From Erodium maritimum (taxonomy: Eukaryota; Streptophyta; Magnoliopsida; Geraniales; Geraniaceae), in contig OY997593.1 of the NCBI GenBank assembly GCA_963921825.1, positions 40,253,111-40,317,110 of the forward strand: a stretch of 64,000 bases of DNA, in the 5' to 3' direction. The position numbers and the translations under genes were made by a program. Below, piece by piece: positions 1 through 64,000 of this stretch; the stretch's first letter is position 1, and the number at the start of each line of letters is the position of its first letter. Below the pieces are notes generated by a model. That model was not told where the DNA came from. It worked only from the letters and a program-made list of their open reading frames with translations, and searched no databases.

Positions 1-1739
1 GCCCACCCAAGACATAAATTAAACAGTCAACCTCTGGGCATGGTCATATGCCTCCAGTAATTCTAATATCGCTAAGTTCTCTGTTCCTACGACACTACTA
101 AGTGTCACATGCTTTTCTCATAAACGCTACGTTCCCGTATCATGCCTTTCTAATATTCAAAAACTTACTTAACCCACGACACCCCGGTATCACATGCAAT
201 TCTACTGTTAACTTTCCCTAGTCAGGGCCGAGATCCGGATACTTTTCCCTACCTCGTATATATCTCTAAAAGTGCTCAACTAAGCCCCAGCGTGATCCTA
301 GTCACTCGCCTAGCTTCCCCTTGCCTCGGTCCGCAGCACGATCTAAAAGAACACATTTTTTAATGCACTTTAAACTCGCAGGAATAAACTGAAATTTAAT
401 AAACTTAACGCCCAAACGTAACCCCGACAATGTCGATCACTCCCAGACTTCACAATTAATCGACATTGTCGATAAAGGACTCGTAAAGGCCCGATTCGCC
501 CGACATGGCGAATCTGCCCGGGTTTTGGAAATGCCCTTCCGGGGCTTCAAAAGTTCCCGTTTTCGTTTCTACGGTCTTAGAATAATTCAAGGGTTCCTAT
601 TCACTTGACGGAATCGAATTCCGACTTCCGAGTCAATTAATTAACGTTTCAAGTATCTAAAACTCGTTAATTACAACTTTTCCAATTTAATTCCAAATTT
701 CGATTCGGTTATGGATAAATGGTCCGGGGAACATTTTAAACCACCCGAACACTAAATCCGAGTACCCGAGCACGTGGGCCCCACCCAACCCAACTTGGCC
801 TTGGGCCCTAGGGTTCAATTGGGCCACATACACCATGGTGGTGGCTGGTCCCAGCTTCGACCAGCCACCCCATGGCCGGCCGGCCACCACCCACGGTGGC
901 CGGAGCTCCTCCCGAGCTTCCGGTCACCGGAAAACGTCAAAACTCACCTCCAAACACATCCAAATTGTCTCCAACACTTCCCCAACCTCAATACAACCCT
1001 AAACTAATAGTTTTACTCAAACCCTAACTTTCAAAACTAATCAAATCGACGATCGGTTTAGTACTAACCGTAGAGGAGGACGAGGGGAGTTCGATTCCTC
1101 CAAGCCTTGAGACGATCCAATGGATGGATGACGTGAATAGTGACCAAACCTTAACTCCAAGCTCTCTTCTTCTCCTTCTCCTTCTCTTTCTAACTTCTCT
1201 CTTCTTTTCCTTTTTTTTTCTCTTTTGATTTAGTGTTGGCCGAACCCCCCCCCCCCTTATCTCTCTTCATTTTCCCCCCAAAACCTAACACCACAACTTG
1301 GTTGACAAGTGGCAAGGTGGGTCCCACACCTTTTGGGAAAATATCTATTAGATATTTTTCAATCAGAATCGCAAAAATCGGACGTTTCGGGCCCCGAACG
1401 GGCACTTTTTCCAAGAAATTACGAAACTTGGCGGGCTACAAGGAAACGGCTCAACTAAGACCGCTGCGACGACGACTAAGCTTTTTGGATCCAAAACGGT
1501 CCTCGAATGGACCAAAACATCGCTCGGTTGACTTTTCCAGCGAAAAGTCAACTTTTCCCAAATTGATCAGAAAGTTGCCCTGGGTCCCCCGGAACTCACT
1601 TTGGTCGATAACGGGGTCAACTTAAGTCCGGTATGACCCTCGGGGTCATTTTAGGTTCAATTAAATGTCTGTCTAAAAAAATTTTAATTTTCCTGTTTTT
1701 CGCAGGTTTGACTGGCGTTGACCGGGAGTGGTTATTACA
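1..1739 (-). mobile_element. Chromovirus (Ty3/gypsy) LTR, left part cut by window edge
   Basis: This is the 5' portion of an LTR read on the minus strand. It begins with TGTAATAACCACTCCCGGTC at 1739 and matches the LTRs at 14678, 19211, 48366 and 61746 in order. Recognisable parts are the TCAAC-rich start, a GGTGGCCGGAGCTCC-type GC-rich inverted repeat near 840-920, and the ACAATGTCG motif near 428. No polypurine tract lies to the right of 1739, so this is either a solo LTR or the 5' LTR of an element running left out of the window. It abuts the foldback element at 1740. Confidence 0.85.
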
Positions 1740-2695
1740 ATATATATATACAGGGGACCTTTCAGGTACAAACCAATCTTTAGATACGAAATACGAATTA
1801 ATCCCAACTTTGGAATCGTAGAATTCCCAAGGCTGCGATTTTGCAAGGCTGAATTTTTTTTATTTTTTTTTCACCAAGTTTCTTATTTTGATCTTTCCCG
1901 CTTCGTTTCAACTCCGATTTAATTTTTTCTTGCGCCAAAAACTTTATTTTTTCAAGATCTATCTATCAAGTAGCATATTGAATATGTTTTGACCAAAAAA
2001 AAACATGTACAAGCAAAAACACAAAATGTCAACCGTGCATTAATGTGTGTATTTGCAAATGCATTTGTATGAATAAGCTAATCTTAATGTATGTGTAAGT
2101 TAATCTTAATTTATTAGCTTACACGTAAAAAACATACATACACATACAAATCAAAATAGTAAGAACATACATTAAGTTTAGCGTATACATACAACTGAAA
2201 CAACATGCATTAAGGTTGGCTTACACATACAAATGAAAATGGCAAGAACATACATTGAAAAATGCATAAACATACATTAAGTTTAGCGTACACATATAAC
2301 CGAAAATTACAAAACATGCAGTTGCAAAAACATATATACAAAACATACATTACGATTAGTTTATTCATACAAATGCAGTTGCAAACACATACATTAATGT
2401 GCGGTTAACAATTTGTGTTTTGCTTGTACATGTCTTTTTCTGCTTCAAAACATATTCAATATGCTACTTGATAGATAGATCTTGAAAAAAGAAAGTTTTT
2501 GGCGCAAGAAACAATTAAATCGGAATTGAAACGAAGCGGGAAAGATCAAAATAAGAAGCTTGGTGAAAAATAAAATAAAAAATTCAGCCTTGCGAATTGC
2601 GATTACATGCGATTCCAAAGCTGGGAATTGGTTCGTATTTCGCAAAAAATTGGCATGGTTGTACCTGAATATTATCCTCTCTCTATATATATAAT
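1740..2695. mobile_element. Foldback-type DNA transposon with long inverted repeats (FB1)
   Basis: The outer arms, roughly 1745-2035 and 2410-2690, are inverted copies of each other. Both contain the core GCGCCAAAAACTTTATTTTTTC or its complement (..GGCGCAAG..), CCCGCTTCGTTTCAACTCCG and GTACCTGAA/TTCAGGTAC. The centre holds short AT-rich direct repeats and no coding capacity. A chromovirus LTR sits exactly at the left end, so the TSD cannot be read. The arms match those of the element at 37390-38690. A Mutator-like or FARE-type foldback origin is plausible but unproven. Confidence 0.75.
2040..2400. repeat. Degenerate internal repeat of FB1
   Basis: Imperfect copies of a unit of about 30-55 bp, built around ACATACATTAAGTTTAGCGTA and CACATACAAATG, fill the loop between the FB1 arms. 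No open reading frame of note is present. Confidence 0.6.
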
Positions 2696-2782
2696 ATGAT
2701 AACTTAATCTAACAAAATGATATTTTTGTTAATTTGATTAATTCGGTTATCTAGTTATAGTAATCAAAATCAAATCTAGTTA

Positions 2783-3085
2783 TTCAATGTTTAACTTCAT
2801 GCTTCTTGTGTTCAATTGATCAATTAATTTATGGACATGACAAAGTGATTTACATATAAATTAAATGTCAATATAAGATTACTTCATGTTTCTTGTATTC
2901 AATTTATCACTTTATGGACATGAAGCATGAAGTTTATGTATAAAATTTCAATATCAATATAAGATAAATCCATGCTTCTTGTGTTCAATGATCACTTAAT
3001 TTATGGACATGACAAAGTGATTTACATGTAAAATTGAACGCCAGTATAAGACAACTTCATGCTTCTTGTATTCAATTGATGACTT
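2783..3085. repeat. Tandem repeat, about 88-bp unit, 3.4 copies
   Basis: The phrase CTTCATGCTTCTTGTGTTCA recurs with small changes at about 2794, 2882, 2969 and 3055. Each is followed by TTTATGGACATGACAAAGTG-like sequence. The spacing of 86-89 bp defines a short AT-rich minisatellite between FB1 and LINE-B. I see no coding function. Confidence 0.8.
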
Positions 3086-4035
3086 TATGGAAGAATCTAC
3101 ACATCATAGTAAAACATGACTCCATCTCTCTCTATTGAATCTTTTGACTGGTCGTCGGCCGCGAGCACCATCTCCGGCAGGTCTGTTTCTACACCAACGA
3201 ATAGAGAGATCAATAGTCTTGGCTTCCCCTTTGGTTTGCCCAATCCTTCAATTGCTTCTATGATCAGTAAGTTCGAAACCTCCCAACCGGAAATTGCAGG
3301 CCCTTCCGCAAATCGATCTCGCTCCTCATCTCCAGTTCCTCCGTCTCGCTCTGGTTGGGAGGAGGATCCTTGCAGGCTTTTTGTAAGAAATTTTCCCTCC
3401 CTCGCCAAGGAACCCTGGGTCAACCTGATATTCTCTACTCATGGTGTTGTTGAAGGGATTTATCTCAGCAAGAGATCGGTTACGTTGGGTCGCCCATTTT
3501 GATTCATTCACTCAGCCTCTCCTGAGGATAGCAAACGAATGTCTAACGCTTTAAATGGAAAACGCTTCGTCGGACGGAAGATTCTGGTAGTGCCGGCCTG
3601 GTTGGATCGTAAACGCAAAGCTAGGTCATCCTAGAAACCCTCTGCTTCTATTGCTTTAGATTCCCCTGGTCTCATTCTCTGTCCTCAGGAGTTCCTGTTG
3701 ATGATTTGCTTGACAAGGCACTCTCTAGCTCGATTGGCATTGTGCATTCATCCTCTTCCTCTACTAAATTATTAGAGGCTATTTCTGCTACTGGTTATCA
3801 CCATTTCAAGCTAAAAAGCTTCGGGAACAGAGTGTTCATGATTTCTACATCTAATTCAGAAAAGAATTGAAGCGTCCTATCTCCGTGGTTTGACATTGTT
3901 CGATCAACTGGAGATCTCTTGACTCAGGCTGGTTTTTTTCACTGGGCGTCAGTCTCAAGTCTCATCATTCAAGGTTGGAGCTACGAAAATTTTATGAAAA
4001 TTGGGAAAGGCTTAGGGTATGTCCTTCAGGTTCTT
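3086..4035 (+). mobile_element. LINE-B, 5' part: ORF1 with RNA-recognition motif
   Basis: ORF1 opens at the ATG at 3117 (reads MTPSLSIESFDWSS). At 3365-3500 it contains an RRM-like stretch, DPCRLFVRNFPSLAKEPW, closely resembling LINE-A ORF1 (DPCKLFICNFPSSVKEPW). The frame is broken after about 128 residues, but homology continues to 4030 (RVFMISTSNSEKN, then PWFDIVRSTGDLLTQ), matching LINE-A at 5490-5580. Plant L1 ORF1 proteins bind LINE RNA. The element is interrupted at 4036 by an LTR and resumes at 10371; the flanks TTCTT and TTCTG support a simple insertion. Non-functional by its frame breaks. Confidence 0.85.
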
Positions 4036-4450
4036 TGATGTGAACGTAAAATGCATCTATTCTAGATGTTTGTAGCTCACATTTCTAAGCTTTTCAGTCC
4101 CGGGATTATGTGATTTAATGTATTTCTCTCTATATTTATGAATGGTCTCTTTTTATGGGTAATTAGGAGTTTGAAGTGAAATAAAGAGTTTTGGAGCTAA
4201 ATGGAGCAAAAATCAGCTTATGGAATTTTGAAGTCTGGCTGATCTTGTAAAGGGCATAACTTTCTCATCCGAACTCCGATTTTCGCCGTTACATATCAAA
4301 TCGAAGGGAATTCAATTATCTACAACTTTGATGAAGGATTCGCCACTGTCAAATATTCACGCTGGCCGCACAGCGTGCAACAAACGTGCGCACACAGATT
4401 TTGTTATTTTTTTGGCAAATTTCCCGTCTTATCCCTAGGGTTTAATGATG

Positions 4451-4459
4451 TATAAATAG
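4451..4459 (+). promoter_or_regulatory. TATA box of the solo LTR
   Basis: TATAAATAG sits in the AT-rich middle of the LTR, as expected for the U3 promoter of an LTR. A start site about 30 bp downstream would be usual. This supports the plus orientation. Confidence 0.5.
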
Positions 4460-4704
4460 AATTTTAGGGATTGTAATCAGGGAATCACGGAATTCAGAGG
4501 AGAAACATACTTGGGAGGAGCTTTTGGAGACTTTGCGTAGAGAGATCGAAGATCAAACAAGAGTTCTCACACCACTTTTGAAGGTTTTTCATAGTTTGGA
4601 TTCAACTGTAATACTTATAACGTGATGACATATCCATTAACAAGTGTAGTGCGTCTCTCCGACCGGCTCTTCTGATGATCTGATCTGACCGGCTCTCCGG
4701 TCGA

Positions 4705-6434
4705 ATGCTTTTGAATTCAATCTCTATCTCTTCTCTTCTGTGGACTGCCGGCGCCAAGGACGATTCTCCTCCATTGCAAGCCATGGCCTTGCCTGCTCCT
4801 GATCGATGGCCGATGTCAAATTCTGGAGCCTCTTCTGTAGGACAAATCATCTCTGGCAAATCTGTGACCACTCCCGTACCCTCGTTGGCCTCCTTTATTT
4901 GCAAGTTTGACAAACCTCAGGCACCCTTGGTTGATGTTCCTCCTTCATTAGCAGAGCACATTGCAGGCGCTACTTCTCCCTCCCCAAAATCTTCAAAGGA
5001 AATTGATCCTTGCAAGCTTTTCATATGCAACTTTCCTTCGTCGGTAAAGGAACCTTGGTTATTCCGAACTTTCTCCGAGATTGGGGAGGTCTCTGGAGTT
5101 TTTATGAGCAAGCGCTCTACTGCCTCAGGCCAGAAATTTTGTTTTATCCACACCTCTGCTGATTATTCTCAGAAGATGATAGATGCTTTGATTGGCAAGC
5201 ATTTTTCTGGTAAAAGATTGCTAGTGGTCCATGCTTGGCTGAAGGATTCAAAGTAGAGCTCTAAAACATATTGGAAGCCTCCCTCGTCTAGGCAGCCTCC
5301 CTCTGCCATTGCTAGTGTTCCTGTCAGACCTATTGGAATTATTCAAGGTGTAGTTGATGCTACCTTGATGTCTCAAGCCCTCGCCAGTGTTATTGGGACC
5401 TCTCATTCCTTGGTTTCTAGTTCATCCATCAAAGTTGATCTTCATAATGTTGGCCTGATTCAGTTTAGTATTAAAGGCTTTGGTAACAGGGTTTTCATAA
5501 TATCCTCTTCTTATGTGGATGAAAATTGGGATGCTCTATCCCCTTGGTTTGACATAGTGCGTTCTTCTGGCAATCTTCTCACTCGACCTGACCTCTTTCA
5601 ATGGTGCTCGGTTTTAGGTATTCCTATCCAAGGTTGGAACTCAGACACGATCAATGCAATTGGTTCTGCTCTAGGAGAGGTCTTGCATATTATCAGAGCT
5701 GATTATGAGAGACTTTTTTTTCCTCTTTCACAGCTCTGATCGTCTCTCATCCAAGCAATTATCTTTTCATTTGGACGGAATTACATCCTTGATCTGAGTG
5801 GATTCGATTAAGGCTGATGTTGGTCTACGGTCGGCTCCGGCAACATCCTCATATCCTCCTTCATCGGAGATGGAAATGCCGGTGAATCATAGCTCGCCCG
5901 ATTCTTCTGCTCACCCAACTGATTTTAAAAATTCAAATCTGGTATCCAAAGTCGATGCTACCTGATAACGATAGATCCCCTCTTTCCAGTCAGGGTTTCG
6001 AAGATTTTGAAGACTCGTTTTTGGGGTCTCCCTCGCCCACACCCGTTCCTGACTCCTCGTTGGGCCTTTCCTCAGTCCAAATTTATAAGGATCCCTATTC
6101 TCCTTTTACTCTGGTTTTGCGTGAGCCACAAGCTATTGCACCTCTTCCTGTTTCTAGTCGGTCTCGTACCAAGAAACGTGCGTTTAAGGTCTTTGGACCT
6201 TCGAAATAGCCTTCTCCGAGCAGTTTGAGGAAAAGAAAAGATGATGCTTGGAATTATGTCAAGAAAGTTGGTCACAAGGCCTTAGAAAAGGGTGCAGATA
6301 TCAGAGAGCAATTCGAAAACCTTGATGCTGAAGTTTCTAGTAAGCTTCTCATAGAAGAGACTGAATTCTCAGATCCTGTGATTGATTCGGGTGGGGGTAC
6401 TCTTTTCCTCCTCCCCTCTCCTCATCTTTCCTGA
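4705..6434 (+). pseudogene. LINE-A ORF1 (RRM-type nucleic-acid-binding protein), broken
   Basis: The reading frame from 4705 gives 183 residues. Residues about 97-180 form an RRM-like fold: RNP2-like KLFICNF, then SGVFMSKRS, then RNP1-like QKFCFIHT, then KRLLVVHAWL. A TAG at 5254 ends this frame. Homology continues at 5365-5739 (GFGNRVFIISSSYVDENWD, PWFDIV, a conserved block of this LINE family), 5955-6209 and 6225-6434. The C-terminal piece (DRSPLSSQGFEDFEDSFLGS) is shared with LINE-B at 10690-10760. In plant L1 elements ORF1 binds the element's RNA. Several stops separate the pieces. The start may be 4705 or the in-frame Met near 4783. Confidence 0.8.
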
Positions 6435-6437
6435 ATT

Positions 6438-9326
6438 ATGAGGCTCCTCTCGTGGAATTTGAGAGGAGCAAACTCCTCACAAAAGAGGAGAGATCTTAAG
6501 AGGGTTTTGCTCACTTCCAAGCCCGATTTTGTCCTTATTCAAGAAACTAAGATTTCGGACGTTACCTAAGTGTTCCTTCGAGAATGTGGCTTATTTACTA
6601 GGTTGGCGTTTTTGTGCTATTCCCTCTGATGGTGCTTCATGAGGTGTTTTATCTGCTTGGAAAGAATCGACCTTTGCTCTATCTGCATCAAAACCAGTTG
6701 GCAATGCACTATTTTGGTCTGGTACTTATCTTCCCTCTTCTCTGAATGTGTACATTGTTAACATTTATGGCCCTTGTTCTTTGGTTGGTCGTCGTGACTT
6801 ATGGGACTTGGTTATTCTTGAATGTCCTCACATTGGTGATAATTTAGTCTTGGGTGGTGACTTTAACTCTGTTTTGGTTGATGAAGAGAGACGTAATTGT
6901 TCGACTAGTAGCATGGATTGCTCTGTTTTCTATGATTTTCTGCAAGAGATGGGTTTACTAGATCTGAACATGGTGGGTGCAAGTTTCACCTAGTATGGAG
7001 GTGGTTCCAAGGCTTCTCGCTTGGACCGTTTCCTTGTATCTACTCAGATGCTTGCACATTTTGACTCCTTTATCCAGAAAGGACTCCTTCGTTCTTTATC
7101 GGATCACCGCCCTTTGTTGCTCTATTCAGCTTCAGTGAACTGGGGACCAAAGCCAACCCGTTTCATAAATGCTTGGACAGAGCACAAAATTTTCAAATCC
7201 GATGTGCATGCGTTCTGGAGTTCTTATACTTGTCAAGGTTCATCATCCTATTGTCTTTGGTACAAGCTTAAGAGACTTAGAATTGATTTACAGAAGTGGA
7301 ACCGTGAATTTTTTGGTCGAGTTGACAGGGAAATTGATCATCTCGTTTCTGAGATTGACAAGCTTGATGTTCTTCTGGATGAACGGGATCTCTTGGATGC
7401 TGAGAGTATCAACATGTCTTTGCTGTGGGTTGATCTAATTCGTAAACAAAGATCGTTGGCCTACATTTAGAGCCAAAAGGCTTGAGTAAACTGGAACAAA
7501 AGGGGGGAAATTTGTTCTCGATTCTATCATCGAATTGCAAATCTCCGAGCTTCAAGGAACCGTATTGTTCAAGTGCAGGTCAGAGAGTTTCTGCTAACTG
7601 ATCCTGTTGAGATTAAATCTCAGGTAGCTTCCCATTTTCAGCAGTGCTTTGCTAAGCCTTTAGTGCCTTGCCTCCCCTTGCAGGATTTACCGTTTGGTCG
7701 TATATCTGCGTTCCAATCTTCAGGTTTAATCGAACCTTTTTCTATAAATGAAATTGTTGCTGCGATTCACGACTGTGGTTTAGAAAAGGCACCCGAGACG
7801 GACGGGTTTTCGCTCCTCTTCTTCAAGACCTGTTGGGAAATAGTTAAAGATAATATACTCCGCTTCTTTGTAGAATTTTTTTGCCTCGGGGAGCATTGAC
7901 AAGGGAATTAATTCGACATTTCTCACGCTTATTCCAAAGAAAATTCATGCAGAGAGATTTAATGATTTTAGACCAATAAGTCTAATTTCATCCCCTTATA
8001 AGATTCTTTCGAAGGTTTTAGCAAATCGCCTTCGTCAGGTCTTAAACGATGTTATCAGTGATTCCCAATCGGGTTTTTTTGTTGGCAGGCAACTTGTGGA
8101 TGAGGTTCTTATTGCCTCAGAGGTCCTTGATTTGGCAGGTTGGTGTTGATTAAATCAACCTTGTCTGCTTTGCCTGTTTTTTTATGTCTCTTTTCAGGGC
8201 ACCTAAACAAGTTCTGGCTGAACTTGAGGCATGGAGGAGAAGATTTTTATGGCATAATAAGGCTAATTCCCGATTCTGTGCAAGGTTCGTTGGTCCATTG
8301 TTTGCAGACATAAATCTGATGGTGGTCTGGGTATCAGAGAGTTGGACAATATTAATTGAAGCCTCTTGGCTAAATGGTTTTGGCGCTTTGCTTCTGATAA
8401 GGACTCTTTGTGGAAGCGTGCTCTATGTGCCAAGTATGGATGACGCCTTTCTGAATTGGACCTCACAACACTTGACAGACCTGGTTCTTGTTTTTTATTT
8501 AGACATATTTTGTCTTTGCTGATGATCCGAGCTTTAGAACCATCTTTGGATATCAGAGAGTATCCATTGGTGTCTTGGGGAGGGTGATCGTATTCTCTTT
8601 TGGCAGGATATTTGGGTTGTGAATTCAGCTCTCTGTTACCATTACCCTCGGTTGTATGCCATTTGTGCTAATAAATGGGCTCGCGTTTATGAAGTTTGGG
8701 ATGTTGGTTCTTGGGAATTCGAGTATCGCCGTCCTTTTCTGTTTATCCAAGAAAATGAAGAATCGGAGTCTCTTATCGCTCTTCTGACCACCGTGCTTGT
8801 TAGGCCTGGATCACCCGACATAATTTCTTGGTCTCAAAGAGAACGAGGCTTCTGTTCGTCTTCTATTTATCTACTTTTGCAAGATTCTACTACCTCCCCT
8901 GAGCCTTGGACTAGCTTCCTCTAGGTTAAGAACCTTCCTCCAAAATATAGCTCTTTGATCTGGTTAATGGTCCATAATGCCATTCCAACCAAAACTATTT
9001 TGGAGGAAAGAGGCTTACGTATCTCCTTGCAGGATATGTTTTGTAGCTTGTGTTGCAAAGTCTTTGAAGATTGTGCTCATTTGTTCCTTCATTGTACCTT
9101 TGCTTGGTCTTTGTGGTCCAGAGTCTTTCGTTGGTGTTCCTTTTTATGGGTGACCCCGGGAGATTATGTAGCTATGCTTTACGCTTGGAAAGTTTTTGAT
9201 AGGCCTCTTTGGACCGTGTGGGTGAAGGTGGGTTATCTCTGTTTCTGGCACATTTGGATACATCATAATGCTGTGATTTTCAGGAATTCTGTGGAGAGTT
9301 TGGACTCCATTTTTTCTAAGTTGTAG
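6438..9326 (+). pseudogene. LINE-A ORF2 (endonuclease, reverse transcriptase, zinc-binding tail), broken
   Basis: It starts with the ATG at 6438 (MRLLSWNLRGANSS). Apurinic endonuclease motifs are visible in order: LLSWNLRG, LIQETK, NIYGP, GGDFNS, ASFT.YGGGSKASRLDR and SDHRP. The reverse-transcriptase part keeps TLIPKK and FRPISLIS (7930-8000), then jumps near 8138 from EVLDLAG to a stretch equal to LINE-B 13520 onward. About 670 bases including the catalytic palm are lost. The C-terminal zinc-binding domain (zf-RVT; CSLCCKVFEDCAHLFLHC at about 9040-9100) ends at 9326. In-frame stops also occur, for example at 6567, 6991 and 8922. It belongs to the plant L1 family; the protein cannot be active. 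Confidence 0.88.
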
Positions 9327-10370
9327 CTCCATTCTTTCAGTATATGCAGGATGGCAGGAGACATTCAAGAGAATGTCAACCTATCTACTTGGTTGAATTC
9401 TCCCTCTTGTTGCATTTTGCTTTCTTGCAGGAATTGATTTTTCTTCTGTTTTTCTTGTTTTGAAGGTTATTGGGTTTTTACCCCAGCCTTTGTAAATCTC
9501 TTTATTTCAAAGTCTATCAATAAATCATCATTTATCAAAGAAAAAAAACTTTGATACTTATATTTCTTTTTCAGTCAATACGATTATCATTGTTCTTATT
9601 ATTTCTATGTGTTCTTATTCCATTGATATGAACTAAAAACCTCATTGATCTAGGGCTAGGGGAACGATGCGATGATTTGAATTAACGTGTTTTGGTTGTA
9701 CATTTGAAAAATTAATATCTAGGATATCGTTTATTTAATTCTACTCTTAATGCTTTGTTGCCTTGATCACGTGATGCATGATTTAATTATATTAACCACC
9801 AATTGAGAAATGAGGTTAATGTGAGGAAATAAGAATTAAATAGCTCGGGGTTTAATCTAAGCCAGAATATGGTTAGACTGACATGAGTGCAATAGCTATA
9901 GGAGTAAAACCTGAAAGTTAGAAGAATTCATAGATAGTAATGCTATATACCGCTCTACACCTAGATTAGAGATAATTGGGCGGACTGAGTATGTTAGGGT
10001 CCCAATAGGATCGAGAGATGGTTAGGACTACATTGAGAGGATTCTTGTTTCCCTTAGAATAGTATTAGTTGCAAATGTATATCGAATCACATTAAGTCAT
10101 TCATCACATTCAAACCCCGCTAATGTCCTAGATCGCCTTTTATCTCTAATTCACAATCCTTCTGTGATCTTGTGCTCTATTTTCGGATCATATATTTATT
10201 CTCATTATTTGTATGAAATTATCTTTTACAAATCAAAACAAATCATTGTTATAGGAATAGCTTGAGTAACGAATTAATTAACTAAAGTGCTTGTCTAATT
10301 GCTCCCTTGGGTACGATATCTCGGACTAAACCCCGAATACTACTTGACGAACGGTACGCTTGCCGTGCCA

Positions 10371-13300
10371 TTCTGAGAGTTAATTCCTGGAGTGTCATTC
10401 TTCGTAATGATTTTGAGAGCCTCTTTATGTTAGTTCATTGCAAGGATTGTTTTGCTCCTAGGCACGAGACGTTTTGTCTGGGCTCCTTGGTTTTGAACCT
10501 CTAGGTTGATCCCGTCTCTATTGGTGTCGTTCCCTTGCCCAACTCTCCTCGTCCAAAGGCTGCTTCCTCGGATTCTTCGGACACTCTGTCATCTCCGGCG
10601 AGCCCTACTTCCTCGGTTACTCCGGCAAGTATGATTCCGTCAGAGTCGGTTGCGCGAGATGAGAACGTTCAAAATTCAAACGAGGATCCTGATCTTGATC
10701 GCTCACCCTTATCTAATCAAGGTTTCAATGATTATGAGGACTCCTTCTTAGGATCAGGTTATATCTCTTTTATTCCTGATTCTGTGGGCTTATCTATCGT
10801 TCCAATCGCAAAGAATCCAATTGTCCCAGGCAACAACTCCGGCTTGCGTGGCCCACATGCAACTTCCTCTATTTCTGGTAAAATAGGCGCGCACTCTTCT
10901 TCCAAGTTTTTCTGGGTCTCAGGCCACTCCGAGAAACCTTCTCCTATCCAACCTAAATGGAATTATGTCAAGAGGCTTGATGTTAAGGCACTTGCCACTA
11001 GGGGAGATGTCTTAGAGCAGATCGAAAACTTGACAGCTGAAATTTCAGGTTGTCCTTAATTTGAAGAGGCTGACTTCTCTGATTCTGCTGCGGATTCCGG
11101 TGGAGGCACCTTGTACCCAGTCTCCTCCCCTTAGCATCTTCAATTCTGATTGAGTTATGAAGCTCCTCTCTTGGAATGTGAGAGGAGCAAACTCTACCCA
11201 CAAAAGGAGAGATATTAGACGTGTTTTGCTTGAACACCGTCCAAATTTTGTGATGATCCAAGAAACCAAGACCTGTGATATCTCTGCGTCTTTTCTCCGG
11301 GAGTGTGGCCTCTTTCAAGGTTGAGATTCTTGTTTTATCCCTTCGGAAGGTGCATCTGGCGGAGTCCTTTTTGCTTGAAAGGTTTCGAGATTCCAACTCT
11401 CCAATTCTCGACCAATTGGTACTGCTCTTTACTGGTCTGGTTTGCTTCTTCCTTCAGAACCTACAATCTCTCTTTTGAATATCTATGGCCCCTCTTCCAT
11501 CTCGTGTCGCAGCCATCTCTGGGACTTATTGCTCCTTGATAGAGCATCGTTTGGGGATATACTTATTGCAGGGGGTGACTTCAATTCAGTCTTGACGGTT
11601 GAGGAATGTCGTAACTCGCTAACTTCTTTTGCAGATTGTGCTCTTTTTTCGATTTTTTACTGGGTATGGAATTATTGGACCTGAATTCGGTAGGAGCCAG
11701 CTTCACTTGGTATGGAGGAGGGTCCAAGGCTTCACGCCTTGATCATTTTCTAGTATCTCCATCGACACTTGGCTTTTTCGGAGATTTGATCCAAAATGGC
11801 CATCCGAGATCTTTATCCGACCATAGACCAGTTTCCCTCTTCTCTTCCGTGGTGAACTGGGGTCCTAAACCGATGCGTTTTCTTAATGTTTGGACCAAGC
11901 ACAAGCATTTTCGAGCTGATGTGCAAGCTTTTTGGGATTCTTATGCGCGCCAAGGATCAGCGAGCTACTGCCTGTGGTTCAAACTCAAGTGCCTGCACAC
12001 TGATCTTCATCGCTAGAGCAGGTATGTTTTTGGTCGGGTTGATCGTGAAGTTGAAGCCTTGGCATCTGAGATAAACTCATTTGATGATACCCTTGATGAT
12101 CGAGATTTGTCTGATGGAGAATGCATCTCACGATCCCTGCTGCGTGTTTCTTTGATCCGGAAACAAAAGGTCCTTGCTCGCTTATGGTGTCAAAAAGCAC
12201 GTCTGAAATGGAACAAGCATGGGGACGTTTGCTCTCGGTTTTACCATAAAATTGCAAACATTCGGGCTTCAAGGAACAAAATCACTCAGATTTCCACTGG
12301 TTCAGCTATCCTCTCAGACCCTATTGATATCAAACGTCATGATGTGGATCATTTTGGCTCTCGGTTCACAAGACAAAGTGGTTCCCGTGTCCCGCTTCCT
12401 CCGCTCTCTTTTTCTAGACTGACAGGTTTTCAAGCCTCTTTTTTGGAAGTTCAGTTTACCCAAGAGGAGATTCTAGCTGCTTTATTAGACCATGGCTCGG
12501 AGAAAGCCCCAGGCCAGGACGAGTTTTCTCTTCTTTTCTATAAGGTGTGTTGGGACACTATCAAGGATGACATGTTGATATTTTTTTCTTCTGATTTCTT
12601 TGCTTCAGGAATAATAGGTAAGGGGCTCAATTCCACTTTCCTTACCTTGATTCCAAAGCATCGTTTCGTACAGAGCTTTCAAGACTTCAGACCTATTAGT
12701 CTTATCTCAAGGCCTTATAAAATCTTGGCCAAAGTCTTATTTAATAGACTACGCCAAGTTCTGGATGACATTATCAGTGATTCCCAGTCAAGGTTTGTTG
12801 CAGGCAGGCAACTGGTAGACGGAGTTCTATTTGACTATGAGGTTATTGACTTGATTCGTAGGTCCAGGGAGGAAGTTGTGGTCCTCAATTTGGATTTCAA
12901 AAAGGATTTTGATAAAGTCCGTTGGGATTATGTAGATAATGTGATGTCTGTTATGGAGTTTAGGCCCAAGTGGCGATCTTGGATGGCTGCCTGTTTTAAG
13001 GCCTTTATAGTAGTGCTTGTGAATGGCTCTCCCAGTCAAGATTTTCCCATTCTAAATGGGATTCGCCAACGCTATCCCCTTCTCCCTTCATTTTCTTTCT
13101 TGCACCTGAAGATCTCCATCAGGTTTTGGAGAAGGGTATCAGTTCGGGAGATTATTCTGGTATTTAGATTGGATCCTCATGCCCTGTTATCTCGCATCTG
13201 CAGTTCGCTAATGACACCCTGCTTTTCATTAAGGGCTCGGTGGATGACCTCCTAAGACTCAAGAGCACTCTCCTCACTTTTCAGTTGAGCTCGGGCCTCA

Positions 13301-14677
13301 AGATCAATTTTGACAAATACACAACTATTCTTCTGAATGCTCGATCTTGTACCCCAGATTCTGTTGCTTCCTCTTTGGGTTGTTTAGTGGGTACTCTTCC
13401 CATTAAATACCTCGACTTCATTTTGAGAGCGAATCCAAGGAGTGCTTCTTTTTGGGCCCATGTTATCCAGAAGTTTAAGGACTTCATTGCTCTTTGGAAA
13501 ACAAAGGACCTCTCTATGCCAGGCAGATTAGTTCTGATAAAGTCTACATTATCTGCCTTACCTATCTTCTTTATATCTCTTTTTAGAGCACCCAAAGGTG
13601 TTATAAGGGAGTTGGAGGCTTGGAGCCGTTAGTTTTTATGGCACAACAAGGCTCATTCTCGAGTATTTTGCAAAGTGCGTTGGTCTTCTGTTTGTAGGCC
13701 TAAGTTAGAGGGTGGTTTGGGCATTCGAGGTCTGGAGAGGGTTAATCACGGCTTATTAGCCAAATGGTTATGGCGTTTTTCCTCTAAAAAGGACTCTCTC
13801 TAGAAACGAGTGCTTTGTTCTAAGTTTGGTTGGAGTTTGGCTGAATGGGATTTATCTGCTCTTGATAAGCTACGGTCATCTTTCTTTTTCAGTCATATTA
13901 TGGCTTTGTCTGATCTTCCGGCTTTCAGGAATTTATTTGGAAATCAGAGTCTGCACTAGAGAGTAGGGTGTGGCGATCGTATTCGCTTTTGGCAGGATGT
14001 GTGGGTTGGTCCCATTGCTCTTCGTTATCGTTTTCCTAGACTTTATCTCTTATGTCCAGGTAAATGGTTTCGTATTGGAGATGTCTGGCAGGATGGTTCT
14101 TGGACTATAAAGAATCGCCTCTCTTTTCAGTTCTCTTATGAGTGGGAAGACTCGGCTTCCCACATGGACCTGTTGAGTTATGTTTATATTAGACCTAACA
14201 TCCCTGATGTGGTCGATTGGTCTCACAAAGAGTCTGGTTTCTCTTTAGCATCTGCTTTCCTTCTACTTGATGATCCCCCCCCCCCCGCTCCTTCTCCTTG
14301 GGCTGGCTTCCTCTGGGTCAAGCATCTTCCCCCAAAGTATAGCTCTTTGGTTTGGTTACTGGCTTATAATGCAGTCCCAAATAAATCTTTCTTGGAAGAG
14401 CAAGGTATGCGCATTTCTCTTAGTGACATGCTTTGCAGCATTTGTGGTGGGGTTTTTGAAGATTCCCCTCATCTCTTTTTGCACTATGATTATGCCTAGT
14501 TTTTGTGGTCAGAATTTTATTCTTGGTGGTCTATTTCCTGGATTGTTCCTGGCGATTGTGTTTCGCTGATATTTGCTTGGAGGGGTCTTGGTAGGAAGAG
14601 TTGGTGGAAGGTTTGGGTTAAAGTTGGATACCTTTGTTTTTGGCACATTTGGTTGCAGAGGAACTCAGCAGTTTTCT
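10371..14677 (+). mobile_element. LINE-B, 3' part: ORF1 end and ORF2
   Basis: The LINE resumes directly after the solo LTR. ORF1's C-terminal region is at 10535-11059 (DRSPLSNQGFNDYEDSFLGS). ORF2 begins at 11157 (MKLLSWNVRGANSTHKRRD). The copy is cut at 14678 by chromovirus element A inside its zinc-binding/C-terminal region. The remaining 3' end and poly(A) tail are not found on the far side of the chromovirus cluster at 29486, so that junction was rearranged or lost. Confidence 0.88.
11157..14677 (+). pseudogene. LINE-B ORF2 (endonuclease, reverse transcriptase, zinc-binding domain), broken and 3'-truncated
   Basis: Endonuclease motifs are LLSWNVRG, MIQETK, NIYGP, GGDFNSV, ASFTWYGGGSKASRLDHF and SDHRP (11157-11830). 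The reverse transcriptase follows in two overlapping frames. The first piece, 12059-13255, has TLIPKH, FRPISLIS and the palm motif LNLDFKKDFDKV. The second, joined by a frameshift before 13200, has QFANDTLLF at 13201-13227, where the usual catalytic F/Y-A-D-D reads FAND. The block KYLDFILRANPRSASFWAHV and the zinc-binding region (CSICGGVFEDSPHLFLH, 14440-14490) are present. Stops at several points and the Asp-to-Asn change mark it as inactive. Confidence 0.88.
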
Positions 14678-16797
14678 TGTAAGAACCGCTCCCGGTCAAC
14701 GCCAGTCAAATCGGCGAAAAACAGGAAAATTTAAAATTTTTGGACAGACACCTAAATGAACCTAAATTTGACCTCGAGGTTCATACCGGACTTAAGTTGA
14801 CCCCGATATCGACCAAAGTGAGTTCTGGGGGACTCAGGGCAACTTTCTGACCAATTTGGGAAAGGTTGACTTTTTGTTGGAAAAGTCAACTGAGCGACGT
14901 TTTGGTCCGTTCGAGGTCCGTTTGGATCCAAAAAGCTTAGCCGTCGTCACAGCGGTCTTAGTTGGGCCGTTTCCTGGTAGCCCGTGAAGTTTCTTAATTT
15001 CTTGGAAAATGTGCCCGTTCGGGGCCCTAGACGGCCAAATTTCGCGAATCTGACTGAAAAATATCTAGAAGACATTTTCCAAAAGGGGTGGGACCCACTT
15101 GCCACATGTCATACAAGTGGTGGTGTTAGGTAAATTTTGAACAAAACAAAGGAAGACTTGAGTGTTAGTTTGGTAATTAAATGATAGTTGATATTTTGGA
15201 CAAAACAAAAGGAAAGACAACATGTAGGTCTCGGCCACACTTAGAAAACAAGAGAGAAATAGAGAGAGAAGGTGGAGAGAGGAAAGAGAAGGAGAAAAGG
15301 GAGAAAAAGAGAAGAAAGGGTTAGGGTTTTGTGATTTCCCGACTATCTAACCGGTCGATTGTCTCAACGATCAAGGAATCGAGCTCCCACCGTCATTCCC
15401 TATGGTGAGTACCCTTTCGATTTTCGTTTTGGTACATTTAAAGTTTAGGGTTTGGGTTAAAACGTGTAGTTTATGGATGAGTTGAGGTGTGGGGTTCGTT
15501 GTAGGCGTTTTGGAGCGAAGAATGAGCGTTTTCCGGTGACCGGAGGCTCGGGGGAGCTCCGGCCACCATGGGTAGTGGCTGGCCGGACCGGGTGGTGGAT
15601 GGCCGGAGCTAGAACCGGCCACCACCATGGTGAACCGGCCCAAAACCGGCCCAACCACCCTCGGGTCTTAAGGGCCGAGTGGGGCCCACATGCTCGGGTA
15701 TCGGGTTTTCGTGTTCGGATGGTTTAGGACGATCCCCAAGTCATTAATCCACACCCGGAACGAATTGTGGAATTTAATTGTAAAAGTTGTAAATGATGGG
15801 TTTAGAAACTTTAAACGAGAATTAAATTGCTCGTAAGTCGGAAATTGATTCCGTCGATTGCGTTGGAACCCTTGAATTATTCTAAGATCGTGGAAACGAA
15901 AACGGGAATTTTCGGAGCCCCGGAAGGACGTTTTCCAATCCCGGGCAGATTCGCCGGGTAGGGCGAAACGGGCCTTTCTGGGCCCATTATCGACAATGCC
16001 GAGTAATTGGGAAGTTTGGGAGTGATGGACATTGTCGGGGTTGCATTTGGGCGTCAAGTGTACTAAAATTCAATTTATGCATGCGAACTTAAAAAGTGTT
16101 TTAAATTATGTTCTTATTAGATCGTGCCACCGACAGATGAAAGGGAAAGCTAGGCGAGTGAACGTGAACACGCCGGAGCTTGGTTGGGAACTTTTTGGAA
16201 AGCGTACGAGGTAGGGAAAAGTAGCCGGATCTCGGCCCTGACTAGGGAAAGTTAATAGTAGAAATGCATGTGACACTTGGTTGTCGTGGGTGTTGCGTGG
16301 TTATCTTTCGCGTCTTTGGAGGAAGTCGTAATCGTTGTGTCGGGTCTACATTACGTGCCCGAGTGTTGAGTCGATTGGGGAAAGTAACAGTTGTGTGTCA
16401 GTCGGGTTACTTGAGTTGGGGATAGTAGTCCTCGGTGTTGGGTTTGTTGTTGGAGTTTCCGGAATTGTCTGCTAGTATGTCGTAGTCAGTCTGGTATCCG
16501 TGGTGGTGAGCGAACACTCACCCCTATCTGCTTTTCCTACAGGTACTGGTCGCGGGACGGACTAGGTGAGCTCTCGAAGCTTGAAGAGCTGGGAGCGGGA
16601 GTCCGGGTTTCCTTTTGAGTTTAGCGACGTACGCCATGTCTTTTGTCCGCTTGTTGGGACATACTTTTGAGTTGTAAATTATTATTTTGATTAACTAAAT
16701 GGTGATTTTAAGCGATTTATTTAAAAGGTTTGAAAATGGTTTTATTGTTTTACCGTTCGCGTTCCGGGTTTGGTTCTACTGAATTTGGGGCGTGACA
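14678..16797 (+). repeat. 5' LTR of element A
   Basis: It begins TGTAAGAACCGCTCCCGGTC and ends GGGGCGTGACA, 2120 bp. It is the shortest LTR of this family in the window with both ends present, and serves as a reference for the other copies. It lacks the long central arrays seen in the 3.7-kb copy at 48366. Confidence 0.88.
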
Positions 16798-16800
16798 GCT

Positions 16801-16813
16801 TGGTATCAAAGCT
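16801..16813 (+). other. Primer-binding site of element A (initiator Met-tRNA type)
   Basis: TGGTATCAAAGCT lies three bases after the LTR end and resembles the TGGTATCAGAGC complement of the plant initiator Met-tRNA 3' end, the usual primer for this family. Confidence 0.75.
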
Positions 16814-17569
16814 CGAGGTTTCACACCTCGGACTGTACGTCAATTAGGTGGAGAGAGTCGAATTAGTAAAGTCCCGTCGTGCGTTGGTTGCGCAAGTCGG
16901 AAACCGTGTGTAGAGCCGTAGGGACATGAGTCCTGTTTGTGATTGTATGTATGTGCAGTATTATTATTACTGCCATACTAATTGTGTGTTGCTGCGTGAA
17001 AAGTTTTTAGGCTGTCGCGACTCGACTCAGGAGCGCTCATGTAGTCGAACGTGACGGTGTTGACATCAAGTCAGTACAATGTAGTTCGGGGACGCATGGA
17101 CCGGGTTGTAACTACGTGATGTTAAGAAATGAGGTTTTACAATGAAAAGGAGAAAGTTTTAAAATTGGTTGGCCCTGTGGGCGTGTGTTTGAATTGGTTG
17201 GCCCGATGGGCGTGTTTGATTTTGGTTGGCCTTGTCAGCTTGTGATTGAGGTTGGGTGACTTGAATATTTCTGCGAGTCGTTGTGCGTGTGTTTGTTAAA
17301 TTGGTGGTCGAGCGTGTGTGTCGCTTAAGGCTATTTTTAGGGTCCGTGATTCCTGTCTTGTTCCACCGTCTTGATTGTGCAGTTTGAGTGTTGGTTTTGT
17401 GTGGCTGTGTTCACGGTTGTGTTGGTTGTAGAGGTCGTAAGTTCGGTGTTAAAGGGTGAGGTCTTGGGTTCGAGACTCATCAATAACCTATGGTAGTGAT
17501 ACAACGTCTCGGTGTGAGAGTCTCACCACGGAGAGGGGTTAGGGTTGGTGCGCTGCGGCGCGATACGAA

Positions 17570-18065
17570 CTAGGTTTCCCTCGCGTGAACAGGTGGTTTG
17601 AGGTTTCCTTCACGTGAGTTGGTTATTCGATGTTTCCCTCGCGTGAACGAGTGGTTTGAGGTTTCCTTCACGTGAGTGGGTTATTTGAGGTTTCCCTACG
17701 TGATCGGGTAATTGGGGTATTGATATTGTGAACAATAGTGATTTGTTTAGTTGAGAACGTGATCCCCGTTTTGAGGTTTCCCTTATGTGATCGGGTAATT
17801 GGGGTATTGATAGTGTGAGCAATGGTGTTTGCTTAGTTGGGAACGTGATCCCCGTTTTGAGGTTTCCCTTATGTGATCGGGTAATTGGGGTATTGATATT
17901 GCGAGCAATAGTGTTTGCTTAGTTGAGAATATGATCCCCGTTTGAGGTTTCCCTACGTGATCGCGTAATTGGGGTATTGAGGTTGTGAGCAATAGTGATT
18001 TGCTGAATTGAGAACATAATCTCCGTTTCGAGGTTTCCCTTACGTGAGAGAGTATTTGAGGTATT
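17570..18065 (+). repeat. Two minisatellites inside element A's internal region
   Basis: From 17570 to about 17690 a 28-30 bp unit recurs (GAGGTTTCCCTCGCGTGAAC). From 17690 to 18065 an 85-bp unit recurs about four times (GTGATCGGGTAATTGGGG, GTGAGCAATAGTG). The same two arrays, in the same order, lie inside the solo LTR at 50700-51330, so LTR-type sequence occupies the gag-bearing part of element A. Confidence 0.85.
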
Positions 18066-19192
18066 AATAGCTTGAGCAGTGTGACGTTTTGGTATCAGGT
18101 TTTGAAGTAGTGGTTTGCCCTGGTTAGATTGGGGACGAGTAGCGAATACTGGTTGGGTTACGGAAGGTTATAAGTAAAGGCATAGAGGACCGTGTGGGGG
18201 TTGCACTAGACCTTACCGGAGTGACTAATGGAGTGGTTGTTCGGTCTTTGATTTGCGCGTCAGTTTTATTGGATACCGGGGTGTCACACTCGTTTGCTTC
18301 GTCGAGTGGTGCTGAGATGTTGGGGCTGAGTTTAGAGTCATTGAGTCCACCCCTGCGTCTGGATACGCCGGTTGGGGGTGATGTGGTGTTGACTAGGGTT
18401 TGTCGTGCCTGCGGAGTTAGAGAAGCGAACCGATACAGGAGGTTCGAGAGAGGGCTCAAGAGCCCTGATGCTGGATCGAGTCCTCACCCCGAGGAGTCGG
18501 GTATGTTCGGAGTCGGTAGGCACGACGACGGTAGAGGAGCGAGGTCTTAGACAGATCGCGAGGTTCCGTGAGGTTCGGCAGCGACTGAGCTTGTGCGTGT
18601 GTCCGTGGGAAGGATACTTACGAAATGACATCCTTTCACGTGATCCTGAGAATGGATTCTAGACAGTAGGAGCGGAGTTCTCCTGTCGACTTTGTCCGCA
18701 GTGGAGGAAGTATCGGCTGTGCAGAGCCGAGAGTTACCGCGAGTGGTGTGCGAGTTCCCCGAGGTCCTTCCGGAGGAGTTGAGCAGGTTGCCACCAGTTC
18801 ATGAGGTGGAGTTCAGGATTGACCTGGTGCCGGGAACGGCAGCGATATCGATGGCGCCTTACAGGTTCGCGCCAGCAGAGTTAACCGAGCTGAAGCGTCA
18901 GCTCGAGGAGCTTCGGGAGAAGCGGTTTATCTGTCCGAGCACATCGCCGTGGGGAGCGCCAGCACTCTTCGTGAAGAAGAAGACTGGAGAGCTTCGGATG
19001 TGTATGGACTACCGGAAAATATACCGGGTTACGGTGAATAACCGATACCCGATGCCGAGAATTGACGACTTGTTCGACCAGTTGAGAGGGTCAACGTGTT
19101 TCTCGAAGATCGACCTGCGATCCGGATATTACCAGTACCCTAATCTGTTCGACTCCTGAGGTACGTCTGTTTTAAATTTCGCGGACGAAATT

Positions 19193-19210
19193 CCTTTAAG
19201 GGGGGTAGAT
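19193..19210 (+). other. Polypurine tract of element A
   Basis: TTTAAGGGGGGTAGAT directly precedes the 3' LTR start at 19211. The mirror copy for element B is at 19867-19885. Confidence 0.75.
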
Positions 19211-19866
19211 TGTAAGAACCGCTCCCGGTCAACGCCAGTCAAATCGGGGAAAAACAGGAAAATTTAAATTTTTTGGACAGACACCTAAATGAACCTAAAT
19301 TTGACCCCGAGGGTCATACCGGACTTAAGTTGATCCCGATATCGACCAAAGTGAGCTCTGGGGGACTCAGGGCAACTTTCGGACCAATTTGGGAAAGGTT
19401 GACTTTTTTGCTGGAAAAGTCAACCGGGCCCCCACCCCCTTCTCTTTTCTCTCCCTTTCTTCTCTCTTCTTTTCTCTCTCTAAAACCTATTTTTTCTCTT
19501 TTTTGAATGCTTGGCCGAACCCCAACCCCCCCCCCCCCCTTTTGTGCTTTCCTTGTCTTGTCCAAAAACCTAACACCACCACATAGTTGACAAGTGGTTT
19601 TAGAGAAAAGAAGAGAGAAGAAAGGGAGAGAAAAGAGAAGGGGGTGGGGGCTCGGTTGACTTTTCCAGCGAAAGGTCAACATTTCCCAAATAGGTCAGAA
19701 AGTTGCCCTGAGTCCCCGGAACTCACTTTGGTCAATATCGGGGTCAACTTAAGTTCGGTATGACCCTCGGGGTCAAATTTAGGTTCAGTTAAGTGTCTGT
19801 CTAAATTTTTTAAATTTTCTTGTTTTTCGCAGATTTGAATGGCGTTGACCGGGAGTGGTTATTACA
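19211..19866. repeat. Tail-to-tail LTR palindrome joining elements A and B
   Basis: The left arm (about 19211-19487) and right arm (about 19596-19866) are inverted copies. Each outer end is an LTR start (TGTAAGAACC on plus, TGTAATAACC on minus) preceded by its own polypurine tract. The arms differ at scattered sites. The loop of about 108 bp (19488-19595) carries a pyrimidine-rich stretch with a run of C and matches a minus-strand LTR interior. It would form a very long hairpin in single strands. Confidence 0.85.
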
Positions 19867-19889
19867 ATCTACCCCCCTTAAAGGAATTT

Positions 19890-21200
19890 CGTCCGCGAAA
19901 TTCAAAACAGACGTACCTCGTGAGTCGAACAACGCGAGGTACTTCGCGCGAAGCTCGTCCTCGCGCTCCCAAGTCGACTTAGCCCCGTGATGCCTCCACT
20001 GCACCCGTACTAGGCGGATAATCTTGCCACGCAGGACCTGCTCCCGTGTGTCCATGATCCGAACCGGCTTCTCCTCATAGGAGACATCGTCAGCCACCTC
20101 GATATCTGCCCACTCAATGACGTGGGAGGGGTCCGCATTGTACTGTCGCAACTGGGACACGTGGAAGACGTTATGAACTCTCCCAAGTTGCGGTGGTAAC
20201 GCTAGACGATAGGCCACTGCTCCCACTCTGCTCAATATCTCGAAAGGGCCAATGTACCGCGGGGCTAACTTGCCCCCGCTGCGTCTGAACCGTACCAGTC
20301 CCTTCCTCGGGATCACCTTCAGGAACACGTGATCACCGACTCCGAACTCAAGAGGTCGACGTCGTCTATCAACATAACTCTTCTGCCGACTCTGTGCGGT
20401 CTTCAACCGCTCGCGTATCAGCGCGACCTTCTCTGTCGTCTCTCAGACAAGATCTGGCCCTAGCACTCTTGTCCCCCCACCTCTGCCCAACACACTGGCG
20501 ATCGACACGGCCTCCCATACAACGCTTCGAACGGTGCCATCCCAATACTGGCATGGAAGCTGTTGTTGTAGGCAAACTCGACCAACGGCAGGTGGGTCTC
20601 CCATGATCCCCTGAAGTCCAACATACATGCCCGCAGCATGTCTTCCAAGATCTGAATAGTGCGCTCGGATTGACCGTCTGTCTAGGGATGGTGTGTTGTA
20701 CTGAGTAGAACCTCGGTCCCCAACGCGGTCTGCAGACTCGGCCAAAATCTGGACGTAAAACGAGGATCCCTGTCAGACACTATCGACACAGGGACCCCAT
20801 GGAGACGCACTATCTCCTGAATGTACAGGCTGCTCAACTTGTCGACCTGATCAGTCATCCTCATAGCCAAGAAATGGGCCAACTTGGTCAACCGAACAAC
20901 TACTACCCATACGACATCGTGTCCCTTCGGCGATCTCGGTAGTCCACTCACGAAGTCCATCGTGACATGCTCCCACTTCCACTGGGCGATCGGTAGTGGC
21001 TGCAATAATCCGGCGGGACGCTGATGTTCGGCTTTCACCTGCTGACAGACGAGACATCTCGATACAAATTCCGCGACTGCTCTCCGCATCCCGCGCCACC
21101 AGAAGTGTCGCCTGATGTCACGGTACATCTTGGTGCCCCCCGGGTGCACGTAAGACACGAATGATGTGACTCTCGCAACACATCGTCTCTACAGTTGCCC
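19890..21200 (-). mobile_element. Element B integrase and chromodomain-like tail (fossil)
   Basis: It reads through a zinc-binding CLVC motif, the core motif [13 protein letters not shown] with its first acidic residue, and [13 protein letters not shown] with the second. The C-terminus contains FHVSQLRQY followed by a chromodomain-like stretch (PVRIMDTREQVLRGKIIRLV, then WEREDELRAKYLALF). It ends in NFADEIPLRG just ahead of the polypurine tract. In chromoviruses this tail targets integration to chromatin. Confidence 0.85.
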
Positions 21201-21429
21201 GGCACGAACAAACCTCCTCGATACCGTAACCCCCAATCAGCACTGATTTCCCAGCCTACTACCTCGTCACCGCTGACGACCCTCTCTCGGATCTCTGACG
21301 TCTCGACGTCCTCCGACTGCGCCTCCAACACTTGGGCAAGTAGTGAGGGCTGAGCAACCAGTGAGCACATGGCCACGCCACCAGTAATCTCCTCTAGCTC
21401 AAGCCCGAACGTGCTCAGTTCCCCCATCA

Positions 21430-22945
21430 TGTCCCACTCTCGGACTGATATGCTAGCAAGACTCGGAACCGACTTCCTACTCAAGGCGTCGGCGACCACG
21501 TTCGCCTTACCCGGATGGTAGTGTAGCTCAAAGTCGTACTCCTCAAGTAGCTCCATCCACCGCCGCTGGCGCATGTTCAGGTCTCGTTGGGAAAATATGT
21601 ACTTGAGGCTCTTGTGATCCGAGAACACCTGAAACCCCTCGCCATACAGATAATACTGCCAGCCCTTTAGCGCGAACACGACTGCTGCTAGCTCAAAGTC
21701 ATGGGTAGGATAGTTGCGCTCGTGTGTCTTCAACTGCCTGGAGCCATAAGCGACAACTCTACCCAACTGCATCAGTACACATCCAAGTCCTTCCCCTGAC
21801 GCGTCACAATAAACCTCATACCCGATCCCTCGCTCTGGCAATACCAACACTGGAGCGCTAGTCAGGCGAGTCTTCAACTCCGTGAACGCATGTTCACAAT
21901 CCTCTGTCCACATAAACCCGACTCCCTTGCGCGTCAACTGAGTCATCGGCGCGGCTAGTCGCACAAAGTCATGGACAAACCGCCGATAATAACATGCCAA
22001 CCCTAGAAAGCTGCGGATCTCGAAGACACTCGTGGGTCGTGCCCACTTCGAAACCGTGTCGATCTTCGACGGATCGACCAGTATACCGTCACGGGATACA
22101 ATGTGACCGAGGAATTTCACCTCAGCGAGCCAAAACTCGCACTTCTCCAGCTTAGCACATAGCTGATGCGTGCGCAGCAGGGTCAGAACGGTTCTTAGAT
22201 GTACGTCATGTGCCGCCTCGCTCTGCGAGTAGATCAAGATGTCGTCCACGAACACCACCACAAACTGATCTAAGAACGGCCAGAATATACTGTTCATCAG
22301 ATCCATGAACGCTGCAGGTGCGTTTGTCAGTCCAAACGGCATCACCAAGAACTCGTAATTCCCGTAGCGTGTCCGGAATCCAGTCTTTGCGACGTCCCCC
22401 TCTCGGACTCGCAACTGGTAATATCCGGATTGCAGATCCATCTTCGAGAAACAGGTCGACCCTCTCAACTGGTCGAACAAGTCGTCAATCCTCGGCATCG
22501 GGTATCGGTTCTTCACCGTAACCCGGTTCAGCTTCCGGTAATCTATACACATCCGAAGCTCTCCACTCTTCTTCTTCACGAAGAGTGTTGGCGCTCCCCA
22601 CGGGGATACGCTCGGACTGATAAATCCCTTCTCTTCAAGCTCCTCAAGATGACGCTTCAGCTCGATCAACTCTGTCAGCGCAAACCTGTAAGGCGCCATC
22701 GATATCGCTGTCGTTCCCAGCACCAGGTCAATCCCGAACTCCACCTCACGTTCTGGTTGAAACCCGCTCAACTCCTCAGGAAAGACCTCGGGGAACTCGC
22801 ATACCACTCGCTGTAACTCTCGGCTCTGCACAACCGATACTTCCTCCACTGCGGACAACGCCGACAGGAGAACCCCGCTGACACTGTCACTCGTCGCCTG
22901 TAGCAGTCGATATTGGCTCGGTACTTTGCCAGCCAATCCATTCAC
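21430..22945 (-). mobile_element. Element B reverse transcriptase and RNase H (fossil)
   Basis: The frame is open over this span. Motifs include [49 protein letters not shown], the catalytic [23 protein letters not shown], and the RNase H stretch [16 protein letters not shown] with ending [12 protein letters not shown]. This is the classical Ty3/gypsy arrangement. Confidence 0.9.
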
Positions 22946-23286
22946 ACGATCACGTCAAAGGTCGTCATTCCCAGCACGAGAAGGTCACTAGGGCAAGGAC
23001 AGTCTGCGACTCTAATTTCGCAGGCACGACAGACCTTAGTCAACAACACATCACCCCCAACTGGGGTGTCCAGGCACAGGGGTGGACTCAACGGCTATAA
23101 ACTCGGCCCCAACCTCTCAGCACAACTCAACGAAATAAACGAGTGCGACGCCCCGGTATCAAATAAGAATAACGCCCATAAATGATACAATAAACACGTA
23201 CCCTTAATGGTCTCGCGATAGGTAGTAGATCTTGGGGCCCGGGAGTCGGTAACTGCGTACACTCTTCCCTGCGACGCCTGTTGCCT

Positions 23287-24701
23287 CTAACCCGGCGCAC
23301 TAACTGCTGGATACCCTGATCTCTGCTGCTGTCTCGGAACTTGCGCGCTCGTAGACGGCTGTGAGAACCTCGACTGCTGACTCTGACGCGGGCGACCCCT
23401 GGGTGACTGCACTGTATGAGACTGCTGCGGTCGCTGCGCTGACGTTGCCCTTATCGGCTCACGACACCTGGTACTAGAGTGCCCCAACCGGTCGCACCGG
23501 AAACACCTGAGCTCGTCGGCCCTCGGCCCCGAACCCTGGCCTGTCCGGCTGATCACTGGTAGCGCTGCGGGTCCTCCTCCCATCAGACACTCTCGATGTA
23601 TATGGCCTGGCTGCCCGCAGGTAAAGCATATCGCCCCCCCCCCCTCTGAGGCGACTGGCCCCACTGACGCCACAGACCCCATCTGTCTCGCTCCGCCCTA
23701 CTGAGCATGTGGTCGAAAGAACCCCGTGGTCCTCTGTCTCCTCGGATCTCGGAACTCGGATGGCCACGCACCACTGGTCGGCCGTTGTAGAACCTCACGG
23801 GTCCTGGCTATATCTCGGAGACCCTGCTCCACTGTCATTGCAGTGTCCACGAGCTCTTAGTACTCCCGCAACCTCAAGGTGAGAACTCGATCCCGAATCA
23901 CCGGCCTCAGCCCCCCTCGAACCGCAGGCAACAGTTCTGCTCTGTCGCCACCATGTCTGGCGCGAATCGGGTCAGGGCCGTGAATCTGGCCTCATATTCC
24001 GCCACTGACGCCCCATCCTGCTGCAGTTCCAGGAACTGTCGATGTTGGTCCAGCCTGGCCGACTCGGGGAAATACTGCGCCAGAAAGACCGTCTGGAAGA
24101 GTCCCTCACACGCCCCAACTCTGTCCCTCACACGCCCCCACCAGTGGTAGGCGATGTCCCTCAGCTGATGAGCTGCAAAGAACACTCTGCGGCGACCATC
24201 CTCGATGCCTGAAGTGTCCAGGTCCCGTGTGACCTGCTCCAGCCACCTCTCGGCTAGGTCGGGATTCGGCTCCACGACGAATGTGGGTATGCCTAGCTTT
24301 AGGAAGTCCAGCAGTGTCCGGGCCGTATGGCCTTCGGCCTAGACGGGCCTCGCTGGAACAACTGCTGTCTCCGGAGCTGGCGATGCCGACTCTCTATTGG
24401 CGATGATCGCCACCAAACTCTGCACCGTCCTGGTCAGCTCGTCCAGGGCGGTCGTAGTAGGAGGGTCTGCGACCGGCGGGACGCTGGGCGTGCCCGTAGA
24501 TGGTCCCGTGTCGCTCCTCCTGTCCTCTCCGACAAGAGTACCCTGGGCCTCCGCGTACTCAGCGGGCTCAACAGTGGGAACCCGTCCTGGTGTCCCTGCT
24601 GACCGTCCCCTCCTGCCTCGCGCGGGCGCCCGTCCCCGTGTCACGGCTGATCGTCCTCGTCTGCCACGAGCCATGTGTCGGTATCCTCTGCACGGATACA
24701 C
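23287..24701 (-). mobile_element. Element B gag (fossil)
   Basis: It starts near 24675 (MARGRRGRSAVTRGRA). It carries the retrotransposon gag core (WLEQVTRDLDTSGI, FAAHQLRDIAYHWWGRV, ALTRFAPDMV) and two zinc knuckles of the form CX2CX4HX4C: CFTCGQPGHIHREC and CFRCDRLGHSSTRC. Between them are proline- and serine-rich linkers. Structural protein of the virus-like particle in intact relatives. Confidence 0.85.
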
Positions 24702-25437
24702 GCAAACGTTTAGTTTGCGAACTTATATAACGACGACATGCTCAAATACACTAGCGTTCGTACGGTCTGCGTCTACCCTAGCGTACTCCTTACTAAAACG
24801 TCACACCGCTCACGCTAACAATACTTCAATTATAATAATACGTAAAGGAAAACTCAAATGATCCGACGCAATCGTGAACGTCACTCAAAAACAACATACA
24901 ACTGCACATGACTCACAAACGAAAATCAAGTTACTCAACCTCAATCACAAGTCGACAAGGCCAAACAACAACAACACACACCCACCGGGCCAACCAAAGT
25001 CGAACCATGCCCACCGGGCCAACCAAATATCGAAACACGCCCACAGGGTCAATCAAAATTTAAAACACGCCCACTAGGACAACCAATTTTAGAAATTTCT
25101 CAACTTCATTAAAAAACCTCATTTCTTGACATCAGGTAGTTACAACCTGGTCCAGGCGTCCCCGAACTACATTGTACCCACTTGATATCAGCACCGTCAC
25201 GCTGGACTAAAGGGGAGCCCCTGAGTCGAGTCGCGACAGCTTAAAAACGTTTCATGCAGCAACACACAAACAGTATGCCAGTAATGACCGTACTGCGCAT
25301 ACACACAAACACAAGCAGGACTCAAAACACTACGGGTCTACACACGGTTTCCGACTTGCGTACCCAACGCACGACGGGACTTTACTGACTCGACTCTCCC
25401 CACCTAATTGACGTACAGTCCGAGGTGTGAAACCTCG

Positions 25438-25450
25438 AGCTCTAATACCA
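25438..25450 (-). other. Primer-binding site of element B
   Basis: Read on the minus strand it is TGGTATTAGAGCT, next to the LTR end at 25454, and resembles the initiator Met-tRNA complement. Confidence 0.7.
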
Positions 25451-26034
25451 AGCTATCATGCCCCAAATTCAGTAGAACCGAACCCGGAAGGCGAACGTTT
25501 AGAACAATAAAACATTTTCAAACCTTTTAAATAAATCACTTTAAAACCACCATTTACTTAAACAAAATAATTATTTACAACTCAAAAGTACGTCCCAACA
25601 AGCGGACAAAATACAAGGCATACGTCGCTAGACTCAAAAGTAAACCCGGACTCCCGCTCCTAGCTCTTCAAGCTTCGGAAGCTCACCTAGTCCGTCCCGC
25701 GACCATTAACTGTAGGAAAAGCAGCTAGGGGTGAGCGTTCGCTCACCACCACGGATAACAGACTAACTACGGCATACTAGCAGACAATGCCGGTAACACT
25801 AACAACAATCCGAACACCGGGGACTACTATCCCCAAACTCAAGTAACCCGACTGACACACGACTAATACTTTCCTCAACCGACTCAACACTCGGACACGT
25901 AATGTACACCCGACACAATGATTACGACCTCTTCCAAGGACACAAAAGATAACCACGCAACACCCAAGATCACAAAGGATCCCATACCAAACAAGATCGC
26001 AAAGGATCGTATTCCAGCTGCTCAGTAACCCCCT

Positions 26035-26250
26035 GCCCTTTTCCCAACGCGACGGTTGGATCAGGCGGCCGACCTGTCGCACTTTTCCCAACGGGACGGT
26101 TGGATCAGGCTGTCGACCTGTCGCACTTTTCCCAACCTCAATCGGATAGGCTGTCGACCTATTGCCATTTTCCCAACGCGACGGTTGGATCAGGCGGTCG
26201 ACCTGTCGCACTTTTCCCGACACAAAGTCGGATCAGCCTGTCGACCTGTC
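26035..26250 (-). repeat. Minisatellite in LTR, 40-52 bp unit, about 5 copies
   Basis: The phrases TTTTCCCAACGCGACGGTTG and GATCAGGCGGTCGACCTGTC recur at about 26040, 26090, 26130, 26175 and 26210. This lies inside the 5' LTR of element B. Confidence 0.8.
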
Positions 26251-26336
26251 ACACTCACCAACCCCAGGTAACCACAGTCACAATCACAAGCAAAGTTCAA
26301 CAACAGCAACGACACCGGCTTAACACTCCACAGGCA

Positions 26337-26843
26337 CTCATGGCCACCCAAGACACCCACAGTAAAACACGGGTTCAACAACCCCACGGGCACTCATGGC
26401 CACCCAAGACACCAACAGTAAACCACAGGTTCAACGACCCCACGGAGACTCATGGCCACCCAAGACACCAACGGTAAAACACGGGTTCAACGACCCCACG
26501 GGCACTCATGGCCACCCAAGACACCAACGGTAAAATACGTGCTCTTATGGCCACCCAAGACACAAACGGTTAAGTACGGGCTCTCATGGCCACCCAAGAC
26601 ACAAACAGTAAAGTACGGGCTCTCATGGCCACCCAAGACACCGATATTAAAGTACGGGCTCTCATGGCCACCCAAGACAAAAAAAGTAGAGTACGGGCTC
26701 TCATGGCCACCCAAGACACAAACAGTAAAGTACGGGCTCTCATGGCCACCCAAGACACAGACATTAAAGGACGGGCTCTCATGGCAACCCAAGACACAAA
26801 CAGTAGAGTACGGGCTCTCATGGCCACCCAAGACACAAACTAA
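26337..26843 (-). repeat. Minisatellite in LTR, 39-bp core unit, 12 copies
   Basis: CATGGCCACCCAAGACAC recurs twelve times. The first four units are spaced about 54-57 bp and the later ones about 39 bp. Related single or few copies occur at 1-20 and 62585-62680 in other LTRs, so the array expanded inside this LTR copy. Because the unit length of 39 is divisible by three, long repetitive reading frames appear by chance on both strands. Confidence 0.9.
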
Positions 26844-27620
26844 ACAATCAACCTCCGGGCATAACCAAATGCCTCCAGTAATTCTAATATCAAAAGTTCA
26901 CTGCTCCTACGACACTACTAAGTGTCACATACATTTCTATTGTTCGACACGTTCCTGTATCATACGACACCACCCGGTGTCGCCTGCCTTTCTATTATTC
27001 GATAAACTTACTTAACCCACGACACCCAAGTGTCACATGCATTTCTACTGTTAACTTTCCCTAGTCAGGGCCGAGATCCGACTACTTTTCCCTACCTCGT
27101 ATGCTTTCTGCAAAAGCTCACAAACAAGCTCCGGTGTGATCTCGATCACTCGCCTAGCTTTCCCTTTCCTCTGTCGGTGGCACGATCTAATAAGAACACA
27201 AATTTTAAACACTTTTAAGCTTGTAGGCATAAACTGAATTTTAATAAACTTGACGCCCGACAATGTCGATCACTCCCAAACTTCCCAATTACTCGACATT
27301 TTCGATAATGGACCCGGAAAGGCCCGTTTCGCCGGACCCGGCGAATCTGCCCGGGATTGGAAAACGTCCTTCCGGGGCTCCAAAAATTCCCGTTTTCGTT
27401 TCTACGGTCTTAGAATAATTCAAGGGTTCCTAAGCTCTCGACGAAATCAAATTCCGACTTCCTAGTAATTTAATTCGCGTTTAAAGTTTCTAAACCCGTC
27501 AATTACAACTTTCACAATTTAATTCCAAATTTCGATCCGGGTGTGGATTAACGACTTGGGGAACGTCCTAAACCACCCGAACACGAAACCCGAATACCCG
27601 AGCATGTGGGCCCCACCCGG

Positions 27621-27664
27621 CTTACCACTCTGCTCAATATCTCGAAAGGGCCAGGTTATTACAA
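27621..27664. other. Composite junction with templated filler DNA
   Basis: Positions 27625-27653 are identical over 29 bases to 20223-20251 within element B's integrase region. They are followed by GGTTATTACAAT, which equals the reverse complement of an LTR start of this family. This short patchwork joins the minus-strand LTR of element B to a plus-strand LTR fragment. It has the look of end-joining repair that copied from nearby templates. Confidence 0.8.
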
Positions 27665-29485
27665 TATCGATCAAAGTGAGTTCTGAGGGACTAAGGGCAA
27701 CTTTCTGACCAATTTGGGAAAGGTTGAGTTTTTGTTGGAAAAGTCAACCGAGCGACGTTTTGGTCCGTTCGAGGCTCGTTTTGGATCCAAAAAGCTTAGC
27801 CGTCGTTAAAGCGGTCTTAGTTGAGCCGTTTCCTTGTAGCCCATGAACTTTCGTAATTTCTTGGAAAATAGGCCCGTTCGGTGCCCGAGACGGCCGAATT
27901 TCGCGAATCTGACAGAACAATATCTACAAAGATATTTTCTAAAGGGTGGGACCCACATGACACATGTCATGAATGTGGTGGAATGAAGAAAAGAGGAAAA
28001 TTTTGCCCTTTGACTTAAAACTAAAGGAAAAGGGAAAGTGAGGGTACTTTGGTAATTTTGATGTGCGGTTGGTATTTTTTGAACAAAACAAAAGGAAAAC
28101 ATGAGTGTTAGGTTCGGCCATAATTCAAAAAAAGAGAAGAAGTAGAGAGAGAAAGAAGAGAGAAGAAGAGAAGGAGAAAAAGAGAAAGGGGAGTTAGGGT
28201 TTTGCGATTTCCCGACAATCCAACCGACGGATCGTCTCAACGGTTGAAGAATGGAGCTCCCGTCATCATTCCCTACTGTGAGAACCTAATTGATTTTCGT
28301 TTTGGTACGTTTGAAAGTTAGGGTTTGGGTTTAAACGAGTTAAATATGGTTGAGTTAAGGTGTGGGGTTCGTTGGAGACGTTGTGAGACGAAAAGGATCG
28401 GTTTCCGGTGACCGGAGGCTCGGGGGAGCTCCGGCCACCGTGGGTGGTGGCTGGCCGGAGCTAGGACCGGCCACCGTGGGTGGTGGCTGGCCGGAGCTAG
28501 GACCGGCCACCATGGTGGTGAACCGGTCCAAAACCGGTCCAGCCACCCACGGGTCTTGATGGCTAGGTGGGGCCCACGTGTCGGGTCTAGGGTTTTTCGT
28601 GTTCGGGTGGTTTAGGACGATCCCCAAGTCGTTCATCCACACCCGAAACGAATTTTGGAATTAAATTGTAAAAGTTGGAAATGACGGGTTTAGAAACTTT
28701 AAACGACAATTAAATTGCTCGGAAGTCAGAAATTGATTCCGTCGATTGCATTGGAACCCTTGAATTATTCTAAGACCGTAGAAATGAAAACGAGAATTTT
28801 CGGAGCCCCGGAAGGGCGTTTATCGCTAACAGGTCGACCGCTTGGCCCGACTGCGTTCTGGGGAAGTTGCGTGGGGCAGACTCAAGCCCAGCCGGTTAGC
28901 AACCGGTACTGAGTAGCTAGAGTGCGATCCTTTGTGATCTTGTTTGTTGTGTGCGATCCTTTGTGATCTTGGGTGTTGCGTGGTTATCTTTTGCGTCTTT
29001 GGTGGAGGTCGTAACCGCTGTGTCGGGTCTACATTACGCGTCCAGGTTTGAGTCGGTTGGGGAAAGTAACAGTTTTCGTGTGACAGTAGGGTTACTTGAG
29101 TTTGGGGATAGTAGTCCTCGGTGTTTGGTTTGTTGGTGGTGTTTTCGGCATTTTTTGCTAGTATGCCGTAGTCAGTCTGGTATCCGTGGTGGTGAGCGAA
29201 CGCTCACTCCTAGCTGCTTTTCCTACAGGTACTGGTCGCGAGACGGACTAGGGGAACTCTCGAAGCTTGAAGAGCTGGGAGCGGGAGTCCGGATTTTTGG
29301 GAGTTTAGCGACGTACGCTTTGTTTATTTTGTCCGCTTGTTTTGGACGTACTTTTAAGTTGTAAAAGATTATTTTGATTAACTAAATGGTGATTTTAAGC
29401 GGTTTACTTAAAAGGGTTTGAAAATTGTTTTATTGTTTCACCGTTCGCGTTCCGGGTTCGGTTCTACCGAATTTGGGGCGTGACA
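27665..29485 (+). mobile_element. Chromovirus LTR fragment, plus strand
   Basis: From ATCGATCAAAGTGAGTTCTG onward it follows the family LTR through to GGGGCGTGACA at 29485. No primer-binding site follows, so it is a solo or 3' LTR remnant. It lacks the start of the LTR and is internally shorter than the copy at 48366. It ends the chromovirus cluster. Confidence 0.85.
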
Positions 29486-31318
29486 CTATCCATGCATAAT
29501 AATAACACAACTTATGGAATATACATTATACCTGTAAAGTGGTTGATTGAGACTTGAGAGAGATATGATCTCAATTACTGTGCGACCAACTCGTTGATAA
29601 CCGACCACTCGTGAGTCGTACGAAACGAATCGGTACAACATGTGGTCCCATTGGTACTCTAGTTGTATATAAACACCAGTAATGCCATCTATATCCACAT
29701 TTTTCCTACCATACGATATCAACATCATTTAGCATTGTTCATTTGGTGTTGCAACATTCATTATCTGTCGTCCGGTAGTCCTCATTCAAAATCGAGGATT
29801 GGCGACGTTGTAGTTGAGATATACACAAATTCACATTAAAACTAGACTCTCCTAGTGCAAGGAGAGATGTCTCACATTAGCGCCATACTCTACTTGCTGA
29901 AGGAGAGTTGTGTCACATTAGAACCAGACTCTCCTAGCTCAAGGAGAGTTAATGAGAGAGCTTAGAAGCACCAACAGCCCAAACGATATTAAACTTCATG
30001 GCTATGGGAGGTTAGTAGATCTTAACGTTTTCGCATTTACGAGTTTTGTGTTGCTTTATTCGCTTGTTGTCAACATACTAAACTGCATCTTCGTCATTCA
30101 GACGGTGGAGATTTACTCTTCTTTGATTTCTATCGGCCCGTGTTTCCATAGACCGGACTGACGTCATTAAAGGCCAACCATGTTGTTCTATTTGTAAGTA
30201 ATTATCATGCCATCCTGGAGATGTGATGCTGCATATATCTTCATCCGTCCAAGAGTGCTTCTACTATCAAAATTTTGAAGGATTTCATAAAAACCGGTTA
30301 ATGTGGTTATGAAAAGGTGTAAGCGTCACTTAGATAGGTTGATGCGGCTACAGAAGGATTCAAGTAAAAGTATGTGACATCCCACAACATTTAAACAAGG
30401 TGTATGGAGTAAAGATAAAATTGTCCATGTATTTATTAAATTGGTTGTAGTTGTAGTTCTATTAGTCTGGTTCAGAACAATCGATAATTCCTACCGATAA
30501 AAGTAAACATAAGTTTTTCCCGATAACGATCGTTGGATGCAACGCGTATGATATACGGTTTGTAAGGTTTATTAATTATTATTACTAAATCTTTCTGTTT
30601 TTTTTTTAAAATAGTTCAGAACATGGTTAAAGAGTAAATTACACCCAAGCGTGCAACGACGTCTTAAACACTCATAATTTCGACTATGTTCAAATATATA
30701 ACGTGAAAATTTATGTAAATTTAGGAGAAACCCTAGTAAAATTAATATACAACATGTTTATCTGGACACACTCTTGTAGTTCCAGTCCCATATTCGGTCT
30801 CAAGAGTTCTTACTCGGAATATCAAGATAAGCCATTTGGTTTGTTGCATCGTAGAAGTGAACATTATAAAACCTAGAGAATCCACAACTTCTCAAGTCGA
30901 CTGTCCGTCGTAAATTTTATGGTCCCAAATGATCAGTCGCTAAAGGTAATAAGCGACGGTTTAGCGGAGGCTTTTTGCATGTAAGGCCGACGGTAGTTTA
31001 GACATCGTCGCATGATACACGTATGTGCTAGATTGACCAATACATGAATGTTCTAGCTTCACCATTGTCTCGAGGTTACACATGCACACAATTTGCCACA
31101 TCATCCTTAATAGTTATGACATGTTCTTGTGCATGCATGGCTTCATCACCTTTTGTATGCATGATCTTTGAACAACCGCCACATTCACTTCTTTAATTAT
31201 AGGCAGTCACCATTTTTTGTAAGCTTTGAGATATATTTGCTACATACGCATAAATTTTATCATCAAAATATGTCAAGTTTTTAACAACATTTAGAACTTC
31301 ATTACAAACCTTGGAAAC
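29486..31318. other. AT-rich intergenic DNA, no gene recognised
   Basis: Short frames here show no domain I recognise. The stretch contains one small tandem repeat (29831-29952). The rest looks like unique or very old sequence between the chromovirus cluster and the LTD gene. Confidence 0.5.
29831..29952. repeat. Three copies of a ~41-bp unit with a small palindrome
   Basis: Each copy carries TCACATTA followed by ACTCTCCTAG...AAGGAGAG, giving a short self-complementary stem. Copies start near 29831, 29872 and 29914. Confidence 0.65.
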
Positions 31319-31740
31319 ATGACACGTCTTCTCTCCTCTTCCTCTTCCACTGACGCGTCCTCTCTCCTCTTCGACCTTTTCTTGTGCTCTTCCTCTTCCT
31401 CTTCCATTGATGCGTCCTATACCCTTTTCTACCTTTATAGCTCTTTCTCTTTCACTGATGCGCTCTCTCTCATCTTCTACCTTTTCTTATACTCTTCCTC
31501 TTCTTCGTCTTTCACTCACGCGTCCTCTTTCCACTTCGACCTTAGATTGTGCTCTTCCTCTTCTGCGTCCTCTCTCCTCTTAGACTACATCCTCTTCATA
31601 TACCTTGTCATCGTCCTTTTTCTTCGTTGTCTTCATCTTCCTCGTCCTCTACCTCTTTTCCGTCCTCTTTCTTCTCTACTTCGCTGTCTTCCCCGTCCTC
31701 TTCGTCTTCCACCTCTTTTATCTCCACCTGTGGGGTTGAC
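31319..31740 (+). repeat. CT-rich low-complexity tract
   Basis: The region is dominated by TCTTCCTCTTCC and related pyrimidine repeats. Degenerate ~60-100 bp periodicity is seen (CACTGACGCGTCCTCTCTCC and variants). The serine/leucine-rich reading frame across it is a by-product of the composition. Confidence 0.7.
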
Positions 31741-31958
31741 ATCTTTGTCTTGATTCTCTTCTTATGACGGATGCAGTGAGAAATAGGTTTACACCAGATG
31801 GCGCTCCGACCCCGTCAGAACCACCGGTCGGAACTGGGGCTACAAAGCCCTAGTCGCGCATGGAGAGAGGAACCAAAAAAACTTGTTGTGCGCCTGTTCT
31901 GGTAGGATCTGGGAACTCGTTCCCAAACGTCCTTACCTATGTTTTACAATTGAAAAAT

Positions 31959-32353
31959 GGGTTGATTACGTTCACCTACCCCGTACTATACACGTTGAAC
32001 AGATAAATACCCCAAATTTATTTTTAACGAAAACATACCCTAAACTATCACTTGGTAACAACATTAGCCATTCCGTCCACTTTTTCATCTGTTCACTGTT
32101 CATTTTTTCAAAAATTTCGAAAATATCCTTACTGTTTACAACCCTTAATAAGGACATTTTCGGAATTTTCGTTAAACAGTAAGGGCATTTCTGAAAATTT
32201 TAAAAACATGAACGGTGAACAGATGGAAAAGTGAACGGAATGACTAACGTTGTTACTAAGAGTTAGTTCGGGATACATTTTCGTTACGAAATAATTTTGA
32301 GATATTTATCTGTTAGTCGTATATAGTTCAAGATAGGAGAACGTAATTAACCC
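31959..32353. mobile_element. MITE with long terminal inverted repeats, upstream of LTD
   Basis: It starts GGGTTGATTACGTTCACCTA and ends as the inverse of GGGTTAATTACGTTCTCCTA. The inverted repeats continue inward (AACAGATAAATA, AAATGTCC/GTTAAACAGTAAGG). Flanks TTGAAAAAT and TTAGAAATT agree at 6 of 9 bases, compatible with a decayed 9-bp Mutator-type TSD. It is non-coding and ends about 275 bp before the LTD start codon. Confidence 0.75.
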
Positions 32354-32628
32354 TTAGAAATTAATAAATGATTTGTACGGTAAAAGAATTCCAAATGAAT
32401 GTTATTTAAATCCTTTGCAGGGACTTTTATTTCAAAGAAAGTGGGCAATCGAGGTCGTCAGATTGATTAATTGAATCGTGGACAGGAGAGTAACGAACGG
32501 CCAAGATCACTTATCATTATCATGGGAAGCAGCGCATGAAGTTCCATCCACAAACAAACATACAAACTAGACCCAAAATCGTATCGTTATCTGCTCTTTC
32601 TTCAGTTGTTGGAACAACACAGTGAGTC
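32354..32628 (+). promoter_or_regulatory. Probable promoter and 5' UTR of LTD
   Basis: This 275-bp stretch between the MITE and the start codon holds CTTATCATTATC at 32510-32521. That is two inverted GATAA (I-box) cores, an element common in light-regulated plant promoters. No clear TATA box is seen at the usual distance. A pyrimidine-rich CTGCTCTTTCTTCAG near 32591 could be the initiator. The assignment is inferred. Confidence 0.45.
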
Positions 32629-34299
32629 ATGGCTATGGCTTCTTCCATCTCAAGCTGCTCCATCACCCGCATGCCTCTCGTCTCCAGGTCACCTCGGTCT
32701 TCGTCACGATTGAGGTCTCAGTTTCTGGGTTGCCAAAACAAGCTCCAGCGGGTCAGGCCCACCAGGCTCGGACCTTCCTCTGGCCTCAGAATCGTCTGCT
32801 GGTTCAAATTTGGTAAAAATGGCGTTGATGCTGAGAATGCTGGTATTTATGGCAGCCAGGGCCGTGATGATTTTGACCGTGACGATGTTGAGCAGGTTTT
32901 GTTTTTGTCTCTCACTCTACAATCTATGCATGTTTCTGCTTATCTGTTTTTGGGGCTAATTTGGACTTCATTTGATTTTACACAAGCATATGTTATTTAT
33001 TGTTTTGTTCATGTAATTAGACTTATAGGAAACTCCAGAAAATGATTATATTTTAAATTTATAGTACAAGTTATAACTATAGATTTTCTTGTCGTCCAAA
33101 AAACATATTATCAAAAACCATAATTTTCTGTCAAAAAACACAGAATATTCTGTTTTGTATTTTTGAACAGAAAATTATGGTTTCTGATAATAAGTTTGTC
33201 GGACCATGTTTTTTGGACGACAAGAATGTCAGTAGTTATAACCTGTACTATAAAATAAAATAATAATCATTTCCTAGAGTTTTCCCTTAAACTTGCTAGC
33301 TACTGTGGCACTTGGTTTAATTCAAAAAAGTTTACTAAGGTTGAAAAAAATCTTGTAAAAATGAGCTCATAGAGTTGCTCTTTTTAAAATCAAATAAAAG
33401 ACGGTGGAGTGTGGTTTAGATTTTTAAGGTTTTGTGGGATGGGTGGCTGTTAGGGATGTTGTTAGAATAATTACCATGGTTAACATACGAAGAAGAGAAG
33501 CTTAAGATATGAGTTTTGGGCAAGAGAAGCAGGGTTTCTTTAAGTGTTCTTTTTCAGCAGTACAATGATCAGATTCTATTAGACGTTAGGGTACGCTAAA
33601 CGTTAAATCTGTTAATTGAGTCGCCATGTGCAATGCATCATCCTTCCCTTGCAAAATGATAGATAGAATCGAAGTTTTGTGATTGTTTTAGTTGATCAAT
33701 TCTTACCAAAATTCCAATTAGGTGTTGGTTAACGTATGCATAACAGAAAGGGCAGCGCCATGTCTTATCCAGTTTAGGATGTGTGTCCTCAGAATTTTCT
33801 TGCTGAAATTTAGCAAGTCTTCCTAGGGAAACATACGAATTAGATTGGTACATACCTTATTAAGCATGACATTTACGGGTAGTTAATCCTCCTCATGGTT
33901 TCATCTAAGCTTATATTGTTGTACGTGCTTCATTTCCATTGCTGGCTTAAATTATGATAGTTAGCAATGAGATGAACTTAAGAAAGTGTATCAGATCGGG
34001 TTATGATTGATATTTTCAATTCTTTTTTTTCTGTGGGGCAGTACTTCAACTACATGGGTATGCTTGCTGTGGAGGGTACATATGATAAGATGAACGCTCT
34101 TTTAGAACAGAATATACACCCGGTGGACATCTTACTATTGATGGCCTCCACAGAAGGAGACATGCCCAAGATTGAAGAGCTGTTGAGAGCCGGGGCTAGT
34201 TACACTGTCAAGGATGCCGATGGTCGCACTGCTATTGATCGAGCTGCCAGCGACGAAGTTAAGGATTTCATCCTTAATTTTTCTACTCAAAGAGCATGA
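32629..34299 (+). CDS. LTD: LTD/GDC1, chloroplast LHCP-sorting ankyrin protein, two exons
   Basis: Exon 1 is 32629-32895 and exon 2 is 34042-34299, joined by a phase-0 GT-AG intron of 1146 bp, giving 174 residues. The N-terminal ~60 residues are rich in Ser and Arg, as in a chloroplast transit peptide. The mature part has FKFGKNGVDAENAGIYGSQG, DDFDRDDVEQ, then YFNYMGMLAVEGTYDKM. A C-terminal ankyrin-like repeat follows (ASTEGDMPKIEELLRAGASY, then DADGRTAIDRA). These match the plant LTD/GDC1 family, which hands imported light-harvesting proteins to the chloroplast signal-recognition-particle pathway and is needed for thylakoid (grana) formation. Length and motifs are normal and no break is seen. 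The splice sites are inferred by continuity with the family. Confidence 0.93.
33026..33286. mobile_element. MITE inside the LTD intron
   Basis: A near-perfect hairpin of about 260 bp. The arms share TTCTTGTCGTCCAAAAAACAT, CCATAATTTTCTGT and TAGTACA-type sequence in inverted order. Ends are TAGGAAACTCC and (inverted) GGGAAAACTCT. The flanks TTAGACTTA and TTAAACTTG agree at 7 of 9 bases, which fits a Mutator-type 9-bp TSD. It is non-coding and spliced out with the intron. Confidence 0.78.
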
Positions 34300-34707
34300 T
34301 GGACCTAAAATTTTCATAAGAGTTTGTTCACCTTGATATTTTTTATCTCAATTTTGACTACTTTGATTAAGCATATACTCTCGCCTCAAGCATCAACTAT
34401 TATCGTGTTGGTTAGAATTTTAGAGTAGTTAGAGGGAAAAAAATGTTAACTGAGTTTGCAAAATCGTTCATGAAAAATCAGCACATCGAATACAGTTCCA
34501 CATTATAGATCGAATAGTTTTGTATACAGATTGTCAGGATTTGTGATTGAAATGAAACAATCTGAGCTACCAATAAAAGTGTCATTAAGTTTCGAAGCTG
34601 ATTCATGACGGATATTTCAACTATACATGATAGATGTTTTAAGATGACCATAAATGTTTCCCAATTTTTATTTTTAAACTTAAAATTTTCTTTTTAACAA
34701 AAAAATA
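34300..34707 (+). other. LTD 3' flank, no gene seen
   Basis: AT-rich sequence following the LTD stop codon, with an AATAAA-type signal near 34571. It presumably includes the LTD 3' UTR. Nothing else is recognised up to the TSD of the LINE derivative at 34708. Confidence 0.5.
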
Positions 34708-34721
34708 TAAAAATCTTGAAT

Positions 34722-37207
34722 TTTTGAGAAGAAATGGTAATATTCATTAATAATAACTTAACTCGGGGACCCCCCAATGGGACGTCCCCGTACATAAACC
34801 AAACTTGAATAATTGTAAAACAAGTGCATAAAGAGTAAATGTGCTCATTAGCATAATAGTAGGTCGGGGATTTGGGACTGCGGTAGCATCCGGATATACC
34901 GATACAGTGTACGCCAACCAAAGGAACTGATCGAGCAGACCAGACGATAGGTAAACAGTGGTGGACCCATTACTCCCCCGGTATGTCAGCGTGCGTCGTC
35001 CTCCCTTGCATGATAGTGGTAGGGCTCCTGAACGCGGGAATGCTGACCCCGAAGTGGTAGGGGAGTAACCTGTCAGCTGTTGGTGGTACCAATGCCACCA
35101 GTACACCAGGGAGAAGGTACAGCCGACCAACCCCTCCCTGGCCCCCGTCCAACTCATTCCTGGAGGCGAGGGTGCTTGGAGCCCCCCGCCGCTGTAGTTG
35201 AAACCTCATTGGACGCCGCCGAGTCCTCTTCCTCCTCCGGCTCCTCCTTCCTCACCAGTCTCTTGGTCCCAGACAGAGACCAGGCTACATCCCTTGCCAT
35301 CCACGCAGCTCGGTCCTCCTCGACCCCTGCATGACTGCGCCCCCACCATCCCGACCCCTCCGGCCTTCCTGGTGTTCGTGGGGCCTCTTTAGCCCGGACA
35401 CCTCTGTCCGACCCCCCTACACCTCTGTCCGACCCACCTAAGTAGGTCCAGTTCGTCCCCGGGGTGGCCTTCCAATGCTTCGTCTTCTCCAAGGCAGATC
35501 GCGGGTCTCCAGGTGCTCGTAGGGATACACCCCTCGAGCTGCCCACAACCGGGCAGACCGGGAAGAGGTGACCCGCACAGCAGCACCCGAAGCAATGTTC
35601 AGGTAGAAATTCATAAGAAATTAGCAGGCGAGTCCGTACCTGCGAGACAGAAAGGCGGAACCAAAGCTGGCTCTGCAGAGGAATCCTGATATCAGCCCTG
35701 ATCCGAACTTTCATAAAGTCCCCCCAGCAAAGCCCGTCCTTATCAACATCCACGCCTTGACAGACGCCTAGTGCGTTGCCAACCCTGAAGCCCACATCCC
35801 TCGTCCAGGCCCCTATTGGTAGATTTGAGACCCGCGCCCAAACCGAGAAATGATGGAACTGCAAGTCACTAACCTGCATATGCGCCCTCAGGTCTGTAAA
35901 CAAGACCAGGGAGTCTCTAAAGGACCAGGGTTCACCCAGCAGAACCCTCTCCCTTTCTTTGGCCGTCCTGAAAAAGAAGGCCACAAGGCCACCTTCCAAT
36001 GGCTTAGCCTCGACCTTCATCCCCCAGATGTCCTCTATACGCGCCACCATAGACTTCCAGAAAATAGACTTGGAGGTCAGGACCTTTGCCGCCAGCGCGT
36101 ACTTGTAAAGATTGCTCCTGCCCGTAACCTCCTGAACGGGGACCACAACTTCCCTGATCCGCATAGCCCCCATATGACGATCCAGCTCCCCTTGTGCCCC
36201 CCTATCGGTCCCATTAGCCACCCGTGCCTCGCCCCTAGGAGACGAGACCGGCACCCGAACAGGCCCGGATCTTGGATCCACCTCGCTCGGCCCACCTTGA
36301 CCAACCCGACCCGCCCCATATCGGGCGGCCCACTCCGCTACGTCCCCCACTCCACCCCGAGTCCAGCCCGGGTGAGGGCCCAGCCCAGGTCGCGGACGAG
36401 CAGGCCTACGGGCATCAGACATGAACCCTTGGCCCAAACCCGCCTCTTCCCTGACCCGGCCTGGCGAAACCCTAGCCGCCATCGGCTCCTTTCCTTGCCT
36501 TCGCCGCCAAGTCATCGCCTCCGGCACCTCCTTCGCTGCCAGCACCGCCTCCGGCACCGGTGACCCCGGCCTCGCCCCCAAGTCGGCCATAGAGTCCGAG
36601 GAGACCACCACGGGATCTCCTCCCGTTCCATGCAGAGCCCCCTCCACGGCACCAGCGCCGCCCTGCTCCGTCCCCCTCTGGATCCCGCCACCGCCCAATC
36701 GCCGCGGCCTGGGTCCCCTCGCCACCGTACGACGGAGTGTGGGTGGCCCAGTTCGAAGCCGACCACCCACCACCCAGCCATCCTCCGCCACCGGGGTAGC
36801 CGAGAAGTGCATCACCGGTGAGCCCGGCTCCCTTCCCGACCAAACCCCCTCCGATATCATCGGCGTTACTTCCTCCGCCGGCGTCAACTCCTCAACCGGC
36901 GTCCCTCAACCGGCGTCTCCTCCGTGGACGCCTCCGAGCCTCGCTCCGAGACCTCCTCCGGTTCAACCCACCCGTGCCCGAGGACATCTCCCTCCATCGG
37001 AGAGCCGTCCTGCTCGCCGGACACCTCTAGACGCGGCCCCCAATGGACGACGTCCTCCACACCCTCCTCTCCACTCGTCACCATCTTCGTCGAAGGCACC
37101 ATGGACAGCGGCTGCGTATCGCAAAACCTGCACTCAAACCCTAGCAGAGAACCTAGAGAGAGAGCGGTTGCGCAGTTACACTAACTATTCTTTCTTATTA
37201 AATTTAT
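34722..37207 (-). mobile_element. ORF1-only LINE derivative with 14-bp TSD
   Basis: TAAAAATCTTGAAT flanks the element at 34708-34721 and 37208-37221. Read on the minus strand it has a 5' UTR (37207-37103), an ORF1 and a ~430-bp 3' region, and ends with a short A-rich tail (TTTCTTCTCAAAA). No endonuclease or reverse-transcriptase sequence is present between ORF1 and the 3' end. The intact duplication shows that it moved as a 2.49-kb unit, presumably helped by an autonomous LINE. Confidence 0.82.
35154..37102 (-). pseudogene. LINE ORF1 with DUF4283-like domain and CCHC zinc knuckle
   Basis: The ATG at 37102 (MVPSTKMVTSGEEG) fits the ORF1 start. A frame change near 36890, in a small duplication of CCGGCGTC-type sequence, leads into a 577-residue open frame from 36887 to 35154. 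In that frame a DUF4283-like domain occupies about residues 255-380 (FWKSMVARIEDIWGMKVEAK, then LGEPWSFRDSLVLF, then FSVWARVSNLPIGAW). The zinc knuckle CFGCCCAGHLFPVC (CX2CX4HX4C) lies near residue 430, and a basic tail follows. This is the usual ORF1 architecture of one plant L1 branch, thought to bind LINE RNA. Apart from the early frame change the protein is remarkably open. The host gene alternative is unlikely given the TSD and 3' tail. Confidence 0.82.
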
Positions 37208-37389
37208 TAAAAATCTTGAATAGATTCTTTTTATATATTTGAAAAAACTAAACATATATATATGGTTGAAACTTATTTTATTTTAGTTTTTTTAGTACAA
37301 TATTTAATAGTCTTGTCTAAAAATATTTAAATAATCCTTGAATTTTCATACATTTTTAATGAAGAGGTGAAATCGGCTACAAACCATTC

Positions 37390-38690
37390 TTAACCTAAAA
37401 ACCGTGAAAACCAATCCTAGCCACACACACCGAAGATCCAACATTCACCATGATGCCACATCATCACTCCAATTCTACCCAAATTCACGCCACTTTCATC
37501 TTTTCTCACACAAGAAAGGGTATAATTGTAATGGCATGGTGTCATGTGGACAAGTGTCCATTTATTTCCTTTACCAATACACTAATTTAATATTTCCTGA
37601 TTCGTTTGAACTCCGATTAGCTTCAAACTTGCGCCAATATTTTTATTTTTTCAAGGGTTTTAAATCAAGATCAATCATGAATATATTTTGAAGCACGAAA
37701 ATAAAAATGTATATCGGGGTGATAAAAATAATGTTGAGTGTTGATAAATCTTCACTAATAAATGTTTTATATCGGAGGTATCAAACTAGTGCTAAATGTT
37801 GATAAAAACATGTACTGAGGTGATAAAAATCATGTTTAATTTTGATAATAAGTGTGATAAACTAGAGTTTAGCGTTGATAAAAAAAACATGTGATGGGGT
37901 GATATAAACACATGTCATTTAATGATAAACATAATGTTTAGTGTTGATAAAACCAGTGTTCATAAAAAAATGTGATGAGGTGATAAAAATCATGTTCGGT
38001 TTTGGAAAATGAGGTGATAAAACTAGTGTTTAGTGTTGATAAAACCAGTGTAAAGTGTTGATAAAACCAATGTAAAGTGTTGATAAAAATTACTCATATA
38101 TAATTTTTTTTAAATCAGCCCCGAAATAATTCTTTTTTTCCTGCTTCAAAAAAAATGTGATGTGGGTGATAAACCACACGTAATTTAATGATAAAGCTAG
38201 TGTTTGGTGTTGATAAAACTAATGTTCATAAAAAGCACGTGATGATGTGATAAAATCATGATTAGTTTTGGAAAATGAGATGATAAACACAGTGTAAAGT
38301 GTTGATAAAACCAGTGTAAAAGTGTTGATAAAACTAGAGCAAAGTATTGATAAAAATTACCCATGTATAACTTTTTTTTGAAATCAGCCCCGAAATAATT
38401 TTTTTTCGTCCTTCAAAATATATTCATGAGTGATCTTGATAGAAAGCCCTTGAAAAAAAAACTAATGGCGCAAGTTTGAAGCCAATCGGAGTTCAAACGA
38501 AGCGGGAAAAATTAAATTAGTGGATTGGTAAAAAAAAATATGATAGTTTTACTAAAAAACTCTTCCCACTTACTAAAAAAATGCTGTTTTTTTCCCGCCA
38601 ACAAGTCAACAACTCAATTGTATCTCATCCCTCCATTCTTAAAATAAATGGCTTAGATTGGTTTTCACGGTTTTTAGGTTAATGAAATTC
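37390..38690. mobile_element. Foldback-type DNA transposon with long inverted repeats (FB2)
   Basis: The arms include TTAACCTAAAAACCGTGAAA at the left end and its inverse at about 38664-38683. Closer in they share CTTGCGCCAA, TTCGTTTGAACTCCGATTAG, TTTTTCAAGG and ATGAATATATTTTGAAG with their inverse at 38410-38530. These inner arms match FB1 (1740-2695). The middle of the element is a tandem array. No transposase is present. I could not settle a TSD, so the outer limits are approximate. Confidence 0.72.
37700..38370. repeat. Internal array of FB2, ~20-35 bp units
   Basis: Many imperfect copies of GATAAAACTAGTGTTTAGTGTT with variants such as GATAAAACCAGTGTAAAGTGTT fill the centre of FB2. A larger period of about 370 bp is also visible, since the AAATCAGCCCCGAAATAATT phrase occurs near 38114 and 38380. 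Confidence 0.75.
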
Positions 38691-39216
38691 AATATTGGTC
38701 CTCGATTCTATGATCTCATACATTCCCTAAAAGATCATTGAATTTACTTAGGCTTGGTTGTCATGAAGTTGTCCCGACTAAGGGCTTTTGGGAAAATAAA
38801 AGAATTCACATCCATCTTTTAAGAGCATACACATCGAGAAGGACATGAGTACGAATCATGGGGATCAGGGTTTGGGATGCGGGGTGGGTGGTGCGCGGAC
38901 GTCGGGGCACGAACCCGTGCCTCGTGAGGTCGGGGTAGGAGCACGAAGCCGAAATCTTCCTTGTGCCTCGCGGGTGTGAGGTTCGCCCTCGGCCTCTAGC
39001 ATGTTGACGTGTGGCAAGGGGGGGGGGGGGGGGAGGGGGGAATGTGACCGTTGCTTTTAAACTGTCTTCAACGACTCTTTTTTTATAATAAAAATTAAAA
39101 ACAAAAGCCACCCCTATAAATACCTCATCCTTATTCATCAAACTCACACCATTTCTATCTACATTCTCTTAACTTTCACTTTCAAATTCATTTCCTCTCT
39201 ACAAAATCCAATCGAT

Positions 39217-40438
39217 AATGTCTGATGATGATTCGAATCAACCGCCGACCCACCGGAGCAACGATAGTTCATACCGGAAGACCTCAATACGGAGGAGGAG
39301 CCGAACATCAATCTACTAGAAAGCTACCAACTGTATTTGAAAACAGATTTCACCGAAATCGGTTGTTGGCCCTCTGATGCTTTCAACTAATACATGCAAG
39401 CCGGTTGGAACCAAGATACTTTACTTAATTAATTTTTATTAAAAATGCATTTAATTTCATAAATTAAAATTTTAATTATGTGTGTTAAATTTTAATTAAA
39501 TTTTAAAATTCAACCTAGGTCTAATAGGACCACCGCCCAATCAAATTAGGCAACCATCCCTCCCTTTCAACCTATTCCGACCACCAATGTTCGACCCTTA
39601 CGGTCTTGCGGGCAACTATTTCGTCCAACAACAACATGTCGGCAGCAGCACCGGAACCCGCATGTCGTCTACTTCTTCATCCGTTGGACCGAGCACCAGA
39701 GCGGTCCTAGACAGGTGAACCAAATGGCCACCTCCAATGGACATGCTCCTGATAGCTGCCTGGCAACGCACAACAAAAGACCCCATCAGGGGTACCTCCC
39801 AAGATGGGAACACGTTCTGGTCCACTTTGACCAGAAGATTCGTCAAAGCTGAGAGATTCAACGCCCAATATTGGTCAGTGCAAGCCATTAAGAGCAATTG
39901 GAACAAAAATGTGCCAAGAGTGAGGCGGTATATCACACTGATGAGGAAGGAGAAGGCTGAATATCATAGTGGCTGGAACAATGAAAGGTACAAGGAGCGG
40001 GTCATAGAACTCTATCGAATCCACACTGTTGGCAGACACGATCCGAATATTTTCAAGCTCCACCATTGGATCGAGCCGTTGGAACACGATGAGAATTTTT
40101 GGTAAGAGGAAGGCGTTGTCGGGGGTGTACGATGGCGCTTGAACGAGTCCGACAGTTACAACACAACCCCACCCAATTCACTTCCCATCGACGATGAAAA
40201 TGTTACACATCTTGGAGCTGACGACCAACCATCCGAAGGACCAAGTTCCCCAATTGGCAGGAGTTCCCTAATTTCCACTCTACGTGAACAAGAGCTCCCA
40301 ATTGGCAACAAGGTCGCGAAGAGGAAGGGGAAGGGTCTCTCAGAGAAAGCAACGACCATCACCCAAATAAACAATGCAAGTTGTGAGAAGGAGAAGCTTA
40401 CCGTCACTCTAGACGCCAAAATCGATAAATATATGTAG
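39217..40438 (+). pseudogene. SANT/Myb-like protein of PIF/Harbinger type, broken
   Basis: It begins MSDDDSNQPPTHRSNDSS at 39217. The clearest part is 39737-40105: MDMLLIAAWQRTTKDPIRGT, then GNTFWSTLTRRF, then SNWNKNVPRVRRY, then YKERVIELYR and FKLHHWIEPLEH. This is the trihelix/SANT-like domain of the plant family often mislabelled glutathione transferase T3-like, encoded by the second ORF of PIF/Harbinger elements. A C-terminal low-similarity region follows (KVAKRKGKGLSEKA at 40310-40355). Stops and possible intron remains (an AT-rich stretch at 39410-39500) break it. Its role in intact elements is DNA binding alongside the transposase. Confidence 0.72.
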
Positions 40439-40699
40439 GAAATTAAAGAGATGCAGGCCGTAAGCAGCGGCCATCGCCCTCAGAGCCTCGAAGATTCCCA
40501 CATTCACAAAGCTTTTGTTTTGATCCACCAAGGCTCCCCAAAGAATATCAACATGGTGAGGACACTCAACCTAAATCCTGGCTCCTATCAGATCAAGCTC
40601 ACTCAGCTGAAGAGCTCCCCAGTCCCTGTGGTTCACAAATGGGATGGAGATGTCACTACCACCAGAGTTCCCGCCCCCCCCCCCCCCCCCTCAAACCAC

Positions 40700-43600
40700 G
40701 CCTTTATCCTCGTCGGAAAACAAGGAGGACGATGACGGTAAAGTCGAGCTAAGTCCGACTAGAGTCACTTCGACTTCCCAGTCTGCGTACGTGTCGCCCA
40801 CCGCATCTGAACTGTCGAATCATTCAACTTCAGCCCCACGTGCCCAATGCTCCAACAATCACACGTCGCTCTTGAAACGCGTAACGACGTCTCGAGCCCC
40901 AACCTTCTCGGACCCCTCCAACTCCCCCTCCAAAACCTCAGCCCAAGATCAGGCTCACAAGCTTAACTTTCGTCAAGCCTTGTGTTCAATTAAACCTTCA
41001 AATCCCTCCTCCTCCAAAAGGCCCACTCCACCTAATTCCACCTCGCTCGAGCCCCGTTCGACAAATCCCATCAGCCCTAAACACTCAGCTCTCACACCGA
41101 CCCCACACAAGGAAAGAAAAAGAAATCGAAAATTGTAAAAGCCCTCTCATCTCCAAATATAACCTCTTTATTTCAGCCAACCACAACAACGGTTCGACTT
41201 CCGGTTGTAGTTAATGAAGGAATCCTCGAAGAAGAATACGCTATGAGTCTATGTAAAAGCATGAGCTTTACTTTGAAGCATTATGAGGAGATTGTGGTTC
41301 AGATGTTTGATCAAGTGCTTGATCCCCCCAAAGCTCCCGAGCTGCACCTGCTCCTAGAGCCGCATCTCTCACCCTAATCCCCCATGATCATCCTCTTGTG
41401 GAACGCAAGAGGCATGAACTTAGGGAAAAAAAAGAGAGCCTTGGGTCGAATAGTGAAAATCTCAACCCCAACCTCATCCTCCTTCAACAATCGAAACTCG
41501 ACAAAATCCCACCAGGCTTCCTTAGGCGCTGTGGCTTTCAATCAAATTGGAACCTTGTGTTCTCTACAACATCAGGCACGTCAGGAGGCCTCATTAGTAT
41601 CTGGGACTCAGAGTTCTTTCACCTGGCTGCCTCCAAAATTGAACCCAGCTACATCCTCATCTTGGGTTTCCTCGATCCCAACAGAATCCCTTGCTCAATC
41701 CTAAACGTCTATGAACCTTTCCAACTCTCAGAGAAAAGAGCCTTCTGGTCAGAACTTGAAGAAGAGATATCTCATCTTTCTAACCCTTTTTCCTTGTAGG
41801 TGATTTCAACTCGGTTCTACAATCCTCCGAACGATCTGCCGATTTCACCTCTTTTCTCTCAGACATGGAGGCCTTCAAAGATTTTGTCTCATCCACTCAA
41901 ACAATTGCTCCACCCCTTAATGGCATCAACTTCACTTGGTTCGGCCCCAGTTCCAAAGCCAGCCTGTTAGACAGATTTTTGCTCTCGGATAGCTTCTAGG
42001 ATGGCTTCCCCTCTTTAGTGGTTGAAAGCATAGACAGGTTCATCTCCGACCACAAGCCAATTATCTTGAATTAGGGTATCATTGATTGGGGTCCCAGGCC
42101 ATGTAAGTTTCTCAACATCTGGCTCAAGCATCCTGATTTCCTCCCCACGGTTCAAATGCTTTGGTCCTTTTACAACCCACAGGGCGATGCTCACTTCAAA
42201 CTTTGGGCCAAACTGAAACCTCTCCGCCAGGATCTGAGGCAGTGGAACCTGATCGTCTTTTGTAACATAGACTACATTATTCTTGACTCGGTAAGAGAAA
42301 TCTCAGAGCTCAACGCAATTATCTCTTGCATGGGCCTTACTTCCAGAAGAATTATCTGCTAGATCATCGCTCCAGGCCTTTCTAATTCGGTTTCTTAAAT
42401 TGAAAGCTAAACTCTGGCGCCAAAAGTCTAGAGCCATTTGGCTCTCCAACGGTGACTCTAACTCTGGGTATGTCCATCGTTTCGCCAACAGGAGAGACCT
42501 CCGAAACCGAATTCACTTCATCTTGACAGAGTCAGATCAACTCTCAAACCTCAAGAAGTTAAGGATAATGCCTCCATCTATTTCAAGGCCCAACTCTCAG
42601 ACCCTATACTCAGGCATCCCAGTTTACCTCATCTGTCCTTCAAGAGTATCTCCGTCTCTCAAGCCGACAACCTTGAAGCTCCTTTCTCCGAGGAGGAAAT
42701 CCTTGCAAGCGTCATGAGCCTCAACGGAAACAAAGCCCAAGGCCCCGAAGGGTTCTTGCTCAAATTCTTCCAAAAGGACTGGCACATCATTAGGCCAGAC
42801 TTGCTCGATTTTTTAATGAGTTCCATCAGACAGGTAAAATTGGGAAAGGTTTCAGCACATCTTTTATTGCCCTAATCCCAAAAATCCCGCCCCCTCTTCT
42901 TTTGACCACTACCGGCCAATCAGCATCCTCACAGCCCCCTAGAAAATCATCTCCAAGCTCCTCGCTTCCAGACCCCTACGAGTAGACTTAGTACTTATTG
43001 CCAGCGAGCTGATTTCCTTTGCAAAGTCCAGGAAAATAACGTTGGTGTTGCTCAAGTTAGACTTTGCAAAAGCTTTCGACAAGCTCAACTGATATTATCT
43101 CCTTCGATTTCTATGTAGAATGGGGTTCAAGCCTTCCTAGAGAAGATGAATCAAGGCTTGCCTGCGAGCACACGCTTCAATACTAATCAACGGTACCCCA
43201 TCTCCAGAATTTGTCTCCACATGCGGAGTTCGTCAGGGTTGCTCCATATCACCCTTCCTCTTCATTCTAGCAGTCGCAGGGCTGCACCTCCTATTATCTG
43301 AAGGAGAGCTTCAAGGAAAAATCAAAGGCATCGCAATCCCCAACTTCCCGACCTCCATCACTCATCTTTAGTATGCTGACGATACACTCCTATTCCTTCA
43401 ACCAGATCCTCTAGGCCTCAGCAACCTCAAAGCGTTACTAGCAGCCTTCTATTTAGCGTCGGGGCTCCAAGTAAATTTTTCAAAATCCCATCTTACCCTG
43501 CTCAATGGAACAACTGAAGAAGCGTCTGAACTGGCATCTCTACTGGGCTGTGCAACATGTCCCTTACCTTTCAAGTACCTCAACTTCTCTCTCGGTGCAA

Positions 43601-45130
43601 ACCCCTGGTTATATACTACTTGGCAGCCAATCATATCCAAATTCTAGCATGCAACTGAACTTTGGCAGGCGAAGCTTCTCTCCTTAGACGCCATACATAC
43701 CCTAATCAGATCAACATTAAGCTCCATACCTTTTTTCCAAATGTCTCTGTTCAAGTCTCGTGCAAAAGTCCCCAACAAACTTGAAGCTATTGAGAGAGCT
43801 TTCCTTTGGGGTGCCAAACCCAACCATCGGCCTCGATGAAAATCGAGCTGGTCAAAGGTTCAACAACCTAAACTCTCAGGCGGTCTGACAATCAGGTGCT
43901 TAGTTGATTTCAATAAAGCTCTCCTCTTCAAATGGATATGGAGGTTCGCCTCCGAGGAGAACTCGCTCTGGAAGCAAATTCTCTGTGCCTTATAAGGTTG
44001 GTTCGATCAGGCCTGAAACCTCTCCAGCATGCCCACCTCGAGATGCTCGCCCAACCTTTCCAATATCCTAAGCCTCTTCCAAGACTCTAAGATCACGAGC
44101 CTCTTCACGTTGGACGGTTTGTGATGGAATTTGGGCTCGGGCTCCAAGATCCGTTTCTGGAAAGACTGTTGGACTGGGACCGAACCCCTCCAAGCCCTGT
44201 ACCCCCACCTCTTCTAAATTGCGCAAAATAGAGAAGCCCTGGTCTCTGATTATTGGCACGAAGATGGCTAGAGTCCGGTCTTCCGGAGATCCCACATGGT
44301 TTATGAATTTGAGCTTTTCAATATCCTACTCATTCACCTTTCAGGCTTTCGTCCATCGGTCATCACGGTCGGATTCTATGGAAGCACAACTTCAAGTCTT
44401 TCTCAGTTAAGGAATGTTATGAAGCAATTAAGGCAAACATCACCAGCCCCAATTTGGAATGGGCATCCTATCTTTGGAAATCCAAATTACCTCCAAAGAT
44501 CACACTCTTTAGTTGGTTGGTCGCCTTCAAAGCCATCCCTTCCAAGTCCTTTTTAGAATTGAGAGGTTTCCCCATCCCCCTAGCCGCTGCAATGTGCAAC
44601 CTCTGCCCAAGAACCTTCGAGGACAGCAAGTATGTGCTTCTTCTCTGCCATCGTTCCTCGGAGTTTTGGTACCTCATCCTCAGGTGGTGGAATGTAAGAG
44701 GCTGCATACCCTCCTCCCACTCTGAACTAATTTGTCTATGGCCTGGTTTCTGCTCTAAAAAATCCCTCAAACTACACAGGTCAAGGACCTTGTTTCTAAG
44801 CTTCTGGTTCCTGTGGCTTGCCAGAAACGCGTCAGTGTTCTCCAACTCTGTGGAATCTGCTGAGTTCGTCCTCTTGAGAGTTCAATTACTAATCTTCTCC
44901 CTTCTGTCATTTTCCCAAAAATCCATCTCCGGGAAAGACATCTCCCTCTGGAAGTGCTCCCCGAGTAAATTGCTACTCGGCCTATCTGCTCCCCAGGCCT
45001 GATAATATTCTGGCCTCCTCTCTTTGCCTCTTTGGCTTATCTTAGACTTTGGTCTTTTTTTTGTAAGGGTCTACCTCAACTATGTATCGACGTTTCTCAA
45101 TAAAACCATTATTTTTGCTGATAAAAAAAA
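40700..45130 (+). mobile_element. LINE-C, plant L1-type LINE, ORF2 with remnant of ORF1
   Basis: A proline/serine-rich ORF1 remnant (40740-41138) is followed by ORF2 (41384-45002). A 3' UTR follows with AATAAAACC and a short A tail ending at 45130. The 5' limit is uncertain: somewhere between about 40445 and 40740, after the SANT-like ORF. A TSD is not evident. Sequence family and codon choices differ from LINE-A/B (C-rich rather than T-rich third positions), so it is a separate lineage. Confidence 0.8.
41384..45002 (+). pseudogene. LINE-C ORF2 (endonuclease, reverse transcriptase, zinc-binding domain), broken
   Basis: It opens MIILLWNARGMNLGKKKRAL at 41384. Endonuclease motifs follow in changing frames: GGLISIWDS, VGDFNSVLQ, FTWFGPSSKASLLDRFLLS and ISDHKPI. 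Reverse-transcriptase motifs are NKAQGPEGF, LIPKIP, LLKLDFAKAFDKL, GVRQGCSISPFLF, and the catalytic YADD at 43372-43383, directly preceded by a TAG. The zinc-binding domain at 44454-45002 contains CNLCPRTFEDSKYVLLLC followed by FWFLWLARNASVFSN. Many stops and shifts are present, yet the catalytic YADD itself is kept. Confidence 0.85.
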
Positions 45131-45264
45131 TGATCCCTATACATGCTCCCCTTGATGTGGAACACTCTCAGTTTTAGGGGGACATGAGCACAGTCCACCC
45201 CAGTCAGCATATGAATCTGTTCCCTACTCCTTATTTACTGCTCCCCTTGATGTACATGCTCTAA

Positions 45265-46010
45265 TAGAGTCTTTGTCTCTTCTGTAAATCAAAGCTCAAA
45301 GGTTGCCAATGCCTTTTGGTCACTTGTGATTATAGTATGATAATTTGGAACAAAATATTAAGGGGGTTGGAATTAACTTCGTAATTCATGTCGACTTTGG
45401 AGATATCCTCTCATACTGGTCATCATTGGCACCAATAGTGGTAGTACAATGCTGGAACAGGCTGGCTCCGATCATTATTTGGGAGATCCGGCTCGCGAGA
45501 AACGGTGGTGTCTTCCACAAAGTCGAAGCAAGTGCATACCAAATAGTAAGGAAAATTCAAGCTTTATCTTTCAGTATTGAGAAGCCTTTGAATGTATCGA
45601 TTTCTTTTATCTTCTATTGAGTGATGGAGAGGGCTTGTAGCATGTCGTAGGAGGAAAATAACTCCATAAGTTCTTAGGTCATCTTTATCTAGTCAGTCAC
45701 GATTATCATTTTTGGTGTTATTTTTGTAGTTTTGGCCTTAACTAGTCGTAATTCATGCATGTAATTCTTGGTTCCTGCTAAATTTGCAGGATTCGTACTA
45801 TGTAATATGGGGATGCTTCTACATCTCTTTTCCCTCTTTTATTTTAGGTAGTTGGCGATGAAATATAATCGCCTAAAAAATATAGAAACTTCAAAGAATT
45901 GATCTACTTGAATCCGCAAATTGAAAATATTTTTATTTGGATGTTCTCCTTAGAGAAGTATTCCTTATGGAAGAAAACAGTGCGCGCTAATTTTTTTTGG
46001 AAAGAGGATT
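45265..46010 (+). other. Intergenic DNA with a possible LINE C-terminal remnant
   Basis: A frame at 45345-45620 (ending WEIRLARNGGVFHKVEASAY) resembles the WxIWxxRNxxxF tail found at the end of plant LINE ORF2. A second hint at 45935-46005 reads FSLEKYSLWKKTVRANFFW, also LINE-like. Both are short and isolated, so this is probably an old LINE remnant. Nothing else is recognised. Confidence 0.45.
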
Positions 46011-46020
46011 AGTGAGATAT

Positions 46021-47099
46021 TTTATTTTTTGGTCACAACTTTTTTTATAAAGAAATCCAACAATTACAAAGTGTAATTGAAAGACAAGGGCTCAACCCTC
46101 ATTACAAACCACATCAAACCAACAAACCAAACCCCAACATAGGGTATAACAACGGCTCTAATACCCACATATGACTACCATGAAGAACAACTTTAACAAA
46201 GGTCACAGGACCAAACACCCGCCGTGCACGGCAACAAAAGGCCAACAAGGGCCCAAATAACAAACAAGACCTGGGAAAAAAAATAAACAAGGAAAACAAC
46301 CACTGGGCCGAAGCCCAATCCAAGGCCTAACACCCTAACCGGCCAAACCGTAAAAACTACACCGAGCAGCCGCCACCAACAAACATCCTAAGTCCACCAC
46401 CGCCGCTCGAAAATGCACCCCATACGAACATCAAACCCTCCAACTCTATCCACCCGATCTTGGGAACCAAGGCCAAACATGGAAAACTACCAACTCGGGG
46501 GCCAACACCAACACTGAGTGGCCCCGACCAAGACTAGGTCGGGAAAGAACAAATCAGGCAAAAGAGAGAGAGAGAGAAGGATATACCTTGAAGCAGCAGA
46601 GTCGACCCAGATGAACCGCTCCTCTCAAAAGACGAATAAACATCGTCCCCGCGCAGGTGGCCAACACTTAGAGATCCGATGATCTCTGCAGGAGAGAAGA
46701 GGAGAACCGATTGACTGAGGGAGATAGAGGAGACGAAGCGCAGAACCTAGCAGATCTGAAGCCAGTCACAGATCTGAGCCTTGACCGGTACCAAGACCAA
46801 CAGCTCCAAATGTGGCGAAGATTCACCCTGATCTACAAGCCCAGAGGTTGAGAAGCAGTTCCCACTATAGATCAACACCAGAAAATGCCGAAGACGGAGA
46901 AGAGAGCAGTTAGGAGAGTCAAGGAGGTAAAGGGACCACGTCGGCGACCGAAGACCAACCAGATCTGAAGCCAACTACTCCGTGAAAGGAGTGGAAGAGC
47001 TTACCACTTTCAGATCTGGAAAAATACTAATCGGAGATGAAAATGAAACAAAGAGAAAGCAGGAGGGAGGAAGTGTGAGTGGGAGGAGGAGAAAGAAGA
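46021..47099 (-). mobile_element. Small LINE-derived non-autonomous element
   Basis: AGTGAGATAT flanks it at 46011-46020 and 47100-47109, a 10-bp TSD. On the minus strand it begins with a pyrimidine-rich leader (CTTCTTCTTTCTCCTCC), continues with repeated CAGATCTG phrases, and ends GGGTTGAGCCCTTGTC...TTTCTTTATAAAAAAAG. That is a LINE-style 3' end with an A-rich tail. I see no ORF1 or ORF2 motif in it. It is about 1.08 kb, larger than a tRNA-derived SINE, and I see no A or B box. Confidence 0.62.
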
Positions 47100-48118
47100 A
47101 GTGAGATATGAGAAGGATTTAATTTTATGACAACGCTTCTTTGATCATACACATCCAAGACTTATCCAAAGACCTTACTTTAAGTCCTTTCTTTGGTAAT
47201 GAGGGTATCAAGTGGAGCATAGATTTTGATAAGTGAATACGGTTCTGACGTGACTTATGGGTAAGAGATGTTGATTTAAAGACAAGATTCCATAGGTCAT
47301 ACACTTTTTAGATAACAAAACGGAAAGCATTTATTCCTTTTAGGGTATCCACAGTCGTTGGCGGGGATGCGCTGGCGGGGAGCAAACGCCGGCGAGGAGG
47401 TGGCTGGGAGCTAACTGGGAGCAGGTGGGGAGGTCGCTGGCGAGGAGGGCTGGCTGTGAACTAAACGCTGGCACTCAACGCCGGCACCAACGACTACAAA
47501 TCTTGAAAAATCTAAAATGGCCTATGAAGTACTCTTTTTTTATCGGCAATTTGTATTAATAATTAGTCTTTGATTAATGGACTAGGCAAAGGGTTGAACC
47601 CTCAAGGCTTACAAACAAAGGTATCTCACTTAAGAGAACCTAGTGCACTCTTGTGCCGCAAGCAACAAAAACACACTTACAACCAAACCCACCTACAATT
47701 AAAATGTCAAGAATTCTGTCTCTAGTCTCTCTAATTCGCCCACAACATTATGAATCCAAACAACTACTCCAAAAACTTCTGATCAGTCCTCAAATCGCAA
47801 TGTCTTCCCCATCAACAATGTGCAACCTCAGTCCTAAGCGCAACCACAACATCTGAGGAGTTCCCAATTCTGCAGTGCCCAATGTCACCATAGTTCCAAA
47901 AACGAATCAAAACAATTGTGTACTTTAGTAACACTTTAGCAGATATGTAACCTGCAGATAAAACCAGAGGAAAAGAAAGAAACAACTCCTCAACCTAGCA
48001 AACTAACCACACTCAAAAGGTAAATTAAAACAGAATACAAGTGTATCGCACACTCCAAGTAATCTAACCCTAAAGTACCTCTCAGCCAACAAGGTCTCAC
48101 CAAAATACAAAATACCCC

Positions 48119-48144
48119 AGCCCCCCCCCCCCCCCCCCCCCCCC
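48119..48144. repeat. Poly-C homopolymer run
   Basis: An almost pure run of about 24 C lies in the 3' UTR of the truncated LINE. It could form an i-motif, or a G-quadruplex on the other strand. Its length is prone to sequencing error. Confidence 0.8.
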
Positions 48145-49812
48145 ATAAACCACCCTAATACCCCCAGCAAAGTAAACAGACACATTCAATCAACAGAAGT
48201 TATAAGGCAATTAGGAGATCAAGTATGACCCTATAAGGGTCCTTGAAACCACCCCCTTGAATAACAAGACACAGGAGCAGTGATCCAAGCTGTGAAAGGG
48301 AAAAAATCCCCCCTTTTTTGAATCTAGCCCACACTAGATGGTAAGAGTCACTTTGAATCAATTGATGTAAGGACCGCTCCTGATCAACGCCGGTCAATCG
48401 GCGGAAACACGGAAAAATTTAAAATTTTGGGACAGACACCTAAATGAACCTAAAATTGACCCCGAGGGTCATATCGGACTTAAGTTGACCCCGATATCGA
48501 CCAAAGTGAGTTCTGGGTGACTCAGGGCAACTTTTTGACCAATTTGGGAAAAGTTGACTTTTTACCGAAAAAGTCAACCGAGCGACGTTTTGGTCCGTTT
48601 GAGGCCCGATTTGGATCCAAAAAGCTTAGTCGTTGTTACAACGGTCTTAGTTGGGCCGTTTTCCTGTAGAACACAAAGTTTCGTAAATTCATGGAAAATG
48701 GGCCTGCACGGGGCCCGAGACGGCCGAATTTCGCGAATTGGACTGACAAATATCTACCAAGATATTTTTCTAAGCTGTGGGACCCACATGACACATGTCA
48801 TGCATGTGGTGGAAGGAATAAGGGAGGACAACTTTGCCCTTTGACTTAAAAACAAAAGGTAAAGGGAAGGGGGGTATTTTGGTCATTTTGGTGTGTGGTT
48901 GATATTAAAACAAAATAAAAAAAGAAAGGGGGAGAGTGAGTTCGGAAATTTCAGAAAAATGGAGAGGGAAGAGAGAGAAAGAAGAGAGAAGAAGAAGGAG
49001 AAAGAAAAAGAGAGGTTTGGGCTCGATTTCCCGACGATCCGACTGATGGATCGTCTCAATTCTCGCGTATTCGTCATCCCCTCGTCATTCCCTATGGTAA
49101 GAACCCATATTTTTCTCGTTTTGGAACGTTTGAATTTTAGGGTTTGAGTTTAAATGGGTTGATTAAGGTTGGGTTAGGGATTGGAGTTCGTTAGGAACGT
49201 GTTGGGGCGAAAAGGAACGTTTTCCATTGAGGCCGTGTGGGGCCCACTTGGCCCGGCCTCGGGTTTTTCGTGTTCGGATGGTCTTGGATGATCCCCGAGT
49301 CGATAATTCACACCCAGAACGTTTTATGGAATTATTTTGTGAGAATTGGGAAATTTGGCTTAAAACCTTAAACGCGGAATTAAATCGCTCGGGTATCAGA
49401 AATTGATTCCGTCTATTGCGTTGGAACATATGAATTATTTTAGGATCGTAGAAACGAAAATGGGAATTTTCGGAGCCCCGAAAGGGCGTTTACCGACCCC
49501 GGGCAGATTCACCGAGCCGGGCGAATCAGACTTTTCCGGACCCTTTGTGGACAATGTCGAGTAATCGGAAAGTTTGGGAGTGATCGGTATTGTCGGGGTT
49601 GCGTTTAAGCGTTAAGTTCATTAAATTCGGGTTTCACCTGCTTATTTAAAAAGTGTGTTAATTGTGATCATTGTAGACCGTGTCGCCGACCGTGGAAAGA
49701 GGAGGCTAAGCGGGTAATCTGGAGCATTGCCAGAGCGCGAGCATCGGATTTGACACGCTTCAAGAGGTAGGGAAAAGTAGCCGGATATCGGCCTTGACTA
49801 GGGAAAGTTATC

Positions 49813-50075
49813 AGTAGAAATGCATGTGACACTGTTGGTGTCGTAGGATAAGTAAACATGTCGAACAGTAGAAATGCATGTGACACTTTTTGTGTCGTAG
49901 GATAAGTAAACTTGTCGAATAATAGAACTGCATGTGACACTTGGTGGTGTCGTAGGTTGAGTGAACCTGTCGAATAATAGAATTGCATGTGACACTTGGT
50001 GGCGTCGTAGGTTGAGTGAACCTGTCGAACAATAGAAATGCATGTGGCACTTGGTGGTGTCGTAGGGTTAATGAA
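49813..50075 (+). repeat. Array in solo LTR, ~54-bp unit, 5 copies
   Basis: TAGAAATGCATGTGACAC recurs at about 49815, 49868, 49921, 49976 and 50032. Each copy is followed by GGTGTCGTAGG and an AAC(A/C)TGTCGAA phrase. Confidence 0.88.
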
Positions 50076-50706
50076 CTGATTGTGGTTGTGTGTGGCCATG
50101 AGTGCATGTGGGGTGTTAAACTTGTATGGTTGTTGACTGACTTGTTGATTGGTAGCTAGTCATTATATTATTTTCGCTATTTGTTGAACCTTATGTGATG
50201 ACTGTGATTGCATGGAGGTTTGGCCCGCCTGACGACAAAGGGTGCCACGGGGTCGCGCGCGTAGGGGTTGGCAAGCCTTCTGACTAACCATCGGTAAAGT
50301 GTGCATTGCTCCGCGATGAAGGGCGGCTCCCCTTCTGACTAGCTATCGGAAAAGTATTGCGTTATATGTCGCGAAGAGGTCGACCACCTGGCCCGACTGC
50401 GTGTCGGGGAAAGTTGCGTGGGGCAGGCTCAAGCCCAGCCGGTTAGCTACCGGAAACTGAGCAGCTGGTGTGCGATACTTTGTGATCTTGCGTGCATTGT
50501 GTGTGTTGATATTGTTTATATTGCGGGACTTGGTTCACGATTGTGTTTGTTTGCAAAGGTCGTAAGTTCTGTGTTAAAGGGTGAGACTTTGGGTTCGAGA
50601 CTTATGAATAACCTACGGTGGTGATACAATGCCTCTTTGTGAGGGTCTCACAACGGAGAAGGGCTAGGGTTGATGCGCTGTGGCGCCGTACGAACTAGGT
50701 TGTTCG

Positions 50707-51330
50707 AGGTTTCCCTCACGTGAACAGGTGGTTTGAGGTTTCCCTCACGTGAGCGGGTTGTTCGAGGTTTCCCTCACGTGAACGGGTGGTTTGAGGTTTC
50801 CCTCACATGAGTGGGTTGTTTGAGGTTTCCCTCACGTGAACGGGTGGTTTGAGGTTTCCCTCACGTGAACGGGTTGTTTGAGGTTTCCCTCACGTGAACG
50901 GGTGGTTTGAGGTTTCCCTCACGTGAGTGGGTTGTTTGAGGTTTTCCCTATGTGATCGGGTAATTGGGGTATTGATGTTGTGAGCAATAGTGTTTTACTT
51001 AGTTGAGAACATGATCACCGTTTTGAGGCTTCCCCTACGTGATCGGGTAATTGGGGTATTGATATTGTGAGCAATAGTGAATTGCTTAGTTGAGAACATG
51101 ATCCCCATTTTGAGGATTCCCCTACGCGATCGGGTAATTGGGGTATTGATATTGTGAGCAATAGTGATTTGCTTAGTTGAGAACGTGATCCCCGTTTTGA
51201 GGTTTCCCCTACGTGATCGGGTAATTGAGGTGTGGATATGGTGAGCAATAGTTTTTTGCTTAGTTTAGAATATGATCCCCATTCGAGGTTTCCCTTACGT
51301 GAGCGAATATTTGAGGTATTGACATCGTGA
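50707..51330 (+). repeat. Adjacent 28-bp and 87-bp arrays in solo LTR
   Basis: About nine copies of GAGGTTTCCCTCACGTGAAC (28-29 bp spacing) run to 50940. About four copies of an 87-bp unit follow (GTGATCGGGTAATTGGGG, TGAGCAATAGTG, GAACATGATC) to 51330. The same order occurs at 17570-18065. Confidence 0.88.
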
Positions 51331-52236
51331 GCAGTTGTGACGGTTTGGTATCAGGTTTTGAGGTAGTTGTTTGCCCTGTTTAGATTGGTAAGTTGTTGAT
51401 GTTTTACTAGTATGCCATAATCGAACGGGTATCCGTGGATGTGAGCGGAACACTCATCCCCTTTACTACTTTTCCCGCAGGCCTTTGAGGTAGGGACGAG
51501 TAGCGAATACTGGTTTGGTTGCGAAAAGTTACAAGTAAATGCACATAGGATCGTGTGAGGGCTGTGCTTTACCTTGTCGGTGTGACTAATGGAATGGTTG
51601 TTCGGTCTCTGATTTGGGGTCTCCTTTACGTGCACGGGTCTTGGATGGTTGGGGTGAATTTGACAGTGATTTGTGTGACAGTCGGGTTTAACATGTGATT
51701 TGGGGTAGTAGTCCCCTGTGTTTTTGTTTGTTGCCGGTGTTCCCGGTATTTCTGCTGTATGCCGTAGTCAGTCTGGTGTCCGTGGTGGTGAGCGAAACGC
51801 TCACCCCTTGCTGCTTTTCCTACATGTACCGTTCGCGAGGCGGACTAGGAGGATCTCTCGAGGCTTGAAGAGCTAGGAGCGAGAGTCCGGGCTGTCGGGG
51901 TTGTCTAGCGACGTACACTCATGTTTTAGTGTTCTTTCATTTTTTTTAAATTAAAACTCGGTTGTAAAATTATTGCTTTTGATTAACGTAAGTGGTAATT
52001 TTTTTTTAAAAAGGGTTTATTAAAATGTTTGAAAATCGTTTTACTGTTTCACCGTTCGCGTTCCGGGTTCGGTCATGCCGAATTCAGGGCGTGACAATTG
52101 AAAAATATCTGCATGAGAGTGGGAGGAATTGTTGAAAATGATATCATTCCTGCACAACCAGATCCTCCACAGGACTACCAAAGCCAACATGCACCACTGT
52201 TTTACAGAATGCTGAGGACCTAAATTTCTCCAAGAA

Positions 52237-53454
52237 ATGAGCCAATCAATATTCTCAGGGATCGAAACGAAGAGTGGTAGGGATGGACAAGGGGTTGTTG
52301 TTCATGCTTCCTGTGTTGCTGCTGAAGCTCTTGTTTCTGCAGATTCTGCAGAGGTAAAGACAACAACGTCAACTACAGATGATGTTGTTGCTACTGGTTC
52401 TACAGACGTGAAAACAGAGACGTCGACGCCCTCGTTTCCAGGTACTAAGTTATTCGTTTATAACTTGCCGTATGGCACCTCTGATGAGTGGATTAGATCG
52501 ACCTTTGGTGAGTTTGGGGACATTGTCTCTGCCATTGCTCTGAAACGACCAAACAAGATTGGAAGGTTTTTTGGATTTGTTGAGTTTAAGTCTCCATTGT
52601 CAGCTCAAAGGGCCATTGCCGTGTATGTTGGGTTTAGTTTCAAAGGTTTTAAGTTGTTTGTGGCTTTAGCTCGGCCTGAGACGGTTCCGTTTCCATTAAA
52701 ATCAAACCAGAGAGCTGTTTCAGCACAAGAACACGAGCCTCTGTTGTTGCAGGGACTTGGTCAGGTAGGGAAGGTTTCTATGAACGGCGATCGGGATGTC
52801 GATCCGGTGTGTTCGCCGGATTTGGTTAGGATGGAAATCCTCAAATCTTTTCGAGATCTCCTTTCAAATCCCGACTTTGGTTTGATCGTCTCGGAATTGA
52901 TGGCTAAGTTTCAGGGCCGGATTTCTCGTGATTCTTCGTTGTCGTTGCAATTAGTTGACGCGCGTGAAAGTTGGGTGCGTTCAGCAGTGTCAAAAAAGGG
53001 TTGTGGTTATGTGCTTGGTGACGAGGTGGGCTGCTTCGCTCAAGCCCATGCTGAGCTTGGTCCAGTACCTTCTTTGGGCCAGTTTGCTGCTCATATTCGT
53101 GAGGGGCGTGGGTCTGCTCCTGAGGGCTGCCAAAGACAGGCCCAGTTTGAGGGTGATTCAGATCCCATTGTTTTAAACCAGGTGCAAGGTTGTACGGCTG
53201 GGACTGAGGCACTTGGGTCAGGATCTCAAGCTGATGTAGTGGATGTTTCGGAAGTTTCGGGGAAGAAGGATACTAGTCCTTGAAAGGACGCTCTTCTCCA
53301 ACATCCTCCACGCCAGAGTAGACCGTCTACTTTTACTGTAGTTACCAGATCGAGAGCTAGGTCGTTGACTCGAGAACGTAATATCAAAACAGCGCCCCCT
53401 GCTTCGACCTTGTGGAAAGCGTCTCATAAGGTTCGGCAGAATTCAGCTCAATAG
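52237..53454 (+). pseudogene. RRM-type LINE ORF1, open but for one TGA
   Basis: The open frame starts at an ATG at 52237, which lies in flanking DNA. It runs through the TSD into the element to a TGA at 53281, giving 348 residues. The same frame then continues with LINE-like residues (PPRQSRPSTFTVVTRSRARS, TLWKASHKVRQNSAQ) to a TAG at 53452. Residues about 69-147 form a good RRM: KLFVYNLPYGTS (RNP2), IRSTFGEFGDIVSAIALKRP, GRFFGFVEFKSPLSAQRA (RNP1), KGFKLFVALARPE. It resembles an SR-type splicing factor, but the LINE tail and TSD argue for ORF1 of a plant L1. The native start codon is probably lost. Confidence 0.78.
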
Positions 53455-53642
53455 TTTTTTGTTTTGTTGTTTGTTCGGTTTGTTTATGCGTTTGGTTAAG
53501 GCATGTCCTTATAGTTCCACCTTAGTAGAACTCCTTTGTAAGCGTGACCTCTTTTACCCTGCTTCTTCTTGAATCAGGGCATTCCGATTCCCTTTCGTGG
53601 AATCGGTCTTATTAATAAAATTTTCGAGCTTATCAAAAAAAA
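52264..53642 (+). mobile_element. ORF1-only LINE derivative with 16-bp TSD
   Basis: AATATTCTCAGGGATC flanks it at 52248-52263 and 53643-53658. It ends with a 3' UTR (CTTATTAATAAAATTTTCG) and an A tail. It contains an RRM-type ORF1 and no ORF2. The TSD and tail show retrotransposition of an RNA lacking ORF2. It sits in the minus-strand truncated LINE at 47537-53674, so it is the younger of the two. Confidence 0.85.
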
Positions 53643-53976
53643 AATATTCTCAGGGATCATAGTGGTGAGCCAATCCTATGAAGTACTCTTGACTCACTAA
53701 TTTTTTTTATTACAAATCTTGGAAAATCTAATATATCTTTATTAATTTAAGGATTTATTTTTTATTACAAATATAATTTAATAAGGACTTGTTTTTTTAT
53801 AAATATAATTAAAAATAGGCAATTGGTGGCTTCCCGCCGACAAAAACGCAAACCACTGTAGGTTGTTGGCGGTTTGCGCAGTCGATGAGCTGGTTGGAAA
53901 GAAAAAAAATATTTTTTTAATCCTCCCCACCGGCCACCCCCGTCGACAACCGGTGAAATAGTTATGGATGCCCTTA

Positions 53977-54863
53977 GAATGGTTCTAGTTGGGGGACGGG
54001 CTGTTGAAGAAAGCCAATTTGGTGGGTTATGAAAACCACGAGGGAGTTGAAAAGGCCGATCATCTATATATCACTAGTGCTTGACAAGTAAGACAATCCA
54101 AACTGGCGCATGATACCAAAAGTTTCTTGTTAACAGAACATGCAAGTTGTTTTAGCCACAAGGTGGTACCTCTTAGTCTTGTTAATATGTGTTATGGAGA
54201 TACCCTATTTAAATGATTCCTTAGAAAGAGAAAAGTCCCTATCCCTCTTTAAACTACTCTTTTTCCTTTTTGTGCTTCCAAATTCAAAGACGATGTTCAT
54301 CACATCGTCACATCCTCCTTTAGATGACAATGATGGAGTTCTTAGTGGACAATTCCTAAAGATCGTAGGAGCCTCCTTTCATCCTAGAGCTCTCCAATCC
54401 CGAAACAGTTTAGGAAGCAATGGAGAAAGCTTGTTGCGTGGGAACTCTAGCTCGTTAGGAACGATGTAATACCCAATAGTTCGTCTTCTTTGGTGACTCG
54501 CATTTTCATCAAGATCCAATCCAATTCGTTCAGTTGGGAGAGCTCTCTGTCTTCAGACCCCCTCCCGTTCTCTCTATTGGAACGAAGAAAATGTCCATCC
54601 CTTTGTCGAATGATGATCCCTTGAGTTCTGATGTTCAACCTAAACTATTTTCTTGACCATTAATTTGGTGTTTTCTTTCTTTTGTTTCGTCGTGCTCTTC
54701 TCAGTTTAGTCATGTTCAAATATTTAGGGCACCATTTGCTAGAGTTGTTAATGGTTGTAACTTCGATAACCTTATGGGTATTCCTTACCTTTCTCACCCT
54801 ATTGAAAATTAAAGCCCTTTAATACAAACCACCGATAAATAAAATCAAATATTAAAATATCAA
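53977..54863. other. Intergenic DNA, no gene recognised
   Basis: A 109-codon frame at 54140-54469 shows no known domain, has a hydrophobic start typical of AT-rich noise, and is not supported by splice or codon signals. I see no repeats or TIRs here. Confidence 0.4.
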
Positions 54864-55266
54864 GGGATAACGCCGAATCCTAACTGTGTTGGAAATGTGT
54901 TTTTCACGTCTGAACTGAGGGTCACCTTTTGTTACATGTCCTATACCAAAGGTCACCTTTTGTCACATGTCCTATACAAAAGGTGGTTTTTTTTTACAAC
55001 ACATGAAAAATGACACCAAAAAAAAGTGTTTTTTTTTTGTTGGTAAATTTATACCACCTACCTCTTGTAGTGCACTGATAAACGCAAATTATACAAAAAT
55101 TAAGAGGAAAAATCATCGAATGCGAACGTTATACCGCTATTTTAGTGTCATTTTTCATGTTTTGTAAAAAAGAACCACCTTTGGTATAGAGCATGTAACA
55201 AAAGGTGACCTTCAGTTAGAATGTGAAAAACACATTTCCAACACAGTTAAGATTCAGGATTTTCCC
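54864..55266. mobile_element. Mutator-like MITE with perfect 9-bp TSD
   Basis: AAATATCAA flanks it at 54855-54863 and 55267-55275. The ends GGGATAACGCCGAATCC and (inverted) GGGAAAATCCTGAATCT start inverted repeats of about 160 bp that include AACTGTGTTGGAAATGTG and GGTCACCTTTTGTTACATG. It is non-coding, 403 bp. Confidence 0.92.
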
Positions 55267-55275
55267 AAATATCAA

Positions 55276-55789
55276 TATGTTTGAATTGAATACTTAAAAG
55301 GCACATTTCACCATTGTCCCTACGATCAATTACACCAATAAATGATCGTTAATATTTATTTGTTTACTACTCATTTCCAAATTCCAATATATTCTTAATT
55401 ATAGATATTTATTCTATGGACTTAAAGTTATCCATCGTGTGATTGAATCTTGGTCCTGTAGTTGGACCCTCTTCAGTTGAGAATGGTAATGGAAGAAGCC
55501 CAAAGGCCGGATTCAAAAACTCAGAACACGACTCCAAGGGAGACAAGAGTCAAGAAGCAGCCTTTGGAACCCATAAGCTTGCACCCCAAGGTGACATAGA
55601 GCATGACACATGACAATCTGGCAAATAGTCTCGCCAGACAGAATGAGATACCACTCGCGGTGGTACACTACTCTAGCCCTACCATGACACGACCTGGATT
55701 TTGGACAACTACCATACAGTCTAAGTTACTGAGATCAAACCATCTGCTAGAGAGTATGGATCTCGTCCGGTACACACCAAAGGTAAGCA
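55276..55789 (+). other. Intergenic DNA, origin unclear
   Basis: AT-rich to 55430, then a more coding-like stretch (VEPSSVENGNGRSPKAGFKN around 55467-55526). A 91-codon frame at 55603-55878 overlaps the start of the LINE piece that follows. This could be the LINE 5' UTR, but I cannot show it. Confidence 0.35.
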
Positions 55790-57425
55790 GACGGTGGCTC
55801 CTTCTACTTTCGCTGAAGGTTCACGACGGTCCCGAAGGAAGCTACGTGCTCAGAAGTCCGATCCGATTGTTGTTGTAGTAGGCTCCGGTTGTATGGACGC
55901 AAGGAGGGAGGTTGTGCTCCAAGAGATCATTGGTTCGCTGCCGAGTCCTGAGCAAAAACAAGTCTCAGATAAGTCTGGGCCTCTCCGGATTGGAACGTCC
56001 AATCTCGAGGAGTTAGATGGTAAATCTCGTTCTAGGAAAAGGAATGCTTTATTCAAGGACGATATTTTTATTTGTAATATGCCAGCTGATTCCACTAAGG
56101 CCTAGGTACGACATGTTTTTGGTTCTTAGGGAGAGATTGTCTCTACAACTGTTCTTCGCATGCCGAATCGTAAGGGTCAAACTTGTGGTTTTGTGCGCTT
56201 AAGGTAGTCGACTGCGGATGCTCAGGCAATGGATAGTCTACACGATTTTATGATTAATGGTTTCTTATTACTGGTAAAACATACTAGGCATCGAAAACAT
56301 AGTTCGTTTGATCAGTAGACCTCAGTCTTTGAAAAACAGAGTATGGGCATCGAGTTGGGTTGTCTCAGTGCTCAGGATAAGCAGGGGGTTGGGGAGGATG
56401 AAGAGTTTTCGCTGGTTCGTGCTATTGGGTCTCCGTTGCCGATAGTGGAGCTCACCGGTGACAGCTCGAATCACATAGTGAAAGAGAGCATCGTCCAATC
56501 AGTGGAGGCGAGGTCGGGCTCAAGTGTGTCGAGTGAGATCCTGGCGCAAAAAGTTGTTCCTCCCTTATTCGTGATGGATGAAGATCCTAATATGGTTGGG
56601 ATCAGATTTTCACTGTAGCGGGCCGACGCCAATTAGCTGCGTTAGACAATTGAGAAATCTACGGAATTTTCAAATTCAAATCCTTTTTTGAATTTAAATT
56701 CTCTCGTGGATAAGGATAATTCCACTTCAGAGGATTTAGTGTTGGAGATACGATCTTAGGCTATCACAGATCGTGTTTCTCGCGGAGAAGAGACGGAACG
56801 GGAGCTTGGGCTTGTGTTTGAAGAGCTAGGTCAATATGGGCCTGTATCCATTTTGTGTCCTGTATGCGTCAACCAGTTCTCGTGTCTAGGCCTGACTCTA
56901 ATGTGTTATATGGGCCTGCTACCGATTCACTTGTTGTTGTGCGATCAGAGATTGGGGAGTCTTCTGCTGTAAATGCAGATCCTTCGTGTATTACCTTTAC
57001 AGGTAGTCCGTACGGTGTTGGGGAATTGGGTGCCCCGAAACATTCGGTCCAGTGCGGGGAAAAGGAGATTGGTAAGACGTCTATCTCGAAGGAGATGGGA
57101 AGTCCATGGAAGGATAATCCTCTTAAATCTCTGAAACGTTAGAGCGGCCTCCTAAGTTTTTAGAGGATTACTACACTTCCAAGCCTCGAGCTCCCTCTTC
57201 CAGTAAGATACTTGTTGCTCCTGCTGTTGTTTGGAAGCAGGTTGCACAAGGTCGAAATGCTCAGTTAGCTCGGCTTGATCAAGCAAAGGCTTTCAATCCG
57301 AATTTGACCTCGGAAGGTGATGAGTGGGTCATTGTCGAGAGTTGATATTTTTAGTTGTGTTCGCTTATGTTTGGTTTTGGTCTATTTTGTTTAAATTATT
57401 GTCCATGTTTGTTTTTGTTTTTTTA
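55790..57425 (+). mobile_element. LINE piece: RRM-type ORF1 and following UTR, broken
   Basis: ORF1 pieces run from 55794 (MAPSTFAEGSRRSRRKLRAQ) through an RRM at about 56050-56270: DDIFICNMPADSTKA, GEIVSTTVLRMPNRKGQTCGF, ADAQAMDSLHDFMINGFLL. A long acidic middle (56343-56618) leads to a C-terminus at 57165-57345 (VVWKQVAQGRNAQLARLDQA, then GDEWVIVES) ending at a TGA at 57343. The C-terminal VWKQVAQGRNAQ matches TLWKASHKVRQNSAQ of the ORF at 52237. Stops at several points break it. No ORF2 follows before the minus-strand LINE at 57426, so it may be a third ORF1-only copy. Confidence 0.7.
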
Positions 57426-57849
57426 TCAGCGCAAAAATTTATTATAAAAGGATACTCTCTAAGAAGGAGAGCACCTCATGTCAAAAACTGGAAACATAAT
57501 TACAAAGGAGCTCCAGACAATGGAGCTTAAACGCAAAACCCTTTAAAACCAATAGGAGGGAGTAGTCCCCAAAAAGAAAGAAAACATAAAAAACATGCAG
57601 CAACAAAATTAATTGCTAGTGTTCGTGACGCCCTTCGAAGACTGAATAGCCGCTTGATTCCACATGTCCATCGTTAAAGGAGCAACTTGGAATGCCCTAC
57701 TCGTGGATCGAGTTCTAGGCTTAGAATATGTCACAATACCTTTAGAAGAGTGCTTTTGAATCCAACCCCTAGGTATCGGGGGTTTTGACAAAGCTTCTTT
57801 CCACGGACTGCCCTTAGGCCCTTCAACCATGATCGGGTACGTCGAAGCT
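57426..57849 (-). mobile_element. LINE 3' end (ORF1 C-terminus and 3' UTR), minus strand, truncated
   Basis: The T-run at 57417-57426 is the A tail on the minus strand, followed by a LINE-like 3' UTR (TTTATAATAAATTTTTGCGC). A frame at 57830-57609 reads MVEGPKGSPWKEALSKPPIP ... VTYSKPRTRSTSRAFQ. It resembles the ORF1 end in the plus copy (KEMGSPWKDNPLKS) and the 52237 ORF (TRSRARSLT). It is cut at 57850 by the copia LTR. ORF1's C-terminus sits directly beside the 3' UTR, again without ORF2. Confidence 0.68.
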
Positions 57850-59472
57850 GTTAGTCTTAGTGCCCGTAGTTGAATCCTAAATGTCCAAATGTATATGTCA
57901 TCGTTAGCTATAAAATTAAAGCGGCTATATATTACTTATGTGTTGGAGTAATATATCGATGTGTGCACTAATCTATGCCCACAATGCGAATAGAACCATA
58001 GATCGAAATAGATCACACTCGATAGGTCCCTAGTCAACAAAGCTTCACTAGAAGCGATCAGTATGAAAAATGGCTCTTTATGGCTTACGTTCTAGTAGTC
58101 ATTGGAATGGGATTCCGGAGTCTGATCATAGATATCATGTGGGACATGAAATTGGACGACCCGCCCTGAATATGTGCGATAGATTAAGTCATGAACATAT
58201 CCAGTGTTGTAGCTTGTCATGTATCCTTAGACCAAGGAGTCTTTGTGATCGCTATGTAGTCAACAACTGAGTTTGACCTTAGCCTAACGTTGTCCGTAAC
58301 ATGGCTTTCATAACAGCCAGGATTGGCTTGGGGACGGGCTACATGAGTGACACGAAAGACGGCTAAGGACTTTATCCCTCATACTGAGGTACGGGAAAGA
58401 TATCGGTTCTCGGCCGCTTGATCGAGAGTTACTGAAATAATAGCATGGTCATGCACATGATACTGGTATCATATATTCAGTCATCTCACATATTAAGGAA
58501 CAGTGGTTGAGAATAATACGGATGACGGCTCTATGCCTTATCTCAATCAGGATATCGGAGATAAAATGACAGTGACATAGACGACGAAAAGGTTAGAATC
58601 GATAGGGTCGATTCATTATGTAGTGTCAGGAAATACTAAAGTCTCGTTAGTTTCCACTTATATATGATCAAGTAAAATGAGATTTTACGTAGACCTATTG
58701 ACATGCATAAACATTTATGGAGAATGGCCAAAAGGGAGTTGTCTCGGGACATGACCAAAACTGGGTTTTGGTCATGTGCCCGTAAGTGAACAGGACTTTA
58801 CAGATCAAGACAAGGCTTGGAGTCTTGGGATTGATCGTGTCGGATAATGTTGGACATTTCCGGTATGTAAGGCTTGGAGGCGATGAGCGAATCACGGGAC
58901 CTCGTTGGAAATGGCCACGGGCCTTGTTCCAAAAGGCCCATGGAACTAATTAATCAAATTTTGATTAATTAGTACTAAGTAAGCAAGACAAGGATTAAGG
59001 TGTTGGTTATTCACCACCTAACCCCATCTTGTCGAGTCATACTTTGTCCTATTTACACCTTACTTGTCACCATGTTTGTCCCATGCCTTTAGTTGGACAA
59101 GTATGGGGTTTGTTATGTTTAAGTCATATTTTTTCAACATAACAATCACAAGACAAGAATAGGAAACACAACTTCTCCCTCCTCTCCCTTGCAATTTCGG
59201 CTAAGGCAAGCTCCCACCTTAATTTTTGTGTTCTTGAGTCCTCAAAGAGAAGAACTACGTGGCTTTGATTCCTATGTGGATACGTAGGCATCTTGAAGAT
59301 TCAAGCCAATCATTCGTTACCCGGTGTTCTTGTTTTGGTAAGAAATAGTGCTGAATATATGTCTGGTGAATCCATTCTTTGTTAGTTGTTTCATGGTTTT
59401 AATCGTCTCTTGGTTTTCGTTTATTTTGCGGTGCGAGTTGGTTCATCTCCAACCCTACCTCAAGACCCAACA
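57850..59472 (+). repeat. 5' LTR of the copia element
   Basis: Begins TGTTAGTCTTAGTGCCCG and ends TCAAGACCCAACA, directly before the primer-binding site. It contains a short hairpin (CTAATTAATCAAATTTTGAT region, 58947-58973). Confidence 0.75.
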
Positions 59473-59473
59473 T

Positions 59474-59486
59474 TGGTATCAGAGCC
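59474..59486 (+). other. Primer-binding site of the copia element
   Basis: TGGTATCAGAGCC is an exact match to the initiator Met-tRNA complement used by plant copia elements. It lies one base after the LTR. Confidence 0.9.
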
Positions 59487-60359
59487 GTGCTACCTTCGGG
59501 ATTCACAAGACGGTGTTGAAAGTTTTGGATTTGACATGTTAATTTGCCAAATTGATTGATAACATGTTTTAAATTCTTGTTTATGGATTTAATGCATGTA
59601 AAATGAATTTTTGAAAATTATTTCAAATCTGGAAATTTTGAAAACGTTTGATTTTTCGGTTCTCGGGAGCGGGACTCTCGGGGAGCCGAAATCGAGACCC
59701 AACAGGGCTTCGTTGGACGGAGCTAGGCCAAGCATGACCATTGGATGGTTAATATGCCAAGGCTAAACCGTTTTTTTATTTATGAAGAGTTGGGAACCGT
59801 CATGACGAACTCGAAGATCAAATGTTCAAAAGTTTCATTTTGAACGGTTTCGATAAATCGAGCATCAAAAAATTTCGGAACTTGGCTATTAACTAAACTC
59901 GGAAAATCACATGATGTTTGATAACATGCTTGTTTGATAGCACGATGTGTGATGTGATGTTAGCATGGTGTACATAATAGCCCCAAGCTCGTTTTAATTA
60001 TTTACCGCTTTTCAAGGTCTGCGAGCCGTTAGAGTTAAGGTGTAATTATTCTTTCAAGGTATGGTCGTCGAACCACTTATCTGTAATATTTATTTATTCC
60101 CGACCTGCGAGTCGTGTATTAAATTGTAATATTTTTCTCAAGACGAAGAAAGGGCGAAAAGGTCATTTGGTGGCTTTTCGGGTGTTGGCATCGGCTTGGA
60201 GTCGGTGAAGCTCAAGAAGCTAGTGGGAGTTAGTTTAGGGGGCTATTATGTGCACACTTATCGCTTTATGCTTGGTTTAGTTTATGCATGATTAATTCTA
60301 TGTGTTTTAGAATTGCATGCTTTAACTTTATTTACCGAGCATATCACCTCACATGCACA

Positions 60360-60720
60360 GATAAAATTGGAATTTTAATCCTTGTGTGTGAGCCTTTAGA
60401 ATCGTCATTACATTGGATGTAGTTGACAGGTTCAAAGAAAAAATTACATTGGATGTAATTGAAGGCATCATTACATTTGGAATGTAGTTGATGTGCTCAT
60501 CGCATCTAGGATGTGCCAAAAGTTTTAAACACAACCGGACAAGTAAAAACGGGTCATGTCCGATACCTCCCAATTATCAACACCTTACTACCTCTTCGTC
60601 ATATGGGTGTCGTGCGCCTTAGCGGAGCATCCATGGGAAAGCGGGGTAGTAGGTTTGGACGACATATGTGGGTGTCGTGTGCCTTAGCGGAACACCTACA
60701 TATTGGCGGGTCATAGGGTT
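60360..60720 (+). repeat. Short direct repeats in copia leader
   Basis: CATTACATTGGATGTAGTTGA recurs with changes three to four times (60398-60510). GGTGTCGTGCGCCTTAGCGGA recurs at about 60605 and 60672. Confidence 0.7.
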
Positions 60721-60867
60721 GAGCTAGGGTATCAGATAGGGTAAGCCGTGTACTTAAGTACATACCTTAGCCAAGAGTCACATTGGATGTGATTGGACGG
60801 GGTCCTACCTACATAGCTCGATTGAGTGGTGAGCACTAGTTCAGCTTGATCGAGCGAATCAAGGATC

Positions 60868-61745
60868 TTGGTTATAGATTCTGAAGGTATAGAATCGATT
60901 GTACATCAAATGGAAAATTCAGCGAACATTAATAGTTTGTCATTAAAAACCATTATTGACAGGGTCAAGCTAAATTGGACAAACTATTTGGACTGGTACA
61001 GAATTTTGAGAATAGTCCTCAAGTCTGAACACAAAAAATATATCCTTGACAAGGTTGTCTCTAAGATCATATCTGAGTTACATGATGTGTCATTAACTGC
61101 TGAGAAGAATATCAGGGATCTGGGATTGAAGGATATTCTGATGGTCAACAAGGGAATTGGAAGTGGCAAGGGCGGGGCCCATGCGCACTTGGCGGGAAAG
61201 ATGAGACACCTGAGAATGTCTGCTTCTAGTGCCAACAGCCTGGTCATTGGAACCAGGATTATAGGAAGTTCACAGCTGATCTGAAGAAGGGTAGTGGGAC
61301 TGCGCCTTCATCAGATATCCTAGATGATTTGAAGAAGGGCACTAGGACTGCGCCTTCATCAGGAAACCTAGATTATCTAAGGAAGGGTTGTGGGACCGTG
61401 CCTTCATCCAGTATTAACTCTATAGAGATACATCTCTCTACTTCCAAAGATTCATGGGTATTAGATACCAGGACTGAATCTCACACATGCACTAACGAAT
61501 AGTGGCTGAAAGTAGGAGAGGTTTGGAAAGCACGAAGTGGACCTCAGAGTTGTGACAATTGCTGTAGGATCCATGAGTCTTGCTTTGCCAAGTTGCCTCA
61601 TCTTAGTATTGTATAATGTATATTGCATAGCTACTTTTAGTAGGAATATTATATCTGTATCCGTGTTTGACAAGGAAGGATATAATGTTAATATTGGAAA
61701 TGGAGTTTTCAATGTTCCATGCAATGATATGTTTTATGCTAGTAC
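60868..61745 (+). mobile_element. Copia gag and gag-pre-integrase region (fossil)
   Basis: The gag core reads LNWTNYLDWYRILRIVLKSE and HKKYILDK, the hallmark of plant copia gag, followed by a zinc-knuckle region near 61215-61265. Downstream, residues SRNIISVSVFDKEGYNVNIG mark the segment between protease and integrase. The copy is broken and ends at the LTR insertion. Confidence 0.82.
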
Positions 61746-64000
61746 TGTCACGCCCCAATTTCAGAGAACCGAACTCGGGACGTGAACATTTAAAAACATA
61801 AAAACACTTGAACCTGTTTTGAATAAAAGCTTTGACATTTCCATTTAGTTCTCAAAAATAATAATATTTACAATACAAAAAACGTCCCAACAAGTGGACA
61901 AGGTACAATATCTGTCACTAGACTCAACAAAATAAATACCAGACTCCGCTCCAAGCTCCATGAACTTCAAGAGCTAACCTAGTCCGTCCGGTGATCAGTA
62001 CCTGTAGGAAAAGCAGCTAGGGGTGAGCGTTCGCTCACCACCACAGAAAACAGACTGACTATGGCATACTTAGTAGATAAAGCCAGTAACACCAAAGCCA
62101 AAACCAACACCAACACCGGGACTACAATCCCCAACTCAAGTACTCAACTGAACCACAACCCGTTACCTTCTACAACAGACTCAACCTCAAACTCGTAAAG
62201 TAAAATCGACACAACCAATTATGACCTCCCCAAAGACACGAACACGGATCAGGCTAGCCAAAGAATGCTCAGAACCTGCCGAGACTCGTACACGGATCAG
62301 GCCAGCCGAAGAATGCTCGTAACCTGCCGAGACCCGGTCACGGATCAGGCTAGCCAAAGAATGCTCATAACCTTTCGGGATCCAGACACGGAACAGGCTA
62401 GCCAAAGAATGCTCAGAACCTGTCGAGAATGCTCGTAACCTGCCAAAATCCACACCACTCCCCGACACACAGTCGGGTCACTAACCTCGGGCAAACACAA
62501 CCACAAACACAAGCAAGTTCAACAAACAGGCACTCAAGACACCTCAACAGTCAAGACTCGGGTTCAACAACCCCACGGGCCATCATGGCCTCCCAAGACA
62601 CAACCACTGTAACTCACGGGCTCAACAACCCCAAGACACCAATAATAACACACGGGCTCTCATGGCCACCCAAAACGTAAATTTAAACAGTCAACCTTCG
62701 GGCATGGTCATATGCCTCCAGTAATTCTAATATCGCTAAGTTGCTTTTCTCATAAACGCTACGTTCCCGTATCATGCCTTTCTAATATTCGATAAACCTA
62801 CTTAACCCACGACACCCCGGTGTCACATGCAATTCTACTGTTAACTTTCCCTAGTCAGGGCCGAGATCCGGCTACTTTTCCCTACCTCGTATATAACTCC
62901 AAAATCGCTCCAATAAACCCCGAAGTAATCCCGGTCAAACGCCGAGCTTCCCTGTGCCTCGGTCCGCAGCACGATCTAAAAGAACACAATTTTAACTCAC
63001 TTTTAAACTTGTACGAATAAACCGAAAGTCAATAAACTTAACACCCAAACGTAACCCCGACAATGTCGATCACTCCCAAACTTCCCAATTACTCGACATT
63101 GTCGATAAAGGACCCGTAAAGGCCCGATTCGCCCGACATGGCGAATATGCCCGGGTTTTGTAAATTGCCTTCCGGGGATCCAAAAATTCCCGTTTTCGTT
63201 TCTACGGTCTTAGGATAATTCAAGGAACCCAACGCACTTGACGGAATCGAATTCCGACTTCTAAGTCAAATAATTAACGTTTAAAGTTTCTAAAACCCGT
63301 TAATTACAACTTTTCCAATTTAATTCCAATTTTCGATTCGGTTAAGGATAAATGGTCCGGGGAACGTTTTAAACCTTCCGAACATTAAAACCCGAGCACC
63401 TGAGCACGTGGGCCCCGCCCAGCCCATTGGGCCGTGGGCCCTAGGGTTTCAAAGGGGCTCGGCCACCATGGTGGTGGCCAGCCCTAGGTCCGGCCAGCCA
63501 CCTCCTATGGTGGCCGGAGCTCCTCCCGAGCTCTCGGTCGCCGGAAAACATGCAATTAAACCTCCAAATACCTCAAAAACGTCTCCAACAAATCCTCAAA
63601 CACACTACAACCCTAACCCATAGTTTCATACAAAACCCTAACTTTCCAAAGTTAACAAAACGAAGATCGGGTTAGGTCTTACCAACGAGGAAGACGAGGG
63701 GAAGAAGTTTTCTCCTTGCTTTGAATCGATCCAAGGGTTGAACAACCCACAAAACCCTAGCTTCTTCACCTTCTCTCTTCTTCTCCTTCTCCTTTTCTCT
63801 CTAACTCTCCTCTTCTTTTTCTAATTTCAACAACTAACTACAATTCTCTTTTTTTTTCTTTTTATTTAAGTGTGGCCGGCCACCCTCTCCCTCACCACTC
63901 ATTTTCCCCCCAAAACTAACACCACCAAGTGTTGGACAAGTGGCAAGGTGGGCCCCACACCTTCTGGAAAATATCTAGTTGATATTTTCCAATCAGTTTC
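61746..64000 (-). mobile_element. Chromovirus LTR inserted in copia, cut by window edge
   Basis: On the minus strand this is the downstream part of the family LTR, ending TTGGGGCGTGACA at 61746. No primer-binding site lies to its left, so it is a solo LTR or the 3' LTR of an element extending right. It aligns with 1-1370 of this window over 62660-64000. It holds a ~50-bp minisatellite at 62225-62455. Confidence 0.87.
62225..62455 (-). repeat. Minisatellite in LTR, ~50-bp unit, 4-5 copies
   Basis: CACGGATCAGGCTAGCCAAA and GAATGCTCAGAACCTGCCGA recur at about 62235, 62290, 62340 and 62390. It occupies the same LTR position as the unrelated-looking array at 26035-26250; only the GGATCAGGC word is common. 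Confidence 0.8.

Follow-up and report, generated by a model that had tools for sequence, protein, structure and literature searches.

A large ORF1-only LINE family in the genome of Erodium maritimum, probably copied by ORF2 protein borrowed in trans

Here we describe a retroelement of Erodium maritimum (assembly GCA_963921825.1, contig OY997593.1, positions 40,253,111-40,317,110; this whole stretch of 64,000 nt is the window analysed) that very probably belongs to a large ORF1-only, or half-LINE, family which derives from plant L1-clade LINEs and borrows ORF2 protein (ORF2p) in trans. Since a LINE is reduced here to its RNA-binding half, the copying enzyme must come from elsewhere, and complete LINEs are its most likely lenders. 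The data support a family of copies with TSDs and poly(A) tails, the absence of ORF2 from the loci that were read, selection on ORF1, a slowly evolving 3' UTR, covariation in a terminal hairpin and the existence of derivatives that lack the DUF4283 domain.

The window copy lies on the minus strand and occupies positions 34722-37207 between its TSDs, or 34708-37221 with the TSDs included. Its features, from the 5' to the 3' side of the element, are the following.

37208-37221, plus strand: TSD on the 5' side of the element, an exact 14-bp match.
37174-37207, minus strand: 34 nt from the TSD to the conserved 5' end, absent from the other copies; the alignments of the best relatives begin at query positions 35-36.
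37103-37173, minus strand: conserved 5' UTR (GCGCAACCGCTCTCTC...), the common start of the family.
35154-37102, minus strand: ORF1 region from the family ATG to the TGA, frameshifted in the window copy.
35700-36050, minus strand: DUF4283 domain (Pfam PF14111, E 6.6e-15, above the cut-off).
35550-35693, minus strand: zinc-knuckle region, CX2CX4HX4C, by reading of the sequence.
34726-35153, minus strand: non-coding 3' UTR, with an internal-branch rate below that of fourfold sites.
34913-35093, minus strand: most slowly changing block of the 3' UTR (internal branches 0.10-0.20, terminal branches 0.20-0.40 changes per site).
34764-34790, minus strand: candidate terminal hairpin, from pairing and double changes in 29 aligned tails.
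34722-34750, minus strand: 3' terminal motif, TTAATGAAT...TCTTCTC plus AAAA, which resembles the ends of L085-type L1s.
34708-34721, plus strand: TSD on the 3' side of the element, an exact 14-bp match.

The 14-bp TSD (TAAAAATCTTGAAT), which an earlier note made from the letters of the window had reported on both sides, is exact, and the window holds no perfect copies beyond these two. The conserved 5' end of the family, at about 37173, lies 34 nt inside the TSD, and the intervening stretch (37174-37207) has no match in the other fetched loci. The tail of the window copy consists of no more than four A, together with one that belongs to the TSD. The note had also described a long open frame with a DUF4283 domain and a CCHC knuckle. 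Such a frame is indeed present (577 codons, minus strand, 35154-36887), and its knuckle, CFGCCCAGHLFPVC, matches CX2CX4HX4C by reading, with the Pfam zf-CCHC_4 hit (E 0.0035) falling below the cut-off; however, the frame has a TTG start preceded by an in-frame stop, and ORF1 itself is broken near its N-terminus. The ATG at 37102 is kept, a frameshift leads to a stop at codon 72, and the frame is open from 36905 on. We read the 577-codon frame as what remains, after the frameshift, of a family ORF of about 643 aa. In agreement with the note's statement that endonuclease and reverse transcriptase are missing, the 577-aa frame and an overlapping 136-aa frame are both free of Pfam matches to reverse transcriptase, endonuclease and RNase H. 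The latter, a second ORF whose ATG overlaps the ORF1 stop, was considered as coding and rejected: its dN/dS is about 0.9, like that of other frames. A search of solved structures gave no relative of the DUF4283 region (best E 0.32), and a single-sequence AlphaFold model of the domain was unusable (mean pLDDT 41).

Elsewhere in the window, two tandem arrays located 33 kb apart (17572-18069 and 50698-51340) are built of closely similar 29/58/86-87-bp units (TTTGAGGTTTCCC...), which suggests a duplicated array. A further array, of 39/56-bp units, lies at 26328-26840, partly within a repetitive open frame.

To place the window copy among its relatives, we searched its own assembly, a single genome of 763 Mb in 40 contigs. 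(Contig C1, at 158.6 Mb, is nearly twice as long as each of C2-C9, at 62.6-86.8 Mb; C1-C9 make up nearly the whole assembly.) A nucleotide search finds the element at at least 40 places, the window included, the other 39 being near-full-length and 82-97% identical to the window copy; two extra search rows are pieces of two of these 40 places. All 40 alignments arrive at the 3' end, one of them 5 bases short. At the 5' side, 32 start no further in than base 64 of the query, six start between bases 131 and 160, and two between 317 and 323, the alignment of one of these last two being split in two pieces. Short patterns match far more often. A 25-mer across the ORF1 stop has 3,590 matches genome-wide and a 37-mer in the 3' UTR has 1,432 (up to 3 mismatches allowed in each case), with no match for either reversed pattern. 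With a protein query reaching from DUF4283 to the stop, the best 128 of 14,066 candidate places are all 80-100% identical. Nine of the 40 aligned copies carry the family ORF intact, with the conserved ATG and a length of 637-654 aa, and the other 31 have no intact frame. Within groups at 82-97% identity to the window copy there are disjoint close pairs, with nearest-neighbour identities of 96.7-98.1%. The counts point to a large ORF1-only family.

The copies appear to have moved as such. We fetched the 39 other copies with 1-kb flanks and could score 30 of the 40 for TSDs, with the 5' anchor set automatically; 10 were dropped, including the window copy, although clear TSDs are also present in some of the dropped copies, such as that of the window. 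A TSD score of at least 11 is reached by 25 of the 30 scorable copies, compared with 1.9% of 578 shuffled flank pairs. Among the 25 is L009, for which the program picked a longer repeat over the likely TSD. With most of the scorable copies carrying a TSD of their own, and with poly(A) tails, the proposal that the element moved in its short form is borne out. At the start of 24 TSDs, T is found at position -2 in 16, a pyrimidine at -1 in 22 and A at 0 in 22. Since the TSDs were called beside the poly(A) tail, the preferences at -1 and 0 are in part built in; the T at -2 is consistent with an L1-type TT/AAA nick. Between the TSD and the 5' anchor the copies have 1-70 nt, of which 1-2 nt belong to the element (the value for L009 is unsafe). 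We considered whether these extra 5' stretches are shared transduced sequence, comparing those of nine copies with at least 25 nt and that of the window against the other fetched loci. None of the 10 had a match elsewhere beyond one of 15 nt, and the idea was rejected; the extra nucleotides may reflect an upstream transcription start or filler.

The ORF1 stop runs directly into the family 3' UTR in 40 of 40 copies. The same junction is found in 8 places picked by the exact ORF1-stop motif but without the exact 3'-UTR motif, as well as in 10 places picked as still unresolved. Among the 128 protein matches we took the 44 on C1 and C2, selected irrespective of the 3' UTR, and 39 of them have the family 3' UTR right after ORF1 (27 with the exact 3'-UTR motif at the expected distance, 2 among the first 40 copies and 10 by reading); the other 5 were not read. 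A search with the last 279 bp finds at least 40 places, 26 of them outside the first 40. Twenty of the 26 were read, and 19 keep at least the final ORF1 codons, while L061 starts inside the 3' UTR. L056 is 5'-truncated within ORF1, and six further loci picked by the 37-mer all include at least the end of ORF1. Finally, we searched 83 loci (the 39 full copies with flanks and 44 stretches of 0.45-1.74 kb) by tblastn with five ORF2 frames taken from three L1 loci. No ORF2 was detected inside the element; the sole matches, at L031 and L032, lie in flanks past the poly(A). Given this common junction and the lack of ORF2 in the 83 loci, there is no sign that ORF2 was lost copy by copy. The genome search suggested in the earlier note has thus returned what was predicted, many copies with one ORF1-to-3'-UTR junction and their own TSDs; the element is not single-copy, and nothing suggests separate losses of ORF2.

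These counts bear on a first rival explanation, namely that an autonomous LINE with the same ends is extant and that the ORF1-only form has recently and repeatedly arisen from it by deletion. There is a precedent in mammals, where, according to the part of the source available to us (PMC5753468), HAL1 families arose several times from L1, and the loci that we read are a minority of the copies in the genome. Nevertheless, we hold this reading to be unlikely: the ORF1 stop and the 3' UTR are continuous in the copies read, including a synonymously saturated locus, and the 3' UTR follows ORF1 in 39 of the 44 protein matches on two contigs, with 5 unread.

We then compared synonymous and nonsynonymous changes in ORF1, as had also been proposed, by parsimony on a tree of the 40 copies, which are those scoring best and most like the window; recombination in the 3' end was ignored. 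On internal branches the DUF4283 and CCHC regions together show 149 synonymous and 28 nonsynonymous changes and no stops (dN/dS of about 0.07), as compared with 239 synonymous and 210 nonsynonymous changes and 20 stops on terminal branches (dN/dS of about 0.33). For the whole of ORF1 the ratio is 0.33 on internal versus 0.57 on terminal branches; the N-terminal part shows the pattern more weakly (0.60 versus 0.75), and the C-terminal part gives 0.09 versus 0.70. Wrong-frame controls on ORF1 give 1.5-1.6 and 1.2. In the core, second codon positions change at 0.023 per site on internal branches versus 0.733 for fourfold sites, and at 0.397 versus 1.295 on terminal branches. This pattern indicates purifying selection on ORF1 in the source lineages and decay of their offspring. 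Pairwise comparisons with the window copy extend the result (ten copies were tried, two of them without a full core by the motif used). Seven closer copies have pS of 0.06-0.33 and pN of 0.013-0.043. The diverged ORF1-only locus L062 differs from the window core at 30, 9 and 113 first, second and third codon positions, respectively, with pS of 0.76, pN of 0.08 and a protein identity of 88%. The ORF1-only state looks old, since L062 is synonymously saturated and yet 88% identical in protein.

The non-coding 3' UTR also evolves slowly. Its internal-branch rate is 0.234 per site versus 0.73-0.85 at fourfold sites, and on terminal branches it is 0.52, with 0.20-0.40 in the slowest block, versus 0.80-1.30 at fourfold sites. 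Pure post-insertion decay would not give slowness on terminal branches as well; part of it may come from homogenisation, or from terminal branches long enough to take in evolution of the source. Rfam has no match in the element up to E 1, and the 3' UTR does not fold better than its shuffles (z -0.25). A 28-pair core structure in alignment columns 104-214 is paired in 97.7%, with no compensatory changes and no excess over column shuffles. For the hairpin at 34764-34790, 84% of the cells are paired in the 29 tails and 16 cells are double-changed versus 6.2 in shuffles (a count reached in 0 of 500 shuffles). However, covarying pairs are no more numerous than in shuffles (107/500), and one of the seven pairs is broken in 13 of the 28 rows. 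Among ten further tails, eight keep 4-6 of the seven pairs and two do not align to the hairpin. Covariation supports the putative hairpin near the 3' end, as in the tails of stringent-type plant L1s, with these reservations. According to a review of the 3' ends of plant L1s (PMC3747384, of which a part was available to us), one monocot lineage has a hairpin with CGAG after it. At the foot of the Erodium hairpin, CGAG is present in 21 of the 29 aligned tails, partly inside the stem, and in none of the ten further tails; because of the latter count we regard the likeness as a weak lead.

The family also comprises shorter forms, of about 1.2-1.4 kb, which lack DUF4283 and keep the final ORF1 codons and the 3' UTR. 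Eight of them (L048, L049, L051, L052, L053, L059, L060 and L066) carry TSDs with scores of 13-17 versus control maxima of 8-12, the TSD of L059 being A-rich. In the remaining 12 of 20 loci no TSD exceeds the controls, and the fetched stretch ends short of the 5' end in L050, L057 and L064 and probably also in L055, L062, L063 and L065. One junction is common to L051, L052 and L066, at three places. The short forms thus moved too, so that not every copy strictly needs a full ORF1 of its own in cis; selection indicates that ORF1 nonetheless matters for the long lineage. Five loci (L051, L055, L058, L062 and L067) have a 3' UTR of mixed affinity: its first part is closer to L072 (87-96% identity) than to the window copy (80-85%), its last part closer to the window copy (95-97%) than to L072 (64-67%); window and L072 are 84% identical in the first part and 65% in the last. 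We take this as an exchange of 3' ends between subfamilies. Separately, the DUF4283-less stretches L079, L081 and L083 have open frames of about 183-185 codons, which in L081 and L083 run into the ORF1 C-terminus and which are a possible candidate for a small protein of the derivatives.

A second rival, slightly less probable than the first, sees processed pseudogenes in the copies: their source would be a host gene that arose by domestication of a LINE ORF1, with its mRNA retroposed by L1 and selection acting on the host protein. TSDs, poly(A), the lack of ORF2 and a selected source are all expected of processed pseudogenes as well. Less easily accommodated are the thousands of motif copies, the disjoint close pairs (which, within their groups, would need several host paralogues), the uniform 5' start, the slow evolution of a non-coding 3' UTR, the exchange of 3' ends and the amplification of internal-deletion forms. 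As for dead L1s that lost ORF2 by chance and whose frame is open by luck, the frameshift of the window copy and the 31 decayed frames would fit, but the common junction, the individual TSDs, the nine whole frames and the internal dN/dS refute this reading.

The genome also contains full L1s. L085 and L086 have an ORF2 with endonuclease and reverse transcriptase, and the ORF1 of L085, in which Pfam recognises DUF4283 and zf-CCHC_4, is homologous to that of the family (32% identity over 222 aa, E 1e-29). Three further reverse transcriptase loci, L068-L070, have no significant DNA similarity to the element; ORF1 of L068 and L070 is composed of RRM and DUF4283 (Pfam), and the ORF1 start of L069 was not seen. 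Their ORF2 frames are open for 1231-1248 codons and their ends read TTGCTGAT(C)AAAA. In the window itself, fragments with RVT_1 and zf-RVT at 12017-13249 and 44313-44999 (both plus strand) look by eye like ORF2 pieces of L068-L070-like LINEs, and a 638-aa open fragment with reverse transcriptase and RNase H at 21041-22954 (minus strand) is, by domain order, probably of an LTR element (gypsy-type).

Neither the four L1 loci nor 14 further L1 3' ends include a parent with shared ends, the terminal motif alone being shared, and none of the ORF2-bearing LINEs among the loci read has the family's 5' end, ORF1 C-terminus or 3' UTR. The suggestion that the element keeps the 5' UTR and 3' end of a LINE therefore holds in part: the ends are family-wide, but, apart from the short terminal motif, they are the family's own. 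Fifteen L1s, namely L085 and 14 ORF2 relatives of it selected from 150 places, have 3' ends that are variants of TTAATRAAT...TCAAAA; 8 of the 14, like L085, have a DUF4283 match about 4.5-5 kb upstream. We scored the window end against them, using as controls the sequences before other A-runs, with those resembling the element's own end removed. Its mean score is equalled by 8 of 1,052 control ends and its best score by 19 of 1,052; for the older subfamilies, 29-61 of the 1,052 controls equal the mean score and 39-179 the best. The element's end thus resembles those of L085-type L1s over a short match. Because no ORF2-bearing LINE with these ends was found, descent by loss of ORF2 rests on the distant homology of ORF1. 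The best candidates for a partner would be L1s with a DUF4283/zinc-knuckle ORF1.

We propose the following mechanism. The family RNA, predicted to run from GCGCAGCC to the poly(A), would consist of the 5' UTR, a single DUF4283-zinc-knuckle ORF, the constrained 3' UTR with its hairpin, the TTAATRAAT...TCAAAA-type end and the poly(A). It would be translated into ORF1 protein, which would coat that same RNA in cis. The 3' end and the poly(A) would then recruit, in trans, the ORF2 protein (endonuclease and reverse transcriptase) of a full L1 whose own ORF1 is most likely of the DUF4283/zinc-knuckle type, and target-primed reverse transcription at TT/AAA-like sites would generate TSDs of 12-20 bp. 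Both the role of the 3' UTR and the descent by loss of ORF2 are parts of this model that we infer. With regard to history, we lean slightly towards a single, ancient loss of ORF2, after which the family would have persisted as an independent, self-sustaining ORF1-only clade with a selected ORF1, a 3' recognition element of its own, exchanged 3' ends and DUF4283-less second-order parasites.

A parasite that keeps ORF1 and not ORF2 bears on a long-debated problem, the role of the ORF1 protein, and on whether ORF1p works in cis when ORF2p can work in trans. The family offers a comparison set, since it comprises thousands of motif copies, a number of intact frames, a diverged sister group and DUF4283-less derivatives, and its slow 3' UTR is a candidate for the choice of RNA by the plant L1 machinery. 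Our results also serve as a warning for annotation, since some plant 'DUF4283 proteins' may be half-LINEs.

Half-elements of a similar kind are known from mammals, flies and slime moulds. Judging by titles and abstract openings, with few subscription journals covered, we found no plant ORF1-only LINE among the papers listed, in line with the earlier note, which knew of no well-described plant counterpart and named HAL1 as the closest precedent. HAL1 (half-L1) is of the same kind, alongside TRE5-A.2 and HeT-A; for all of the systems compared here we draw on those parts of the cited sources that were available to us. HAL1 is a non-autonomous mammalian L1 derivative that, like the Erodium family, encodes ORF1 alone and is likely moved by L1 (PMC5753468, PMC4161310). 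Its ORF1p is the mammalian coiled-coil protein, in contrast to the DUF4283-zinc-knuckle ORF1 in Erodium, where, in addition, no parent with shared ends was found, the 3' UTR is slow and second-order deletion forms occur. TRE5-A.2 of Dictyostelium is a LINE variant without ORF2 that is mobilised in trans by the ORF2p of TRE5-A.1 (PMC5633606); it inserts beside tRNA genes and has a known autonomous sister, whereas none was found for the Erodium family. HeT-A, an abundant non-LTR element of Drosophila telomeres, has no reverse transcriptase but a Gag (ORF1), whose gene is conserved in a way that suggests negative selection (PMC5537684). It is added to chromosome ends, for which a nick is thought to be unneeded, while the Erodium family makes TSDs inside contigs. 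Among plants, Celine of poplar is a full L1 with DUF4283 in ORF1, an endonuclease-reverse transcriptase ORF2, a poly(A) end and TSDs (PMC11288735). Celine, L085 and L086 thus have the ORF2 that the Erodium family lacks in the loci read, and L085 shares with the family a homologous ORF1 and a poly(A) end.
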